Made by a program: the position numbers and the translations under genes. Below, one piece after another: positions 1 to 64,000 of a stretch of DNA of 64,000 bases. This stretch comes from an uncultured Pseudomonadota bacterium. GTDB lineage: Bacteria; Pseudomonadota; Gammaproteobacteria; Methylococcales; Methylomonadaceae. Within the stretch, counting starts at the first letter, position 1. The number at the start of each line of letters is the position of its first letter. The DNA lies in NCBI GenBank assembly GCA_903918375.1, contig CAIXED010000012.1, forward strand, positions 37,526 to 101,525, read 5' to 3'. The notes under the pieces were generated by a model, which saw only the letters and a list, made by a program, of their open reading frames with translations, was not told the origin of the DNA and ran no database searches.

Positions 1-329
1 AATGCTTCGGCTTGACGAACAAACACACAAGTCACATGCGGCGGCAACAATTCGCGCAGCATTTTTAATAATTCGGTTTTACCGCTTTTTTCCAACTCTT
101 TTTCTAATTCGTAAGATTTATCGAAGTGATCAGGAATAGAGTTTTTGTTACGACCAGTCACAAAAATCATCGTATCAATACCGGCAGCAATCGCTTCTTC
201 AACCGCATACTGGATTAATGGCTTATCAACAATCGGCAACATTTCTTTAGCAACCGCCTTAGTCGCAGGCAAAGAACGAGTGCCAAGACCGGCGACTGGA
301 AAAACGGCTTTTGTGATTTTTTTGCTCAT
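1..329 (-). CDS. galU: UTP-glucose-1-phosphate uridylyltransferase, N-terminal part
   Basis: The minus strand from ATG at 327-329 encodes the first 109 residues of a nucleotidyl transferase; the rest lies beyond the window start. The opening [18 protein letters not shown] and the following [14 protein letters not shown] are the glycine-rich nucleotide-binding loop and lysine segment of the GalU family, which makes UDP-glucose from UTP and glucose 1-phosphate in the cytoplasm. The residues [12 protein letters not shown] further match the family. It is divergent from the tolC-like gene, with about 150 bp between the two starts. Identification is confident; gene completeness cannot be judged. 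Confidence 0.93.
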
Positions 330-477
330 AATGACTGTATCTCGTATTAGTTATAAAGGTTGTTGGGCACAATAATCGCTGTCATAGCTTATCTGTGGCT
401 TAAATTAGCTACGGAAACGCGGCCTATTTTAGTAGATAATGGGATTTTATTTTCAACCCTTACCCAAAAACATAGCA

Positions 478-1791
478 ATGAAAAAATGGTCATACGCGTT
501 TTTAGTGATGTTGATGCCTTTAAATTCAGGTTTTGCACAGGACTTGCTAGAAACCTATCAACTAGCCCTGCAAAATGACCCTGACTATAAAGCTTCAGAT
601 ATCAACAAACTATCAGTTGCGGAAATAAAGTCACAAAGTATTGCTCAGATGTTGCCGAATATCGGTTTTAGCGCAAGTAGCAGTCGTAACCGATTACAAA
701 GCGAAAAAATCAGCTTTATGGGCAATGGATTACAAAATTACTGGGATCAAAACTTAGGCGTTAATTTAAAACAACCGGTATTCCACTGGGATCATTGGAT
801 ACAACTTGACCAAGCCGACAACAAAATAGCCCAAGCCGAAGCACAATTCCAAGCCAAACAACAAAGCTTAATCAGACGCACTGCAGAAGCCTATTTCAAT
901 ATTCTGGCCGCACAAGACAATCTGGAATTTACCAGCGCCGAAAAAAAATCTATTGCCAAACAGCTTGAACAAGCCAAACAACGCTTTGAAGTCGGCATTA
1001 TCGCTATAACCGATGTTTACGAAGCACAAGCCGGCTATGACCGCGCTTTAGCCAGTGAAATTGAAGCGCAAAACCAACTCGACAACAGCAAAGAAGCCTT
1101 ACGGGAAATCCTCGGTGACAACAGCGCCAACTTAAACAGCTTACAAGCACAAATCCCCTTAAGCCCCCCTGCCCCCGAAGACTTGAATGCGTGGTCTGAT
1201 GCCGCTGAAAACAATAATTTCTCGATTGTCGCCCAATTCAACCAAACCGAATACATCCGCAAAACTATCGATTTACAGCAATCCAAACATTTGCCAACCT
1301 TAGACATCATCGCCCAATACAAGCAACAAGATAACGGCAACTCATTTGGTTTTCGCGGTGATAACGAAGCCGTTGGCTTACAAATGAACTTACCTTTATT
1401 TGAAGGCGGCGGCACCGCTTCTCGCGCTCGCCAAGCCCAATACGACTACGAAGCCGCCAAGCAAGACCTGTTAAAAGTCAAGCGTAGCGCAACCCGTAGC
1501 GTCAAAGATGCCTTCCGTGGCGTGGTTTCCAGCATTAGCCGCGTCAAAGCTTTAGACGCAACCGTGCAATCGGCTGAAAAAGCTGTCGAAGCGGCTGAAG
1601 CGGGTTTTGAAGTCGGCACTCGGACCATGGTTGATGTATTAACCGAAGAGCGCAATTTATATAAAGCCAAAAGCGACTATGCACGAAGCCGTTACGATTA
1701 TTTGATTAATGGCATCAAACTAAAAGAAGCAGCCGGCAGTTTAAGTGAACTGGATTTACAGCAGATTAATCAGTATTTGCAAAGGTTGTAA
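478..1791 (+). CDS. tolC: TolC family outer membrane channel protein
   Basis: This encodes a 437-residue outer membrane factor of the TolC family, the trimeric exit duct for type I secretion and tripartite efflux. The start at 478 is preferred over an in-frame ATG at 439 because it begins a clean signal peptide (MKKWSYAFLVMLMPLNSGFAQ-type: lysines, hydrophobic core, Ala-Gln cleavage site). The mature protein shows the duplicated TolC architecture of long alpha-helical repeats rich in Ala, Gln and Glu, with FEVGIIAITDVYEAQ and FEVGTRTMVDVLTEE as the equivalent motifs of the two halves. No adaptor or pump gene is adjacent; an RND pump and adaptor lie far away at 41526-45670 and could use this channel. 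No strong Shine-Dalgarno is visible. Confidence 0.92.
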   Translation: MKKWSYAFLVMLMPLNSGFAQDLLETYQLALQNDPDYKASDINKLSVAEIKSQSIAQMLPNIGFSASSSRNRLQSEKISFMGNGLQNYWDQNLGVNLKQPVFHWDHWIQLDQADNKIAQAEAQFQAKQQSLIRRTAEAYFNILAAQDNLEFTSAEKKSIAKQLEQAKQRFEVGIIAITDVYEAQAGYDRALASEIEAQNQLDNSKEALREILGDNSANLNSLQAQIPLSPPAPEDLNAWSDAAENNNFSIVAQFNQTEYIRKTIDLQQSKHLPTLDIIAQYKQQDNGNSFGFRGDNEAVGLQMNLPLFEGGGTASRARQAQYDYEAAKQDLLKVKRSATRSVKDAFRGVVSSISRVKALDATVQSAEKAVEAAEAGFEVGTRTMVDVLTEERNLYKAKSDYARSRYDYLINGIKLKEAAGSLSELDLQQINQYLQRL

Positions 1792-1803
1792 TTCTCAAAA
1801 CGA

Positions 1804-1848
1804 GGTTTTCCGTTTGTTTTACGCAAAAATAAAAACAAACGGAAAACC
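1804..1848. terminator. Perfect 17-bp inverted repeat after tolC
   Basis: Positions 1804-1820 (GGTTTTCCGTTTGTTTT) are the exact reverse complement of 1832-1848, with an 11-nt loop. It starts 13 bp after the tolC stop, as expected of a transcription terminator or mRNA-stabilising hairpin. There is no uridine run after it on the plus strand, so it is not a textbook intrinsic terminator. Confidence 0.55.
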
Positions 1849-1958
1849 AAAATATCGTACTAGCAGTAAGCTAGAAAAATGCTTTAGGCCGAGCAATCTC
1901 CCTCCGCACAGCCTTCCATTATCCGTTGTAAATGTGATGCATCCAATTCGATCTCAAA

Positions 1959-1986
1959 TTGCATAATCCACCGTCGCCTATATAAT
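1959..1986 (+). promoter_or_regulatory. Sigma70-type promoter of candidate small RNA
   Basis: A -35-like TTGCAT (1959-1964), a 16-bp spacer and a perfect -10 TATAAT (1981-1986) precede a structured stretch that ends in an intrinsic terminator at 2044-2075. No open reading frame of note follows, so the promoter most simply drives a small RNA. Confidence 0.5.
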
Positions 1987-1992
1987 AATCGC

Positions 1993-2076
1993 GTGAATCG
2001 GTCAGACTGCGTCTTGCACGCTACTGCACAGTATCCGATCCGCAAAACGCGACCCCTCAAAAGGCCGCGTTTTTTA
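1993..2076 (+). ncRNA. Candidate small RNA
   Basis: About 84 nt lie between a TATAAT promoter and a terminator hairpin with a T run. Within it, ATCGG (1997-2001) can pair with CCGAT (2035-2039) and ACTG (2006-2009) with CAGT (2029-2032), giving a first hairpin upstream of the terminator hairpin. I do not recognise the family. It sits just beyond the leader-distal end of the CRISPR array and on the opposite strand, so it could be unrelated to CRISPR, or the terminator could simply stop array transcription. The 5' end is estimated from the promoter. Confidence 0.4.
2044..2075 (+). terminator. Intrinsic terminator
   Basis: AAAACGCGACC (2044-2054) and GGCCGCGTTTT (2063-2073) form a GC-rich stem with one mismatch, followed by further Ts to 2075. 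On the minus strand the stem is followed by TTTT, so it may also stop pre-crRNA transcription coming from the array. Confidence 0.7.
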
Positions 2077-2139
2077 TTTCTTAAACATCATTTGTCCGTC
2101 GCGCTGCCCATCAAAATAATTTTCGCGTGACTTCTCAAA

Positions 2140-5100
2140 CGGTTCAGCCCCACGGCTGTGGGGAACGCCCTAAAACGTCAATCTTTGTGACCAAACCATT
2201 CGGTTCAGCCCCACGGCTGTGGGGAACGCCCTGTAATGCAAGTAGTGACTGGGCTACGAGACGGTTCAGCCCCACGGCTGTGGGGAACGCTCAGCACTAG
2301 CTTTCTAAGTGGATTTCCTGTTCGGTTCAGCCCCACGGCTGTGGGGAACGCAAGCGATGCTCGATTTTGGCAAAGTGACTCAGCGGTTCAGCCCCACGGC
2401 TGTGGGGAACGCGGCTCACTGGTACGCGGCTATGCGTTCAACGCCGGTTCAGCCCCACGGCTGTGGGGAACGCGGACAGTTAATGCATCACGATAATCCA
2501 GTTAGCGGTTCAGCCCCACGGCTGTGGGGAACGCTTTCTTTTTTTTAGCAACAACGTCCATATCGTCGGTTCAGCCCCACGGCTGTGGGGAACGCCGCCG
2601 CACCAAACGCCGCGCGAGTTTGCGGGTCGGTTCAGCCCCACGGCTGTGGGGAACGCTTACAAGTTTTGCTTTATCTATACAAGCAAATCGGTTCAGCCCC
2701 ACGGCTGTGGGGAACGCATGCTTGCATCAAGCGTTATGATCGACCGCATACGGTTCAGCCCCACGGCTGTGGGGAACGCATATATTGAACAAACTCAATA
2801 CCATATTATGACGGTTCAGCCCCACGGCTGTGGGGAACGCATTCCAAGAATTACGGTTGACAAGCTTTTCTTCGGTTCAGCCCCACGGCTGTGGGGAACG
2901 CTTTAAGATTCGCTTCCCAAGCAAAAGCCATTGCGGTTCAGCCCCACGGCTGTGGGGAACGCCAGCATGGTTTTTCCAAAAGACGAAACCACGCCGGTTC
3001 AGCCCCACGGCTGTGGGGAACGCACGCCGCCAAAATCAAGTGTAACTCGTTCGTTCGGTTCAGCCCCACGGCTGTGGGGAACGCTATTTACAGCACGACA
3101 ATTGAATTTAAGGTTACGGTTCAGCCCCACGGCTGTGGGGAACGCTTCTTTGCTCCACTTGGCAATATTGCAACCAGCGGTTCAGCCCCACGGCTGTGGG
3201 GAACGCTAACCATCGTATAGCGCGATCAATAAATCCGCCGGTTCAGCCCCACGGCTGTGGGGAACGCATCCACCTTGTCTTTAATTGCTTGTGAAGTGGC
3301 GGTTCAGCCCCACGGCTGTGGGGAACGCCAGCATGGTTTTTCCAAAAGACGAAACCACGCCGGTTCAGCCCCACGGCTGTGGGGAACGCGATTCAACGGT
3401 ATCGAATGACAATTCCGGCTGCGGTTCAGCCCCACGGCTGTGGGGAACGCGAATAGCGTGCTGATTTGCACCGTTTAGCGATACGGTTCAGCCCCACGGC
3501 TGTGGGGAACGCGATTGTTTCAATGGGTTGGCGCAGGTGACGTTCGGTTCAGCCCCACGGCTGTGGGGAACGCTAACCACCGCCCAAACCCGCTCATCCA
3601 ACAACCGGTTCAGCCCCACGGCTGTGGGGAACGCAACGGTTTGATAACCCACCCATTCAGAAATGTCGGTTCAGCCCCACGGCTGTGGGGAACGCGGTTG
3701 CCGCCAGTGCCAACGACTCCCGGGATTACGGTTCAGCCCCACGGCTGTGGGGAACGCGTTAACCGGAGTAACTGCATAGCGCCATCAGGCGGTTCAGCCC
3801 CACGGCTGTGGGGAACGCCTCTGATTAAAGTCAGAAAGGAGGTGTTTTCGCGGTTCAGCCCCACGGCTGTGGGGAACGCCTGATAAAACTTTTTCAATTA
3901 CAGCAGGAACTCCGGTTCAGCCCCACGGCTGTGGGGAACGCAAGATTAAAAACAATGTCAAACTTTTTTTTGTCGGTTCAGCCCCACGGCTGTGGGGAAC
4001 GCTTATCCTTCATCATTTGGAGTAAATGCTAATACGGTTCAGCCCCACGGCTGTGGGGAACGCTGGAGAAATTAACATGAGTTATACAAAAGGGCCGGTT
4101 CAGCCCCACGGCTGTGGGGAACGCTGTTGGTTGCTTTTCTTTAGTCGGCTATATGGCGGTTCAGCCCCACGGCTGTGGGGAACGCCACCGCTGCTACAGG
4201 TACAACGGGTTCTTGTGCGGTTCAGCCCCACGGCTGTGGGGAACGCAATTATTTCGGTAACTGCAAATACAACATATACGGTTCAGCCCCACGGCTGTGG
4301 GGAACGCTTCAGAGAACGCAACTTCCATTGTGCGCTGACCGGTTCAGCCCCACGGCTGTGGGGAACGCCGCCGCCGGACTGATCGAGCTTGACTAACAGT
4401 CGGTTCAGCCCCACGGCTGTGGGGAACGCAAATCATCATTGCTGTTGACCGCTCTAAACCCCGGTTCAGCCCCACGGCTGTGGGGAACGCAATAACATTT
4501 ACACAAAACCCAACCGCAACGCCGGTTCAGCCCCACGGCTGTGGGGAACGCACCGAAACCGAGCCAGCCACGTATTCATAGGGCGGTTCAGCCCCACGGC
4601 TGTGGGGAACGCTTATCCTTCATCATTTGGAGTAAATGCTAGTTCGGTTCAGCCCCACGGCTGTGGGGAACGCTAATGAGCTAACAGCAATCACAGTACA
4701 TATAGCGGTTCAGCCCCACGGCTGTGGGGAACGCAACATCAGCAAAACAAGATACAGGTAATACATCGGTTCAGCCCCACGGCTGTGGGGAACGCCTATG
4801 CCAAGAAATTACGACACGACAAATAACCGGTTCAGCCCCACGGCTGTGGGGAACGCATTAAGTACTAACTGGGCGACATTTTTCACAGCGGTTCAGCCCC
4901 ACGGCTGTGGGGAACGCTTAATTTGCGAATCTGTAGCCATTGCGCGACCCGGTTCAGCCCCACGGCTGTGGGGAACGCGGAACACAAACAGCCACTTTAA
5001 ATACGTGCGCCGGTTCAGCCCCACGGCTGTGGGGAACGCTTTAAATAAGGCATTTCATCAATTTGATGTTGCGGTTCAGCCCCACGGCTGTGGGGAACGC

Positions 5101-5405
5101 CTGAAATTAAATTAACTTGCCCAGTTGTCGAACGGTTCAGCCCCACGGCTGTGGGGAACGCTGATGCCATATGGAGCGGAACAGGAAATGGAACGGTTCA
5201 GCCCCACGGCTGTGGGGAACGCGAGATAAAGCGTGTTAATCATGTCAGTAATGTCGGTTCAGCCCCACGGCTGTGGGGAACGCCCATCAATTACAAGGCT
5301 TTGCGGTTGATAATGCGGTTCAGCCCCACGGCTGTGGGGAACGCGGTTGTTACTCGGTTTGTGCTGGTCATTTTGGCGGTTCAGCCCCACGGCTGTGGGG
5401 AACGC
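2140..5405 (-). CRISPR. Type I-E CRISPR array, 54 repeats and 53 spacers
   Basis: The 29-bp repeat (plus strand starts CGGTTCAGCCCC and ends TGTGGGGAACGC) occurs 54 times, first at 2140-2168 and last at 5377-5405. I saw no base change in any copy, including the leader-distal one. Spacers are 32 bp except four of 33 bp (starting 2718, 3451, 3696 and 3880). Read on the minus strand the repeat starts GCGTTCCCCAC and ends CTGAACCG, the orientation of the E. coli type I-E repeat, with a 6-bp CCCCAC/GTGGGG stem and AGCC loop for Cas6e. Transcription is therefore leftwards from the leader next to cas2. Two spacers are identical (2963-2994 and 3329-3360) and two differ at only two bases (4003-4034 and 4613-4644). 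Confidence 0.99.
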
Positions 5406-5483
5406 ACTAATCGTAAGCGATTGTTTAATAAAGGTAAACTAAACACCCAAAAATCTACCAATATTTTTTACTTTTTCTAGTTG
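5406..5483 (-). promoter_or_regulatory. CRISPR leader
   Basis: This 78-bp AT-rich stretch between the cas2 stop and the first leader-proximal repeat is the only place for the leader. On the minus strand it contains TTGGTAGATTTTT, reminiscent of enterobacterial type I-E leaders. At 5414-5426 (minus strand AAACAATCGCTTA) lies a match to the IHF consensus WATCAANNNNTTR with one mismatch, 9 bp from the repeat. IHF bends type I-E leaders for spacer integration, and ihfB is in this window. The IHF assignment is inference. Confidence 0.75.
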
Positions 5484-6678
<1,195 letters not shown>

Positions 6679-6687
6679 GATGATTAT

Positions 6688-7572
6688 TTAATTTACTTTT
6701 TTAACCATTACCAATCCACAGCCGAACGCTTTTGCGCGACCTAAGCCGTTGAAGAGGGTGTGTTGGAATTTATCAATATCAGTGATTTGCAGCTCACCCG
6801 TTAAATCAACGGTGCTAAAACCTGATTTGTCGCCTTTTTTTTTCACTTTCTGTGGTAATGCGTGCCAATAGTAACCGCTGTTTTGCAGCTTGCTTGAACC
6901 ATTTTGATCATGGACCAAATCAAAGCCACAGCGTTCGCCTTGGCGACACCACCAATTTTCCAAGGCTTTATCAATTTGAACTTTCGTAGCCCACTCTAAT
7001 TTATCGGCTAGGTTAGCGATTTGGCTAAGACGCTCGGCATAGCTTGGATCGTTCGCCAATACTTGAGTTAAGTATTGATTCAGCGGCTCACCACCGTTAC
7101 TTAACAGTAGTTTTTTGTATTCTCCCTTATTTGGTTTGCTTGATAACAAAGCTTGCAAATGTAGCGTTTCTACTAAATCGCTTAAAAAGCGCCATTGTGC
7201 GTCCATAACTACATCGTGCTTTTTACCTTGCCGATCAACCACAGGATTAACACGACATTCAAAAATCAAACGCTGTCCAACTTCTAACTGTGGCTGATAG
7301 GGTTTGGTTTCCACTTTAAATAGCGAATCATCGTTTTCTACTGGCTTAAACTGAGAAACCACGTAATAAATGGGCTCCCCTCTTACAGTTGCTGATACAG
7401 CGAGTTGCTCGCGAGCAATTTCTTCACGATACAAAAAAGTACGTTCGTCTTGCTCTGGAAATAAGCGCCACAATATGCGATGAACAGCGTATTGGTCTTG
7501 CCTGAACATGTCGGCCAATATCGACAACTCATTGATACCCTGTTTTATTCGGACTCTGGAAAAGTACATCAT
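6688..7572 (-). CDS. cas6e: CRISPR pre-crRNA endonuclease Cas6e with a large internal insertion
   Basis: The start overlaps the cas5e stop (ATGA) behind the Shine-Dalgarno GGGAGG. The N-terminus MMYFSRVRI, a His at 31 in AVHRILWRLFP (position of the E. coli catalytic His20) and the C-terminal glycine-rich loop GLGRAKAFGCGLV identify Cas6e, which cuts each repeat at the base of its stem and stays on the crRNA 3' end. At 294 residues it is about 95 longer than E. coli Cas6e (199). Much of the excess is a helical segment at roughly residues 127-205 between the two ferredoxin-like halves. Function of the insertion is unknown. Frame is intact. Confidence 0.95.
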   Translation of the reverse strand: MMYFSRVRIKQGINELSILADMFRQDQYAVHRILWRLFPEQDERTFLYREEIAREQLAVSATVRGEPIYYVVSQFKPVENDDSLFKVETKPYQPQLEVGQRLIFECRVNPVVDRQGKKHDVVMDAQWRFLSDLVETLHLQALLSSKPNKGEYKKLLLSNGGEPLNQYLTQVLANDPSYAERLSQIANLADKLEWATKVQIDKALENWWCRQGERCGFDLVHDQNGSSKLQNSGYYWHALPQKVKKKGDKSGFSTVDLTGELQITDIDKFQHTLFNGLGRAKAFGCGLVMVKKVN

Positions 7573-8345
7573 TCACCTCCCTGATAATAATAATGCTCTT
7601 GGCGTGGCGCAAATTGCCAGCGTTTGCGTGACAGCGGCTGGTCGTGGCGAACCCGTGTTTGTATCCTGCTTACCGGCACAGTATCGTCAAAATCTTGCAT
7701 TGAACCTTCCCAATAATAATGGCGCTGATTGTTTAGCTTTAACCAACTGCTATCGCGTTCAAATACACCATCACTTACAGCTTGGTGGGTGGGTAACAAA
7801 GGTTTGTGTTGATAGGCTTTAAATGCCGCCAAGTAATGGCTTTGATTCACCAACAACTGCGGACTCAGCGGCGCGGCCAATGGACAGGATTTGCGGCCCA
7901 AATACAGGTGAAAAACCGGCTTTATCAGTTTTTCTTGTATTTGCTGCAAGCTAAACGGCGCTGACGCTAAAGCATGAACCGCTACCACGGCCAAGGCATC
8001 GCTACGGTATTCTCGGCTGGATAAAATCGTGCCCAAACGCTCTTTACCCAACACTAATTCATCCCGGCGAGTGCGGTAGGTAAATTTACCAACCGAATCG
8101 GGTACTTGAGTGGTGTGATAGTCGCGCAACAACTGACCACCGCTAAACACTTCCACCGCGATCTGATAACCGCCTTGCAAAGACAGTTGCCCCGCTTCAT
8201 CGTCACGCGGTATGCCCAATGCCGCAGCTAACAAGCCTAAGATGGCCGACTTGCTAGGGTAATTGGCGCTGTGCCGACTTTCGCCGACGGCAATTTCGCC
8301 CCAGCTCGCCAAGTTGCCGTATAAACGGAACAGTAATAAGTCCAT
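7569..8345 (-). CDS. cas5e: Cascade subunit Cas5e (CasD)
   Basis: A 258-residue RAMP protein opening MDLLLFRLYGNLASWGE, followed by the family signature SRHSANYPSKSAILGLLAAALGI. Cas5e caps the 5' handle of the crRNA in Cascade and contacts Cse1. The segment DYHTTQVPDS and the thumb-like middle region fit the family. It follows cas7e by 12 bp and overlaps cas6e by 4 bp, so translation is coupled. Length is slightly above the E. coli protein (224). No anomaly is visible. Confidence 0.96.
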   Translation of the reverse strand: MDLLLFRLYGNLASWGEIAVGESRHSANYPSKSAILGLLAAALGIPRDDEAGQLSLQGGYQIAVEVFSGGQLLRDYHTTQVPDSVGKFTYRTRRDELVLGKERLGTILSSREYRSDALAVVAVHALASAPFSLQQIQEKLIKPVFHLYLGRKSCPLAAPLSPQLLVNQSHYLAAFKAYQHKPLLPTHQAVSDGVFERDSSWLKLNNQRHYYWEGSMQDFDDTVPVSRIQTRVRHDQPLSRKRWQFAPRQEHYYYQGGE

Positions 8346-8357
8346 AACGGCTCCGAG

Positions 8358-9425
8358 TTAAGCGCTGACAAATTCCAGCAGTTCAGACAATTTGCCTTGG
8401 TGTTGGCTGGGCAGTGCGTTTAATTCGTAGCGGGTATCAGCACAATCGCCATAAACTTCGTCAAAACTGGTACGTTGGGCGGTTAAAGCGGTAATGGCTT
8501 GTGCGGCGTAGTCATCGTGCTGTTTATCAACGGGTTTTAGAAATGCCACCGATAACGAGCGCGGTTGTTGATCGCCTTTTTCGGCCAGCACATAAGAGGC
8601 ATAGGCTCTGGAAGCGAAGCTGTTTTGTTTGCCTTCCGGCGCGACTTTAACGGCGGCTTCGGTTAGGGCGCGAATCGCTTGATTAGCCAGTGCTTCGTTA
8701 CCGTCGAGGTTTTTAATCAACAATTCTTTGTTGATGCAGATGTAGGCATAAAACAAACCAGCTGCAAAGCGGGTTTCGCCGATGTGGGCAGCGCCCGTAT
8801 CTTCTAAGCCATTATTGAGGTCATCCACAGCAGTGAAATAGTCGTCTTCAATCACCACAGGATGTACCGTGATGGCGTGGGCAACTTGGCAGGCTGCTTC
8901 GATATTAAACGCGGGGCTGGAAGCTAGCATACGACCAAATAAGGCAATATCAACCGCTTGCTGATTGGCGCGCAGTAAATTAAGGTCATCTTTTTCGGGA
9001 GCGCGTTGCTCGACAATCAATTGCTCGGTTAATGCTTGAATCGCTGATCGTTCAGCAGGGCCAACATGCACTAACTGCTCAATTTCCAATTCAGCCAGTG
9101 GATTGTTGTCTTCTGCTTTTTTAAATTTACCGAATACACCCGCAATCAATTTAGTCCATTCTTTAGCATCTTTATCTTTGACGCCGCCAGCCACCAGTTG
9201 GTTATAAACTTCTCTTCCCAACAATTTTGTCCGCTTGCCGAGATGATTTGCCATCGCATTCTCAAATAAATCGGAGGTGCGCCAAGTACGCTTTAAACAT
9301 TGAGAAGAAACCCGTAACCGGTCGTAACCACCCATTTTGGCGGTCTTAGGGCTACCTTGGTCATCACGGTTTAAATTGGCTGGTGGATAAGCGGTTAATA
9401 AATGCAATTGGATAAAACGGCTCAT
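8358..9425 (-). CDS. cas7e: Cascade backbone subunit Cas7e (CasC/Cse4)
   Basis: A 355-residue Cse4/CasC protein; six copies form the helical backbone over the crRNA spacer in Cascade. The start MSRFIQLHLLTAYPPANLNRDD, with PKTAKMGGYDRLRVSSQCLKR after it, is the hallmark N-terminus of the family. ALFGRMLA, AHAITVHP and HIGETRFAAGLFYAYICIN are further conserved stretches. A clear Shine-Dalgarno GGAGAG lies before the ATG. It is 11 bp after cse2. Confidence 0.97.
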   Translation of the reverse strand: MSRFIQLHLLTAYPPANLNRDDQGSPKTAKMGGYDRLRVSSQCLKRTWRTSDLFENAMANHLGKRTKLLGREVYNQLVAGGVKDKDAKEWTKLIAGVFGKFKKAEDNNPLAELEIEQLVHVGPAERSAIQALTEQLIVEQRAPEKDDLNLLRANQQAVDIALFGRMLASSPAFNIEAACQVAHAITVHPVVIEDDYFTAVDDLNNGLEDTGAAHIGETRFAAGLFYAYICINKELLIKNLDGNEALANQAIRALTEAAVKVAPEGKQNSFASRAYASYVLAEKGDQQPRSLSVAFLKPVDKQHDDYAAQAITALTAQRTSFDEVYGDCADTRYELNALPSQHQGKLSELLEFVSA

Positions 9426-9436
9426 GTGATCTCTCC

Positions 9437-10021
9437 TTAGTCAGTGTTTTTGGGTAATGCGGTGAAATAATCGGTTGCCCAACGTACAGCTAGGCGATCT
9501 TTGGGGTTGCGGTAATCAGCAATTTGGTTGAACTCTCGATGCCAGTGAGCAATGTCGTAGGCCAACGAAACCACATTAACGTTGCAGTCTAGCAAGTGAA
9601 TCGCCCGAAGAACGCGGCGATAAAAGTCCTCGGGAGAGGTGCTTTTTTGCAATTGTTGAAAGCGCAATTCACTCATGGGGGCTTTGCTTTTACCGTCAAC
9701 AGGCGTTGCCAGTTGTTCGGCAAAGCTGGCATATCTAACCGCAACCTCAGCCGATTTCTTGCTGAGGTTAATGCGGCTTGCCGTTTGTTTATTGGCTTTA
9801 ACATGGGCAACCGCACCTGCAATGCTGGCTTTGGTCAATAGAGGGGTTTTTTCCGACCATTCGGTTAACGGTTTCATCCATTCCAAGAAATGAAAAAACG
9901 CATCGGTAAGAAGAACATCTTCTGGGCTATCGGCTCGCCGTAACCGTGCGCGATCACCTCGGTTATCGTCTAACCACGTATGCCATTGCTGTAATAGTTG
10001 ACCAAAGGTTATTTCGCTCAT
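9437..10021 (-). CDS. cse2: Cascade small subunit Cse2 (CasB)
   Basis: A 194-residue helical protein in the position of Cse2, with a typical weakly conserved sequence: basic helices RARLRRADSPEDVL and a C-terminal RDYFTAL-like end (VRWATDYFTALPK). Two copies form the belly of Cascade and hold the displaced DNA strand. It overlaps the cse1 stop by 4 bp. Assignment relies on RLRRA..PEDVL, YDIAHWH and operon position. Confidence 0.93.
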   Translation of the reverse strand: MSEITFGQLLQQWHTWLDDNRGDRARLRRADSPEDVLLTDAFFHFLEWMKPLTEWSEKTPLLTKASIAGAVAHVKANKQTASRINLSKKSAEVAVRYASFAEQLATPVDGKSKAPMSELRFQQLQKSTSPEDFYRRVLRAIHLLDCNVNVVSLAYDIAHWHREFNQIADYRNPKDRLAVRWATDYFTALPKNTD

Positions 10022-11595
10022 GATGCCTCCTGCTCTGGCTTAGCTCTTGCTTTAAGGTTTTTGATGGTTTTATTACTGTGAAACTTTTTGCCTAAATTGT
10101 TTTTGGCAAGGATGATGCGTTTTAAGTCCAAATCTTCGGGTGTGGCCGCCAAGGTAGCGTTTTCAAAAACCGCGAATAGCTGTTTTTTCAGCGTTTCAAA
10201 CCAGTGGGAATAAATCCCACTGGGTGCTTGCCCTGTATCAGCGGGTAACGCTGCGAGCTGTTCCAAAATCAAGTAAAAATCGGCTTCTGTGGCTTGCCAA
10301 AATTGCGCGTCGATTTGGCTCATGTCACCTTTGGCATCTTCGGGGCGTCGAAACCAAGCCGCTTTGACTTCACTGCGTAACAGTTTGACGGCTTCTTTGG
10401 CGGCATCGATTAACTCTTTTCCCCAACGAGTGAGATTAGTTCGCTGAACATCACTCAGGTAATACACGGGAAACCGCGATTCATACCAGCAACGGGCTTT
10501 CATGTTGTCCATGTCATATCCAAAGCACCACAACCCAGCTTTTCCACGATCCGATAACTGTCGGCCGCGTTCTTGGTTATAAAACTGCACCACGCTAGCG
10601 GCTTTGTCACCGGTATCTTCATCCTGCATTGCTAAGCCTAGCCAATGCCGATAGCCTAAACCGCCCTGTTGACCTTTCAGCGACAACGGAAAATTGACTT
10701 TTTTCGGGTCGAAACGATACGGCGTTAAAGGATGCACCCAAGCACCGTCATAGTTAGTACCGTAGTTTTTGGTTTTAAAACCTTGATAAAGCTCGGCAGC
10801 GGGTTTACCGCAGACATCGCAGTCGGCATCTTGAGTTTTATCGGTCAATCGAATACGGCGTGGCATCCCCCAATAGGCGTGTAACGGATGGACATCGACC
10901 GGTGTGGTGATCTGGCCTTTATCCGATAACCGAGTTTTTCCGAGCCACGGTAAAACATGTGCGTCTAGCGTCTTTGCTGTTTCAATTTCTTCCTGATTCT
11001 GCACGTTGAGCCAGAGTTTTTGCCACAAGGTGCTGGTGGCAGCTTTGGGAATAATCAGTGTAGTTAATGGGCCGCCGCCGCGTAAGCCAACCCGATGACC
11101 GACACCACCTGATGGTGCGTTGGTTTGCAAGGTAAACAATGCGGCTGCTGTGCAGCTAGGGCATAGTTGGTTAATGGTGTCGCGTTTGATGAAATGGTCG
11201 AGGTTGTCTTTAATGGTTTTACCGCCCGGTGCTTCGATAAATAACGCGGCAATGGTTTTGTTTTCGCCATCGATTAAATCAAAGTCTTGCAAAAAAGCCG
11301 CGCCTTGAGGATTTTCCAGCTCAAAGGCAAAAGCCAGTTGTTGTAACTGGGCTTCTAGTTCAGTAGCTGCGGGCGGTTCTTGCCAGTATTCGTCCCATTG
11401 ATCTTCGTCTTCCGGCGCAAATGCGGTTTGCAATAAACCAATGAGTAACTGATACAAAGCACCCTGAAAGTCTGGGCGCGGTGCAGCAATCTCAACCACA
11501 GGGTTATCGATTTCGGCAATTTGCCACGGTGCAATGACATCGAGTTGATGGTTTTGACGGATGACCGGTATCCAGTGGTCGTTTATTAGGTTCAC
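10018..11595 (-). CDS. cse1: Cascade large subunit Cse1 (CasA/Cas8e)
   Basis: The start is the GTG at 11593-11595, giving MNLINDHWIPVIRQ, the standard Cse1 opening. It has a strong AAGGAG five bases upstream; the same frame is open for 54 more codons but that extension has no family resemblance. The 525-residue product recognises the PAM, opens the DNA and recruits Cas3. Two CxxC pairs (C145/C148 and C259/C262) could bind zinc. It heads the Cascade genes and is separated from cas3 by 354 bp that carry a peptide ORF, a promoter and a mini-CRISPR. It lies 28 bp after the peptide ORF. Confidence 0.96.
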   Translation of the reverse strand: MNLINDHWIPVIRQNHQLDVIAPWQIAEIDNPVVEIAAPRPDFQGALYQLLIGLLQTAFAPEDEDQWDEYWQEPPAATELEAQLQQLAFAFELENPQGAAFLQDFDLIDGENKTIAALFIEAPGGKTIKDNLDHFIKRDTINQLCPSCTAAALFTLQTNAPSGGVGHRVGLRGGGPLTTLIIPKAATSTLWQKLWLNVQNQEEIETAKTLDAHVLPWLGKTRLSDKGQITTPVDVHPLHAYWGMPRRIRLTDKTQDADCDVCGKPAAELYQGFKTKNYGTNYDGAWVHPLTPYRFDPKKVNFPLSLKGQQGGLGYRHWLGLAMQDEDTGDKAASVVQFYNQERGRQLSDRGKAGLWCFGYDMDNMKARCWYESRFPVYYLSDVQRTNLTRWGKELIDAAKEAVKLLRSEVKAAWFRRPEDAKGDMSQIDAQFWQATEADFYLILEQLAALPADTGQAPSGIYSHWFETLKKQLFAVFENATLAATPEDLDLKRIILAKNNLGKKFHSNKTIKNLKARAKPEQEAS

Positions 11596-11623
11596 AGCGT
11601 CTCCTTGACCGTGTGGTCGTGAA

Positions 11624-11746
11624 TTAAATCTTAATTGCGATAATGATAGCCAGCACAAGTACGAGCAAAAGCGCCATTGAGATAACGGCAAGAGGCGCAG
11701 GCGAAAAGGAATTAAGCGCTTCAATAATGCCTTTAATGTGCTCCAT
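11624..11746 (-). CDS. 40-residue single-helix hydrophobic peptide, candidate CreT-like toxin
   Basis: A short ORF, ATG at 11744-11746 and TAA at 11624-11626, encodes 40 residues: an amphipathic start MEHIKGIIEALNSFSPA and then one strongly hydrophobic helix, PLAVISMALLLVLVLAIII, ending AIKI. It lies between a good promoter (11776-11804) and cse1, which begins 28 bp downstream in the same direction, so it would be the first gene of the Cascade operon. Its shape is that of small membrane toxins of RNA-controlled systems. A GGGG run sits 6-9 bp before the ATG as a weak ribosome site. No homology is claimed. It could also be a non-toxic leader peptide or chance ORF. Confidence 0.55.
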   Translation of the reverse strand: MEHIKGIIEALNSFSPAPLAVISMALLLVLVLAIIIAIKI

Positions 11747-11775
11747 GACTGCCCCATATCGCAAAAGATGCGGCA

Positions 11776-11804
11776 ATAATAGTGCGCTAAATTTATTTTG
11801 TAAA
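11776..11804 (-). promoter_or_regulatory. Sigma70 promoter for peptide ORF and cse1 operon
   Basis: On the minus strand, TTTACA (11799-11804, 5 of 6 consensus) and TATTAT (11776-11781, 5 of 6) are spaced by exactly 17 bp. The predicted start is some 23 bases before the peptide ATG at 11746. The -35 box overlaps the AAG PAM (11803-11805) of the sequence matched by the mini-array spacer, so Cascade bound there would block RNA polymerase. Promoter activity itself is prediction. Confidence 0.7.
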
Positions 11805-11838
11805 GCTTCTTTGTCTTTTATAAATTTTTGTTTAGGTA
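11803..11838 (+). promoter_or_regulatory. PAM and partial protospacer matched by the mini-CRISPR spacer
   Basis: AAG at 11803-11805 is followed by CTTCTTTGTCTTTTATAA (11806-11823), identical to the first 18 nt of the mini-array spacer at 11894-11911. The next base differs and only one of the last 15 positions agrees. AAG is the canonical E. coli type I-E PAM and lies in the correct place and strand. A seed-side partial match with a good PAM is the form expected to allow Cascade binding with little or no Cas3 cleavage. The 36-bp footprint covers the -35 box of the operon promoter. Confidence 0.8.
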
Positions 11839-11864
11839 TGCCTGCTTCTCGATTAAACTAATCA

Positions 11865-11955
11865 ACGTTCCCCAAATGATTGGCGATGAACCGCTTCTTT
11901 GTCTTTTATAAGAGAAGCATGTCAATACGTTCCCCGTACCCACGGGGCCTTAACC
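11865..11955 (+). CRISPR. Mini-CRISPR with two diverged repeats and one 33-nt spacer (CreA/CreR-like guide)
   Basis: Reading the plus strand, 11865-11893 matches the array repeat (transcribed sense) at 21 of 29 positions and 11927-11955 at 18 of 29; the spacer between is 11894-11926. Both keep CGTTCCCC at the front. The first ends ATGAACCG, close to the canonical 8-nt handle CTGAACCG. In the second, the 6-bp stem is complete although two of its base pairs are changed on both sides (CCCCGT/ACGGGG). In the first, one pair is replaced in a compensatory way and one pair is broken. The direction is opposite to the cas operon and main array. The last 6 nt overlap the cas3 stop. A possible promoter, TTGTAA (11798-11803) with TATAAA (11819-11824), has short spacing and is uncertain. 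Confidence 0.8.
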
Positions 11956-14688
11956 TATAAACCCTTGCTGGCTAGAATAAATCTGTTGCTCATTTTCTAA
12001 TGGCAACACCTCTAGCCAGCGCAATGCGGGCTGCTCCTGTTTGAGCGCATCAATCGCTATTTGCCATTGAGCAGGTATTTGTTGCTTGACTTTGCGCCAA
12101 TCTGCTTCAGGCAACTTAATCGTGCTTAATGCCCAAGCAAAGTGCTCACCGACGGCATAGGGTTTTAGTCGCCCACCATCCATCGTTGCCAGCGCGACTG
12201 AAATGGTTTCTTGTTCAGTCAGTCGAGTGGGGATTCTTGTTTCTTCGTCCCAGTCACCGCTATTGCGTGTATAACCTTTATCCAGTTTTAGCGCGTTTAA
12301 GTCAGCCATGCTTTCGCGACTTTTATTGGCGCCTTCGGCATCAAATGATTGCCGTTCTAATGCCTCCGGGTAAATTGCCCATTCCGAATAAACACTCTCA
12401 ATCAGGTATCTGGCATCTTCCGGCATAGTCCACTGGCCTTTATCCAGCAAGGTTTTAGCGGTAAGCCACAGTTGACCGATGTGCGGATATACCCCCTGCG
12501 TACCTGCATGATCGGGCTTTAACCATTTTTCATCTGCATCATCTCTTGGCTCTGGTGTGTATAAGTACAAGATCGGTGCACCGCGTTGGTCTTGGGCATT
12601 TTCTGTGGTGATGGGATTACCTTGTTGGTCTCGAATATGACGACGCAAACGACCTGCACGTTGAATGATTAAATCAATGGGCGCTAGGTCGCTGACCATT
12701 ACATCGAGGTCTAAATCTAAAGACTGTTCAACTACTTGGGTGGCAATCAGAATCTGGCCTTGACGCTGTTGTGTGGTCGAGTGCTTACCAAATTTTGCCA
12801 ACACATCGGATTCAATAGCCTGCCGGTCAATCATGGCAAAGCGGCTGTGAAATAAGGTGATTTGTTCAGCGGGCACCCCTGCTTCCCGCAAGGCCCGATA
12901 GGCTTGTCGAGCAGATTTAACGGTATTGCGTATCCAGCAAACACAGTGTTTGGCGCTTATGCTGGCCTGTATGATATCCATAACAGCCTGTTCGCTCTCC
13001 AGACGATGGATTTGTACGGTGCGCTTAACTTCTTCACGGGTATCGATGATTTGTTCGATTTTATCCATCGCGCTAGCAGGCGTATGAGTCACCAAGGGAT
13101 AATCGGATTCACTATTCAGTATTGGGCTTGCTTGATTCAAGCCACGATGAAACGCATCCACCAAATTTTTCCGCATAGTTTGCGGCAAGGTGGCCGATAG
13201 CAAAATGACACTACCACCTTGGCGGGCATGAACCTCCAACAAAGCATCTAGCAGCTTTTGCATGTAGCTATCGTAAGCGTGTACTTCATCGACCAGCAAT
13301 ACTTTTCGCCCAAGACCCAGTAAGCGTAAGGATTGGTGCCTAGCAGGCAAAACCGCTAGCAGTGCTTGATCCAAAGTGCCGACCCCAACATCAGCTAATA
13401 AAGCTTTTTTGCGACTATCGGCTAGCCAAGCATTGCAGTAAGCAGTGGCACTGAGTTCTTGATCAGACTCATGTTGGCTGGTTTGATAATCGGCATCAGC
13501 TTGATTGTGCATACTAATAGCAACCGATTGCTGAAAGGCTTCAGACAGTTGTCTGGCACCATGGGCCAGCACCAACGAAGGCTGGCTATCGGCTTGATAA
13601 AACTGCCGATACATTTTGCTAAGACGTTGATACATGGCGTTAGTGGTTGCCATAGTCGGTAATGCGATATAAAGCCCATCAGCCAAACCTTGTGACATTA
13701 ACCGCTGAGCCAGAACCAACGCTGCCTCGGTTTTGCCCGCTCCCGTCACATCTTCCAAAATGAACAGTTGAGGTTGATTGGGTAGTGTTTCGTTAGCAGC
13801 GTAATACTGCAGCGGAGCTGGGGTCTTGATGAAGTTAAATAAGCAATCAATACCTTGAAAGGCTTGAACTTTGACAGATTGCGGTAAAGCCTGAATGGCT
13901 TTTTTCGCACTGGGTAAAGCGTCAGTTTCCCAATAATCATCTAGGTTTTTCACTTGACTGCAATAAGCAAAATGCTCTTGATTAGAACCTAACCAATCGG
14001 CTAACACCGCAACCCCTGCCATTTGCCAAGAAATTGGTTTAAGTTGTTTGACAAGCGATTTGTCTTGTAATGGCTGAAAATCAAAATCATCCAACAGTAA
14101 ATCGGCAACGTCCTGAATAAACGTCAGTGTCGCGACTTTATCTTCGGATTGAAAAAAGTTGTTGATCGACAAAGATTTTTTAGGCGGCATACCGTGATGA
14201 CCGGTGACGATTTCCAGCCAAGGCTGCCAGTGTTTGCAGCTAATTGATTGACTGGTTTTTTGGCTTAAACCTTCTGAAATTTGGTCTTGTAGTTCATCCC
14301 AAATGCAAAACCCCAAACTGTCGTGACGCTCTTCGTAGCACATACGAGGATTGGCCTTAACCAAATTGTCTGATAAATCGGTTTTCAAGCCCTGAAACGC
14401 TCGAGCAAATTTACCCAAGTCATGTATTGCCAAGCAAAATACTAACCAAGTTTTTAGCCATTTTGGTTCAACACCTAATTGAGCCGATAAATTATCGATA
14501 AAAGTTTTTTTGGTTTCAAAAAGAAAATAGCCTACCGCAGCCACATCCAAACAGTGGTAAGGCAATAAATGATAACTAGCTTTGCTGTCATCATTTGACT
14601 TCGCCTTTCCCCAATATCTGTAATACATAGCGATAACAGACTCCAAGGTTGGGCCTTCCTTAGAGTCAAAGCGAACTTGATTATTCAT
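11950..14688 (-). CDS. cas3: CRISPR-associated helicase/nuclease Cas3 (type I-E)
   Basis: The chosen ATG at 14686-14688 has AAGGTGG just upstream; a TTG seven codons earlier is open but unlikely. The 912-residue protein has an N-terminal HD nuclease domain (AIHDLGKFARAF, His-Asp near 89-90; TGHHGMPP near 163; ADWLGS near 230), then a superfamily 2 helicase with Walker A TGAGKTEAAL (from about 315), DEVHAYD (about 467) and QVVEQSLDLDLDV with QRAGRLRR in the second RecA fold. It degrades DNA recognised by Cascade. It is the first cas gene and is separated from cse1 by 354 bp, unlike the tight spacing of the rest, so it is probably transcribed separately or by read-through. I see no confident promoter in 14689-14938. 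Confidence 0.97.
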   Translation of the reverse strand: MNNQVRFDSKEGPTLESVIAMYYRYWGKAKSNDDSKASYHLLPYHCLDVAAVGYFLFETKKTFIDNLSAQLGVEPKWLKTWLVFCLAIHDLGKFARAFQGLKTDLSDNLVKANPRMCYEERHDSLGFCIWDELQDQISEGLSQKTSQSISCKHWQPWLEIVTGHHGMPPKKSLSINNFFQSEDKVATLTFIQDVADLLLDDFDFQPLQDKSLVKQLKPISWQMAGVAVLADWLGSNQEHFAYCSQVKNLDDYWETDALPSAKKAIQALPQSVKVQAFQGIDCLFNFIKTPAPLQYYAANETLPNQPQLFILEDVTGAGKTEAALVLAQRLMSQGLADGLYIALPTMATTNAMYQRLSKMYRQFYQADSQPSLVLAHGARQLSEAFQQSVAISMHNQADADYQTSQHESDQELSATAYCNAWLADSRKKALLADVGVGTLDQALLAVLPARHQSLRLLGLGRKVLLVDEVHAYDSYMQKLLDALLEVHARQGGSVILLSATLPQTMRKNLVDAFHRGLNQASPILNSESDYPLVTHTPASAMDKIEQIIDTREEVKRTVQIHRLESEQAVMDIIQASISAKHCVCWIRNTVKSARQAYRALREAGVPAEQITLFHSRFAMIDRQAIESDVLAKFGKHSTTQQRQGQILIATQVVEQSLDLDLDVMVSDLAPIDLIIQRAGRLRRHIRDQQGNPITTENAQDQRGAPILYLYTPEPRDDADEKWLKPDHAGTQGVYPHIGQLWLTAKTLLDKGQWTMPEDARYLIESVYSEWAIYPEALERQSFDAEGANKSRESMADLNALKLDKGYTRNSGDWDEETRIPTRLTEQETISVALATMDGGRLKPYAVGEHFAWALSTIKLPEADWRKVKQQIPAQWQIAIDALKQEQPALRWLEVLPLENEQQIYSSQQGFIG

Positions 14689-14938
14689 ATCCACCTTTTC
14701 AAAATTCAACCTAATCTAAAATAGTAATTCTGGATTGTAACTAATTATTTAAAATCAAAAGGTTAAATGATGTTAAATGCTTTTTATTCAACACCTTATA
14801 TCTAAAAACCTGAAACGCTTAACACTCTCCTCAATCGCATTAAACTATCCCCATTGCAGGTTAAGGTGCCAATAATGCATCAATTTCCATCCTAATAGGG
14901 GTTGTGTACTGTCACCTCGATCTACGGCAAAATTATGC

Positions 14939-14959
14939 TAATGTAATAGCTATACATTA
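14939..14959. promoter_or_regulatory. Operator-like inverted repeat before the parDE-type pair
   Basis: TAATGTA (14939-14945) and TACATTA (14953-14959) are perfect inverted half-sites around ATAGCTA. They lie 19 bp before the antitoxin start, overlapping the likely promoter, as in operators bound by ribbon-helix-helix antitoxins. A Shine-Dalgarno AAGGAG follows at 14964-14969. Confidence 0.6.
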
Positions 14960-14977
14960 AATTAAGGAGTTTGTGCC

Positions 14978-15274
14978 ATGCCACAATCGCAGATTGCCGC
15001 CAAATCCATATCTGTAAAACTTGACTCGGAGTTCCACGCCCGCGTTGAAAATATCGCAGAAGCTCGTCATCGCTCTACTCACTGGGTAATGCGCGAAGCA
15101 ATTACTCAATACGTTGAACGTGAAGAAAAGCGCGAAGCATTCCGACAGGATACACTCAGGGCTTGGGAGGAATATCAGGAAACAGGCTTACACGCTACTG
15201 CAACAGAGGTCGATAAATGGCTTGCTAGTTGGGGTACTGACAATGAACTGTCTACCCCTGTATGCCACAAGTAA
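14978..15274 (+). CDS. Ribbon-helix-helix antitoxin (CopG/ParD type)
   Basis: A 98-residue protein whose first half is a ribbon-helix-helix DNA-binding domain: the strand SISVKLDSEFHARVENIAE followed by RHRSTHWVMREAITQYVE. The charged C-terminal part would wrap the toxin. It is followed by an overlapping ParE/RelE-type toxin gene (13-bp overlap) and preceded by AAGGAG and an operator-like inverted repeat, so it probably autorepresses. It is divergent from cas3. Confidence 0.88.
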   Translation: MPQSQIAAKSISVKLDSEFHARVENIAEARHRSTHWVMREAITQYVEREEKREAFRQDTLRAWEEYQETGLHATATEVDKWLASWGTDNELSTPVCHK

Positions 15275-15552
15275 GCTATTCGCCAGCGGCAATCCGTGAC
15301 TTAGAAAGATTGCGGGAGTTCTTGCTTCCGAAGAATCAGGTTGCGGCGCAACGTGCCGGCAATACGATCATAAAATCATTACAAGTGCTTGGACAACAGC
15401 CCCAAATTGGACGCAAAATTGAGGATATGCCAGACCAATACCGAGAATGGTTAATCGATTTTGGCGATAGCGGCTATGTGGCACGTTATTACTTCGATGA
15501 TAAGCAAATCACTATTTTGGCAGTGCGCCATCAAAAAGAGATGGGCTACTAA
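15262..15552 (+). CDS. ParE/RelE family toxin
   Basis: A 96-residue protein of the RelE/ParE superfamily: MPQVSYSPAAIRDLERLREF at the front, QPQIGRKIEDMPDQYREWLI in the middle and YVARYYFDDKQITILAVRHQKE at the end, the usual strand pattern ending in an Arg-His pair. ParE members poison gyrase and RelE members cut mRNA; the sequence alone does not settle which. Translation is coupled to the antitoxin by a 13-bp overlap. Only seven bp separate it from the convergent NYN gene. Confidence 0.87.
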   Translation: MPQVSYSPAAIRDLERLREFLLPKNQVAAQRAGNTIIKSLQVLGQQPQIGRKIEDMPDQYREWLIDFGDSGYVARYYFDDKQITILAVRHQKEMGY

Positions 15553-15559
15553 TAGCTCT

Positions 15560-16033
15560 CTACATCAACAACCCTTCCCCAATCGCCACAAAACTATCAG
15601 CGGCTTTAATCAATGCGGGGGCGGTTAAGCCTCGAACACCATAAACTTCGGTCATCACCCCATAACGGCTACTGACTTTTTCTAACAGCAGATCAAAGTC
15701 ACCATCACCGGACAGTAAAATCACCCGATCCACTTGCGAGGCGTATTCGATGACATCGAGGGTAATGCCGACATCCCAATCGCCTTTGCGACTGCCGTCA
15801 CTGCGTTGGATATAGGGTTTTAGTTTGACGGTAAAGCCGATGTTTTTGAGGATTTGTTGGAAGCCTTGTTGTTTGCTGTCACCACGGTCGGTGGCGTAAG
15901 CAAAGGCGGTGACCAGTTGTTTGCCTTGGGTGGCTTGTTGCCAAAAGGCGTTGTAGTTGAAGTGTTTTTGGTAGCGATCTCGTGTGGTGTAGTAGATATT
16001 CTGTACATCCACAAAAATCGCTACCTTTTCCAT
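15560..16033 (-). CDS. NYN domain protein (LabA/DUF88-like)
   Basis: A 157-residue single-domain protein with a PIN-like NYN fold: VAIFVDVQNIYY at the front supplies the first acidic residue, KGDWDVGITLDV the second and LLSGDGDFDLLL the third. Proteins of this kind are putative metal-dependent ribonucleases in the cytoplasm. The closing segment GLTAPALIKAADSFVAIGE matches the family. It lies 5 bp before ppnP on the minus strand, and may be co-transcribed with it. Substrate is unknown. Confidence 0.88.
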   Translation of the reverse strand: MEKVAIFVDVQNIYYTTRDRYQKHFNYNAFWQQATQGKQLVTAFAYATDRGDSKQQGFQQILKNIGFTVKLKPYIQRSDGSRKGDWDVGITLDVIEYASQVDRVILLSGDGDFDLLLEKVSSRYGVMTEVYGVRGLTAPALIKAADSFVAIGEGLLM

Positions 16034-16038
16034 AATGC

Positions 16039-16353
16039 TTAGCTCAGGAATGAACAGCAGTAATCACTTGGGGTTGTGACTTTCATGGTGAAGCTGGCGT
16101 TGCCGTCCACATTGAAAGATTCACCGCCTTTGATGGTTTGCCATTCGCTGCTGCCTGGTAATAACACTTCTAATTCACCGGCTAGGATTTCCATGATTTC
16201 TGGTGCGCCAGTGTTGAAGGTGTATTCGCCAATTTGCATAAAGCCTAGGGTTTTGCTGCTGCCATCTGCGAAACGGATGGTGCGGCTGGTGACTTTGCCG
16301 TCGAAGTAAACATTGGCTTGTTTGACGATGGTGACGTTATTAAATTCTGACAT
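16039..16353 (-). CDS. ppnP: Pyrimidine/purine nucleoside phosphorylase
   Basis: The ATG at 16351-16353 gives MSEFNNVTIVKQANVYFDGK, the standard opening of the PpnP (former DUF1255/YaiE) cupin family; an upstream ATG would add 22 unrelated residues. The 104-residue product has VTSRTIRFADGSSKTLGFM, EIMEILAGELEVLLPG and GGESFNVDGNASFTMKV, all typical. It splits nucleosides with phosphate in salvage. It sits upstream of the NYN gene on the same strand. Confidence 0.93.
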   Translation of the reverse strand: MSEFNNVTIVKQANVYFDGKVTSRTIRFADGSSKTLGFMQIGEYTFNTGAPEIMEILAGELEVLLPGSSEWQTIKGGESFNVDGNASFTMKVTTPSDYCCSFLS

Positions 16354-16461
16354 GGTGCAATTCTTGTATGTAAAAAAAGAGCGCGCATCATAGCAGATAG
16401 CCCCGTTTGCGAATAACAAAAAGCCTAGGCGCGAGTTATTTGGTAATAATCGCCAAGACTT

Positions 16462-16812
16462 CTATTTAGCTTGTAACGCCTGACCTTGGAACACAATCCC
16501 CGCCCAGCCATCACGGATAAAGTTTCTGATGTTTTGATGGTCGTTGCCTTGTGGATTTTCCAATACGTCTTTGCGGTAAAAATCACCGAACAGGCTTAAT
16601 GTTTGGTCTGCTGATAAATCGTGTAATTGGGCAAAGGCGAAGATTTTGCAGGAACCTTCGTTGCGTCCAGCTTCGTTAAGCACAGGCTCGGTTAGGCCGT
16701 TGCTAAAGGTGGTGGCTTGGTAGTCGTAGTGTTGGGTAATAACGTCGATGGTTTCTTTAAAATCGACGGTTTGGTTGTTTTTAACGCGGGTTAAGAAATC
16801 GTTTAGGCTCAT
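16462..16812 (-). CDS. HopJ type III effector-like protein
   Basis: A 116-residue protein matching the HopJ family: FKETIDVITQHYDYQATTFSNG, NEAGRNEGSCKIFAFAQLH and FYRKDVLENPQGNDHQNIRNF. Despite the name the family is widespread in free-living gammaproteobacteria without type III secretion, and its role is unknown. No secretion signal is visible. It is on the same strand as ppnP, 108 bp upstream of it. Confidence 0.85.
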   Translation of the reverse strand: MSLNDFLTRVKNNQTVDFKETIDVITQHYDYQATTFSNGLTEPVLNEAGRNEGSCKIFAFAQLHDLSADQTLSLFGDFYRKDVLENPQGNDHQNIRNFIRDGWAGIVFQGQALQAK

Positions 16813-16992
16813 TAGTTAGTTCCAAAGGTTTTTTAAATGGTTAGCATCATTGCCAAGCTTTGCTCCAACGCTATTAAGTTAAGCTAGACTAGGCAAGGTG
16901 GATTTTATGCACCGATTATCGCAAGACTTTAGGTGCATGGAATGCACCCTACAAATCACTGCCAAGCTTAATCTGGGAACGATAAATAAATT

Positions 16993-19185
16993 TTACAACT
17001 GCTGCAAAGAGCTCAAAAACTTAGCTGGCTCTTGATAACCAATTACCCGATTAGCGGTTTTTTCTTGGCCGTCAGCGCTGTAAAACATAATCCCTGGAGG
17101 ACCAAATAAGTTAAAGCGTTGCAGTAAGGCTTTATCATCGTCATTATTTTCGGTGACATCAGCTTGGAGTAACAAATATCCAGATAATTGTTGCTGAACT
17201 TTGGCGTCGGTAAAGGTGTAGGCTTCTAGCTCTTTACAGGAAATACACCAATCAGCATAAAAATCCAACATCACTGGCTGTTGTTTAGCAGCAGCTTGTT
17301 GCAATAAGCGATCTAATTCAGCAACGGTTTTCACTCGTTGAAACACTAAATGGTTTTTGGTGTCTGCTTTGGCGCTAGCTAAACCTTGCAGAGGCTGTAA
17401 GACGTTACTGTTACCTGCACTAACGCCTATTAATTGCAAAACGCCTAAGATCAATAATATTAAACCAAGACCTTTCCATAATTTTTTCCAACCAGAAGCA
17501 GGATTCGGTAACGGCTCAATTGCCCCCAGATAAATGGCTGGGATAATCAATAACATCGCTGATAGCAACATGCTGACACTGGCTGGCAAAATTCGCGCTA
17601 ACATCCAAACCGCCACAGCCAACATAATCACGCCAAACACCGCTTTGGTGGTATTTAACCAAGCGCCAGCTTTTGGTAATAATTTCCCTGCCGAGGCACC
17701 TATTAACAATAACGGTGTCCCCATACCCAAGCCCATCACAAATAAGGCTGAACCGCCTAATACCACATCACCGGTTTGACCAATATAAATTAAGGCCGCC
17801 GCTAATGGTGCAGCAACACAAGGACCAACAATTAAAGAGGATAAAGCCCCCATAATCGCCGCGCCCAAATAAGAGCCATCTCGGTGGGCATCACTGGAAT
17901 GGTGAACACGATTTTGTAACGATTTTGGGAGTTCTAAATTGTAAAAGCCAAACATCGATAGCGATAACAGTACAAATAAAGCACTGAAAGTTGCTATCAC
18001 CCAAGGCTCTTGAAAAACAGCTTGTAAATTACTACCAAACAGCGCGGCTAAAACACCAAACACGGTGTACATCAAAGCCGATGCGAGAACGTAACTGAGT
18101 GATAGCAAAAACGATTTTCGGCTACAGATATTTTCACCTTGTCCAACGATAATCCCTGACAAAATAGGAATCATCGGAAAGATGCACGGGGTTAAAGATA
18201 ACAAGACCCCGAAGCCAAAGAAGCTTAATAATGTCAATGCTAAGCTGTCTTGTTTTAAGGAATTAACAATTTGGTCTTGTTCCGACATCGCTTGCGGTGC
18301 AATGATCTTTTTGGTTTGTGCCGTCGCTATCGGCAATTCTAGGCTGACGCTAGTGTTCATTGGCGGATAGCAAACACCACGATCCGCGCAACCTTGGAAC
18401 TTGGAAGTAATAGTGACCGTTTCAGCTTCGAGATTAGTGCGTTGCAATGGCACATCGACACCCATTTCTTGGCGATAAACTTCAACTTCGCCAAATTCAG
18501 GATCATTATGCGACTCGCCTTTGGGCAAATTATAAGCTGCTAATTGGGTTTGGGTTTTTGATTCCAGCGTTAGATTAAGCTTGTTTTTGTATAGATAATA
18601 ACCTTCAGCGGCAATCCAGCTAACATGGATGGTATTGGCATCTTTAACGCTAGCAAAAAACTGGAAAGCTTGTTCAGGCTTTAATAATTCCCCACCTTTT
18701 AAACCGGCACACAAGATTTTAATCAATTTATTACAATCTTTATCGGTTTGAGCTGCTGGTAAATTGACCTCAAACACGGCTTTTTGCACTGGATAACAAA
18801 CCGCTTCATCAGCACAGCCTTGATATTTAACTAATAACTTGACTGAGTTTTGAGCCGTTTTATTAATCAACGACACAGGCACTTTTAGGATTCCACCACG
18901 ATAAACTTCTAAATCACCAAACACTTGATCGTGATCAATCACACCTGCCGGCAGTTGGACTTGACCTAATTCAACACCCTGAGTCTGCGATTGAAACTGG
19001 AATTTATCGCGATACAGATGATAGCCTTGAGCAATATCGAAACTTAAATCAACCCTATCAGCAGCACCGGCTGCGGCACTGACTTTAAACGCTTGTTCAG
19101 GCGGTAAAAAAGTACGCTGCTCAGCTAGCAAACTTTGTACAAATAGACTGAGCAAGCCTAAAAAGATTAATCGGTACGCAAACAT
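16993..19185 (-). CDS. dsbD: Thiol:disulfide interchange protein DsbD with duplicated periplasmic alpha domain
   Basis: A 730-residue DsbD that carries electrons from cytoplasmic thioredoxin across the inner membrane. A signal peptide (ends about residue 21) is followed by two alpha domains instead of one, each with the active CADxxVCYP motif (C124/C130 and C266/C272). Then come the eight-helix membrane domain with LTPCIFPMIPI and GPCVAAPLAAAL, and a C-terminal thioredoxin domain with WCISC. E. coli DsbD has 565 residues and one alpha domain; the extra 150 residues are the second copy. Its start overlaps cutA by 19 bp, a pairing common in gammaproteobacteria. Confidence 0.95.
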   Translation of the reverse strand: MFAYRLIFLGLLSLFVQSLLAEQRTFLPPEQAFKVSAAAGAADRVDLSFDIAQGYHLYRDKFQFQSQTQGVELGQVQLPAGVIDHDQVFGDLEVYRGGILKVPVSLINKTAQNSVKLLVKYQGCADEAVCYPVQKAVFEVNLPAAQTDKDCNKLIKILCAGLKGGELLKPEQAFQFFASVKDANTIHVSWIAAEGYYLYKNKLNLTLESKTQTQLAAYNLPKGESHNDPEFGEVEVYRQEMGVDVPLQRTNLEAETVTITSKFQGCADRGVCYPPMNTSVSLELPIATAQTKKIIAPQAMSEQDQIVNSLKQDSLALTLLSFFGFGVLLSLTPCIFPMIPILSGIIVGQGENICSRKSFLLSLSYVLASALMYTVFGVLAALFGSNLQAVFQEPWVIATFSALFVLLSLSMFGFYNLELPKSLQNRVHHSSDAHRDGSYLGAAIMGALSSLIVGPCVAAPLAAALIYIGQTGDVVLGGSALFVMGLGMGTPLLLIGASAGKLLPKAGAWLNTTKAVFGVIMLAVAVWMLARILPASVSMLLSAMLLIIPAIYLGAIEPLPNPASGWKKLWKGLGLILLILGVLQLIGVSAGNSNVLQPLQGLASAKADTKNHLVFQRVKTVAELDRLLQQAAAKQQPVMLDFYADWCISCKELEAYTFTDAKVQQQLSGYLLLQADVTENNDDDKALLQRFNLFGPPGIMFYSADGQEKTANRVIGYQEPAKFLSSLQQL

Positions 19186-19484
19186 GAATCTATCCAGTTA
19201 AGGTATTCGGGGCTGCCCTGTTCAATGGCGACAGCAATAATTTCGGGAAGTTGGTATGGGTGTATCGCCTTAATCGCATTTTCAATAGCGGCAAACCGCT
19301 GTTGTTGACTTTTAATCATAAGCAAATGTTCCTGAGCAGTTTCAATTTTGCCCTGCCATTGGTACACCGAGGTCAGACCTGGCATGATGTTGACACACGC
19401 GACTAACTGCTTACAAATCAATTCGTTGGCAATCATTTCAGCGCAATACTGATCGGGACAAGTGCAAAGAATTAACTGATACAT
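19167..19484 (-). CDS. cutA: Divalent-cation tolerance protein CutA
   Basis: The ATG at 19482-19484 gives MYQLILCTCPDQYCAEMIA; the upstream extension is not conserved. The 105-residue product has the trimer-forming CutA1 core LVACVNIMPGLTSVYQWQGK, EEHLLMIKSQ-like AQEHLLMIK, and HPYQLPEIIAVAIEQG near the end. CutA1 proteins bind copper and other ligands; their exact role is unsettled. It overlaps dsbD by 19 bp and is divergent from fxsA. Confidence 0.94.
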   Translation of the reverse strand: MYQLILCTCPDQYCAEMIANELICKQLVACVNIMPGLTSVYQWQGKIETAQEHLLMIKSQQQRFAAIENAIKAIHPYQLPEIIAVAIEQGSPEYLNWIDSCLRTD

Positions 19485-19556
19485 GACGATATTATCCTGT
19501 AAATTCGCTAAAGATGCTTTAGTATTCCTATCCCTATTATTCTGCCGAACTAAATC

Positions 19557-20000
19557 ATGAAAGCAATCCAAATCTTATTTGCATTTTTTCTAATCGTACC
19601 GTTTATCGAAATTACTGTGCTAATGCAGGTAGGTAGCATCATCGGTGTATTCCCAACCATTTTTATGGTGGTATTTACTGCGGTATTGGGGGCGTGGATG
19701 TTGCGTCGTCAAGGTTTCGCGACTTGGCAGCGTTTTCAAAGCAATCTGCAACAAGGCCAGATTCCGGCTTATGAAATGATCGAAGGGCCGATTTTATTGG
19801 TGGGCGGTGCCTTGTTATTAACACCGGGCTTTTTTACCGATATTTTAGGCTTTGCCTGTCTGATTCCGTCATTACGCCGAAAAATTGCTCAATATGTGAT
19901 TGAACATCATTTGTTAGCAGCGCAAAGCGGTGAGATTTTTAAGCAGCGCTCATCATTTAGTAATGGCGCAATTGAAGGCGAGTTTAAGAAAGAAGATTAA
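19557..20000 (+). CDS. fxsA: FxsA family membrane protein
   Basis: A 147-residue cytoplasmic membrane protein. It opens with a hydrophobic helix containing FLIVPFIEITVLMQVG, then LGAWMLRRQG, and a second membrane pair around LLVGGALLLTPGFFTDILGF, the FxsA signature, followed by a soluble tail. In E. coli FxsA modulates exclusion of phage T7 by F plasmids; otherwise the function is unknown. It is divergent from cutA. Confidence 0.92.
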   Translation: MKAIQILFAFFLIVPFIEITVLMQVGSIIGVFPTIFMVVFTAVLGAWMLRRQGFATWQRFQSNLQQGQIPAYEMIEGPILLVGGALLLTPGFFTDILGFACLIPSLRRKIAQYVIEHHLLAAQSGEIFKQRSSFSNGAIEGEFKKED

Positions 20001-20004
20001 TTTA

Positions 20005-20040
20005 AGAACCGTTCGTCCAAGGCTTTGGACGAACGGTTAA
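20005..20040. terminator. Strong hairpin between convergent genes
   Basis: AACCGTTCGTCCAA (20007-20020) pairs perfectly with TTGGACGAACGGTT (20025-20038) around GGCT. It lies just past the fxsA stop and before the end of the convergent DUF2892 gene, so it probably serves as a bidirectional terminator, though no long T run follows. Confidence 0.6.
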
Positions 20041-20055
20041 AACTTGAGTCAGTGT

Positions 20056-20319
20056 TTATTGACCGTCGGCATCAGCGGCAACATCAGCCACTTCTGCGGT
20101 GTGATCTTGATCCAAGCTGTTTTTATCTAAACTTGAATAAGCTGGGCACCAGCCAGAATAAGCGGTTCCCACTAAAACCAAGCCAACCAACAACATCAAT
20201 ACGCTAGCAGTAAACAATGACACCGATAACAATACAATGCCTGAATATAAGCGCACTTTTTTATCTTTTGCGCCAAGATTGTGCTCAAATTTAACCAAAC
20301 GTTTATAATCAAAACTCAT
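20056..20319 (-). CDS. DUF2892 family small membrane protein
   Basis: An 87-residue protein with a basic, cytoplasmic-looking N-terminus (FEHNLGAKDKKVRLYSG) and a hydrophobic hairpin IVLLSVSLF... to GLVLVGTAYSGWCPAYS. The GWCPAYSSL segment is the signature of DUF2892 (YgaP C-terminal-like) proteins. An acidic tail follows. Function unknown. It is divergent from uvrD. Confidence 0.8.
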   Translation of the reverse strand: MSFDYKRLVKFEHNLGAKDKKVRLYSGIVLLSVSLFTASVLMLLVGLVLVGTAYSGWCPAYSSLDKNSLDQDHTAEVADVAADADGQ

Positions 20320-20420
20320 ATCCCATTCCTCTCTTAGTTGTGTTTTTTATACTTAGGTCGCAAAGCTTCACCCTAAAGGCCAGCAAATATACACAGCTGA
20401 TTAAATTCTGCCAATAAAAA

Positions 20421-22589
20421 ATGGATGTTTCTTCTATTATTAGTCCGCTAAACGATGCCCAACGTTTAGCTGTTTCCGCGCCAATGCAAGCCATGCTGGT
20501 GTTAGCCGGTGCCGGTAGCGGCAAAACGCGGGTTTTAGTTCACCGCATTGCTTGGCATTTGAAAATTAATCATATTGCCCCGCACAATATCTTGGCGGTG
20601 ACCTTTACCAACAAAGCCGCCAGTGAAATGCGGCATCGTGTCGAAGAGTTATTAAATATCTCCGCGCGTTCGATGTGGATCGGTACTTTTCATGGTTTAG
20701 CCCATCGTTTATTAAGACAACACGCCAAACAAGCCAAGCTGCCAGAAACCTTTCAAGTCATGGACAGCGATGATCAATTGCGAATCATCAAACGGCTACT
20801 AAAAAGTCTCAACATTGATGACACAAAATGGCCACCGAAACAGGTACAAGGTTTTATCAACGGTCAAAAAGAAGAAGGCATTCGCGCTCGGCACATGAGC
20901 GATAACGGTGATTTTTACTATCGACAAATGTGGCAGGTTTATAAAGCTTATGAAGAACTGTGCGACCGTTCGGGCTTGGTTGATTTTGCCGAACTACTAC
21001 TCCGTGCTCACGAATTACTGCGCGATAACGAAGATTTGCTGAGCTTTTATCGCGACCGTTTCCAGCAAGTCCATGTCGATGAATTTCAAGACACCAACAC
21101 CATTCAATACGCTTGGCTGCGTTTGCTCACCGAAGGTAATAATAATTTGTTTGTGGTCGGTGATGATGATCAGTCGATTTACGGCTGGCGTGGCGCGAAA
21201 ATCGAAAACATTTTCAACTTCCAAAAGCATTATCCCGATCATCAAGTGGTGCGTTTAGAACAAAACTATCGCTCCAGCGGCCATATTCTAAAAGCCGCCA
21301 ATCATCTAATTGCTCACAATGACAGTCGGATGGGTAAAGAATTGTGGACCGATGCTGGCGATGGCTTGCCTTTGTCGCTTTATGCCGCATTTAACGAACA
21401 AGACGAAGCTTATTTTGTAGTCGAAAAAATTCGTCAATGGGTGAAAGACGGCGGTTTGCGCAGTGATATAGCGATTTTGTATCGCTCCAATGCCCAATCA
21501 CGGCAATTTGAAGAACGCTTGATGACGACCGCCACCCCTTATCGGGTTTATGGCGGTCTGCGATTTTTCGAGCGGATGGAGATTAAAAACGCCCTCGCCT
21601 ATTTACGTTTATCGGCGAATCCGCACGATGACGCTTCGTTTGAACGCATCGTCAACACCCCGACTCGCGGCATAGGTGCTAAAACTTTAGACGATATGCG
21701 CATTCTGGCCCGCGACAATGCGGTTTCACTCTGGCAAGCATCGCTAACCCTATTGCAAGAAAATCGCCTGCCTCCGCGAGCCTCCAGCGCTTTGCAGGCG
21801 TTTTTAAACTTAATCAACAAACTCAGCCAAGAAACCGCTAATCACGAAGCGCTGTTTGAAAGCGTCAAATACGTGATTGAAGCCAGTGGTTTGATTGAGC
21901 TGTACAAAAAAGAAAAACAGGACAAAGGCGAAACGCGGGTTGAGAACTTGGAAGAATTAGTCAACGCCGCCAAGCTGTTTGATTACGACAGCAACAACCC
22001 CGAAAACCTCAGCGAGCTGGATTTATTCCTGACTCACGCTGCCTTGGAAGCCGGCGAAATGCAAGGCGATGCTGACGAAGATTGTGTGCAGTTAATGACT
22101 TTGCATTCAGCTAAAGGCTTGGAATTTAAAGTAGTGTTTATGGTCGGCGTTGAAGAAGGTTTATTCCCTTCGCAACAATCCTTCGAAGACCCAGGCCGCT
22201 TACAAGAAGAACGCCGTTTATGCTACGTCGGCATCACTCGCGCTATGCAACAGTTGACTATCAGTTATGCCGAATCGCGGCGCTTATACGGCAAAGACAG
22301 CTACCCACGCCCGTCACGGTTTATCAAAGAAATTCCCGCCGAGGCCATTCAAGAAATCCGCATCCGCGCCAACGTCACCCGCCCAGTTGCCAGCACACCA
22401 AGCTATAACAGCGGCCCAGCTTCCAAAAGCCGTTATAAATTAGGCCAAGCAGTACGCCATGAAAAATTTGGTGATGGCGTGGTGTTACAAACCGAAGGTG
22501 ATGGCGAACAAGAACGGGTGCAAATTAATTTCCGTAATGCGGGGATTAAATGGTTGATGTTGGCGTATGCCAAATTGGATTTGATTTAA
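20421..22589 (+). CDS. uvrD: DNA helicase II UvrD
   Basis: A 722-residue superfamily 1 helicase nearly collinear with E. coli UvrD, from MDVSSIISPLNDAQRLAV onward. Motif I is AGAGSGKT (29-36), then FTNKAASEM, motif II DEFQDTN, motif III GDDDQSIYGWRG, motif IV LEQNYRS, motif V LHSAKGLEF and motif VI YVGITRA. The C-terminal Tudor-like tail GQAVRHEKFGDGVVL is present. It unwinds DNA in nucleotide excision and mismatch repair and clears RNA polymerase. The 101-bp gap before it must hold its promoter. A DksA-like gene follows 13 bp later. Confidence 0.97.
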   Translation: MDVSSIISPLNDAQRLAVSAPMQAMLVLAGAGSGKTRVLVHRIAWHLKINHIAPHNILAVTFTNKAASEMRHRVEELLNISARSMWIGTFHGLAHRLLRQHAKQAKLPETFQVMDSDDQLRIIKRLLKSLNIDDTKWPPKQVQGFINGQKEEGIRARHMSDNGDFYYRQMWQVYKAYEELCDRSGLVDFAELLLRAHELLRDNEDLLSFYRDRFQQVHVDEFQDTNTIQYAWLRLLTEGNNNLFVVGDDDQSIYGWRGAKIENIFNFQKHYPDHQVVRLEQNYRSSGHILKAANHLIAHNDSRMGKELWTDAGDGLPLSLYAAFNEQDEAYFVVEKIRQWVKDGGLRSDIAILYRSNAQSRQFEERLMTTATPYRVYGGLRFFERMEIKNALAYLRLSANPHDDASFERIVNTPTRGIGAKTLDDMRILARDNAVSLWQASLTLLQENRLPPRASSALQAFLNLINKLSQETANHEALFESVKYVIEASGLIELYKKEKQDKGETRVENLEELVNAAKLFDYDSNNPENLSELDLFLTHAALEAGEMQGDADEDCVQLMTLHSAKGLEFKVVFMVGVEEGLFPSQQSFEDPGRLQEERRLCYVGITRAMQQLTISYAESRRLYGKDSYPRPSRFIKEIPAEAIQEIRIRANVTRPVASTPSYNSGPASKSRYKLGQAVRHEKFGDGVVLQTEGDGEQERVQINFRNAGIKWLMLAYAKLDLI

Positions 22590-22602
22590 GCAGGAGAATT
22601 TT

Positions 22603-22815
22603 ATGTCTACAGCTTGGGCCGGCGGCACCGACGCCATTGTCGAACGCATGGATGAGATGACAGCCTTGTTTGTCGAACAAACTCGCAAAAAACTCTATAG
22701 CGGTGAATCAGCTACGCATTGTGAAGAATGTGGAGAAACAATTCCTGAGGCCAGACGCCAAGCGATTGCTTGTCAATATTGTCTAACTTGCCAAACTAAG
22801 CTTGAACAGCGATAA
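22603..22815 (+). CDS. DksA/TraR family zinc-finger protein (YbiI-like)
   Basis: A 70-residue protein with an acidic N-terminal helix and the four-cysteine zinc finger CEECGETIPEARRQAI then CQYCLTC. It belongs to the short TraR/YbiI branch of DksA-like proteins; longer members bind the RNA polymerase secondary channel. The Shine-Dalgarno CAGGAG lies well placed before the ATG. It is probably in an operon with uvrD. Confidence 0.88.
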   Translation: MSTAWAGGTDAIVERMDEMTALFVEQTRKKLYSGESATHCEECGETIPEARRQAIACQYCLTCQTKLEQR

Positions 22816-22839
22816 ACGACAATTGATATATTAGGAAGG

Positions 22840-22926
22840 TGGTGCCGAGAAGAGGACTTGAACCTCCACAGGATTACTCCTACTAGCACCTGAAGCTAGC
22901 GCGTCTACCAATTTCACCACCTCGGC
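22840..22926 (-). tRNA. tRNA-Leu (anticodon CAG)
   Basis: An 87-nt class II tRNA, with CCA encoded. Acceptor GCCGAGG pairs with the 3' segment before ACCA; the D arm has AAATTGGTAGACGCG; the anticodon stem is CTAGC/GCTAG with loop TTCAGGT, so the anticodon is CAG, reading CUG; a long variable arm and GGTTCAAGTCC T loop follow. Confidence 0.97.
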
Positions 22927-22960
22927 AAAGGGTGCTTGTATCAAGCGATGTGAGCCGACC

Positions 22961-22989
22961 ATTCTATGAATCGAGCCCTTTTTTGTCAA
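22961..22989 (-). promoter_or_regulatory. Promoter of tRNA-Leu
   Basis: On the minus strand, consensus TTGACA (22984-22989), a 17-bp spacer and TAGAAT (22961-22966) precede the tRNA 5' end by 34 bp. Confidence 0.85.
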
Positions 22990-23025
22990 TCAATAATCCC
23001 GAATCACGAAAGTTTCAAGTTATGC

Positions 23026-23054
23026 CTTGAAAACCGCCACAAACACCCCCAACT
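23026..23054 (+). promoter_or_regulatory. Heat-shock (sigma32-type) promoter of htpG
   Basis: CTTGAA (23026-23031), 14 bp, then CCCCCAACT (23046-23054) closely follow the sigma32 consensus CTTGAA-N11-16-CCCCATnT. The htpG start is about 50 bp downstream. HtpG is a classical heat-shock gene, which supports the call. Confidence 0.7.
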
Positions 23055-23106
23055 AAAGCTAGCCTCATTTTTAAACTTAGTAATCACTTAATACAAGAGC
23101 ATAAAT

Positions 23107-25035
23107 ATGACTGTTGAAGCACAAAAAGAAACCTTAGGTTTCCAAACTGAAGTAAAGCATTTATTGCATTTGATGATTCACTCTTTGTACAGCAACAAAG
23201 AAATTTTCCTACGCGAATTGGTGTCAAACGCCTCTGACGCGGCTGACAAACTGCGTTTTGAAGCCTTATCCAATGACGGGTTATACGAAGGTGATAGCGA
23301 GTTAAAAATCCGCATCGATTTCGACGAAGCGAAAAAAACCATCACCATCACTGATAACGGCATCGGCATGACCCGCGCCGAAGTCCAAGACCACATCGGC
23401 ACCATCGCCAAATCAGGCACCAAACAATTCTTCGAGCGCTTAACCGGCGATCAAGCCAAAGACAGCGAATTAATCGGCCAATTTGGTGTTGGTTTTTACT
23501 CGGCTTTCATCGTTGCCGATAAAGTCACCTTAACCACACGCAAAGCTGGCGTTGCCGAAGCAGTGCGTTGGGAATCGGCTGGCGAAGGCGATTACACTTT
23601 AGAAACCGTCGAAAAAGCCAGCCGTGGTACTGAAATTGTCTTGCACCTAAAAGACGGCGAAGAAGAATTCTTAAACGCTTGGAAAATCCGTTCCATCATC
23701 AAAAAATTCTCAGACCATATTTCATTACCGATCATCATGAGCCGCGAAGTTGATGCGGAAACCGATGATGAAGGCAACGAAACCGCACCAGCTCACCTAG
23801 AAGATGAAACCGTCAACACCGCGTCAGCTTTGTGGACCAAATCTAAAGACGAAATCAGCGAAGAAGACTACAACGAATTCTACAAACACGTTGGCCACGA
23901 CTTCCAAGACCCACTAACCCACGTTCACAGCAAAGTCGAAGGCACTAACGAATACACTTTATTGCTTTACACCCCAAGCCGCGCACCGTTTGATATGTGG
24001 GATCGCGACAGCAAACACGGTGTAAAACTCTACATCCGCAAAGTCTTCATTACCGACGATGCTGAGCAATTAATGCCACGTTACCTGCGTTTTATTCGCG
24101 GTGTTATTGATGCCGACAGTTTGCCACTTAACGTCTCTCGCGAAATCTTGCAACAAAGCAAACAAATCAGCGCCATCAAAACTGGTGCGGTGAAAAAAGT
24201 GTTGAGCATGTTGGAAGATTTGGCTGAAAACGATGCCGACAAATACCAATCCTTCTGGGAACAATTCGGTAACGTCATCAAAGAAGGCCCGATTGAAGAC
24301 GCGAAAAACAAAGATCGCGTTGCTAAATTGATGCGTTTTTCTTCGACTCACACCAACGACAAAACCCAAAACGTCTCATTGGCCGATTACGTCAGCCGCA
24401 TGAAAGAAGGCCAAGACAAAATTTATTTTGTCACCGCCGACAGCTTCGCCGCGGCTAAAAACAGCCCACATTTGGAAATCTTCCGCAAAAAAGGCATTGA
24501 AGTCTTATTGTTGACGGATCGAATTGACGAATGGTTGGTTTCTAGCTTGACCGATTTCGACGATAAACATCTGCAATCTATCGCCAAAGGTGAGCTGGAT
24601 TTAGAGAAATTTGATACTGAAGAAGACAAACAACAGCAAGAAGAATTGAATAAAGACTTTGAAACTGTGTTGTCGCAAATGAAAGAAGTATTAAAAGACA
24701 AAGTCAGCGATGTTCGCATCAGCCACCGTCTAACCGACTCCCCTGCTTGTTTAGTAACCGGTGTTTATGACATGAGCTTGAACATGGAGCGTATTATGAA
24801 AGAAGCTGGCCAAGCCATGAATATGATGGGCATGGGCGGTAGTAAACCAAGTTTTGAAATCAATCCAGAACACAGTTTGGTTAAAGCCTTGAAAAACGAG
24901 CAAGATGACAGCCGTTTTGCCGACATTAGCCATATTTTGTTTGACCAAGCGGTATTGAGCGAAGGCGGCCAATTAGATGATCCATCAGCGTTTGTGCATA
25001 AGCTGAATGGTTTATTGCAAGGTTTGTTGGCGTAA
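23107..25035 (+). CDS. htpG: Molecular chaperone HtpG (Hsp90)
   Basis: A 642-residue bacterial Hsp90. The N-terminal ATPase has [30 protein letters not shown] and [17 protein letters not shown]; the middle domain has [11 protein letters not shown] and [11 protein letters not shown] with the ATP-contacting Arg; the C-terminal dimerisation domain ends at [16 protein letters not shown]. It assists late folding of client proteins in the cytoplasm. In some bacteria HtpG stabilises Cas3 and so affects type I-E immunity; whether this applies here is unknown. Length is normal. Confidence 0.98.
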
Positions 25036-25041
25036 TTAAAA

Positions 25042-25061
25042 AACCCCGCAAAAGCGGGGTT
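25042..25061 (+). terminator. Hairpin after htpG
   Basis: AACCCCGC (25042-25049) and GCGGGGTT (25054-25061) flank an AAAA loop, 6 bp past the htpG stop. There is no T run, and a second, stronger terminator follows. Confidence 0.6.
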
Positions 25062-25072
25062 AGTAACGATTT

Positions 25073-25100
25073 GAAGGGGGCTTTTAGCCCCCTTCTTTTT
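25073..25100 (+). terminator. Intrinsic terminator of htpG
   Basis: GAAGGGGGC (25073-25081) and GCCCCCTTC (25087-25095) form a 9-bp GC-rich stem followed by TTTTT (25096-25100). It ends the htpG transcript before the convergent peroxidase gene. Confidence 0.88.
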
Positions 25101-25111
25101 AACCAATCAAA

Positions 25112-26116
25112 TTAGTTGAAAGTTTTACCTGGAGTACCTGGCAAAACTGGCATGGTTTGATGAGGGAATTCACCCGTCAAAGCATTCAAGAATGCCACGA
25201 TGTCATTCACATCCGCATCAGACAAATCTTTGTCTAACTGCAATTTACCCATGATTCGAACCGCTTGATCCAAAGTTTTGACTGAACCGTTATGGAAATA
25301 AGGCGCAGTCAAAGCAATATTGCGTAAAGTCGGCACTTTCCACATGTGTTTATCAGAATCTTTACCCGTTACTTCGGCTAAACCACCGTCTTTGCTGAAA
25401 TGGTGTTGCGCTTCGAAGTAGCCGTTAGAGATAACAGGGAATTTTTGAAATGCGCCAGGACCGTTAAACGCTGGACCGCTATGGCAGCTAGTACAACCTA
25501 ATTGGTTAGCTTTTTCCAAACCACGCACTTGTTGCTCAGTCAAAGCCGCTTTGTTACCAGACACATATTTGTCATACGCGCTGTTTGGGGTAATCAAAGT
25601 TCTTTCGTAAGCCGCAATCGCTTTAGTCGCGTTGTCTTTAGTGATTGAGTTTTTATCGCCAAAGGCTTTTTCAAAAGCCACTTGATAACCATCGATAGTT
25701 TTCAAACGAGCAACCACGTCATCCCAGCTTTTCATACCCATTTCAATCGGGTTAGTCACAGGGCCAGCCGCTTGCGCTTCTAAACTCGCCGCACGACCAT
25801 CCCAGAATTGCACTTTGTTGAACGCCGAGTTCCAAACTGTTGGCGCACTACGACCGCCGGTTTGACCATTAACACCCATAGAATTAGGGCGATTATCTTC
25901 ACCACCCAACATGGTGTTATGGCAAGACGCACAAGCCACAGTGCCAGTCGATGACAAACGTGGGTCGTGGTACAAAATTTTACCCAATTCAACTTTTTCA
26001 GCAGTTGTAGGGTTATCAGCAGGGGCTGGTGCAGTAGTTGGCAAAGCTTCAGCCGCTGCAACAGCCATAGAGCCAGTCAATGCAATCGCAGACACTAGCA
26101 AACGAAATTTAAACAT
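25112..26116 (-). CDS. Di-haem cytochrome c peroxidase (CCP/MauG family)
   Basis: A 334-residue exported protein with a signal peptide (MFKFRLLVSAIALTGSMAVAAA-type, cut after about residue 22) and two c-type haem motifs, CASCH (62-66) and CTSCH (208-212). Segments ELGKILYHDPRLS, VQFWDGRAASLEAQA, NPIEMGM and VPTLRNIALTAPYFHNG are the family hallmarks. Such enzymes reduce hydrogen peroxide in the periplasm with electrons from small cytochromes. AGGAGG lies before the ATG. It stands alone, convergent with htpG. Confidence 0.94.
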   Translation of the reverse strand: MFKFRLLVSAIALTGSMAVAAAEALPTTAPAPADNPTTAEKVELGKILYHDPRLSSTGTVACASCHNTMLGGEDNRPNSMGVNGQTGGRSAPTVWNSAFNKVQFWDGRAASLEAQAAGPVTNPIEMGMKSWDDVVARLKTIDGYQVAFEKAFGDKNSITKDNATKAIAAYERTLITPNSAYDKYVSGNKAALTEQQVRGLEKANQLGCTSCHSGPAFNGPGAFQKFPVISNGYFEAQHHFSKDGGLAEVTGKDSDKHMWKVPTLRNIALTAPYFHNGSVKTLDQAVRIMGKLQLDKDLSDADVNDIVAFLNALTGEFPHQTMPVLPGTPGKTFN

Positions 26117-26292
26117 ACATCCTCCTAATTTTTATTGTGATAACAATGAACTGGCGAATTGTAAGGTATAGAGCCGAAATAGCGGTAAATTTAATTGCCT
26201 GATAAGCGCATTTTTCGCACCACTTTCGCTCAAGGGATAGCTTGTATTAGAATCCGCGCCTCAACTTCATACTTTTAATTAGGTGGGACTCA

Positions 26293-26532
26293 ATGAAAAA
26301 CGCAAGCTTATTAACGATTTTTGCTATCAGCCTTTTATCGATCAGCCCTTTGGCCAGTGCCGACAATTACCCAGCCGCTTCTTTCGAACCAAAAGTAATC
26401 TATAGCGCTGAAGGTATCAAAGAAGAAAAAGCGCCTGCACAGCCACAAAAAGCCGCCGAAAAAAGTGATTTTGACCCGCAATATCCCGCTGCCAATTTTC
26501 AACCTAAAGTGATTTACAGCAGCGAGAAGTAG
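26293..26532 (+). CDS. Small exported protein with a two-fold internal repeat
   Basis: A 79-residue protein with a clear signal peptide (cut after LASA, near residue 23). The mature part of about 55 residues is two copies of a short motif, YPAASFEPKVIYS and YPAANFQPKVIYS, joined by a Lys/Glu/Ala-rich linker. There is no cysteine and no membrane segment after the signal. I do not recognise the family. AGGTGGG lies 7 bp before the ATG, so it is likely real. Confidence 0.7.
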   Translation: MKNASLLTIFAISLLSISPLASADNYPAASFEPKVIYSAEGIKEEKAPAQPQKAAEKSDFDPQYPAANFQPKVIYSSEK

Positions 26533-26651
26533 AATTTCTACACCAAGATCGTAGGTCGTGGATAAGTTACTCGGCCTACGATGCGTGAACGCTTAAAAAT
26601 GCCTGAATTGTTGCAAGTTTTGCGAAGTTCTCGTCAAGCTTATGATTGCCA

Positions 26652-26663
26652 AATAGTACTATT
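26652..26663. promoter_or_regulatory. Palindrome before hicAB
   Basis: AATAGTACTATT is a perfect 12-bp palindrome, and TAGTAC recurs at 26667-26672. It lies just before the hicA start (26682), where a HicB operator is expected. Confidence 0.5.
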
Positions 26664-26681
26664 ATTTAGTACCATTTAGCT

Positions 26682-26936
26682 ATGAAACGCAAATATCAAA
26701 AAACACTTGATTTGATTTTCAGCCACCCAATTAGCGGCAATATCCAATGGCGCGACATTGAAGCGCTATTTATTGAATTAGGTGCAGTTATCTGTGAACG
26801 CGAAGGCTCAAGGATTAGCGTGGTGTTATTTGGTGAGGTGCGTGTATTTCATCGCCCACATCCTTCACCAAATACTGATAAAGGCGCAGTGGCTAATATT
26901 CGCGAATGGCTTAAAGCTAATGGAGTAACCCCATGA
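26682..26936 (+). CDS. hicA: HicA family mRNA interferase toxin
   Basis: An 84-residue HicA-type toxin with the double-stranded-RNA-binding-like fold: IQWRDIEALFIELGAVICEREG, then GSRISVVLFGEVRVFHRPHP and the closing KGAVANIREWLKANGV. It belongs to the larger subgroup where the usual GSHH motif is replaced by GSR and the HRPHP segment is prominent. HicA cuts mRNA until bound by HicB. It overlaps hicB by 4 bp. Confidence 0.9.
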   Translation: MKRKYQKTLDLIFSHPISGNIQWRDIEALFIELGAVICEREGSRISVVLFGEVRVFHRPHPSPNTDKGAVANIREWLKANGVTP

Positions 26937-27268
26937 TTAACCAAATGACTATCAACGGCGTTAATGCCGTCATTACTTACGACTCAGACCTTGAATTGTT
27001 TCGCGGGGAATTTGTAGGCTTGAACGGTGGTGCTGATTTTTATGCTGCCGATGTAGCGGGACTAAAGCATGAAGGTGAAATTTCCTTGCAGGTATTTATG
27101 GACACATGCAAGGAATCAGGCATCGAGCCTTTTAAATCGTTTTCAGGCAAGTTTAATGTGCGTATTCCAGCCAATTTACATGCCAGCATCGTTAATGCGG
27201 CAACCGCTAGTGGCAAGAGTTTAAACCAGTGGATTAGCGAAGCCTTGAGCCGCGAAGTTGGCGCTTAA
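26933..27268 (+). CDS. hicB: HicB family antitoxin
   Basis: A 111-residue HicB. The N-terminal partial RNase H-like fold has VITYDSDLELFRGEFVGLNG and DFYAADVAGLKHEG; the C-terminal half has GKFNVRIPANLHASIVNAA and GKSLNQWISEAL, a ribbon-helix-helix DNA-binding domain that would autorepress at the palindrome upstream of hicA. It overlaps hicA by 4 bp and ends 75 bp before the convergent hsdR. Confidence 0.92.
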   Translation: MINQMTINGVNAVITYDSDLELFRGEFVGLNGGADFYAADVAGLKHEGEISLQVFMDTCKESGIEPFKSFSGKFNVRIPANLHASIVNAATASGKSLNQWISEALSREVGA

Positions 27269-27342
27269 ATTTATTTAAAAACCAGTTGCTGGCATCAAGC
27301 AAATAAATAAAAGCGTTTGCAATACTTTTTGGAATTTTTCCA

Positions 27343-30300
27343 TCAAACCTGTCCCCCTACCCCTTTAAATTTCTCAACAAAAGCGGCAATTTTTTGGAAA
27401 ACCGTTTGTTTTTTGCTTAAGTATTGCGGATTCAATGGGCTCATTTTAGGCAGGATAGCATTGAGTTCAGTGCCATTTTCGCTGGCATATTCGCGTTTTA
27501 ACGATGCAGTGAGATAACGCTTCGCTGCTTCTGGATTGAGGTTTTCCGCACTAATTAATACTGCTGCTTCGCGCTGTTGTTCTGCTTGGGCAAAAGTAAA
27601 AAAAGCCTCGATAATGCTGGCCTTGTCGAGAATCTTGTCTAAGTTGGTTTGGTTAATAAAATCAACCAACAAACTTTCTTTAGCTCGGTTGCCAAGGCTG
27701 GCGCGAATTAAACGCCGCACTTCTTCAACCAATGTCGCTTTATCTTTGAGCTTTTTATTGTTTTCAAAAATCAGCTCCAGAATGTAATCCAGATTAATCT
27801 CTTGTGATTTCAGCAAATCCACCTCAAACACCACATCATCCCAATCGATGCTGGATTGTTCTTTTTCAGCGGCTGATTTTTCTCGGCGCAGCCAGTCGCG
27901 TATATCGTTATAGGTGGAGCGGTAATCTTGAATTTTTCGCTCAGCGGGTATTGTGATGGCTTGCAGTGCGGCTAGGTCGTCATCGCTTAGATAATGTTGA
28001 GCTTTGAATGCTTCAACCGCTTCAGGGTCTTTCATATCAACGCCTTGCAAGGCTTTCAGGCTGGCAAACTCATCGTAATTTTGCAACACGTTCTCAACGC
28101 GCAAATATTCGCTAAACAGTTTCGCAAAGGTTTTTTTGTCGGACTCTTTTTCAATGGCCGCAGGGTCAGGAAAGCGTTGTTCCAACTCCGTCACAACATC
28201 GACAAAGCCGCGTCTAGCCTCACCAGTCACCACATCGGTAAAGCCTTCCATGTATTCCTTGTAGCTCTTCTCCAGCACCACGTTCTTGGTGTTTTTATCA
28301 CCAAACAAGGTGATGGCATCGATAGTCGCCTGTTCCAAATCGCGGAAGGTGACGATATTGCCAAAGGTCTTGGTGGCGTCATAAATACGGTTGGTGCGTG
28401 AATAGGCTTGCATCAATCCGTGGTAGCGCAAGTTTTTATCAACAAACAAGGTATTCAATGTCGGCGCATCAAAGCCAGTCAAGAACATGCCCACCACAAT
28501 CAGCAAGTCGATTTCTTTGGCTTTCACTTGCTTGGCAAGATCGCGGTAATAGTTTTGAAAACCGTTACCATCCACACCAAAATTGGTCTTGAACAGCGCG
28601 TTATAGTCAGCAATCGCCGCGCTTAGAAACTCTTTGGCGCTGCTATTCATGACTGAAACATCAAAGCTTTCATCGACAATATCGCCCACCGCATCTTGTT
28701 CTTCATTCGCCGCAAACGAGAAGATGGTGGCCACTTTCAGCGGCTTGTCGCTGGCTTTTTGCAAATCCTTCAACGACTGGTAATACAGTTTGGCGGCATC
28801 CACGCTGCTCACGGCAAACATAGCATTAAAGCCTTTGGCTCCAGCCTGTAAGCGATGGGTTTTTTGGCGGAAATTATTCAAGATATATTGCGAAATTTCC
28901 CGAATACGTTCGGGGTGCAACAAGGCTTGCTTGTTTTCTGCCGCGCTGAGTTTTTTCTCGTCCTGCTCACTTTCAATGGCTTTGAACTGTGGGCGCACAT
29001 CGTTGTAATCGACTTTGAACTTGAGCACCTTCTCATCACGAATGGCGTCGGTGATGACGTAAGAATGCAGCTCGCGGCCAAACACGCTGGCGGTGGTGTC
29101 GGCACCCAAGGCGTTTTGCGGGAAGATCGGCGTACCGGTAAAGCCAAACTGATAAAACTTCTTAAACTTCTTCTTCAGATTTTTCTGTGCTTCGCCAAAC
29201 TGGCTACGGTGGCATTCATCAAAAATAAACACCACTTGCTTGTTGTAGATGGGTAAGTCGTTTTCACTTTTTATCAGGTTATTTAGCTTTTGGATGGTGG
29301 TGACAATGATTTTGTTGTCGTCCTTATCCAAGTTGCGTTTCAGCCCAGTGGTGCTGTCAGAGCCATTAACGCTATCCGGCGAAAAACGCTGATATTCCTT
29401 CATCGTCTGGTAATCGAGGTCTTTCCTATCCACCACAAAAAACACCTTGTCGATAAAATCCAGCTCGGTAGCCAACCGCGCTGCTTTAAAGCTGGTCAAG
29501 GTTTTACCGGAACCGGTGGTATGCCAAATAAAACCACCGCCTTCAATATTGCTCCAGTTTTTCGCTAAATAAGCACTGTTGATTTTCCACAAAATCCGCT
29601 CTGTAGCGGCAATCTGATAGGGACGCATCACCAGCAAAGTATCGCTGACATCAAACACCGAATAATGCAGCAGCACATTCAGCAGGGTGTTTTTCTGGAA
29701 AAACGTGGCGGTAAAATCTTTTAAGTCTTTAATCAGACCATTATCGGATTTCGCCCAGTTCATGGTGAAATCAAAACTGTTTTTGTTGCGCTGGGTGGTG
29801 TTGGCGAAATAGCGGCTATCGGTGCCGTTGGAGATCACAAACAACTGCAAATACTTGAACAAGGAATTGTCGCTGTTAAAGCTCTCTTTGCTGTAACGGT
29901 GCACCTGATTAAAGGCCTCGCGAATCGCCACGCCGCGTTTTTTCAGCTCGACTTGCACCAAAGGCAGACCATTCACCAAAATCGTCACATCGTAGCGGTT
30001 AGCGTGACTGCCTTTTTGTTCAAACTGTTTGATGACTTGCAGCTTATTGCGGGCAATGTTTTTCTTATCCAACAGGTAGATGTTCTGGATATGGCCATCG
30101 TCAAACACAAAGTCGTGAATGTAGTCATCATGAATCTTGCGGGTTTTATCGACGATGCTATCGCTAGGCTTATCTAAATACACCTCAACAAATCGCATCC
30201 ATTCACGCTCTAAAAACTGCATATTGTTCAGGGCTTGCAACTGTTCCCGCAGATTAGCCAGCAATTTGTCGTGGCTGTTTAAATCGCGCAGATAGTCATA

Positions 30301-30441
30301 CCCTTGGTTTTCTAAATCAGCGATAAATTCACGCTCTAAATCGTATTCGCTTTGGTAGGATTCATTGACCTGTGAATATTTGCTGTATTTATCCAGAACG
30401 ATAAAATTAGTGGATTCTGCGATGGTTTTATAATCACTCAT
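27343..30441 (-). CDS. hsdR: Type I restriction enzyme, R subunit
   Basis: A 1032-residue HsdR. The N-terminal nuclease domain has the PD-(D/E)xK pattern in [19 protein letters not shown]; the translocase has motif [35 protein letters not shown] (motif II), FTGTPIF (motif III) and QAYSRTNR (motif VI). It translocates and cuts DNA that HsdM/HsdS finds unmethylated. It is the last gene of the island. Its first 50 codons have a duplicate at 31396-31549. Frame is intact. Confidence 0.97.
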
Positions 30442-30487
30442 TACTTATTTTCCTCTACCGAGCATCGTGTCAATGGATTTGGTGTAA

Positions 30488-31342
30488 CTAATCATTTTTT
30501 CTATCCTTGTTTGACAGTTGCAATTGCTTGGCATTTTGCGTGCTGACAACTTTTTTCCCTGTTTCCGCTTCTAATTTTAGTTTGGCTTCTTTGGCAACAC
30601 CGCCGCCACGCTTTGCCACATCTTCATGTTCGGCAAATGATTGAGGGTTGGCGACTTCGGAAATCTCTTTAGTGGACAACTCTGCCAGCATATTGATGAC
30701 CAATTCTTTATTAGTCATGTTGTCACGCAGGTTTTCCTTTTTAAGCCCTTTGTATTGTTTGTATTCTTTGGCGGTTTTTCCTGCCCATGTTTTGTAAATG
30801 ACATCAGTTAAAAAGGCAAACTCCACACCCTCTTGCAAACCGTGTTTTTTCCACTCGTCAGTTAATTCTTTGCGAATCTCTATACTTTTTAAGCGTTGGT
30901 TAATCCAGTTGTCGGAATAGCCTAGGCGCTTATAGTCAAGCATTGCCTGCTCAATTGAGAGTTCTGGGTCTTGCAGTTGGTCTACTCGCTGTTTGGCAAC
31001 CTCTGCCAGCCACAATTTAAAAGGTTCTGCTTTTTTGGAGGGTATGGATTGGATTATTCTAAAAACCTGATTGGTATCCAGAACATCAGTAAAACGTAGC
31101 TTGCCGTCAGGGGCTTCAAGTTTCAACTGGTTAGTCACACTAACCACTTCACTGCCTTCTTGCTTGAGTTTGTTTTTTAGCCATTTCCAATAGTTTCTGA
31201 CTTTTGGATAATCCGCTTGGTCAGTTAAAACGGCCACAATATCTAAAGCAGAAAACCACCATTTTTCCTCTGCTTCGTCCCAAGAAGTTCGAATATGCAT
31301 GGATTCAAACCATTGCAGTTTGACGTTTACATCATTTTGCAT
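30488..31342 (-). CDS. BRO family-like protein in the restriction island
   Basis: A 284-residue protein starting at ATG 31340-31342. The first ~110 residues (WFSALDIVAVLTDQADYPKV, YWKWLKNKL) resemble the BRO-N antirepressor-like DNA-binding domain of phages. The second half is charged and helical. The start overlaps the stop of an hsdS remnant (TGATG), showing that this gene belongs directly downstream of an hsdS. Such genes are frequent passengers in type I restriction loci; the role is unknown. Confidence 0.7.
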   Translation of the reverse strand: MQNDVNVKLQWFESMHIRTSWDEAEEKWWFSALDIVAVLTDQADYPKVRNYWKWLKNKLKQEGSEVVSVTNQLKLEAPDGKLRFTDVLDTNQVFRIIQSIPSKKAEPFKLWLAEVAKQRVDQLQDPELSIEQAMLDYKRLGYSDNWINQRLKSIEIRKELTDEWKKHGLQEGVEFAFLTDVIYKTWAGKTAKEYKQYKGLKKENLRDNMTNKELVINMLAELSTKEISEVANPQSFAEHEDVAKRGGGVAKEAKLKLEAETGKKVVSTQNAKQLQLSNKDRKND

Positions 31343-31394
31343 CAATAACCTCCCTTAAAGCCCAACAGTAAATCCCGATAATATTCATATTGCT
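31342..31394 (-). pseudogene. Remnant of a second hsdS 3' end
   Basis: The minus strand encodes [16 protein letters not shown] and a stop; the stretch 31363-31394 is identical over 32 bp to the 3' part of the intact hsdS near 32415-32449. It directly abuts an hsdR 5' remnant at 31396 and is followed by the BRO-like gene with a stop-start overlap. Confidence 0.85.
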
Positions 31395-31395
31395 A

Positions 31396-31549
31396 GCAGA
31401 TAGTCATACCCTTGGTTTTCTAAATCAGCGATAAATTCACGCTCTAAATCGTATTCGCTTTGGTAGGATTCATTGACCTGTGAATATTTGCTGTATTTAT
31501 CCAGAACGATGAAGTTGTTTGATTCGGCAATCGTTTTGTAGTCGGTCAT
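31396..31549 (-). pseudogene. Remnant of a second hsdR 5' end
   Basis: ATG at 31547-31549 begins [20 protein letters not shown] and runs about 50 codons parallel to the intact hsdR start, then breaks into the hsdS remnant and stops. About 110 bp are identical to the intact gene (30290-30403), while the first 13 codons have diverged. It is a truncated duplicate. Confidence 0.88.
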
Positions 31550-31634
31550 TGATTAGTTCCAAATATCGCTTTTCGGGCAAATAAGTAGTTAAATAAAAAT
31601 AAACAGGAATTTCAGCTCATAAATCTTGCTTGCT

Positions 31635-31747
31635 AGTTAAGCCGTTCGTGCAGAGCTTGTCGAAGCATGAACGGCGATGGCTGGCGATGACCTCGGCTTT
31701 CCCATTCATCCTTCGACAAGCTCAGGACGAACGGAAAAGCCTTAACT
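31635..31747. repeat. Palindromic intergenic repeat element
   Basis: A nested inverted repeat: AGTTAAG (31635-31641) with CTTAACT (31741-31747), and GAGCTTGTCGAAG (31653-31665) with CTTCGACAAGCTC (31711-31723), with CCGTTCG/CGAACGG flanks. This GAGCTTGTCGAAG-type palindrome is a widespread REP-like intergenic element of bacterial genomes. It fills the gap between the RelA-like gene and the hsdR remnant. Confidence 0.75.
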
Positions 31748-31804
31748 GGCTTGCCAAACCCATTGCACTATTGCCAATTTACTTTTGTTGTAGTACTTAA
31801 TTTT

Positions 31805-32365
31805 TTAAATAAAGTTCCGCTTAAATTTCTCGTGATTTTGAATATTGCTTTGAATGTCTTCTGCATCCCAGATTTGCAGTTCCCAAGGAAAATAGAAGTT
31901 ATTCTTGTTTTTAAAATAAATATGCAAGCCGCGATAGCCTTCTTTATCGCGTAAATACCAGTTTTTCAGGCTCAATTCATCTTGCCAGTCATCGAGTAAA
32001 TCCATCACAGATTTTATTTCATCGGCCTTTAGAATAATGCGAGCACCAAAAATATCATTCAGCCAGTTATTGACGGGGTATTGATCTTCACGGATTGAGA
32101 AACGCCCAATCTTGTCATCAATACTTTCTCGGGTTTTCACACGGTAAAAATACTTGATGTTGATATTCGCCGTCATCAGGTAATCATTGATGCATTCATG
32201 CAATGTCAGGCGATATTTGTAGATATGCAGCACCGGCACATGCTTAATGGTTCTGGAGAGGTTAATTTTTTCGATTATCCCTGTCTCAAAATAATCATTC
32301 GAAAATTGATGATGTAAACGATTGATTTCACTGACCAGCTGCTTTACTTGGCTGATTTCATCCAT
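31805..32365 (-). CDS. Small RelA/SpoT synthetase-domain protein in the restriction operon
   Basis: A 186-residue protein from ATG 32363-32365, overlapping the hsdS end by 8 bp. It shows the (p)ppGpp synthetase motifs: RVKTRESIDDKI (75-86) for ATP contact, DIFGARI (104-110), YRGLHIYF (144-151) with the G-loop Tyr/His, and WELQIWDAED (161-170). There is no hydrolase, TGS or ACT domain. Known small members either make alarmones or, as ToxSAS toxins, modify nucleotides or tRNA. No antitoxin-like partner of the usual kind is adjacent. Its place inside the restriction operon suggests a back-up defence; this is inference. Confidence 0.75.
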   Translation of the reverse strand: MDEISQVKQLVSEINRLHHQFSNDYFETGIIEKINLSRTIKHVPVLHIYKYRLTLHECINDYLMTANINIKYFYRVKTRESIDDKIGRFSIREDQYPVNNWLNDIFGARIILKADEIKSVMDLLDDWQDELSLKNWYLRDKEGYRGLHIYFKNKNNFYFPWELQIWDAEDIQSNIQNHEKFKRNFI

Positions 32366-33563
32366 TTTGTTTCTCCACAGATTCAAGAGGCGTTTCTGCT
32401 ACTGCTTTGGGAAAGCTCAACAGTAAATCCCGATAATATTCATATTGCTGTTGGCGCAAGGCAATTTCGCGGGGTAGGCCTTCGGTGATTGAATTGGTTA
32501 ATGCGTCGAATTTGTCCAAGATGGCAACGATGCGGGCTTGTTCGGCGAGTGATGGGATGGGGATTTTCATTTTCCTTAAATTATCATTATAAAGACGCTG
32601 AATTGTCCCTCCTTCAGCAATATTCCAATTTGCAATTTTGTAAAAATAGAATAAATATTTATTTAATATTTGGCTTTCATTATTTTCAATCCAAACGATA
32701 TTGCTATCCTGAAAATAGGCATCTTGGCCATCAAATATAACTGCTCTTCCTATTGTGCCACTTGCAGAAATTAAGACTTCACCCGATTTTGGATAACTAT
32801 ATTTAGCTTTGTATTCATTAAATATTGCTTGAGAAATATAGGCATTGGGTTCTTTTCCGAAAGTTCCAATTTTGTAAAAAGGAATATCACCTGTTTCAGA
32901 TGTTTGATTTTTTAGAATTCGCTTGCACATGCGAACTTCGCCAATATCGCCCAAAGTTTTCCATTCAACATCACCTTCTTCAAAGCTTAATAATTGATCG
33001 CGATAGTAGTTGTATTGTTTTTTCCGCATGCTAAGCTCGGCGGTCAGCTCGGCGGTCAGCGCAGTAAATGCGTCCAAAATGCGGACGATTTCGGCTTGGA
33101 TTTCAAGTGATTTTTCTGGGTTTTCAGGGCATGGGATGGGGATTTGGAGTTTTTTCACATCTGCAGCGTTCATATTTGGAACACTGCTTTTCTTGCTATA
33201 AATTGTTTGAGACGACAAATAATGAAAAATGTACTTTGATAGTAACCATTCGTATTTAGGCATTAACACTTTGAGCCTAATGATTGGGGTGAAAAATGCT
33301 TCCCTATAATAGATGAAACCAGTATTTGCACCGATAGATGAGATAGTTACAGCATCCTTATCTATTCTATAGGTGTCGGTGTAACCGTATATTTCGGAAC
33401 CGTTTCCGTAAATTGGGTATTTGTAGTCGTTAGTGGGTATTGATCCTTTGATACTGTTTTTTGGGGCTTCACCACCTGTAAAAACTACGCAAATTTCCCC
33501 TAACGCCTTCCATTCCACATCAACCCCATCCAGCAGCTTGTCCAAAAAACTTACCTTGCTCAT
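32358..33563 (-). CDS. hsdS: Type I restriction enzyme, specificity subunit
   Basis: A 401-residue HsdS with two target-recognition halves, each followed by a helical spacer: the first ends around IQAEIVRILDAFTALTAEL and the second around AEQARIVAILDKFDALTNSI. The parallel phrases VEWKALGEICVV and VEWKTLGDIGEV begin each half. It sets the DNA sequence recognised by HsdM and HsdR. It overlaps the KilA-N gene (4 bp) and the RelA-like gene (8 bp). Low GC in the recognition domains is normal for fast-changing hsdS. Confidence 0.95.
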   Translation of the reverse strand: MSKVSFLDKLLDGVDVEWKALGEICVVFTGGEAPKNSIKGSIPTNDYKYPIYGNGSEIYGYTDTYRIDKDAVTISSIGANTGFIYYREAFFTPIIRLKVLMPKYEWLLSKYIFHYLSSQTIYSKKSSVPNMNAADVKKLQIPIPCPENPEKSLEIQAEIVRILDAFTALTAELTAELSMRKKQYNYYRDQLLSFEEGDVEWKTLGDIGEVRMCKRILKNQTSETGDIPFYKIGTFGKEPNAYISQAIFNEYKAKYSYPKSGEVLISASGTIGRAVIFDGQDAYFQDSNIVWIENNESQILNKYLFYFYKIANWNIAEGGTIQRLYNDNLRKMKIPIPSLAEQARIVAILDKFDALTNSITEGLPREIALRQQQYEYYRDLLLSFPKAVAETPLESVEKQNG

Positions 33564-34372
33564 GCTTCGTCCCCCGTTAGCATATGAATCGTCTTGTCAT
33601 CTACCAGTAAGCGCATCTGCGCAATCGCGGTCTGGTTCAATAATCGGAGTCTTTCAGGTGGCGCACATTGTTGCTGAATCAAATGGGCGTTAAGGGCTTC
33701 CAGGTTTGCCAAGCAAACCAATTGCGTGACATTGGCATAATCGCGAATATTGCCTTCTTTATCGGGATTTTCATCTCGCCATTGTTTAGCGGTTTTGCCA
33801 AACAGCGCCACATTTAACACATCAGCTTCCGTGGCATAGACCCAACTGATTTGCTGCTTGCTGAGTTGGGGTGGAATCAGGTTTTCTTTGATGGCATCGG
33901 TATGAATGCGGTAGTTAATCTTGGTTAGTTGGCGCTTAATATCCCAGCCCAGTTGCTGCTGCTCTTGTGCCTTGAGCCGCTGAAATTCCTTGATGAGGTA
34001 GATTTTGAATTCTGCGCTGATCCACATGCCAAATTCAAAGGCAATATCGGCGTGCGCATACGTGCCACCGTAGCGCCCCGCTTTGGCCTGTATGCCAATA
34101 GCCCGGGTTTTTGCCACCCATTCTTTAATACTGATCTTGTAGCTGTTTAAACCCGCTTGGCTTTTAATTGTGGCGAATTCGCCCCAATTAAAATTGGGGT
34201 TGTGGACTCGCTCCCATATCCCAAGATATTCCAGTGTGTTGCGGTTTCTTAGCCAATCGGAAATAAAAAAATCGCCGTCTTTTGAGCGCAGCATATCCGT
34301 CAAGGAAATGTAGTGTTCTTGCGTTACCCGAATTTCTTCGTTAAGGACGATGATGGTTTTAGACTTTGACAT
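33560..34372 (-). CDS. KilA-N domain protein
   Basis: A 270-residue protein whose N-terminal half fits the KilA-N DNA-binding domain of phage origin: HYISLTDMLRSKDGDFFISDWL, then RNTLEYLGIWERVHNPNFN and YAHADIAFEFGMWISAEFKIYL. The C-terminal half (DVLNVALFGKTAKQWRDENPD, MLTGDEA end) recurs in proteins encoded beside hsdS. It overlaps hsdS by 4 bp. The role in the restriction system is unknown. Confidence 0.8.
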   Translation of the reverse strand: MSKSKTIIVLNEEIRVTQEHYISLTDMLRSKDGDFFISDWLRNRNTLEYLGIWERVHNPNFNWGEFATIKSQAGLNSYKISIKEWVAKTRAIGIQAKAGRYGGTYAHADIAFEFGMWISAEFKIYLIKEFQRLKAQEQQQLGWDIKRQLTKINYRIHTDAIKENLIPPQLSKQQISWVYATEADVLNVALFGKTAKQWRDENPDKEGNIRDYANVTQLVCLANLEALNAHLIQQQCAPPERLRLLNQTAIAQMRLLVDDKTIHMLTGDEA

Positions 34373-34375
34373 TAT

Positions 34376-34981
34376 TTACAGCTCCTCGGTCTTAAATTCG
34401 CTATAGCCTTCGTAGTAATAGCTCACATCAATGCCTTTCATGAACAAGGCGCGGTCATCAATTTGGTCGGTGAGAGCTTGTTTGAGTAGGGCTTTAATTT
34501 CAAGGTCTTTGACCACGCTGCGCTGCATGGCAGAGAGGTAATCTTCTTTGTCCACTTGGTTCCAATCCACCACCTGCTTGATTTCTGCCTTTAGAATCAG
34601 ATCAAGCCAGATACGGGTGGCGCGTCCGTTGCCTTCACGAAACGGGTGGGCGATGTTCATCTCGACATATTTTTCGATGATTTCATCAAAATTGCTTTGC
34701 GGCATGGTGTCGATATGTTTTAACGATGCATCTAAATACATCAGCGGCGCGAAACGAAAGTTGCCCTTGGCAATATTGACGTCGCGAATTTTGCCGGCAA
34801 AGTCGTAAATATCGTCAAATAAATAGGCATGAATGAAAGCAAGTCCAGCGAATGTGCCTATTTCCAGCTTAGCAATATCGCCTGAATCAAAAAGCTGTTT
34901 GGCTTTTTGCTTGCTGATTTTTTCTTCTGCTTTGGCTAGTTCAATTTGATGCGTGATGTTCAATTTGTTGTCTAAGATCAT
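34376..34981 (-). CDS. Fic family AMP-transferase, class III (self-inhibited)
   Basis: A 201-residue Fic protein with the catalytic motif [10 protein letters not shown] (His112) and the inhibitory motif SYYYEG (Ser187 to Gly192) near the C-terminus, as in the class III enzyme NmFic. Such proteins AMPylate targets such as gyrase when the inhibitory Glu is displaced. It overlaps rhuM by 4 bp and is 3 bp before the KilA-N gene. All catalytic residues seen are intact, so it is likely active but restrained. Confidence 0.93.
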
Positions 34982-36011
34982 TTTGGGTCGCCTTGTTGTT
35001 CGATGGCTTTGATTGCCTTATCAAAATCAGATTCGTATAGGCGATCCTGCACAATGCGGTATTTTTCAAATTCAGTTTCGGCATGGGCTTTGGCGATTTC
35101 TGCGGTCACTTTGCCAGCGTCCTGCAAAATCTCCCGATCCGTTGCTGCAATAAAACGATTCAGCCGCTCTTCCCAATCGGCCATTGTCATGGGTATTTGT
35201 CTGAGTGCCATATCTTCGGCGACATCCAGATAAGCATTGACCAGCCTTTGCAATTGGCGGATTTCATCAGTGGTTAGGTAGTTTTTGGCAATACTGACAT
35301 CAAATTTTTGAATTTTGCCTTCCGGTGCATCTTTCCATGAGGTTAAGCCCATCTGAGGTTTTTCGGCATCGGCACGGCTGTAAACTACTTCGGCGGCGGT
35401 TTGCCGATGAATTGCCCAGTGCAATTTGTTTTGTACGGTGGCAAAGAAGCGCTTGGTGGCGATGGCCGTTACATCGTAGTCCAGCGCGGTGGCGTAGATG
35501 TCGGTAATTTTTTGATAAAACTTGCGCTCGCTGAGTCGTATTTCACGAATACGCTCAAGCTGTTCTTCAAAGTATTTTTTGCCAAGGATAGAGCCATCGT
35601 TTTTAAGGCGCTCATCATCCATCACATAGGCTTTGATGGTGAACTCCTTGATGATGGTAGTTGCCCATTTGCGAAACTGTACCGCACGCTCGGAATTGAC
35701 TTTGTAACCCACTGCAATGATGGCCGAGAGGTTGTAGTGGTTGGTGTTGTAATTCTTGCCGTCGGAGGCAGTTATCCGGAAATTCCGGATAACTGAATTC
35801 TCTTGCAGCTCGCTGTCGGCAAAGATTTTTTTCAGATGCTCATTCACCGTACGCACGTTTACGCCATATAACACCGCCATCATTTTCTGGCTCAACCAGA
35901 CATCTTCATCCGCATAAACAGCCTCAACGCCGCCCTCGCCACTGGCTGCGACAAAGGTAAGGTATTCGGCAGCCGATGAGCGAATGGTGGGTACTGATTT
36001 TTGGTTTTTAC

Positions 36012-36015
<4 letters not shown>
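34978..36015 (-). CDS. rhuM: RhuM family protein
   Basis: A 345-residue RhuM (Virul_Fac) protein with [44 protein letters not shown] and [12 protein letters not shown] as family signatures, then [21 protein letters not shown] and a helical tail. First named in a Salmonella pathogenicity island, the family is very often encoded in type I restriction operons and toxin-like loci; function is unknown. It overlaps hsdM and fic by 4 bp each. Confidence 0.92.
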
Positions 36016-37562
<1,547 letters not shown>

Positions 37563-37637
37563 TATGAGGTTCCTGTTTAAATAGGTTTTAAATTGCTATA
37601 AGCGGCTTGGCATTATAAGGAGCAAAGTCGCGGTCAT

Positions 37638-38888
37638 CTAATCAGCCGAAGCGATTTTCTGATACCGCCACCCATAAAAGCCAATAAACAAATAACAAAC
37701 CACCGGCACCAAAAACGCAATTTGCAGACCAAAGCTGTCAGCTAAAACCCCTTGGATTAACGGCACTATCGCCCCGCCGACAATCGCGGCGCATAAAATT
37801 CCTGAGCCTTGGCCGGTGTGAGCGCCTAAACCATTCAGCGCTAACGAGAAAATGGTTGGGAACATGATGGAGTTGCATAAACCGACCGCTAACAAACTCC
37901 ACATAGCCAAACTGCCGTCACTGAAAATCGCGGTCAAAATCAGCAATACCGCTGCCAAAGCATTAAACGCCAACACATTGGCCGGTTTGATTTTTTGCAT
38001 CACCACCGCGCCAATAAAACGCCCGACCATCGCCCCGCCCCAATAAAACGACACGTATTTGCCAGCGTCTTGTTCGGCTAATGCGGCGATATTGGCTTGA
38101 CCTAAAAAGCTAACTAAAAAGCTGCCGATAGCCACTTCGCCGCCGACATAAACAAAAATCGCGATGGCACCGAACACTAAATGCGGGTAATGCCAAGCGC
38201 TTTGCTGGCTTGGTTGATGTTGAACAGCGGTTTTAGTTTCGGCTTGAATTTTCGGTAGTTTTAACAGCGCAAAAATCGCCGCTAGTACAAACAAAACACT
38301 GGCTAACAATAAGTAAGGACTTTGCACTGCCGCCGCTTCTGTGGCTTGGTAGCTGGATAATTGTTCAGCATCTAGCAATAGGATTTGATCAGCGCTTTTG
38401 ACCGCTGTCGATAAGATAAACACCGCGCCGAAATACGGTGCCAGTGTGGTGCCTAATGAGTTAAAGGCTTGGGTTAAGGTTAAGCGGCTAGAGGCGGTTT
38501 CTGGTGCACCGAGTACGGTGACATAAGGATTGGCGGCGACTTGTAACAAGGTAATCCCTGAAGCCAGCACGAAAAAGGCGGTTAGAAATAGCGGGTAGGA
38601 ATGTAAGCCAGCCGCTGGATAAAACAGCAAACAACCGACGCCAGCGATTAATAAGCCACCAATAATGCCGCCTTTGTAGTCAATTTTTTCGACTAAATAG
38701 CCGCTGGGCACCGAGACGATGAAATAGGCGGTGAAAAAACAAAACTGCACCAACATTGCTTGCGCGTAGCTTAGGGTAAATACGGCTTTTAAATGTGGGA
38801 TCAGAATGTCGTTTAGACAGGTGATAAAGCCCCAGATAAAAAATAATGAGGTTAAAACGCTTAATGAGCCTAGGTGGGTTGGTCGCAT
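37638..38888 (-). CDS. Sugar permease of the FHS (fucose/glucose-galactose) MFS family
   Basis: A 416-residue, 12-helix transporter. Family marks are the start [23 protein letters not shown], then [32 protein letters not shown] and [19 protein letters not shown] members import fucose, glucose, galactose or N-acetylglucosamine with protons. The next upstream gene on the same strand is a secreted GH3 glucosidase, so glucose import is the likely job. A 295-bp repeat-filled gap separates them. Confidence 0.9.
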
Positions 38889-38939
38889 AGGGTTGGCTTT
38901 GATTTAGAGTTTTTTGAATTAAGGTTCGCTTTGCGAGCT

Positions 38940-39180
38940 TTATTTTGATGTCGGTTTTCGCACCGACAGGCGAGTTACTTTCTTTTGCTTGGCCAAAAGA
39001 AAGTAACCAAAGAAAAGGCCACCCGACCGCCGCTTGTTTCCTGCGCTCTGAAACTTTTACTGGGGGTTGGCAAAAGGGACTTCCTGTCCCTTTGCCAACT
39101 TGCCGCATCCATGCGGCAACCCTAACGGGCTATTCCCAGTAAAAGCTTCAGTGCTCGGCGCGGCAGACGGGGAAATTCAC
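38940..39180. repeat. Intergenic element with nested hairpins
   Basis: Between the permease and glucosidase lies a run of inverted repeats: GTTACTTTCTTTTG (38974-38987) with CAAAAGAAAGTAAC (38994-39007); CTTTTACTGGG (39054-39064) with CCCAGTAAAAG (39135-39145); inside that, TTGGCAAAAGGGAC (39067-39080) with GTCCCTTTGCCAA (39086-39098); and TTGCCGCAT (39100-39108) with ATGCGGCAA (39111-39119). The ACTTTCTTTTGC-type core is familiar from dispersed intergenic repeats. No gene is seen here. Confidence 0.7.
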
Positions 39181-39183
39181 CCG

Positions 39184-41436
39184 CTAGTTGACAGTAAAAC
39201 TCACCGTTTGATTACCCACCATAACTTTAAACTCGCCCGGTTCAATGCGGCGTTTCATATCAACGCCGATAAACGACATCGCTTCCGCAGGTAGTTCAAA
39301 GCTCAAGGTTTGAGTTTCGCCCGCTTTAAGTTCAACTTTGGCATAAGCTTTCAGCTGTTTGCTAGGTCTGGTGACAGAGGCAGCAACGTCATTCAAATAA
39401 ACCAATACCGCTTCTTTACCCGTGATTTTGCCAGTGTTTTTAACCTCAACACTAACTTCAATGCCCTCGCCTAACTTGATTTGCTCGTGACTCAAACGCA
39501 AGCCGGTGGTTTCAAATTGGGTATAGCTCAAGCCATGTCCAAACGGATACAACGGCTTATATTGATTGGTTTCGTAGCTTTCAATCGGCTTGTGATCGTA
39601 AAGCACGATGTCGTTGGTGTTGCGTGGGTAGGAAATCGGCAATTTGGCGCTGGGGTTCACATCACCAAATAAAATATCCGCCATCGCTACCCCGCCTTCC
39701 ATGCCCGGCAAGAAGCCTAACACCACCGCGTTAGCTTGTTCGGCGATTTCGGTGATGATGCGTGGACGACCGCCAAAGGTCACTAACACCACCGGTTTTC
39801 CAGTCGCGAAAATCGCTTTGGCTAATTGCAATTGAGGAAATGGCAGGTTTAAGGTTTCGATATTGCCGCTGGTTTCGGTGTAGGTGTTTTCACCCAAGGC
39901 CAACACCACGACATCGTGTTTGCGAGCTTCGTTAACCGCTTGTTCGATGTTGATTTCTTCTTGATAGCTATTGCCACCGACATAAGTGACTTTGCCGCTG
40001 GTTTTTTGTTGAATCGCTTTGAATAAGGTTAATTTGTCTTTGGGGTACAACTGTTCGTTGTCACCTTGCCAAGTCAGCGTCCAGCCGCCGTTCATCACGC
40101 TTAATAAATTAGCAGTTGGCCCTGTAACTAAAATGCTGGCTTTTTTGCTCAGTGGTAATAAATGCTGGTCATTTTTAGCTAACACAATCGATTCTTGCGC
40201 TGCTTGGCGGTTGATAGCCACCGCTTCTTTAGTCGCAAAATGACCCGCGACTGCAATGTCTGGCTCAGTGCGTTGGAATAAACCGGTTTGATATTTGACC
40301 CGCAAAATTCGTGTTACTGCTTCATCAATCCTGCTCACAGGCACTTCACCGCTACGGGCTAAATCCAGTAACAAGTCGTAAAACGAAAAGTTGAACGGCA
40401 CCATGCTCATATCAACCCCAGCCATCACCGCAATTTTCACTGCTTCGCGAGGTGATGCGGCTAATTTGTCGCGGGTGTAGAGGCGGATAATGTCTTCCCA
40501 ATCCGACACGGTAAAACCGGTAAAACCTAGTTCACCGCGCAAAATCGTCGTCAAATATTGATAGTTCGCATGACCTGGAATGCCATCGACTTCGGCAGAA
40601 TTGACCATAATGGTTGGCGCACCGGCTTTGATACCGGCTTCGAAACTCGGCAAGAAATATTCCCGCAACATCCGCTCGCCTATCCATGCCGGAGTGCGAT
40701 CTTTGCCATTAATCGGGAAGCTGTAGCCGACATAATGTTTTAAACAAGTCGGCGCTTTGTCGGCAGCTGAGGCATCGTCACCTTGATGACCTTGGATAAA
40801 AGCACTGCCTAAGCTGCTGGCTAAATGTACGTCTTCGCCATAGGTTTCCCACAAACGCGGCCATAATGGTTGGCGGCCTATGTCCATCACTGGCGAGAAG
40901 TTCCAATCGATTCCCGAGGCTTTCACTTCACGGGCGGCAATTTCGCCTTCTTTGAAGGATAAATCACGGTTAAAAGTAGCGGCCATATTGATAGCTTGAG
41001 GAAACAGTACCGACTGGTCGGTGTAAGTCGCGCCATGAATCGCATCAACCCCGTAAATCACCGGAATTTTTAAGCGCGACTTTTCCGCCATGCTGCGGAT
41101 GGTTTGCGTCATGCTGCGCCATTTTTCAATCGGCTGAGCTCTGTTATTGGGCGTCGATGGTGCATTGAGAATTGAGCCAACATGATGATTGAACAGTGCA
41201 TCTTCTAGTTTGGACATATCAAACGGTTGATCGACATCTTGACCATTGGGCACGGTCACAACGCTGACATCAATTTGGGTCATTTGCCCGACTTTTTCTT
41301 CCAAAGTCATTTGCGACAACAAGGCTTGGACTTTATCTTCTATAGCGTGATCGAGTGGTTGTGCATTCACAGATGACTCCAAAAAAACAGCTAGAAAAAT
41401 GGCTAAATAAATTTGAGTTTTCAAGACTTTCTTCAC
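39184..41436 (-). CDS. bglX: Beta-glucosidase, glycoside hydrolase family 3
   Basis: A 750-residue exported GH3 enzyme. The signal peptide ends near residue 25 (SSVNAQP). The TIM-barrel has PVIYGVDAIHGATY, FSPVMDIGRQPLWPR and the nucleophile Asp in GFTVSDWEDI. The second domain carries QESIVLAKNDQHLLPL and ALGENTYTETSGNIE with the likely acid/base Glu, and a fibronectin-III-like C-terminus has PLYPFGHGLSYTQF. It releases glucose from beta-glucosides in the periplasm. Its length equals E. coli BglX. Confidence 0.96.
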   Translation of the reverse strand: MKKVLKTQIYLAIFLAVFLESSVNAQPLDHAIEDKVQALLSQMTLEEKVGQMTQIDVSVVTVPNGQDVDQPFDMSKLEDALFNHHVGSILNAPSTPNNRAQPIEKWRSMTQTIRSMAEKSRLKIPVIYGVDAIHGATYTDQSVLFPQAINMAATFNRDLSFKEGEIAAREVKASGIDWNFSPVMDIGRQPLWPRLWETYGEDVHLASSLGSAFIQGHQGDDASAADKAPTCLKHYVGYSFPINGKDRTPAWIGERMLREYFLPSFEAGIKAGAPTIMVNSAEVDGIPGHANYQYLTTILRGELGFTGFTVSDWEDIIRLYTRDKLAASPREAVKIAVMAGVDMSMVPFNFSFYDLLLDLARSGEVPVSRIDEAVTRILRVKYQTGLFQRTEPDIAVAGHFATKEAVAINRQAAQESIVLAKNDQHLLPLSKKASILVTGPTANLLSVMNGGWTLTWQGDNEQLYPKDKLTLFKAIQQKTSGKVTYVGGNSYQEEINIEQAVNEARKHDVVVLALGENTYTETSGNIETLNLPFPQLQLAKAIFATGKPVVLVTFGGRPRIITEIAEQANAVVLGFLPGMEGGVAMADILFGDVNPSAKLPISYPRNTNDIVLYDHKPIESYETNQYKPLYPFGHGLSYTQFETTGLRLSHEQIKLGEGIEVSVEVKNTGKITGKEAVLVYLNDVAASVTRPSKQLKAYAKVELKAGETQTLSFELPAEAMSFIGVDMKRRIEPGEFKVMVGNQTVSFTVN

Positions 41437-41456
41437 TTCAAAATAACAAATGATGC

Positions 41457-41490
41457 GGGTTTTCGGGATAGTTTTGTATCCCGAAAACCC
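41457..41490. terminator. Hairpin between efflux operon and bglX
   Basis: GGGTTTTCGGGAT (41457-41469) is the exact reverse complement of 41478-41490, with an 8-nt loop. It follows the efflux pump stop and precedes the glucosidase start on the minus strand, fitting a terminator of the pump operon; no strong T run is present. Confidence 0.6.
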
Positions 41491-41525
41491 ATAAAAGGCG
41501 GGTATTTAATCACAACAACTGCTGA

Positions 41526-44500
41526 TTATTCAGCATCAGGCGTGTGTTGATGTTGTTTGGCGAGGATTAGATAAAAGGCTGGTACGACAAATAAGGTAAA
41601 CAAGGTGCCAATCCCTAGCCCAGTGGCAATCACCAAACCAATATCAAAACGACTCGCGGCGCCCGGGCCGGAGGCTGTCAACAATGGCAACATGGCGACG
41701 ATCATCGCCACAGTGGTCATCAAGATTGGCCGTAACCGAATTTCTGCGGCTTGTTCGATAGCTTTTGCTTTCGATAAACCCGATTCGATTTGCAGTTGAT
41801 TGGCGAATTCGACAATCAAAATCCCATTTTTTGCTACTAAACCAATCAAGGTGATTAAACCAACTTGAGTGTAAATATTGATGGTGGCAAAGCCGAGCAT
41901 CATAAACGCCAAGGCGCTGGCGATGGATAAAGGCACTGAGATTAAGATGATTAACGGATCACGCCAACTTTCAAATTGGGCTGCGAGCACCAAATAGATG
42001 ATTAACAAGGCCATGAAAAAGGTCACAATCAAGGCGCTGCCTTGTTGGGCGTATTGGCGCGATTCACCGGTGTAATCAAAGCTAAAGCCACGCGGAAACA
42101 GCTCGGCGGCGATGGTTTCTAAGCCAGTCATGGCATCGCCTAAACCAACCCCGGGCAACATCAAACCGTTGATGGTTAAGCTGTTGAGCTGTTGAAACTG
42201 GGTGCGTTTGCTGGGTTCAACCGAGTTTTCGATTTTAATCAACGATGACAACGCCACTTGGCTACCAGTCGCGCTGCGTAAATAGTAGTTATCGAGTTTG
42301 CTGGTGTCGAAGCGTGATAAATCATCGACTTGCGGAATCACTTTATAGCTACGACCTTGCAAGCTGAAACGATTGACGTATTGGCCGCCCATTAAAGTGG
42401 CTAAGTTGCGGCCAATATCTTGCATCGAAATCCCTAAATCAGCAGCGCGATCACGATCAATCACTAACGTGGCTTTCGGGCGATTGAAGTTAACGTCTTT
42501 CATCAAGAACGCAAATTTGCCGCTTTGCATGGCTTTGTCGAGCAATTGGTCTGCGACTTGATCTAACTGGACGTAATCGGCATCGGTAGTAATCACAAAC
42601 TGCAACGGTAAACCGCCACCAGAACCTGGCAAACTCGGTCTTGGCACCACGGCAGTTTGGAAGCCAGCGATTTGCCCGACTTTGGCTTGTAATTCCGGTT
42701 GAACTTGGCTTTGTGAGCGTTTACGTTCAAAACTGGAAGGCATTTTAAAACCGCTAAACACGGTGCTGGTATCGCCACCAAAGCCCATTAACACAAAGCT
42801 TTCTTTGTATTCTGGGAATGATTCAAACTGCTTAATCAGTTCTCTTGAATAGGTTTCGTTGTAATGCAAGGTCGCGGTTTGCGGGCCGTTGGCGATGGCA
42901 AACAAAATACTCTGGTCTTCGGTGGGCGCTAGTTCTTTGCTGGTGAGCATGAACATTAAATAGATGCTGGCTAACACCAAAAAGGCAAAACCCATCACAG
43001 TCGCTGGATATTCGAGTAATTTGCGTAATAGGCGCAGGTAATGCTTGGCGAGTTGAGCAAACAGATGTTCTACCGCTAATTCAAATCGGCCAGGTTTGCC
43101 AGAATCTTTTAGCACTTTAGCGCTCATCATCGGCGATAGGGTTAGCGCGACGATGCCGGAAATTAACACCGCCCCCGCCAGTGAAAAGGCAAATTCGGTA
43201 AATAAAGTCCCGACCAATCCACCCATAAAACCAATTGGCGCGTAAACCGCGATTAAGGTGGTGGTCATGGCGATTACCGGCAAGCCCAGTTCTCTTGCGC
43301 CCAGTAAGGCGGCTTGTAAGCGGGGTTTGCCGTGTTCAATGTGGCGGTGGATGTTTTCGACCATCACAATCGCGTCATCAACCACCAGACCAATCGCTAA
43401 CACCATCGCTAACATGGTCAGCAAATTAATCGAAAAGCCCATCAACAACATCAGAAATGCGCCGCCGATCAGTGATAAAGGCACAGTAACCGCTGGAATC
43501 ACTGCCGCGCGTAATGAACCGAGTGATAAAAAAATCACCACTAAAACGATTAACACCGCTTCGATTAAGGTGCTGAATACTTCGTGGATCGAATCTTCGA
43601 TGAACTGGCTGGCGTCATACGGCACTAGCACCTGCATCGCGTCGGGTAAATCGCGTTTCAGTTCGGTATTCAGCAGGTTTTTAACTGCTTTGGCGACCGT
43701 TAATGGATTAGCGCCCGGCGCAGGCTCGATGCCCATGAAAATCGCCATTTTGCCTTTGTACCAGTTGACGGTGTCATAGTCTTCGCTGCCCAGTTCGGTA
43801 TCGGCGATGTCCTGTAAGCGCACTAGGCTACCGTTACGATTGCTGACCACTAATTGCTTGAAAGCTTGCTCGTCGGCAGCATCGGTGGTGGCGCGTAAAT
43901 CGACTTTGACGTAATTACCTTTGGTGCCACCAACCCCAGACAGGTAGTTATTGGCGCGTAACACTTCGCTGACGTCATTAGCAGTAACGCCCAATGCCGC
44001 CATGCGATCTGGATCTAGCCAGACTCGCATGGCAAAGGTTTTATTACCGAGCATTTTGGCTTTACCGATCCCCGGCAAGGCTTGAATTTTTGGTTGGATG
44101 ACCCGCAATAAATAATCGCTTAATTGCGCGGCTTGTAGGGTTTCGCTGTACAAAGCCAAGTACATTAAAGCCGTGCTTTCGCCAACTTGTGCTGTAATCA
44201 CCGGATCTTCTGATTCTGCCGGTAACACGTTGCGTTGGCTGGCCACTTTGGCTTGAATTTCGGCAACCGCGGCGTTGGCATCGTAATTAAGCCGCATATG
44301 GGCTTCGATGGTGGAATTACCTTGGCGACTGGTTGAGGATAAATAATCAATGCCATCGGCTTCGGCAATCGCTTGTTGTAACGGCGTGGTGATAAAACCT
44401 TTGACTAACTCGCTACTGGCACCGGGATAGGCGGTCGCTATAGTGACCACGGTGTTTTCGGTTTCGGGATATTGGCGTAGTTCTAGGGCGGTAATCGCTC

Positions 44501-44579
44501 TTAAACCTAATACCAAAATCAGCAAACTCACCACGCTCGCCAATACGGGGCGGCGGATAAATAAATCGGTAAATTTCAC
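41526..44579 (-). CDS. RND efflux pump, inner membrane permease (HAE-1 type)
   Basis: A 1017-residue AcrB-like permease with the duplicated layout of 12 membrane helices and two large periplasmic loops. MKFTDLFIRRPVLASVVSLL begins it at a GTG; the family GAYPGASSELV-like AYPGASSELVKGF follows. In helix 4, LAIGLVVDDAIVMVENIHRH supplies the paired Asp of the proton relay. It exports drugs or other hydrophobic compounds. It is 5 bp after the adaptor gene; the outer channel is not adjacent and may be the tolC at 478. Confidence 0.95.
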   Translation of the reverse strand: MKFTDLFIRRPVLASVVSLLILVLGLRAITALELRQYPETENTVVTIATAYPGASSELVKGFITTPLQQAIAEADGIDYLSSTSRQGNSTIEAHMRLNYDANAAVAEIQAKVASQRNVLPAESEDPVITAQVGESTALMYLALYSETLQAAQLSDYLLRVIQPKIQALPGIGKAKMLGNKTFAMRVWLDPDRMAALGVTANDVSEVLRANNYLSGVGGTKGNYVKVDLRATTDAADEQAFKQLVVSNRNGSLVRLQDIADTELGSEDYDTVNWYKGKMAIFMGIEPAPGANPLTVAKAVKNLLNTELKRDLPDAMQVLVPYDASQFIEDSIHEVFSTLIEAVLIVLVVIFLSLGSLRAAVIPAVTVPLSLIGGAFLMLLMGFSINLLTMLAMVLAIGLVVDDAIVMVENIHRHIEHGKPRLQAALLGARELGLPVIAMTTTLIAVYAPIGFMGGLVGTLFTEFAFSLAGAVLISGIVALTLSPMMSAKVLKDSGKPGRFELAVEHLFAQLAKHYLRLLRKLLEYPATVMGFAFLVLASIYLMFMLTSKELAPTEDQSILFAIANGPQTATLHYNETYSRELIKQFESFPEYKESFVLMGFGGDTSTVFSGFKMPSSFERKRSQSQVQPELQAKVGQIAGFQTAVVPRPSLPGSGGGLPLQFVITTDADYVQLDQVADQLLDKAMQSGKFAFLMKDVNFNRPKATLVIDRDRAADLGISMQDIGRNLATLMGGQYVNRFSLQGRSYKVIPQVDDLSRFDTSKLDNYYLRSATGSQVALSSLIKIENSVEPSKRTQFQQLNSLTINGLMLPGVGLGDAMTGLETIAAELFPRGFSFDYTGESRQYAQQGSALIVTFFMALLIIYLVLAAQFESWRDPLIILISVPLSIASALAFMMLGFATINIYTQVGLITLIGLVAKNGILIVEFANQLQIESGLSKAKAIEQAAEIRLRPILMTTVAMIVAMLPLLTASGPGAASRFDIGLVIATGLGIGTLFTLFVVPAFYLILAKQHQHTPDAE

Positions 44580-44584
44580 GATGA

Positions 44585-45670
44585 TTACTCCCGCTCACCT
44601 GGAGCTGGTTGCGTATCTATCGTCACCGGAATACCGTTTCGGAGTTTGACTTGTCCCGCGCTAACCACTTTATCACCAGCGTTCAGGCCACTGATAATCT
44701 CTACCCTACCCGCTTTGCTGATGCCGGTTTCGACTTGGCGGTTTTGGACGATAGTACCTTTGTCAGTGGTTTGGATTAGGAAAACCGAATTACCGTAAGG
44801 GTTATAGGTAATCGCGGTATCGGGTAAGGTTAACACCGTGTTTTGTTGGCCAGAGTTAATTTGCACTTGGGCGAACATGCCAGGGTGTAAGCGTTTATCG
44901 GCATTTTTCAACGAGGCGCGAACTTTGATGGCGCGGCTATTGGCTTCAATCGCTGGACTGATGGCAATAATTTCGCCGCTAAAACTTTGCTCTGGATAAG
45001 CTTGTACGGTCGCAGTAATCGATTGTCCTTTGTTAAGCTGGCTAATATGGCGTTCCGGCAAGTTGAAATCGAGGTAAATCGGGTCGAGTTTTTGCAGACT
45101 GACAATCGCCGTACCTGGGGCTAGATATTGGCCTAAATCCACTTGGCGTATCCCAAGTTCACCACTAAACGGTGCGCGAATTTGTTTCTTATCAATCAGC
45201 GTTCTTTTGGCAGCAACAGCAGCAATGGCTTGTTCTAAAGAGGCTTGGTTTTGATCGTAATCGGAGCTGGAGATGAATTTTTTTTCCAGCATTTTTTCGC
45301 CGCGATTAAAGCGCACTTGGGCTAATTGCTGTTCTGCCAGCAAACCTTGTAACTCGGCGTAATCGGTTGCGGCATCTAATTCGACTAATAATTGACCTTG
45401 TTTGACCGCTTGTCCCGATTCAAAATCAATGGCTTTAATTTTGCCCGTCACTTCATTGCTAACATTAACACCGGCAACAGCGGTTAAGCTGCCGACCGCA
45501 GCTAATGAAGCCAGCCATTGTTCTTGTTTGACTTCGCTGGCGGCAACTACCGGTGGAGGGGGTAATTGAATGTGGCTAATAGCTTGATTGATTTGATAAA
45601 ACTTATAACCAAATAAGCCACCAAAAATAAGCACACTTAAGAAAGCAATGATAAGAATACGTTTGATCAT
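44585..45670 (-). CDS. RND efflux pump, periplasmic adaptor
   Basis: A 361-residue membrane fusion protein. A single N-terminal membrane helix (ILIIAFLSVLIFGGLFGYKF) anchors it; then come half-lipoyl segments VTGKIKAIDFESGQAVKQGQ and IRAPFSGELGIRQVDLGQYL around an alpha hairpin, a beta barrel with LDFNLPERHISQL, and a membrane-proximal domain. It links the RND permease to an outer channel. It heads a two-gene operon. It resembles the MexH/MdtA group; substrate unknown. Confidence 0.94.
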   Translation of the reverse strand: MIKRILIIAFLSVLIFGGLFGYKFYQINQAISHIQLPPPPVVAASEVKQEQWLASLAAVGSLTAVAGVNVSNEVTGKIKAIDFESGQAVKQGQLLVELDAATDYAELQGLLAEQQLAQVRFNRGEKMLEKKFISSSDYDQNQASLEQAIAAVAAKRTLIDKKQIRAPFSGELGIRQVDLGQYLAPGTAIVSLQKLDPIYLDFNLPERHISQLNKGQSITATVQAYPEQSFSGEIIAISPAIEANSRAIKVRASLKNADKRLHPGMFAQVQINSGQQNTVLTLPDTAITYNPYGNSVFLIQTTDKGTIVQNRQVETGISKAGRVEIISGLNAGDKVVSAGQVKLRNGIPVTIDTQPAPGERE

Positions 45671-45865
45671 GAATTGAAATGGCTAATAACAGCGTTTTAC
45701 GGAATAGCTAGGGATTTTACGCTGAAAGTTGAGACTGGCGTAAACCAAGTATTTAAGGAGATTGTTTGTATTGAAAAGCCAAGCGGCTAGTGTCAACCAG
45801 CCGGATAGCCATCATGAATTTTTTAAGGATCGTCAGCCTATACAGGCGTATAGACCAAGAAAAAA

Positions 45866-46171
45866 TTAATCGATGATTGGGAATTTCTCACGGGAGGCAT
45901 CAACCATGTCCCGCATTTCTTTGCCAGGTTTAAAATGCGGCACATGTTTTTCAGTTAACGACACCGCTTCGCCGGTTTTAGGATTACGTCCTAAACGGGC
46001 TGTACGATGGTGCAATGAAAAACTGCCAAAACCTCGGATTTCTATTCTTTCGCCGCTAGATAAGGTATCACTCAAGTGATCGACTACACATCTAACCGCT
46101 AATTCAACATCTTTAAGCGCGAGATGTGGTTGCTTCTCAGCCAACACCACTATTAATTCTGATTTTGTCAC
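45866..46171 (-). CDS. ihfB: Integration host factor subunit beta
   Basis: The GTG at 46169-46171 begins [17 protein letters not shown], the standard start; the 18-residue extension upstream is not conserved. The 101-residue product has the DNA-bending arm with [20 protein letters not shown], including the proline that intercalates into DNA. IHF bends DNA at promoters, phage att sites and type I-E CRISPR leaders. It follows rpsA as in most gammaproteobacteria. Confidence 0.96.
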
Positions 46172-46239
46172 ATTCAACCCTGAATAATAGAAGAGAAGTG
46201 ACATGAGCCCTAAAGCCCATGTCACTCTTACAGATGGTT

Positions 46240-47901
46240 TTATTTATCCATTTGTTTAAAGATGTCACCTAGTGTGGCGGTGCCAGCACTTTGTTGTGAG
46301 TAATCTTTAATTGCATTTGACTCTTCTTCAACGTCTTTAGCTTTGATAGACAAAGAAATTGATTTGGTTTTTTTGTCGACGCCAATAAATTTAGCTTCGA
46401 TTTCTTCACCTTCTTTCAACAGAGTGCGTGCATCTTCAACGCGGTCACGTTGAATTTCAGCAGCGCGTAAGTAGCCTTCAACGTTGTCAGCCAAAGTAAT
46501 TACCGCACCTTTAGCATCAACTTCTTTGATAGTACCTTTAACTAAGCTGCCTTTTTCATGAACGGCAATGTAGTTTTGGAATGGGTCTTGTTCCAATTGT
46601 TTGATACCCAAAGAAATACGTTCACGCTCTGAGTCAACTGCCAAGATAACGGTTTCAACTTCGTCACCTTTTTTGTAGTTGCGGATCGCTTCTTCGTCGT
46701 TTTCATTCCAAGAAATGTCAGACATGTGAACCAAACCATCAATACCACCATCCAATCCGATGAAGATACCGAAATCAGTGATAGATTTGATTTTGCCGCT
46801 GATTTTGTCGCCTTTGTTGTGAGTTGCTGCGAACTCATCCCAAGGGTTTGAACGGCATTGTTTCATGCCCAATGAAATACGACGACGTTCTTCGTCGATT
46901 TCAAGCACCATAACTTCAACTTCGTCGCCCAATTGAACAACTTTAGATGGGTTAACGTTTTTGTTGGTCCAATCCATTTCAGAAACGTGAACCAAACCTT
47001 CAACGCCTTCTTCGATTTCAACGAAGCAACCATAATCGGTCAAGTTGTTAACTTTACCGAATACGCGGCTACCAGCTGGGTAGCGGCGAGCAATGTTTTG
47101 CCATGGATCTTCATCCATTTGTTTCATGCCCAACGATACGCGGGTTTTATCTTTATCAAATTTAAGAACTTTAACTTTGATTTCTTGGCCGATTTCAACA
47201 CACTCAGATGGGTGACGAACACGACGCCATGCCATATCAGTGATGTGTAACAGACCATCAACACCGCCAAGATCAATAAACGCACCGTAATCGGTAAGGT
47301 TTTTAACGATACCAGTAACGATAGCGCCGTCTTGTAGGGTTTTAACTAATTCTTCTCTTTCTGCACTGTATTCGCTTTCAACGACAGCACGACGAGACAA
47401 CACAACATTGTTGCGTTTTTGGTCGATTTTGATGACTTTGAATTCTAAATCGCGGTTTTCCAAGAATGTGGTGTCGCGGATAGGACGAACGTCAACCAAT
47501 GAACCAGGTAAGAATGCACGCAATGCGCCAACTGCCACGGTGAAACCACCACGAACTTTGCCATTGATGCGACCGATAACGGTTTCTTGGGTATCAAATG
47601 CTTTTTCAAGCTCAGTCCAAGCTTTGCTTTTCTTAGCTTTGTCGCGGGAAAGAAGTGTGGCGCCTAGGCCGTCTTCAAATAAATCAAGAGCTACTTCAAC
47701 TTCGTCACCGATATTGACTTCAAGATCGCCATCAGCATTCAAGAATTGCCATTTTGGAATGACACCTTCTGATTTTGCTTGTGTGCTGACGATAACGAAT
47801 TCGTTTTCGATATCAATAACAGTACCGGTTAACATTGCACCAGGACGCATTTCGGTCTTGGCAAAACTCTCTTCTAATAATTGTGCAAAGCTTTCGCTCA
47901 T
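46240..47901 (-). CDS. rpsA: 30S ribosomal protein S1
   Basis: The ATG at 47899-47901 gives [12 protein letters not shown]; the 15-codon upstream extension is dismissed. The 553-residue protein has six S1 RNA-binding repeats, visible as recurring [27 protein letters not shown] segments (for example [20 protein letters not shown] and [20 protein letters not shown]). It loads mRNA on the ribosome. It lies between cmk and ihfB. Confidence 0.98.
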
Positions 47902-47997
47902 TCTCTTCTTTCCCAAACTTGTTAAAACACAAACAAGCTTTTTCATATCAAAAAATTAAAATAAAGTTGCCGATTATCGACAACCACCAATAAAGCC

Positions 47998-48657
47998 CTA
48001 ATGGACTAAATTTATTACCTGGTCTATCACCTGTTGGATGCTTAGACTAGAAGAATCAATCACTTGCGCGCCTTCCGGTATCATCAATGGTGCCGTTGCA
48101 CGTTGCTGATCGCGTTGGTCGCGTTCTTGAATCTCAAGGGTAATCTGATCAAGGTTAGCATCAATTCCCTTTTCAATCAACTGCTTATACCTTCTTGACG
48201 CTCTTTCTTCGGCACTAGCGGTTAAATAAACCTTAAATTGTGCATCAGGAAATACCACGCTGCCCATATCGCGACCATCGGCCACTAAACCTGGCAGTTG
48301 TTGAAAATCCTTTTGTTTTTGCAATAACAGCGCCCGTACTGCCGGATATGCAGCGACTATCGATGCAGTATTGCCTACCTGTTCCGTGCCTAATAGCGGG
48401 GTAATATCTTGACCATTGAGCTTAACCTGCAAGGTTTCACCACAATCAAAACTTAATTGCATAGTTTCAGCAACTTGGCAGACAGCCTCAATGTTGTTTA
48501 AGTCTAAATCGGCTTGCAAACAGCCAATTGCTAATGAACGATAAATAGAACCGCTATCTAAATAATGCCAACCTAATTGGCGAGCAATTGCACGACTAAC
48601 CGTGCCTTTGCCGGCACCGCTAGGGCCGTCGATGGTGAGAACTGGAATGGTGGTCAT
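47998..48657 (-). CDS. cmk: Cytidylate kinase
   Basis: A 219-residue CMP kinase: P-loop TIDGPSGAGKGTVSR (from residue 8), LDSGSIYRSLA for nucleotide binding, VADGRDMGSVVFPDA and the lid RYKQLIEKGI. GSIYR replaces the more usual GALYR. It phosphorylates CMP and dCMP. It stands between aroA and rpsA. Confidence 0.97.
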   Translation of the reverse strand: MTTIPVLTIDGPSGAGKGTVSRAIARQLGWHYLDSGSIYRSLAIGCLQADLDLNNIEAVCQVAETMQLSFDCGETLQVKLNGQDITPLLGTEQVGNTASIVAAYPAVRALLLQKQKDFQQLPGLVADGRDMGSVVFPDAQFKVYLTASAEERASRRYKQLIEKGIDANLDQITLEIQERDQRDQQRATAPLMIPEGAQVIDSSSLSIQQVIDQVINLVH

Positions 48658-48717
48658 GTTATTTTGAGTATCGCGTGTAACTTGGGTTAAGGTCTCCCCT
48701 AACCCAAGCTAGATTTT

Positions 48718-50031
48718 TTAGATGCTAGTTAAATTCAAACCCAAATGCGTCGCTAATTGCTTAAACTCTGGGAATGACGTATTGACGTTGGCACAGTTAT
48801 TGATGGTAATTGGACCACTAGAACGTAAGCCAGCAATCGAGAATGACATCGCGATTCGGTGATCACCATGTGACTCGACCACACCAGTACCAATGCTGCC
48901 ACCTTGAATCACCATACCGTCTTCGGTTGGTTGCGCGTCAACGCCTAGAATTTGCAAACCATCAGCCATGACTTGAATCCGATCAGATTCTTTAACCCGC
49001 AATTCTTTTGCGCCAGTCAATGTGGTTTGACCTTCTGCACAAGCAGCAGCAACAAACAATACAGGGAATTCATCAATCGCTAATGGCACCAAATGTTCTG
49101 GAATTTCTATGCCTTTTAATTGGCTAGAACGCACACGCAAATCAGCCACAGGCTCACCGCCCACTGAACGCTGGTTTAACACTTCAATATCCGCACCCAT
49201 CAAACGCAAAATATCAATCACGCCAGTCCGGGTTGGATTGATACCAACATGGTTCAAAGTAACATCTGAGTTAGGCGCAATACTGGCACCCACTAAAAAG
49301 AATGCCGCTGAAGAAATATCACTTGGCACGTCGATTTGAGTCGCAGTCAATTTACCTTGGTTATTGATAGTCGCGGTACTACCTTCGCGTTTAACCGGAT
49401 AACCAAAACCAGTCAACATCCGTTCGGTGTGATCACGAGTCGGTGCTGGTTCGGTAACGGTAGTATCACCTTCCGCGTACATGCCCGCTAACAATAAGCA
49501 AGATTTAACCTGTGCGCTGGCAATCGGCATATCGTAATTAATGCCTTGCAATTGACCGGCTTTACCTTTGATATGTAAAGGCGCAGTGCCATTTTCTTGA
49601 GTTTCAATTTCAGCACCCATTAAAGCCAACGGTGCAGTAACACGACGCATAGGACGTGATTCCAAAGACTCATCACCGGTCAAAATCGAGTTAAATGGCT
49701 GACCTGCCAATAAACCGCTTAATAAACGCATCGAGGTACCCGAGTTACCCAAATACAAAGGTTTGGTTGGCGCTTGCAAACCGTGTTTACCGACGCCGTG
49801 AATAGTCACTTCGCCATTAACTGGCCCTTCGATTTTAACGCCCATCGCGCGAAAAGCTTCCAAGGTTGACATCGCATCTTCGGCATTTAAAAAGCCTCTA
49901 ACATGAGTCACGCCCTCAGCCAGTGAACCCAGCATAATTGAACGGTGGGACATAGATTTATCACCAGGAACGCGAATTTCGCCGCGCAAACTACCACCGG
50001 GTTGAACTTGAAAGGTAACGGATTGTGACAT
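48718..50031 (-). CDS. aroA: 3-phosphoshikimate 1-carboxyvinyltransferase (EPSP synthase)
   Basis: A 437-residue AroA: GGSLRGEIRVPGDKSMSHR at the start holds the catalytic Lys, LGNSGTSMRLLSGLLAG binds phosphoenolpyruvate, and KESDRIQVMADGL and GDHRIAMSF follow in the second half. It joins shikimate 3-phosphate to phosphoenolpyruvate in aromatic amino acid synthesis. It is 9 bp after tyrA, within the aromatic gene cluster. Confidence 0.98.
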   Translation of the reverse strand: MSQSVTFQVQPGGSLRGEIRVPGDKSMSHRSIMLGSLAEGVTHVRGFLNAEDAMSTLEAFRAMGVKIEGPVNGEVTIHGVGKHGLQAPTKPLYLGNSGTSMRLLSGLLAGQPFNSILTGDESLESRPMRRVTAPLALMGAEIETQENGTAPLHIKGKAGQLQGINYDMPIASAQVKSCLLLAGMYAEGDTTVTEPAPTRDHTERMLTGFGYPVKREGSTATINNQGKLTATQIDVPSDISSAAFFLVGASIAPNSDVTLNHVGINPTRTGVIDILRLMGADIEVLNQRSVGGEPVADLRVRSSQLKGIEIPEHLVPLAIDEFPVLFVAAACAEGQTTLTGAKELRVKESDRIQVMADGLQILGVDAQPTEDGMVIQGGSIGTGVVESHGDHRIAMSFSIAGLRSSGPITINNCANVNTSFPEFKQLATHLGLNLTSI

Positions 50032-50040
50032 AGTAAATTC

Positions 50041-50916
50041 TCAGTCTTCTTGTTGGTCGAGAAAACGCTGCCGAGCATTTCTGGCATACGTAAAGGTTTC
50101 AAAAAGCGCGGCTCCTTGATCGGAAGCCAATAATTGCTGGATTTTGCTTAATTCATCTTGGAATTGCTGAATTAAAGGAATAATTTCATGTTTGTTGGCC
50201 AAACAAATATCTTGCCACATAGTCGGGTCGCTGGAAGCAATCCTGCTGAAATCCTTAAAACCACCCGCGGCATATTTAAAAATTTCTCGCTGTTCGTCTT
50301 TACGCCCCAAAAGACCGACTAAAGCAAACGCCAAAAGATGCGGCAAATGACTGGTAGCGGCTAACACGGTGTCGTGATGTTCAACCGACATTTGCGAAAC
50401 GCTGGAACCCAGTTGTTGCCAAAAATCACTGATTGCATTTAAGGCATAGCTTTCTGTATCAGCCAATGGGGTAATGATTAAACGTCGATTTTCAAACAAT
50501 TGCGGATTCGCTGCAGCCACCCCACTCCTCTCGGCACCGGCAATAGGATGCGCCAAAACAAAATTAGTCGGCACAGCACCAAACACAGCTTCTAATGCAG
50601 TAACCACACTGCCTTTAGTACTACCGGCATCGCTGTAAATGGTTTGTTGATTCCAGTACGGCTTTAACTGTTCAAGAATCGACTGCATGGCACCAACGGG
50701 TGTAGCAATAATCACTGCATCGCAACCGCTGACCGCCTCACCAATATCGGTATAAAACCGATCAATAACACCCAACTGTTTTGCTAATTGCAGATTTTCC
50801 AGATTTTGATGCTGGCCATAAGCAACAATTTCTTCACATAAACCTTTAGCTCGCGCAGCGCTGGCAATCGAGCCACCAATCAAGCCGACGCCGATAACGC
50901 AGATTCGGTTAAACAC
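50041..50916 (-). CDS. tyrA: Prephenate/arogenate dehydrogenase
   Basis: A 291-residue dehydrogenase: NAD-binding ICVIGVGLIGGSIASAAR at the front, IIATPVGAM, SDAGSTKGSVV, AHPIAGAERSGV and ATSHLPHLLAFAL, all TyrA signatures. It oxidises prephenate or arogenate towards tyrosine. It overlaps hisC by 8 bp; this is the free-standing form, not fused to chorismate mutase or aroA. Confidence 0.96.
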   Translation of the reverse strand: MFNRICVIGVGLIGGSIASAARAKGLCEEIVAYGQHQNLENLQLAKQLGVIDRFYTDIGEAVSGCDAVIIATPVGAMQSILEQLKPYWNQQTIYSDAGSTKGSVVTALEAVFGAVPTNFVLAHPIAGAERSGVAAANPQLFENRRLIITPLADTESYALNAISDFWQQLGSSVSQMSVEHHDTVLAATSHLPHLLAFALVGLLGRKDEQREIFKYAAGGFKDFSRIASSDPTMWQDICLANKHEIIPLIQQFQDELSKIQQLLASDQGAALFETFTYARNARQRFLDQQED

Positions 50917-52012
50917 CGCGTAGAACCTCGGCTAGGGCATCTAGGAAAATTTGGTTTTCACGTTCTGTACCAATACTGACGCGTAAATGATTCGGCATTT
51001 CGTAGTTAGCTACTGGGCGAACAATCACGCCTTTTTGTAAGAGCGCGTTGTAAATTGGCATAGCGGTTTGCAAAACATCGACAGCGACAAAGTTGCCGGA
51101 TGAAGGAATCCACGGCAAATCCAAGGCTTTAAAACCAGCAGTCAATTGCGCCATGCCGGCATTATTGATTGCCAAAGTTTGCTCTAAATAATCAACATCG
51201 GTTAAAGCCGCTTCAGCTGCAGCCAAGGCCAACATATTGCAGTTAAACGGCTGGCGAACGCGGTTTAATAAATCCGCCAATTCCGGTGAAGAAACCCCAT
51301 AACCAATTCTAAATCCAGCCAAGCCAAACGCTTTTGAGAATGTGCGAGCAATAATTAAATTGGGAAATTGATTCGGCCAAGCCATAGATTCGGTTCTGTG
51401 CGCTGGTTCGACAAATTCATAATAAGCTTCATCCAATACGCACAATACATCTTTCGGCAAATCAGCGATGAAGGCTTTTAACTCGGCTTCTGGCAACAAA
51501 GTACCGGTTGGGTTATTAGGATTAGCAATAAACACCACCCGAGTTTTATCGCTAATTTGCGCGCGCATCGCTTGTAAATCATGGCCGTAATCGATTGCAG
51601 GCACGACTTTGGCAATCGCACCAACCGCTTGAGTCAAAATCGGATACAAAGCAAAGGCGTGTTGAGAAAACACCACTTCATGCTCTGGCGTTACAAAGGT
51701 ACGCATCACCAATTCCAGAATTTCACTGGAACCGTTGCCTAAAGTAATTTGCTGAGCTTCGACACCTAATTTAGCCGATAAAGCCGCTTTTAAATTAAAA
51801 CCACTGCCATCAGGATAGCGAGTTAATTCGGGGATGGTCGCTTGAATAGCTTCGAAAACTTTAGTGCCTGTGCCCAATGGATTTTCATTGGACGCCAGTT
51901 TGATAACCTCGTCCAAACCCAGTTCGCGCTGTAATTCTTCGACCGGTTTACCTGGCACATAAGGGACTAATTTTTGAACGCCAGCAGTGGCAAGAGATAA
52001 AAATTGATTCAT
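50909..52012 (-). CDS. hisC: Histidinol-phosphate/aromatic aminotransferase
   Basis: A 367-residue fold-type I aminotransferase of the HisC family: LASNENPLG, LGNGSSEILELV, NPNNPTGTLL, VLDEAYYEF and RTFSKAFGLAGFRIGYG with the PLP Lys. Placed between pheA and tyrA, it may serve phenylalanine and tyrosine synthesis rather than, or as well as, histidine synthesis; sequence does not decide. Confidence 0.94.
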   Translation of the reverse strand: MNQFLSLATAGVQKLVPYVPGKPVEELQRELGLDEVIKLASNENPLGTGTKVFEAIQATIPELTRYPDGSGFNLKAALSAKLGVEAQQITLGNGSSEILELVMRTFVTPEHEVVFSQHAFALYPILTQAVGAIAKVVPAIDYGHDLQAMRAQISDKTRVVFIANPNNPTGTLLPEAELKAFIADLPKDVLCVLDEAYYEFVEPAHRTESMAWPNQFPNLIIARTFSKAFGLAGFRIGYGVSSPELADLLNRVRQPFNCNMLALAAAEAALTDVDYLEQTLAINNAGMAQLTAGFKALDLPWIPSSGNFVAVDVLQTAMPIYNALLQKGVIVRPVANYEMPNHLRVSIGTERENQIFLDALAEVLRGV

Positions 52013-52024
52013 CGGCTTCTAAGT

Positions 52025-53110
52025 TTAGATAACGGCTTTTGGGTAAGAACCTAATATTTTCAGTAACTTGACATTGTTTTGTAAAGTATCAAGCGCTTTA
52101 GCGACATCGCTATCGTCACGATGACCATCAATATCGATAAAAAACACATATTCCCACAAGCCTTGGCGTGATGGGCGTGATTCGATATGTGCCATGCTGA
52201 TGCCATTCTCAGCAAACGGTGCCAAAATTCTGTGTAAAGCACCCGGTTGATTACCGGTTGAAACCAAGATTGAGGTTTTATCGATGCCTGTTGAAGCCGG
52301 TTGTTGCTGACCAATCACAATAAAGCGCGTGGTGTTATTGGCTTCATCTTCGATATTTTTTTCAAGCACTTTTAAATCATACAATTCAGCAGCCACTAAA
52401 CTGGCAATCGCTGCTTTAGTTGGATCTAATGACGCTAATCGCGCCGCTTCGGCATTGCTACTCACTGCAGTACAAGCGACATTAGGTAAATGAGTATTTA
52501 ACCATTGCCGGCATTGTGCCAAGGATTGTTGATGCGAATAGACTTCAGTGATTTCCGCCATCGAGTCCATTTTGCCGAGCAAATTATGATGCACACGAAT
52601 TTCGACTTCACCGCAAATCTGCAACGGTGAGTTAATAAAGCGATCTAAAGTATGGGCAATCACGCCTTCGGTCGAGTTTTCGACGGGCACTACCCCAAAC
52701 TGACAATGACCACTTTCCACCGCTTGGAAAATTTCATTAATGGTCGGCACCGGAATATCTTTAACCGCATGACCAAAATGCTTAAAAGTTGCTTGCTGGG
52801 TAAAGGTACCTTGCGGCCCTAAATAAGCAACTTCCAGCGGTTTTTCCAATGCTAAACAAGCCGACATCACTTCTCTAAACAAATGCGCAGCAGTGTTGTC
52901 GCTTAAAGGCCCAGGATTGATTTCTTTAATTCGACGCAGCACCTGAGCTTCGCGATCTGGGCGATAAAAACTACCGGTTTCGCCTTCGGCTTGCTTGGTT
53001 TTAGCGACTTGAATCGCGCATTCGGCACGTTGATTGATCAACTGCAAAATCTGCTGATCGATACTGTCAATTTGTTGCCGCAATTCTGACAAAGGGATAA
53101 TGGTGCTCAT
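52025..53110 (-). CDS. pheA: Bifunctional chorismate mutase/prephenate dehydratase (P-protein)
   Basis: A 361-residue P-protein: an AroQ chorismate mutase (LSELRQQIDSIDQQILQLI to about residue 90), a prephenate dehydratase domain (VAYLGPQGTFTQQA, GVVPVENSTEGV, NNTTRFIVIG) and an ACT domain (QPGALHRILAPFAENGI with ESRPSRQGLWEYVFF) for phenylalanine feedback. It leads to phenylpyruvate. It is 9 bp after serC. Confidence 0.97.
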   Translation of the reverse strand: MSTIIPLSELRQQIDSIDQQILQLINQRAECAIQVAKTKQAEGETGSFYRPDREAQVLRRIKEINPGPLSDNTAAHLFREVMSACLALEKPLEVAYLGPQGTFTQQATFKHFGHAVKDIPVPTINEIFQAVESGHCQFGVVPVENSTEGVIAHTLDRFINSPLQICGEVEIRVHHNLLGKMDSMAEITEVYSHQQSLAQCRQWLNTHLPNVACTAVSSNAEAARLASLDPTKAAIASLVAAELYDLKVLEKNIEDEANNTTRFIVIGQQQPASTGIDKTSILVSTGNQPGALHRILAPFAENGISMAHIESRPSRQGLWEYVFFIDIDGHRDDSDVAKALDTLQNNVKLLKILGSYPKAVI

Positions 53111-53119
53111 AATCGTCTA

Positions 53120-54199
53120 TTAATGCGTACGTTCAAACTCTGCCATAAACTCGATTAAAGCATCGACACCGGTCTCCGGCATGGCGTTATAAATACTGGC
53201 TCGCATACCACCCGATATACGATGACCTTTCAAAGAACTTAAACCCTGTTGTTCAGCCAATTTTAAAAACTCGCCATCCAAACCACTATCAGCCAACACA
53301 AACGGCACATTCATTCTCGAACGATAGCGTTTATCCACTGCGTTTCTGTAAAGACTGGATTGATCAATCGCTTGATACAGTTTATTGGCCTTGCGAATAT
53401 TGAGTTGCTCGATAGCTGCGATTCCACCTTGCTGTTTTAACCACTGCAACACTAAACCTAATAAATACCAGTTATAGGTTGCTGGGGTATTAAGCATTGA
53501 ATCGGCTGCCGCTTGTTGCTGGTAATTGAACACCGCAGGCACTTGCGGATTCGCCAAACCCAATATGTCTTCACGGACAATCACCACGGTTACGCCTGAA
53601 GGCCCCATGTTTTTCTGGGTGCCGGCATAAATCAAACCGTATTGGCTAATATCTTCGGGACGCGACAAAATATCAGATGACATATCGCAAACCAAAGGCA
53701 AATCACCGACATTCGGTGTCTCAAAAAACTCGACGCCGTGAATAGTTTCGTTTGAGGTGTAATGCAAATAAGCCGCATCTTGATCAATTTGCCAGCTATC
53801 GCGATCAGGAATCGTAGTAAAACCATTGGCTTCACTACTGGCCGAAACTTGAACCTGACAATATTTAGTCGCTTCTTTGATGGCGCTAGTTGACCAAGCG
53901 CCGGTATTGACGTAACAAGCTTTAGTTTTATTGCCGAGAATATTTTGCGGAATCAAAGCAAATTGACCACTAGCACCGCCTTGTAAAAACAAAACTTTAT
54001 AGTTGCTAGGAATGGCTAATAACTCGATTAAATCGTTTTTCAGGGTTTCGGCAATCGCCATGAAGTGCTTGCCGCGGTGACTCATTTCCATCACCGACAT
54101 CCCTGTGCCCTGCCAATCTAATAATTCTTGCTGGGCTTTTAACAACACTGCTTCTGGCAATGTTGATGGCCCAGCACTGAAATTAAAGATTCTCGACAT
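53120..54199 (-). CDS. serC: Phosphoserine aminotransferase
   Basis: A 359-residue PLP enzyme: RIFNFSAGPSTLPEAVL at the start, MEMSHRGKHF, LQGGASGQFALIPQN, and YAGTQKNMGPSGVTVVIVR with the PLP Lys. It makes phosphoserine (and a vitamin B6 precursor). It lies 2 bp after gyrA, a conserved gammaproteobacterial neighbourhood. Confidence 0.98.
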   Translation of the reverse strand: MSRIFNFSAGPSTLPEAVLLKAQQELLDWQGTGMSVMEMSHRGKHFMAIAETLKNDLIELLAIPSNYKVLFLQGGASGQFALIPQNILGNKTKACYVNTGAWSTSAIKEATKYCQVQVSASSEANGFTTIPDRDSWQIDQDAAYLHYTSNETIHGVEFFETPNVGDLPLVCDMSSDILSRPEDISQYGLIYAGTQKNMGPSGVTVVIVREDILGLANPQVPAVFNYQQQAAADSMLNTPATYNWYLLGLVLQWLKQQGGIAAIEQLNIRKANKLYQAIDQSSLYRNAVDKRYRSRMNVPFVLADSGLDGEFLKLAEQQGLSSLKGHRISGGMRASIYNAMPETGVDALIEFMAEFERTH

Positions 54200-54201
54200 G
54201 C

Positions 54202-56823
54202 TTATTGTTCCTCACCTTGAGCAGCATCAGCCTCAACATCGGTATCAAGATTAGCTTCATCAACCAAATCCGATTCTTCGTCATCGCCATCTTCGTCACC
54301 CAAACCATCAATCCGATCAACGCCGACCACTCTTTCGCCTTTATCGAGACGAATCACGGTCACGCCTTGGGTATTTCTACCGACTACCGAAATTTCGTTA
54401 ACGCGGGTTCTGACCAAAATGCCACCGTCAGTAATCAGCATAATTTCGTCAGTATCGTTAACCAATACCGCTCCAACTACTGCGCCATTACGTTCTGAGG
54501 TTTGAATCGCGATTAAGCCTTGGCCACCGCGACGGTGCTGAGTAAATTCTTCTAATTTGGTACGTTTGCCATAACCGTTTTCAGTGATATTTAGCACGGT
54601 GCCTTCGCTGGCGATAATCAAGGAAATCACTTTTTGACCATCTTGTAAGCGAATACCCCGCACACCAGTCGCGGTTCTGCCCATAGAACGGACGTCGGTT
54701 TCGTTGAAACAAACTGCTTTACCGTCACTGCTGAACAACATCACATTTTGCTGACCGTCAGTAATAGCTACACCAACCAAGGTGTCGTTTTCATTTAGGT
54801 CAATCGCAATTTTGCCGTTGCTACGTTGACGTTCAAATTCAGTTAACGGGGTTTTCTTGACCGTACCGGACGAGGTTGCCATGAAGATGTATTTATCTTC
54901 GCTGTATTCACGCACGGTCAACATGGCGTTAATTTTCTCGCCTTCTTCCAGCGGCAATAGATTAACGAATGGTTTACCTCGCGAAGCTCGGCTGGCGACA
55001 GGCAAATTAAACACCCGCAACCAATAGACCTTACCTTTCGATGAGAAACATAAAATCGTATCGTGAGTGTTAGCGATAATCAGTTTTTCGACGAAATCAT
55101 TTTCTTTAGTCGCTGTTGCTGATTTACCGCGACCGCCGCGACGTTGAGCTTTGTAATCAGTTAACGGTTGGGTTTTGACATAGCCTTCATGCGACATGGT
55201 GACCACCATATCTTCTTCGGTAATTAAATCTTCCGCAGACAGGTTTGAATAATCCTGAATAATTTCGGTACGACGCGCATCGGCATATTGGCTGTTGATT
55301 TCAGCCAATTCTTCTTTAATCACTTCCATCAAGCGAACATCGCTGCCCAGGATGTGTAAATAGCCGTCGATCAATTCCAGCAATTGTTTGTATTCATTAA
55401 CAATTTTTTCTTGCTCTAAACCTGTTAAACGGTGCAGACGCAAATCCAAAATCGCTTGAGCTTGTTGTTCTGATAAACGGTATTTACCATCAGCCAAACC
55501 AAACTCAGCACCCAAATCTTCAGGACGCGAACGATCAGCATCCGCTCTATCCAATAAAGCCGATACCAAACCAGCAGCCCAAGTTTTAGCTAATAAACCA
55601 ATTCTAGCTTCCTGTGGATTTGGCGAGGTTTTAATCAGCTCAATCATCTCGTCGATGTTAGCCAAAGCAACCGCTAAACCTTCAAGAATATGCGCCCGCT
55701 CTCTTGCTCTGCGTAGATTGTAGATAGTTCTACGCGTCACAATTTCACGGCGGTGATTGATGAACGCGTTGAGAATGTCTTTCAGCGGCATACAATGCGG
55801 ACGACCGTCGTGCAAGGCCACCATATTGATACCAAACACAGTTTGTAACTGGGTTTGTTTGTAGAGATTGTTTAGAACCACCTCAGGCACTTCGCCACGA
55901 CGCAGTTCAACGACCATCCGCATCCCGTCTTTATCAGACTCATCACGCAGACCGGAAATACCTTCTAATTTGCCTTCTTTGACTAACTCGGCAATTTTTT
56001 CCAGCAAACGGGCTTTATTAACTTGATAAGGCAGCTCAGTGGTAATAATCGCTTGGCGGCCAGTTTCGCCAATGTCTTCAAAATGGCAACGAGCACGTAA
56101 GTGAATACGACCACGACCAGTGGCATAAGCTTCGTAAATCCCTGAAGCGCCATTGATAATGCCAGCGGTTGGGAAATCAGGGCCTGGTACGATTTGCATT
56201 AATTCTTGAATGCTTAAATCAGGATTTTCGATCAACGCTAAACAAGCGGTGACGATTTCGAGCAGATTGTGTGGCGGGATATTAGTCGCCATACCGACTG
56301 CGATACCCGATGAACCGTTAATCAATAAGGTAGGAATACGGGTTGGCATTACGGTCGGCTCAGATTCCGACTCGTCATAGTTGGCAACAAAATTAACGGT
56401 TTCTTTGTCAATATCAGCCAGCAGTTCATGGGCGATTTTTGACATCCGCACTTCGGTATAACGCATCGCCGCGGGTGAATCACCGTCAACCGAACCAAAG
56501 TTACCTTGACCGTCAATCAGCATGTAGCGCAAAGAAAACGGCTGCGCCATACGAACCATGGTGTCGTAAACCGCAGTATCACCGTGTGGGTGATATTTAC
56601 CGATTACGTCACCGACGATACGCGCCGATTTTTTGTAGGGTTTATTCCAATCGTTGCCCAGCTCGCTCATGGCGTATAAAACCCGGCGATGTACAGGCTT
56701 TAAGCCATCTCTGACATCAGGAAGTGCTCTACCAACGATAACGCTCATTGCGTAGTCTAGGTAGGATTGTTTCATCTCGTCTTCGAGATTGACGGGGATA
56801 ATTTCTTTTGCGAAGTCTGACAT
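54202..56823 (-). CDS. gyrA: DNA gyrase subunit A
   Basis: The ATG at 56821-56823 gives [20 protein letters not shown]; a TTG five codons earlier is dismissed. The 873-residue-class protein has the active Tyr122 in RYTEVRMSK, a resistance-determining segment [17 protein letters not shown] with Thr83 and Asp87, the GyrA box QRRGGRGK, and beta-pinwheel repeats, then an acidic tail. Thr83 is the Pseudomonas-type residue where E. coli has Ser. It introduces negative supercoils with GyrB. Confidence 0.98.
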
Positions 56824-56925
56824 GAGTCCGTGATCCAAATAAAAGCCTGAACTGCTATTCCATATAAATCAGGCTATAAAGTGGGCATTGTAGCAAATGC
56901 CCGCCCCTTAGTCGAAGGCAGATGG

Positions 56926-57645
56926 CTAAGCGAAGATTTCTGTTAAAAAGTTCTGCATCGCCAGCCACGAGCGTTGATCGGCGATTGGCTGATAAACCAT
57001 CCCAGAATCAGGATTATTAGCGACTGGATTGGTAAAAGCGTGCATGGTGCGTCCGTAGGTATGCACTTGCCAATCGGCACCGGCTAAACTTAATTCATTC
57101 TGCAAAGCCAATATATGATCAGGCGGCCCTAGTGGGTCATCGTGACCATGCAAGACCAAGACTTTGGCTTTAATTTCTGGCTCTGGAATGTTGTCCGGTG
57201 CTACTAATAAACCGTGAAACGACACCACGCCACGAATATCAACGCCGGTTCTGGCTAAATCCAAAGCACACAAGCCGCCAAAACAAAAACCGATAGCGGC
57301 AATTTTGTGATTATCAGCCCAAGGCATCAGCTTGACAGTTGCTAACGCGGCTAACAATCGCTTCTGTAATTTGCTTCTATCTTGCATAAACGGCTGCATC
57401 AACTGGCCGTTTTGTTCAGGACTACTACCCAAAATCCCTTTGCCATACATATCGGTTGCAAAAGCAAGATACCCCAATGCGGCTAATTGCTTAGCTTTTT
57501 CGGCAACAAATTCATCACGCCCAGCCCAAGTGTGATGAATTAACACCACAGGACGTTGACCAACAACGCTATCATCGTAGGCAAAGAAACCTTCTAATAC
57601 GACATCGCCATCCAAATAAGCAATGGTGTTTGATTGAATAGTCAT
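56926..57645 (-). CDS. Dienelactone hydrolase family protein
   Basis: A 239-residue alpha/beta hydrolase: PVVLIHHTWAGRDEFV near the front, the nucleophile Cys in IGFCFGGLCALDLA, Asp in VLHGHDDPLG and His in TYGRTMHAFTNP. These fit dienelactone hydrolase-like enzymes of unknown substrate. It overlaps the phosphatase gene by 4 bp, so they form an operon. Confidence 0.92.
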   Translation of the reverse strand: MTIQSNTIAYLDGDVVLEGFFAYDDSVVGQRPVVLIHHTWAGRDEFVAEKAKQLAALGYLAFATDMYGKGILGSSPEQNGQLMQPFMQDRSKLQKRLLAALATVKLMPWADNHKIAAIGFCFGGLCALDLARTGVDIRGVVSFHGLLVAPDNIPEPEIKAKVLVLHGHDDPLGPPDHILALQNELSLAGADWQVHTYGRTMHAFTNPVANNPDSGMVYQPIADQRSWLAMQNFLTEIFA

Positions 57646-58127
57646 TTCAAAACCCTCGCTGGTTGCACACTAGCTAAAAAACCTTCCGAAGCGGCTTCTA
57701 TCATATCCAAAACCCGTTCAAAACCTTGTCCACCACCATAATAAGGATCAGGCACTTCGCGGGTATTTAATTGCGGGGCAAAATCTAATAAGTATTTCAC
57801 TTTATGTTTAAAGTGTTCAGGACAGGCTTGTTGAACAATATGGTGATTATCATCATCCATAACCAAAATATGATTGAAGTCTTCAAAATCACCAAAAACT
57901 ACTTTTCTAGCTCTAAGATGTTTTAATTCAACACCTCGATCACGCGCGGCTTTTTGCGCTCGCAAATCAGGTGCCTCACCGACATGGTAAGCATGAGTAC
58001 CTGCTGAATCAATTTGAAAATTGTCTTGCAAATTCCGCTCATTAACCAAGGCAGTAAAAACCCCTTCCGCAGTGGGTGAACGGCAAATATTACCCATACA
58101 GACAAATAGCACTTTGATTTTATTCAT
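57642..58127 (-). CDS. Low-molecular-weight protein tyrosine phosphatase
   Basis: A 161-residue phosphatase with the CX5R loop VCMGNICRSPTAEGVF (Cys10, Arg16) and the general acid Asp in VPDPYYGG. DSAGTHAYHVGEAPD and ILVMDDDNH are typical. Members regulate polysaccharide kinases or stress responses. It overlaps the hydrolase by 4 bp and follows the coiled-coil gene by 23 bp. Confidence 0.95.
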   Translation of the reverse strand: MNKIKVLFVCMGNICRSPTAEGVFTALVNERNLQDNFQIDSAGTHAYHVGEAPDLRAQKAARDRGVELKHLRARKVVFGDFEDFNHILVMDDDNHHIVQQACPEHFKHKVKYLLDFAPQLNTREVPDPYYGGGQGFERVLDMIEAASEGFLASVQPARVLK

Positions 58128-58150
58128 ATTTTATTGTGTATCGAATTAAG

Positions 58151-59197
58151 CTAAGTTTCCGATTGTTCCGCAGCAGAATCCAAATCATCACTTAGTAAAG
58201 TTTGACGGCGCTGAATTTGAGCACGAATTTTTTCAGCCTCAATTTCAGCTTCGTGAGCAAGTTGTGCTTTTAATTGCTGAATCTCAATCAATCGCTGTTT
58301 AGTTTGTTGCTGTTCTTTTTCTTGTAATTCAATATCAAATTGAATGGCTTTCAACTGAGCTTGATGATTGAGATGTTCAGTATGAATATTTCTTTCGATT
58401 TCTAATTGTTGAACTAATTGCTCTTGTTTTTCTTGAAGTAACCGACGTTGCTTTTCTGCTTCAATGGCTTGGGCTTGCAACTCTAATTCAGCCACTTGTT
58501 TAAGCTGCTCAAGTCGTCGCTGTTTCTCTTCGACTTCTTGCAACTCCAACAAACGTTGTTGACGATTACGTTCCTGATTATTCAGCTCTTGGGTTTCAAA
58601 CGATTTTTTCAAGACATGAAAATAGACATTATTTTTACCGGGCAGTACCGATGGGAATTCAGCAAATTGGACATTAATCTTACAAACTGCTTGGGCTTGA
58701 ACATGTTGAATAATTAACACTTCACAAACCGCTAAGGCAATACGCTTTTCAACCGCAAGTAAACCATTTTGCACCCAACTGCCATCATCTAAAGTCTGTA
58801 GTTCACGATTGATAATGTCATCAATCGCTGGGTTATAAGTCTGTTTAATATGCTGATTTAAGCGATCTAATAAATCATCATTGCGTTGGGCATAAGTAAG
58901 ACTAGCTTGAAATCGTAAATCCAACACCAAGTCTATTTGGCAAAAATTATCAAATAAATAAATTTGTCTTCGATAATTCCAACTCTCAATACTGAGCGGA
59001 AATAATTGATGATAAAAACGTTGGCTAAATTTTACTGGCCGTAAAAACAAGCGTTTATATGGGCCTAATTTCGATACCACCAATTGTCTGTCGGCATCAA
59101 AATCAGCAATCCAGTTATCGGTTTCGAGTGATTGAGCAGCGAAAATATCATCGCCTTCTTGCAACCACTGTTCTAGTTCTTGATCAGGATTATTCAT
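58151..59197 (-). CDS. Unknown protein with long C-terminal coiled coil
   Basis: A 348-residue soluble protein of unknown family. The first ~190 residues look globular (DNWIADFDADRQLVVSKLGPY, FCQIDLVLDLRFQASLTYA). From about 205 to 340 it is a nearly uninterrupted coiled coil of Gln, Glu, Leu and Arg (for example QRLLELQEVEEKQRRLEQL). It overlaps the upstream membrane-protein gene by 8 bp, so the two products probably act together. No signal peptide. Confidence 0.75.
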   Translation of the reverse strand: MNNPDQELEQWLQEGDDIFAAQSLETDNWIADFDADRQLVVSKLGPYKRLFLRPVKFSQRFYHQLFPLSIESWNYRRQIYLFDNFCQIDLVLDLRFQASLTYAQRNDDLLDRLNQHIKQTYNPAIDDIINRELQTLDDGSWVQNGLLAVEKRIALAVCEVLIIQHVQAQAVCKINVQFAEFPSVLPGKNNVYFHVLKKSFETQELNNQERNRQQRLLELQEVEEKQRRLEQLKQVAELELQAQAIEAEKQRRLLQEKQEQLVQQLEIERNIHTEHLNHQAQLKAIQFDIELQEKEQQQTKQRLIEIQQLKAQLAHEAEIEAEKIRAQIQRRQTLLSDDLDSAAEQSET

Positions 59198-60443
59198 GGC
59201 TGGCTGCTAGCATTTGCGCTTTCGCTTGTCTAAGCGCGGCAATTTTATCGGACATTTTTTCCGCAATTAAGGGATAAAGATTGGGTGAAAACTCGACAGT
59301 TCGATGATCAATTTTTCGCAAGAATCCGCGATTTAATAATAAACCGACCACAAACATTCGACTCCAATCGGAATATCGACGGGCTTTTTCAAGCTCGCTT
59401 TTTTCGATAATCATTTCTAATTCGTCATTGGCATTAATCCGAAATTGGGTGAATTGTCTTAAACATTCAAATACCAATTCTTCTTCTTGTGCCGTTAATG
59501 GCCCGGGCGCGGTAAATTCCAAACGATACGATAACAGCACGGTGAAAAAATCCACCATCGCCGCACAGACAAAGGCAAACCATGAAAAGCCTTGCCACAT
59601 GGCAAACGAAGGTTTGATGTCTTCGACAAACTGCTTATAAGTCATTAAAAGCGGCGCTTCGGGTAACGCCAAGCCCATAGAACTGGAAGCTTGATTAACT
59701 AACAATTGAATATCTTGATAGCTTTTCAAGAAATCGCCGTAAGCGGCTTCAATATTATTGGCAGTATCGAGATTATTTAAACTGCTTTGTAAGCTACGAA
59801 TTTGTTTATCAAGCTCGGCAAACAACTGTTCTTGCTGTTGTGATTGTTGCTTTTTTTCTTGATAAATTTGATTGTAATGACGCCAGAAAGGCCCCTCACC
59901 GACTTGATTTTTATAGCCTTCAGCAATCTGATTATGAGTACCAAAATAAGCTTGGGTGGCATCGTTTGAAGCCTTTTCTAATTCTTGTTTTTGCTTCTGA
60001 AGAATGTCGGCTTTAATCTCCAAGATTTTATTTAAATAGTCTTTGGTTCCCGATCTAAGCTCGTTAAGGCGGTTTATATGCAAAGTTTCTTTTTCAGAAA
60101 TTTCGTAAAACTGAAAATAAGAAAATGTAATCGATGCGCCAATCGCAATCGCTAACGAAGCGATTACCGAAAAATAACGCATTTTATTAGCCTTCCAGTG
60201 AATGCTCGCCATTTCTAATGAGCAAATCACAATAATTGATTGGATTGCCACAGTAATGACCAAGGCAATCCAAGGGGTAATAAAATGCGATAAACCGTAA
60301 TAAGTAGTAAATCCTGATGACAAGCTCAGCATTAACACGATAGGAATCGTCCAAATCCGTAACATACTGACAAACAAGGTCTGGATTTGATTAATAAAAT
60401 AACCTAATCCAGACGGACGATTTTGATGTGTAATTGAGCTCAT
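59190..60443 (-). CDS. Unknown membrane protein with periplasmic-type coiled coil
   Basis: A 417-residue protein. Three helices lie in the first ~120 residues (TIPIVLMLSLSSGFTTYYG, WIALVITVAIQSIIVICSL, FSVIASLAIAIGASITFSY); a coiled-coil loop runs from about 125 to 250; one helix follows (WFAFVCAAMVDFFTVLLSY near 285); the end, about 120 residues, is cytoplasmic with a winged-helix-like MFVVGLLLNRGFLRKIDHRTV. No family recognised. It is coupled to the coiled-coil gene by overlap and follows degQ by 9 bp. Confidence 0.75.
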   Translation of the reverse strand: MSSITHQNRPSGLGYFINQIQTLFVSMLRIWTIPIVLMLSLSSGFTTYYGLSHFITPWIALVITVAIQSIIVICSLEMASIHWKANKMRYFSVIASLAIAIGASITFSYFQFYEISEKETLHINRLNELRSGTKDYLNKILEIKADILQKQKQELEKASNDATQAYFGTHNQIAEGYKNQVGEGPFWRHYNQIYQEKKQQSQQQEQLFAELDKQIRSLQSSLNNLDTANNIEAAYGDFLKSYQDIQLLVNQASSSMGLALPEAPLLMTYKQFVEDIKPSFAMWQGFSWFAFVCAAMVDFFTVLLSYRLEFTAPGPLTAQEEELVFECLRQFTQFRINANDELEMIIEKSELEKARRYSDWSRMFVVGLLLNRGFLRKIDHRTVEFSPNLYPLIAEKMSDKIAALRQAKAQMLAASHE

Positions 60444-60452
60444 TACCGAAAT

Positions 60453-61853
60453 TTACTTCTCAAATTTAAAGGCCAAAAAGATCGGACTGCCATTACGTTG
60501 CACCAACATGGCAATCGATTTATTAGCGGGTAGTTTAGCAAGTAAATTATTAAATTCAGCACTATCATGAATTACGCTATTCTGAATGCGCAAAATCACA
60601 TCACCAGGCTGAATGCCATTATCCATCGCAATACCTTTGCCGACTTTTTGTACCAATACACCGTTTTTATCGACTTGTAATTGCTGTCTTTGCTCTGCGG
60701 TTAAATCAGCAACCACCAAACCTAAACGATTGCTGGCGACTTCAATAGGCGCATCTTTCGATTGGGCGTTTGCTTGATTAGGTAGCAAACCAATCTTTAC
60801 TGACACCTCTTGTTTTTCGCCTTGACGAATAATTTTGACTTTAGCTTTTTCGTCAATTGGAAAAACGCCCACGCGTGGCGGTAATTCACCTGAAGTTTCA
60901 ATCACTTGACCATTGAACTCGACAATAATATCGCCAATTTGCAAACCGGCTTTTTCGGCTGGGCCACCTGGAATAACCTTGGCAACCAAGGCACCATGCG
61001 GTCTGTCCATGTTGAATGATTCTGCTAACTGGCGAGTCACATCTTGAATTTGCACCCCTAACCAGCCGCGTGAAACTTTACCTTTGCTTTTAATCTGCTC
61101 AACCACATTCATCGCGACATCAATGGGAATCGCAAATGACAAGCCCATGTAACCACCTGAGCGGCTGTAGATTTGTGAGTTGATCCCTACTACTTTACCT
61201 TGCATATTGATTAAAGGACCGCCAGAGTTACCGGGGTTAATCGCGACGTCAGTTTGAATAAATGGCACATAGTTACCATCCGGCAAGCTACGGCCTTTAG
61301 CGCTAACAATGCCGGCAGTCACTGATTGATCAAAACCAAACGGTGTACCAATGGCCAATACCCATTCACCAACTTGTAATTGGTCTGGTGAACCGATTTC
61401 AAACACCGGCAAATCTTTCGCTTCAACTTTCAGCAAAGCCACATCAGTGCTTTCATCAGAACCAATCAACTTGGCGACTAATTCACGACGGTCTTTGAGC
61501 TTGACGATAATTTCCGAAGCGTTATTGACCACATGATGATTAGTTAACAAATAACCGTCTTTAGAAATGATAAAACCAGAACCTAGAGAACTAGCTTCTC
61601 TCGGTGCTTGCTGACCACCGCGACCACCTGGCCCTTGGAAATGTTTAAACAATTCTTCCATTTCTGGTGGTAAATCGGGGGGTAATTGTTGTTCGTTACT
61701 TGCCGATTGTTCTGGGGCTTTTTGGGTGGTGCTGATATTAACCACCGCTGCACCGTTATTTTTTACCAATTCGGTAAAGTCGGGTAACTGGGCAAAAGCA
61801 CTGTTTAGCATCAATAAAAACAACGCTGTTCCATATGACAGTTTTTTAAGCAT
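60453..61853 (-). CDS. degQ: Periplasmic serine protease DegQ/MucD (Do family)
   Basis: The ATG at 61851-61853, with GGAG six bases before it, starts the signal peptide MLKKLSYGTALFLLMLNSAF; an ATG 5 codons upstream is less likely. The 466-residue enzyme has the triad His in LLTNHHVVNNA, Asp in ESTDVALLKV and Ser in NPGNSGGPLI, then two PDZ domains. It degrades misfolded envelope proteins. It closes the rpoE-rseA-rseB operon, the MucD position in Pseudomonas. Confidence 0.95.
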   Translation of the reverse strand: MLKKLSYGTALFLLMLNSAFAQLPDFTELVKNNGAAVVNISTTQKAPEQSASNEQQLPPDLPPEMEELFKHFQGPGGRGGQQAPREASSLGSGFIISKDGYLLTNHHVVNNASEIIVKLKDRRELVAKLIGSDESTDVALLKVEAKDLPVFEIGSPDQLQVGEWVLAIGTPFGFDQSVTAGIVSAKGRSLPDGNYVPFIQTDVAINPGNSGGPLINMQGKVVGINSQIYSRSGGYMGLSFAIPIDVAMNVVEQIKSKGKVSRGWLGVQIQDVTRQLAESFNMDRPHGALVAKVIPGGPAEKAGLQIGDIIVEFNGQVIETSGELPPRVGVFPIDEKAKVKIIRQGEKQEVSVKIGLLPNQANAQSKDAPIEVASNRLGLVVADLTAEQRQQLQVDKNGVLVQKVGKGIAMDNGIQPGDVILRIQNSVIHDSAEFNNLLAKLPANKSIAMLVQRNGSPIFLAFKFEK

Positions 61854-61882
61854 GAAATCTCCACTCATACATGAAATAAAAA

Positions 61883-62827
61883 TTAATGAAGGGTAATACC
61901 GGCGGCAATTAGTTCGACTGTATTAGCCGGCACTTCACCGAGGACGGTTACTTGAAAATCACCCATGACACGGCTCACCGAATTAACCAAACCTAAAGCA
62001 TGTAAGCCATTAATGCCCTGCCCTGATTTGGGTTCTAAATAAATCGACACCGAGGCAAAACCATCGCTAATCAATAAATGATCAACTGGCTTTTGGTTCT
62101 TCTGTAGGGAATTGGGGATAAAAAACACCGTTTCAAATCCGTTTGGCCAGTTTTTTAACACAAAAGGCGCTTTTTCATACGGCTCGGCCTGAGTCGCATG
62201 AAGATGTTTAACATGAACAGCCTGTTCATCGCTTAGCTGATCTTGCTTTAAGCTGTTGTTTTCAATCTGCAAGTTGGTAAAAACCACTTGTTCTAAGACA
62301 CTGCCATCACTGTGATAGGTTTCGACTTTTAATGGCAAAAAATTTTGCTGTGCAATCCAAACTTTACGGGCATAACGCAATTGATCTTTGGGTTTAATAC
62401 TAACAATCTGCGCAGTTTGCATGGCTACCGACTCTTCACCCTCTAAACCCAGCAGGTAATTTTGATTAATAGCATCAATCGTTTGCGGAAAATTAATGAT
62501 AAACGAACTATCGATTGGATGATGATTGATGACTTTTTCGTGAGTTTCTTTGAACAAGCAACTAACTTCGTTCGATTTACGAGTAATTTCCCGCAACGGC
62601 GAATTCAGCGAAAACAAGCGCTCTTGCTCTAAACCATTCACCAAACTGTGCTGATATTTCATGGTATCAAGCTGGCCGTTTTTGATAAAAACCACCGTGC
62701 CTTGATAATTGAGAGTTTTCATCGCCGCTTGCATTTTTTCCAGCCATTGCTGAGCTGAAGCACCGCTATTGTCAGCGTAAGCTATCGAAACAGTTAACAG
62801 CAAAACGATGAAAATTCGGATTAACAC
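61883..62827 (-). CDS. rseB: Sigma-E regulatory protein RseB/MucB
   Basis: A 314-residue periplasmic protein starting at GTG 62825-62827 with AGGA upstream. A signal peptide (MLIRIFIVLLLTVSIAYA) precedes the LolA-like domain (AAMKTLNYQGTVVFIKNGQL) and a C-terminal domain with VSIYLEP and VTVLGEVPANTVELIA. RseB binds RseA and shields it from cleavage until stress. It lies 3 bp after rseA. Confidence 0.93.
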   Translation of the reverse strand: MLIRIFIVLLLTVSIAYADNSGASAQQWLEKMQAAMKTLNYQGTVVFIKNGQLDTMKYQHSLVNGLEQERLFSLNSPLREITRKSNEVSCLFKETHEKVINHHPIDSSFIINFPQTIDAINQNYLLGLEGEESVAMQTAQIVSIKPKDQLRYARKVWIAQQNFLPLKVETYHSDGSVLEQVVFTNLQIENNSLKQDQLSDEQAVHVKHLHATQAEPYEKAPFVLKNWPNGFETVFFIPNSLQKNQKPVDHLLISDGFASVSIYLEPKSGQGINGLHALGLVNSVSRVMGDFQVTVLGEVPANTVELIAAGITLH

Positions 62828-62830
62828 AGT

Positions 62831-63328
62831 TTATTCCTGCTGATAGCCAACCACGCGGGTATAGGCTTGAGGGAAATTGCGGTTACTGACATACACCGAG
62901 TTATCGTGAGCTTGTAGATAATCATTCAAACCGCTATCCACTTGAACTTGCATCGGTTGTGGCTCAATTGCCGCGACTTGGTAAAGATCGTTGGCTTGCT
63001 GTTGTTGAATGCTCAATAGCCAAACTACGGCTAATAAAAGTGAAGCTGCCACAGCGTATAAGGCTTTTTGACGCGGGCTGATCCGTGGTTTTACCGGTAA
63101 TAGATAAGTAGGCTCGCTACGCAGTCTGTGCTGAATCTTATCGACAAAACCCTGATCCAACGAATAAGCATCTTGTTTTTTAATGGCTTGGCTAATCAAT
63201 TGATAGCGTTGAAATTTGGCTTGTAAATCGGCATCGGTTTTGATTTTGCCGATTAGCGCTAAGGCTTGCTGACTCTCTAATTCATCATCGAGCAATAGTG
63301 ATAGTTTTTCGTTCAGTTTGTCTTGCAT
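62831..63328 (-). CDS. rseA: Sigma-E anti-sigma factor RseA/MucA
   Basis: The ATG at 63326-63328, behind AAAGGTG, gives MQDKLNEKLSLLLDDELESQ. The 165-residue protein has the cytoplasmic sigma-binding domain, one membrane helix (ALYAVAASLLLAVVWLLSI) and a periplasmic tail ending RVVGYQQE, typical of MucA-like anti-sigma factors. It holds RpoE inactive until proteolysed. It is between rpoE and rseB. Confidence 0.92.
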   Translation of the reverse strand: MQDKLNEKLSLLLDDELESQQALALIGKIKTDADLQAKFQRYQLISQAIKKQDAYSLDQGFVDKIQHRLRSEPTYLLPVKPRISPRQKALYAVAASLLLAVVWLLSIQQQQANDLYQVAAIEPQPMQVQVDSGLNDYLQAHDNSVYVSNRNFPQAYTRVVGYQQE

Positions 63329-63339
63329 CAAAAACACCT

Positions 63340-63927
63340 TTAATTGAGCAATGGCTGTAATTTTTCATCAATCGCTTCACGAGCTCTAAAAATCCGTGAA
63401 CGCACAGTACCAATCGGACAATCCATCGCTTCGGCTATTTCCTCGTAACTCATACCTTCAAATTCCCTTAAGGTAATCGCAATCCGCATTTCTTCCGGCA
63501 GCTTGTCTATCGCGGTTTGAATCACCGACATGATTTGTTCATTCATTAACAAATTTTCCGGTGTATCCAAATTCCTCAGTTGCAGGGTATTTTCAACATG
63601 CTCTGCATCCTCAATCTCCAATTCGTAATCCATAAAACGCCGATTACGCGCCAACAGATAATTTTTAGCGGTATTAATCGCAATCCGATACAACCAAGTA
63701 TAAAAAGCGCTATCGCCTCTAAAATCCGGCAAAGCACGGTAAGCTTTGATAAAGCTATCTTGAGCCACATCTTGCGCTTCGCTAGGATCTTTGACATAGC
63801 GATTAACCAAATGGACAATTCGGTGCTGATATTTAATCACCAACAAATCGAATGCAGACTTATCGCCTCGCTGCACACGACGGACTAAATCTTGATCCAA
63901 TTGTTCGCTATTGTTGTGTTCGTTCAC
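63340..63927 (-). CDS. rpoE: RNA polymerase sigma-E factor
   Basis: An ECF sigma factor. The GTG at 63925-63927 gives 195 residues (MNEHNNSEQLDQDLVRRVQ), the usual length; the frame is open upstream to the window edge, with ATGs at 63969 and 63999, and no start has a clear ribosome site. Region 2 has DVAQDSFIKAYRALPDFRG and FYTWLYRIAINTAKNYL; region 4 has LREFEGMSYEEIAEAMDCP and GTVRSRIFRAREAI. It directs the envelope-stress response and heads this operon. Confidence 0.94.
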   Translation of the reverse strand: MNEHNNSEQLDQDLVRRVQRGDKSAFDLLVIKYQHRIVHLVNRYVKDPSEAQDVAQDSFIKAYRALPDFRGDSAFYTWLYRIAINTAKNYLLARNRRFMDYELEIEDAEHVENTLQLRNLDTPENLLMNEQIMSVIQTAIDKLPEEMRIAITLREFEGMSYEEIAEAMDCPIGTVRSRIFRAREAIDEKLQPLLN

Positions 63928-64000
63928 TAAACTAGTATTGATAATGGAATGGACAGAATTAAACCGCATTAGTTCTAGCAATACAAAAAAAATTACCATA

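What the first reader, a model, noticed from the sequence alone, without database searches (positions are those of the whole stretch)
11865..11955. Mini-CRISPR with diverged repeats between cas3 and cse1, facing against the operon
Two repeat-like units (21/29 and 18/29 identical to the array repeat in its transcribed sense) flank exactly 33 nt, the same unit size as the main array, but 6 kb away and on the other strand. The first ends ATGAACCG, one base from the crRNA 5' handle. The second keeps a full 6-bp stem with two base pairs changed on both sides, which points to selection on the RNA hairpin rather than decay. This is what a stand-alone crRNA-like guide (CreA or CreR type) needs. I know of such guides mainly from type I-B and related systems; an example in the cas3-cse1 gap of a type I-E operon would be a notable extension.
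Basis: partly seen in the sequence, partly recalled or inferred. Interest (0 to 1): 0.95.

Follow-up and report, generated by a model that had tools for sequence, protein, structure and literature searches.

The report
CRISPR guide repressing its own operon
Between cas3 and cse1 this type I-E CRISPR locus carries a one-spacer guide gene whose first 18 guide bases exactly copy an AAG-flanked site at the predicted cse1 promoter, so it likely makes an RNA that steers the CRISPR complex Cascade to switch off Cascade's own genes; elements of the same design sit in related bacteria and in E. coli K-12.

Summary
Two degenerate I-E repeats flank a 33-nt spacer whose first 18 nt exactly copy 11806-11823, preceded by AAG, the I-E PAM. 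That site abuts the -35 of the predicted cse1 promoter. Expected by chance: 2e-9.

The same design occurs in 28 of 118 cse1 loci examined and in E. coli K-12, against 3 of 595 shuffled regions. PAM was not a criterion, yet 27 of the 29 targets carry AAG. Of 56 guide-target mismatches at positions 1-15, 43 fall at 6 and 12, bases that I-E Cascade flips out.

It is a CreR-type cas autorepressor. CreR in I-E is already in print: a new member of a known kind.

Not found in the papers I could read: a conserved one-helix peptide gene leads the controlled operon (19 of 28 creR+ loci, one broken copy in 90 creR- loci); guides tend to pair with their own seed; the E. coli K-12 element sits where the unexplained anti-Pcas RNA is reported. 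Transcript, processing, Cascade loading and repression are inferred.

The parts
11865..11893 (+). degenerate repeat 1 of creR; ends in the 8-nt 5' handle ATGAACCG
   Evidence: 21/29 to the array repeat; stem 5 of 6 pairs
11894..11926 (+). 33-nt guide; nt 1-18 copy the target, nt 1-7 can pair with nt 18-24
   Evidence: fold
11927..11955 (+). degenerate repeat 2 of creR, full 6-bp stem; overlaps the cas3 stop codon (11950-11952)
   Evidence: 18/29; fold; ORF ends
11803..11823 (+). creR target: PAM AAG (11803-11805) plus 18-nt exact match to the guide (11806-11823)
   Evidence: expected 2e-9 by chance in 3 kb
11776..11804 (-). predicted sigma-70 promoter of the cse1 operon, TTTACA-17-TATTAT; its -35 overlaps the PAM
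   Evidence: 10 of 12; 2 promoter-like sites found in 601 bp, 1.1 expected from shuffles
11831..11859 (+). possible creR promoter, TTTAGG-17-TAAACT, weak, read by eye
   Evidence: sequence; not reported by the scans
11624..11746 (-). small ORF, 40 aa, one predicted membrane helix, first gene behind the targeted promoter
   Evidence: hydrophobicity; family of 44 homologues; pN/pS 0.06-0.26 among 7 relatives
10018..11595 (-). cse1 (cas8e), GTG start
   Evidence: PF09481, 395 bits; start read
11950..14709 (-). cas3
   Evidence: Cas3_HD and Cas3-like_C_2
5484..10021 (-). cse2, cas7, cas5, cas6e, cas1, cas2 of the same operon
   Evidence: Pfam matches of all six ORFs
2140..5405 (-). main CRISPR array, 54 exact 29-nt repeats

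Best explanation
The element at 11865-11955 is a one-spacer guide gene (creR) whose first 18 guide bases copy an AAG-flanked site touching the -35 of the predicted cse1 promoter, and it likely makes a Cas6e-processed crRNA-like RNA that would park Cascade on that promoter and repress the cse1-cas2 operon. Shown by sequence: the two degenerate repeats, the handle, the target, the PAM, and the recurrence of this design with guide and target changing together. Inferred: transcription from the + strand, cleavage by Cas6e, loading into Cascade, promoter block. Pairing stops after nt 18, which in E. coli is enough for maximal binding but short of the extended pairing needed for DNA destruction, so the host promoter would be silenced, not cut. 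The circuit would be a thermostat: ordinary crRNAs compete with CreR for Cascade, so repression grows only when Cascade is in excess and lifts when an anti-CRISPR disables it. The 33-nt footprint (11806-11838) also reaches the possible creR -35, so creR may limit itself too.
For: Exact 18-nt AAG-flanked self-match, expected 2.3e-9. Target touches the predicted cse1 -35. Same architecture, antiparallel to cse1, in 28 of 118 loci plus E. coli K-12; null 3 of 595 shuffled regions, 0 with AAG. 27 of 29 targets have AAG although PAM was free in that scan. At positions not used for detection, mismatches over 29 guides are 23 at position 6 and 20 at 12, but 0 at 13, 3 at 14, 4 at 15. Controls: guides against other loci 17 of 3068 pairs, 14 of them between related loci; array spacers against their own cse1 upstream 3 of 610. 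Complete Cas set in the window. Literature: AAG plus seed suffices for Cascade binding, maximal with no more than an 18-bp match, while interference needs more pairing (PMC5904413, passages); positions 6, 12, 18 are flipped out (PMC4782391, passage); competition with crRNAs and relief by anti-CRISPRs are described for CreR in a review (PMC12737573, passages).
Against: No RNA, binding or reporter data. Repeat 1 has a C-C mismatch in the stem, so Cas6e processing is not assured. No creR promoter was called in the window. The promoter scan over 24 loci was loose and had no shuffled control: the first-listed cse1 promoter overlaps the target in 15, lies 1-11 nt away in 8, and in 1 (L031) only the second-listed one overlaps. 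In the window positions 6 and 12 also match, so the window alone lacks the flipped-base signature. 90 of 118 loci show no creR. In one search, 65 of 85 then-negative loci with a measurable gap had less than 150 bp upstream of cse1; of the 20 with more, 3 were later called and L050 looks likely, the rest have a gap and no call.
Confidence: 0.88

Rival explanations
1. The guide is mainly an antitoxin (CreA-like): the operon-leading membrane peptide is a toxin that Cascade-CreR keeps silent, so losing or inhibiting Cascade releases it; control of the cas genes comes along because they share the promoter.
For: The peptide gene is in 19 of 28 creR+ loci and, as a broken copy beside a decayed creR, in 1 of 90 creR- loci (L058). 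In 237 family genomes 19 of its 21 matches lie directly before cse1. A ParE_toxin gene (L043) or HicA_toxin with HicB (L026, L027, L030) sits in the same controlled stretch in some relatives.
Against: No toxicity shown and no known family. creR and the peptide gene share one gap, so co-loss needs no functional tie. 9 of 28 creR+ loci lack it, among them all 5 of the class set. A toxin tied to an autoregulated operon is never fully silent.
Confidence: 0.2
2. A decayed two-repeat array with no present function; the spacer was once acquired from the nearby promoter.
For: Repeats are diverged to 21/29 and 18/29.
Against: Paired changes keep the stem of repeat 2; handle kept; seed and PAM conserved across 29 diverged guides while positions 6 and 12 drift.
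Confidence: 0.03
3. The hairpins act in the cas3 transcript or as antisense RNA to the cas3 3' end, not as a guide.
For: Repeat 2 overlaps the cas3 stop codon.
Against: The only terminator-like site found in 11500-12100 is elsewhere; the handle, the spacing and the AAG target are not explained.
Confidence: 0.03

Closest known systems
CreR, cas-regulating RNA from mini-CRISPRs (types I-B, I-E, V-A)
   Same: crRNA-like RNA with partial match to the promoter of the cognate cas operon, guiding the cognate effector to repress it (review passages).
   Different: The primary paper (Liu et al. 2023, recalled) is not held, so its I-E examples could not be compared. A review calls CreR generally not coupled with toxin genes; here a conserved membrane-peptide gene of unknown role leads the operon.
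CreA of CreTA toxin-antitoxin RNA pairs (I-B; also I-F in Acinetobacter)
   Same: Two divergently degenerated repeats giving 5' and 3' handles; Cascade represses by partial match (PMC8501985 passages; PMC9458426 passages; I-F from the abstract start in the listing).
   Different: The target here is the cas operon promoter, and no RNA toxin was identified.
Mini-arrays with partial match to cas8 promoters (Shmakov et al. 2023, recalled)
   Same: As recalled, stand-alone repeat pairs with spacers matching cas8 promoters in several subtypes.
   Different: Not held under the DOI I tried; whether it lists these loci is unknown.
E. coli K-12 anti-Pcas transcript
   Same: Made from just downstream of cas3, 150-200 nt, overlapping the cas3 transcript (PMC7074321 passage); a creR-like unit with AAG target lies there.
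   Different: In the passage seen its role is not known; no homologue of the peptide was seen among the short frames of that gap.

Membership tests
CreR (cas-regulating crRNA-like RNA) | two degenerate cognate repeats around one spacer, outside the array | tested here: met
   unique in the window apart from one single 11-mismatch stretch
CreR (cas-regulating crRNA-like RNA) | 8-nt 5' handle and repeat hairpin kept | tested here: met
   ATGAACCG; stems 5/6 and 6/6
CreR (cas-regulating crRNA-like RNA) | guide matches the cognate cas promoter partly, next to a PAM | tested here: met
   AAG + 18 nt at 11803-11823, predicted promoter 11804-11776; the promoter itself is only predicted
CreR (cas-regulating crRNA-like RNA) | cognate effector genes present | tested here: met
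   cas3, cse1, cse2, cas7, cas5, cas6e, cas1, cas2 by Pfam
CreR (cas-regulating crRNA-like RNA) | RNA made, processed, bound by the effector and repressing the cas promoter | not testable with these tools
   no RNA or reporter data
CreTA (CRISPR-repressed toxin) | a toxin under the guide-targeted promoter | tested here: inconclusive
   conserved peptide gene there, no toxin family matched, toxicity unknown
CrePA (KilA-N type toxin) | KilA-N protein as target gene | tested here: not met
   the first two genes behind the targeted promoter are a 40-aa peptide and cse1
Known RNA families (Rfam 15) | covariance-model match in 11550-12050 | tested here: not met
   0 matches at E <= 1

The most novel reading that the evidence does not exclude
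creR and the operon-leading membrane peptide form a guarded suicide switch inside the I-E cas operon: the same Cascade-CreR complex that throttles the cas genes also holds down a membrane toxin, so an anti-CRISPR that disables Cascade releases both fresh Cascade and the toxin. A self-pairing guide makes CreR a deliberately weak competitor for Cascade, which sets the threshold.
Probability: 0.2. Interest if true: 0.85.

Novelty: new member of a known kind. Interest (0 to 1): 0.6.

Why it matters
It gives a dense comparative case for RNA-guided self-regulation of type I-E: 29 guide-target pairs that drift except at the bases Cascade reads. It points to a testable role for the E. coli K-12 anti-Pcas RNA, in the best-studied I-E system, and it uncovers an unnamed membrane-peptide family that, in the 237 family genomes searched, sits at the head of cse1 operons in 19 of 21 matches.

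Tried and rejected
Extension of CreR to I-E as the news: rejected, already in print. Terminator or antisense reading: rejected, see rivals. L039 hit: dropped as chance (stems 3 and 4, weak handle); it is not among the 29. L050 (AAA PAM) looks real but is not counted. E. coli's second I-E allele (cas1 60-80% identical in 2669 of the 3882 genomes with a match): 4 loci fetched, 3 of them scanned (L181, L182, L184), no creR, 97-bp cas3-casA gap. Overall folding energy of the guides does not differ from array spacers (p = 0.15); only the placed seed stem does, a statistic chosen after looking at the guides. Search for Enterobacteriaceae relatives of the E. coli element: no suitable genome handle found, so conservation outside E. 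coli is untested. Viral scan for the peptide family did not run.

Not examined: several cse1 places that came without a locus and fragments lacking the cse1 5' end; L123 and L130 hold under 400 nt upstream. No tree was built, so co-occurrence counts are not corrected for relatedness; near-duplicate guides were dropped only where the text says dereplicated (5 of 29, 4 of 24).

Full report
Observation. Both repeat-like units, their coordinates, identities, the 33-nt spacing, the near-canonical handle and the compensated stem are as described. The window holds a complete I-E operon on the - strand (cas3, cse1, cse2, cas7, cas5, cas6e, cas1, cas2) and a 54-repeat array. Rfam has no match here.

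Target. Spacer nt 1-18 recur exactly at 11806-11823, 88 nt away on the same strand, directly behind AAG. The expected number of such matches in 3 kb is 2.3e-9. The site touches the -35 hexamer of the one minus-strand promoter-like site found in 11500-12100, TTTACA-17-TATTAT.

Relatives. Cse1 was found in 21 of 61 relatives, 35 of 370 genomes of the class and 79 of 237 of the family. One family member, G451, has the contig length of Methylobacter marinus A45 (order Methylococcales). I examined the DNA upstream of cse1 in 118 loci. A first detector with AAG required gave 24 hits, one dropped as chance; its shuffled control gave 6 of 1020 regions at the loosest setting, none with both stems (on 51 loci, 14 of which hit). 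A second detector with free PAM and spacers of 18-36 nt gives 28 of 118 (11 of 21 near relatives, 5 of 28 class loci, 7 of 19 and 5 of 50 family loci) plus E. coli K-12, against 3 of 595 shuffled regions. PAMs are 27 AAG, 1 AAA, 1 AAT. Targets lie on the creR strand in 24 and on the other strand in 5. Three class loci have guides of only 20-21 nt (L052, L059, L068).

Signature. Over 24 dereplicated pairs, matches are 24 of 24 at each of positions 1-5 and at 13, 5 of 24 at 6, 8 of 24 at 12, 21 at 14, 20 at 15, 14 at 16, 10 at 17, and lower beyond with 10 at 19. Positions 1-5 and 7-11 were used for detection; 6 and 12-15 were not. Over all 29, 43 of 56 mismatches in positions 1-15 are at 6 and 12. 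Every sixth base is flipped out in Cascade (PMC5904413 and PMC4782391, passages). The window itself matches at 6 and 12 too, so its signature rests on the relatives.

Why repression and not cutting. In E. coli, AAG plus a short seed is enough for Cascade binding, maximal affinity needs no more than an 18-bp match, and interference needs more (PMC5904413, passages). As a set the matches fade beyond about position 17. That this holds in the window's organism is inference.

Guide hairpin. In 15 of 22 dereplicated full-length guides the first part of the guide can form a stem of 5 or more Watson-Crick pairs with the later part; shuffles give 4.3 +/- 1.8, maximum 10 in 1000. An earlier count: 14 of 20 guides against 98 of 610 array spacers (26 of 120 AT-rich ones), and 2 of 20 target sites. 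Total folding energy does not differ from array spacers, and the statistic was chosen after inspection. I infer that the stem may weaken CreR in competition for Cascade.

Leading peptide. Behind the target and before cse1 lies an ORF of 40 aa with one predicted helix (11624-11746). Relatives carry a homologue, mostly 35-42 aa (L080 and L095 run longer): 19 of 28 creR+ loci and 1 of 90 creR- loci. The profile was built partly from these loci; L077, L080, L091, L095 and L058 were found with it. In L058 the copy is cut short in its frame and creR has lost a recognisable repeat 1 and its match. Across 237 family genomes 19 of 21 matches lie directly before cse1; the other two are weak and in long frames. 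It is under purifying selection, pN/pS 0.06-0.26 in 21 pairs, has 44 homologues without a listed Pfam domain and no match above cut-off in Pfam or NCBIfam and none in PADLOC; PHROGs gave only weak matches, E 0.06-0.09. ParE_toxin (L043) and HicA/HicB (L026, L027, L030) also occur in the controlled stretch.

E. coli K-12. A unit with handle ATAAACCG, both stems and an AAG target matching 14 of the first 16 positions (not 6 and 9) lies at the cas3 end of the cas3-casA gap. DNA matching the gap is in 1125 of 5426 E. coli genomes. In 4 other strains aligned, the only change in guide positions 1-16 is at position 12; one strain (P276M) has a target change at 14. A review places the anti-Pcas RNA, 150-200 nt and of unknown significance, just downstream of cas3 (PMC7074321, passage). 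Whether the link is in print in the papers not held is unknown; my searches of the held library did not show it.

Known or new. CreR in I-E is stated in PMC13131331 (passage). Of PMC12948488, PMC12737573, PMC8501985, PMC9458426 and PMC10097628 I saw passages. The element is therefore a new member of a known kind; the peptide, the self-pairing guide and the short guides are the possible variants.

Noticed in passing
L044:8482-8570 (E. coli K-12, cas3-casA gap): creR-like unit with AAG target upstream of casA at the reported place of the anti-Pcas RNA; in 4 other strains the only guide change in positions 1-16 is at position 12.
   Followed up: partly
L052, L059, L068 upstream of cse1: creR units with guides of only 20-21 nt and AAG targets; position 6 mismatched in all three.
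   Followed up: partly
L026, L027, L030, L043 upstream of cse1: Toxin-antitoxin genes (HicA/HicB, or a ParE-like gene without visible partner in L043) lie between the creR target and cse1.
   Followed up: partly
L058 upstream of cse1: A relic: creR lacks a recognisable repeat 1 and its match, and the leading peptide gene is broken.
   Followed up: partly
window 14978-15552: ParD/ParE-like toxin-antitoxin pair upstream of cas3 on the other strand (Pfam RHH_1 and ParE_toxin).
   Followed up: no
window 2933-3023 and 3299-3389: The same repeat-spacer-repeat unit occurs twice in the array, 100% identical: a duplicated spacer.
   Followed up: no
L181, L182, L184 (E. coli, second I-E allele): cas3-casA gap only 97 bp and no creR found, while a Hok/Gef family gene lies upstream of cas3.
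   Followed up: partly
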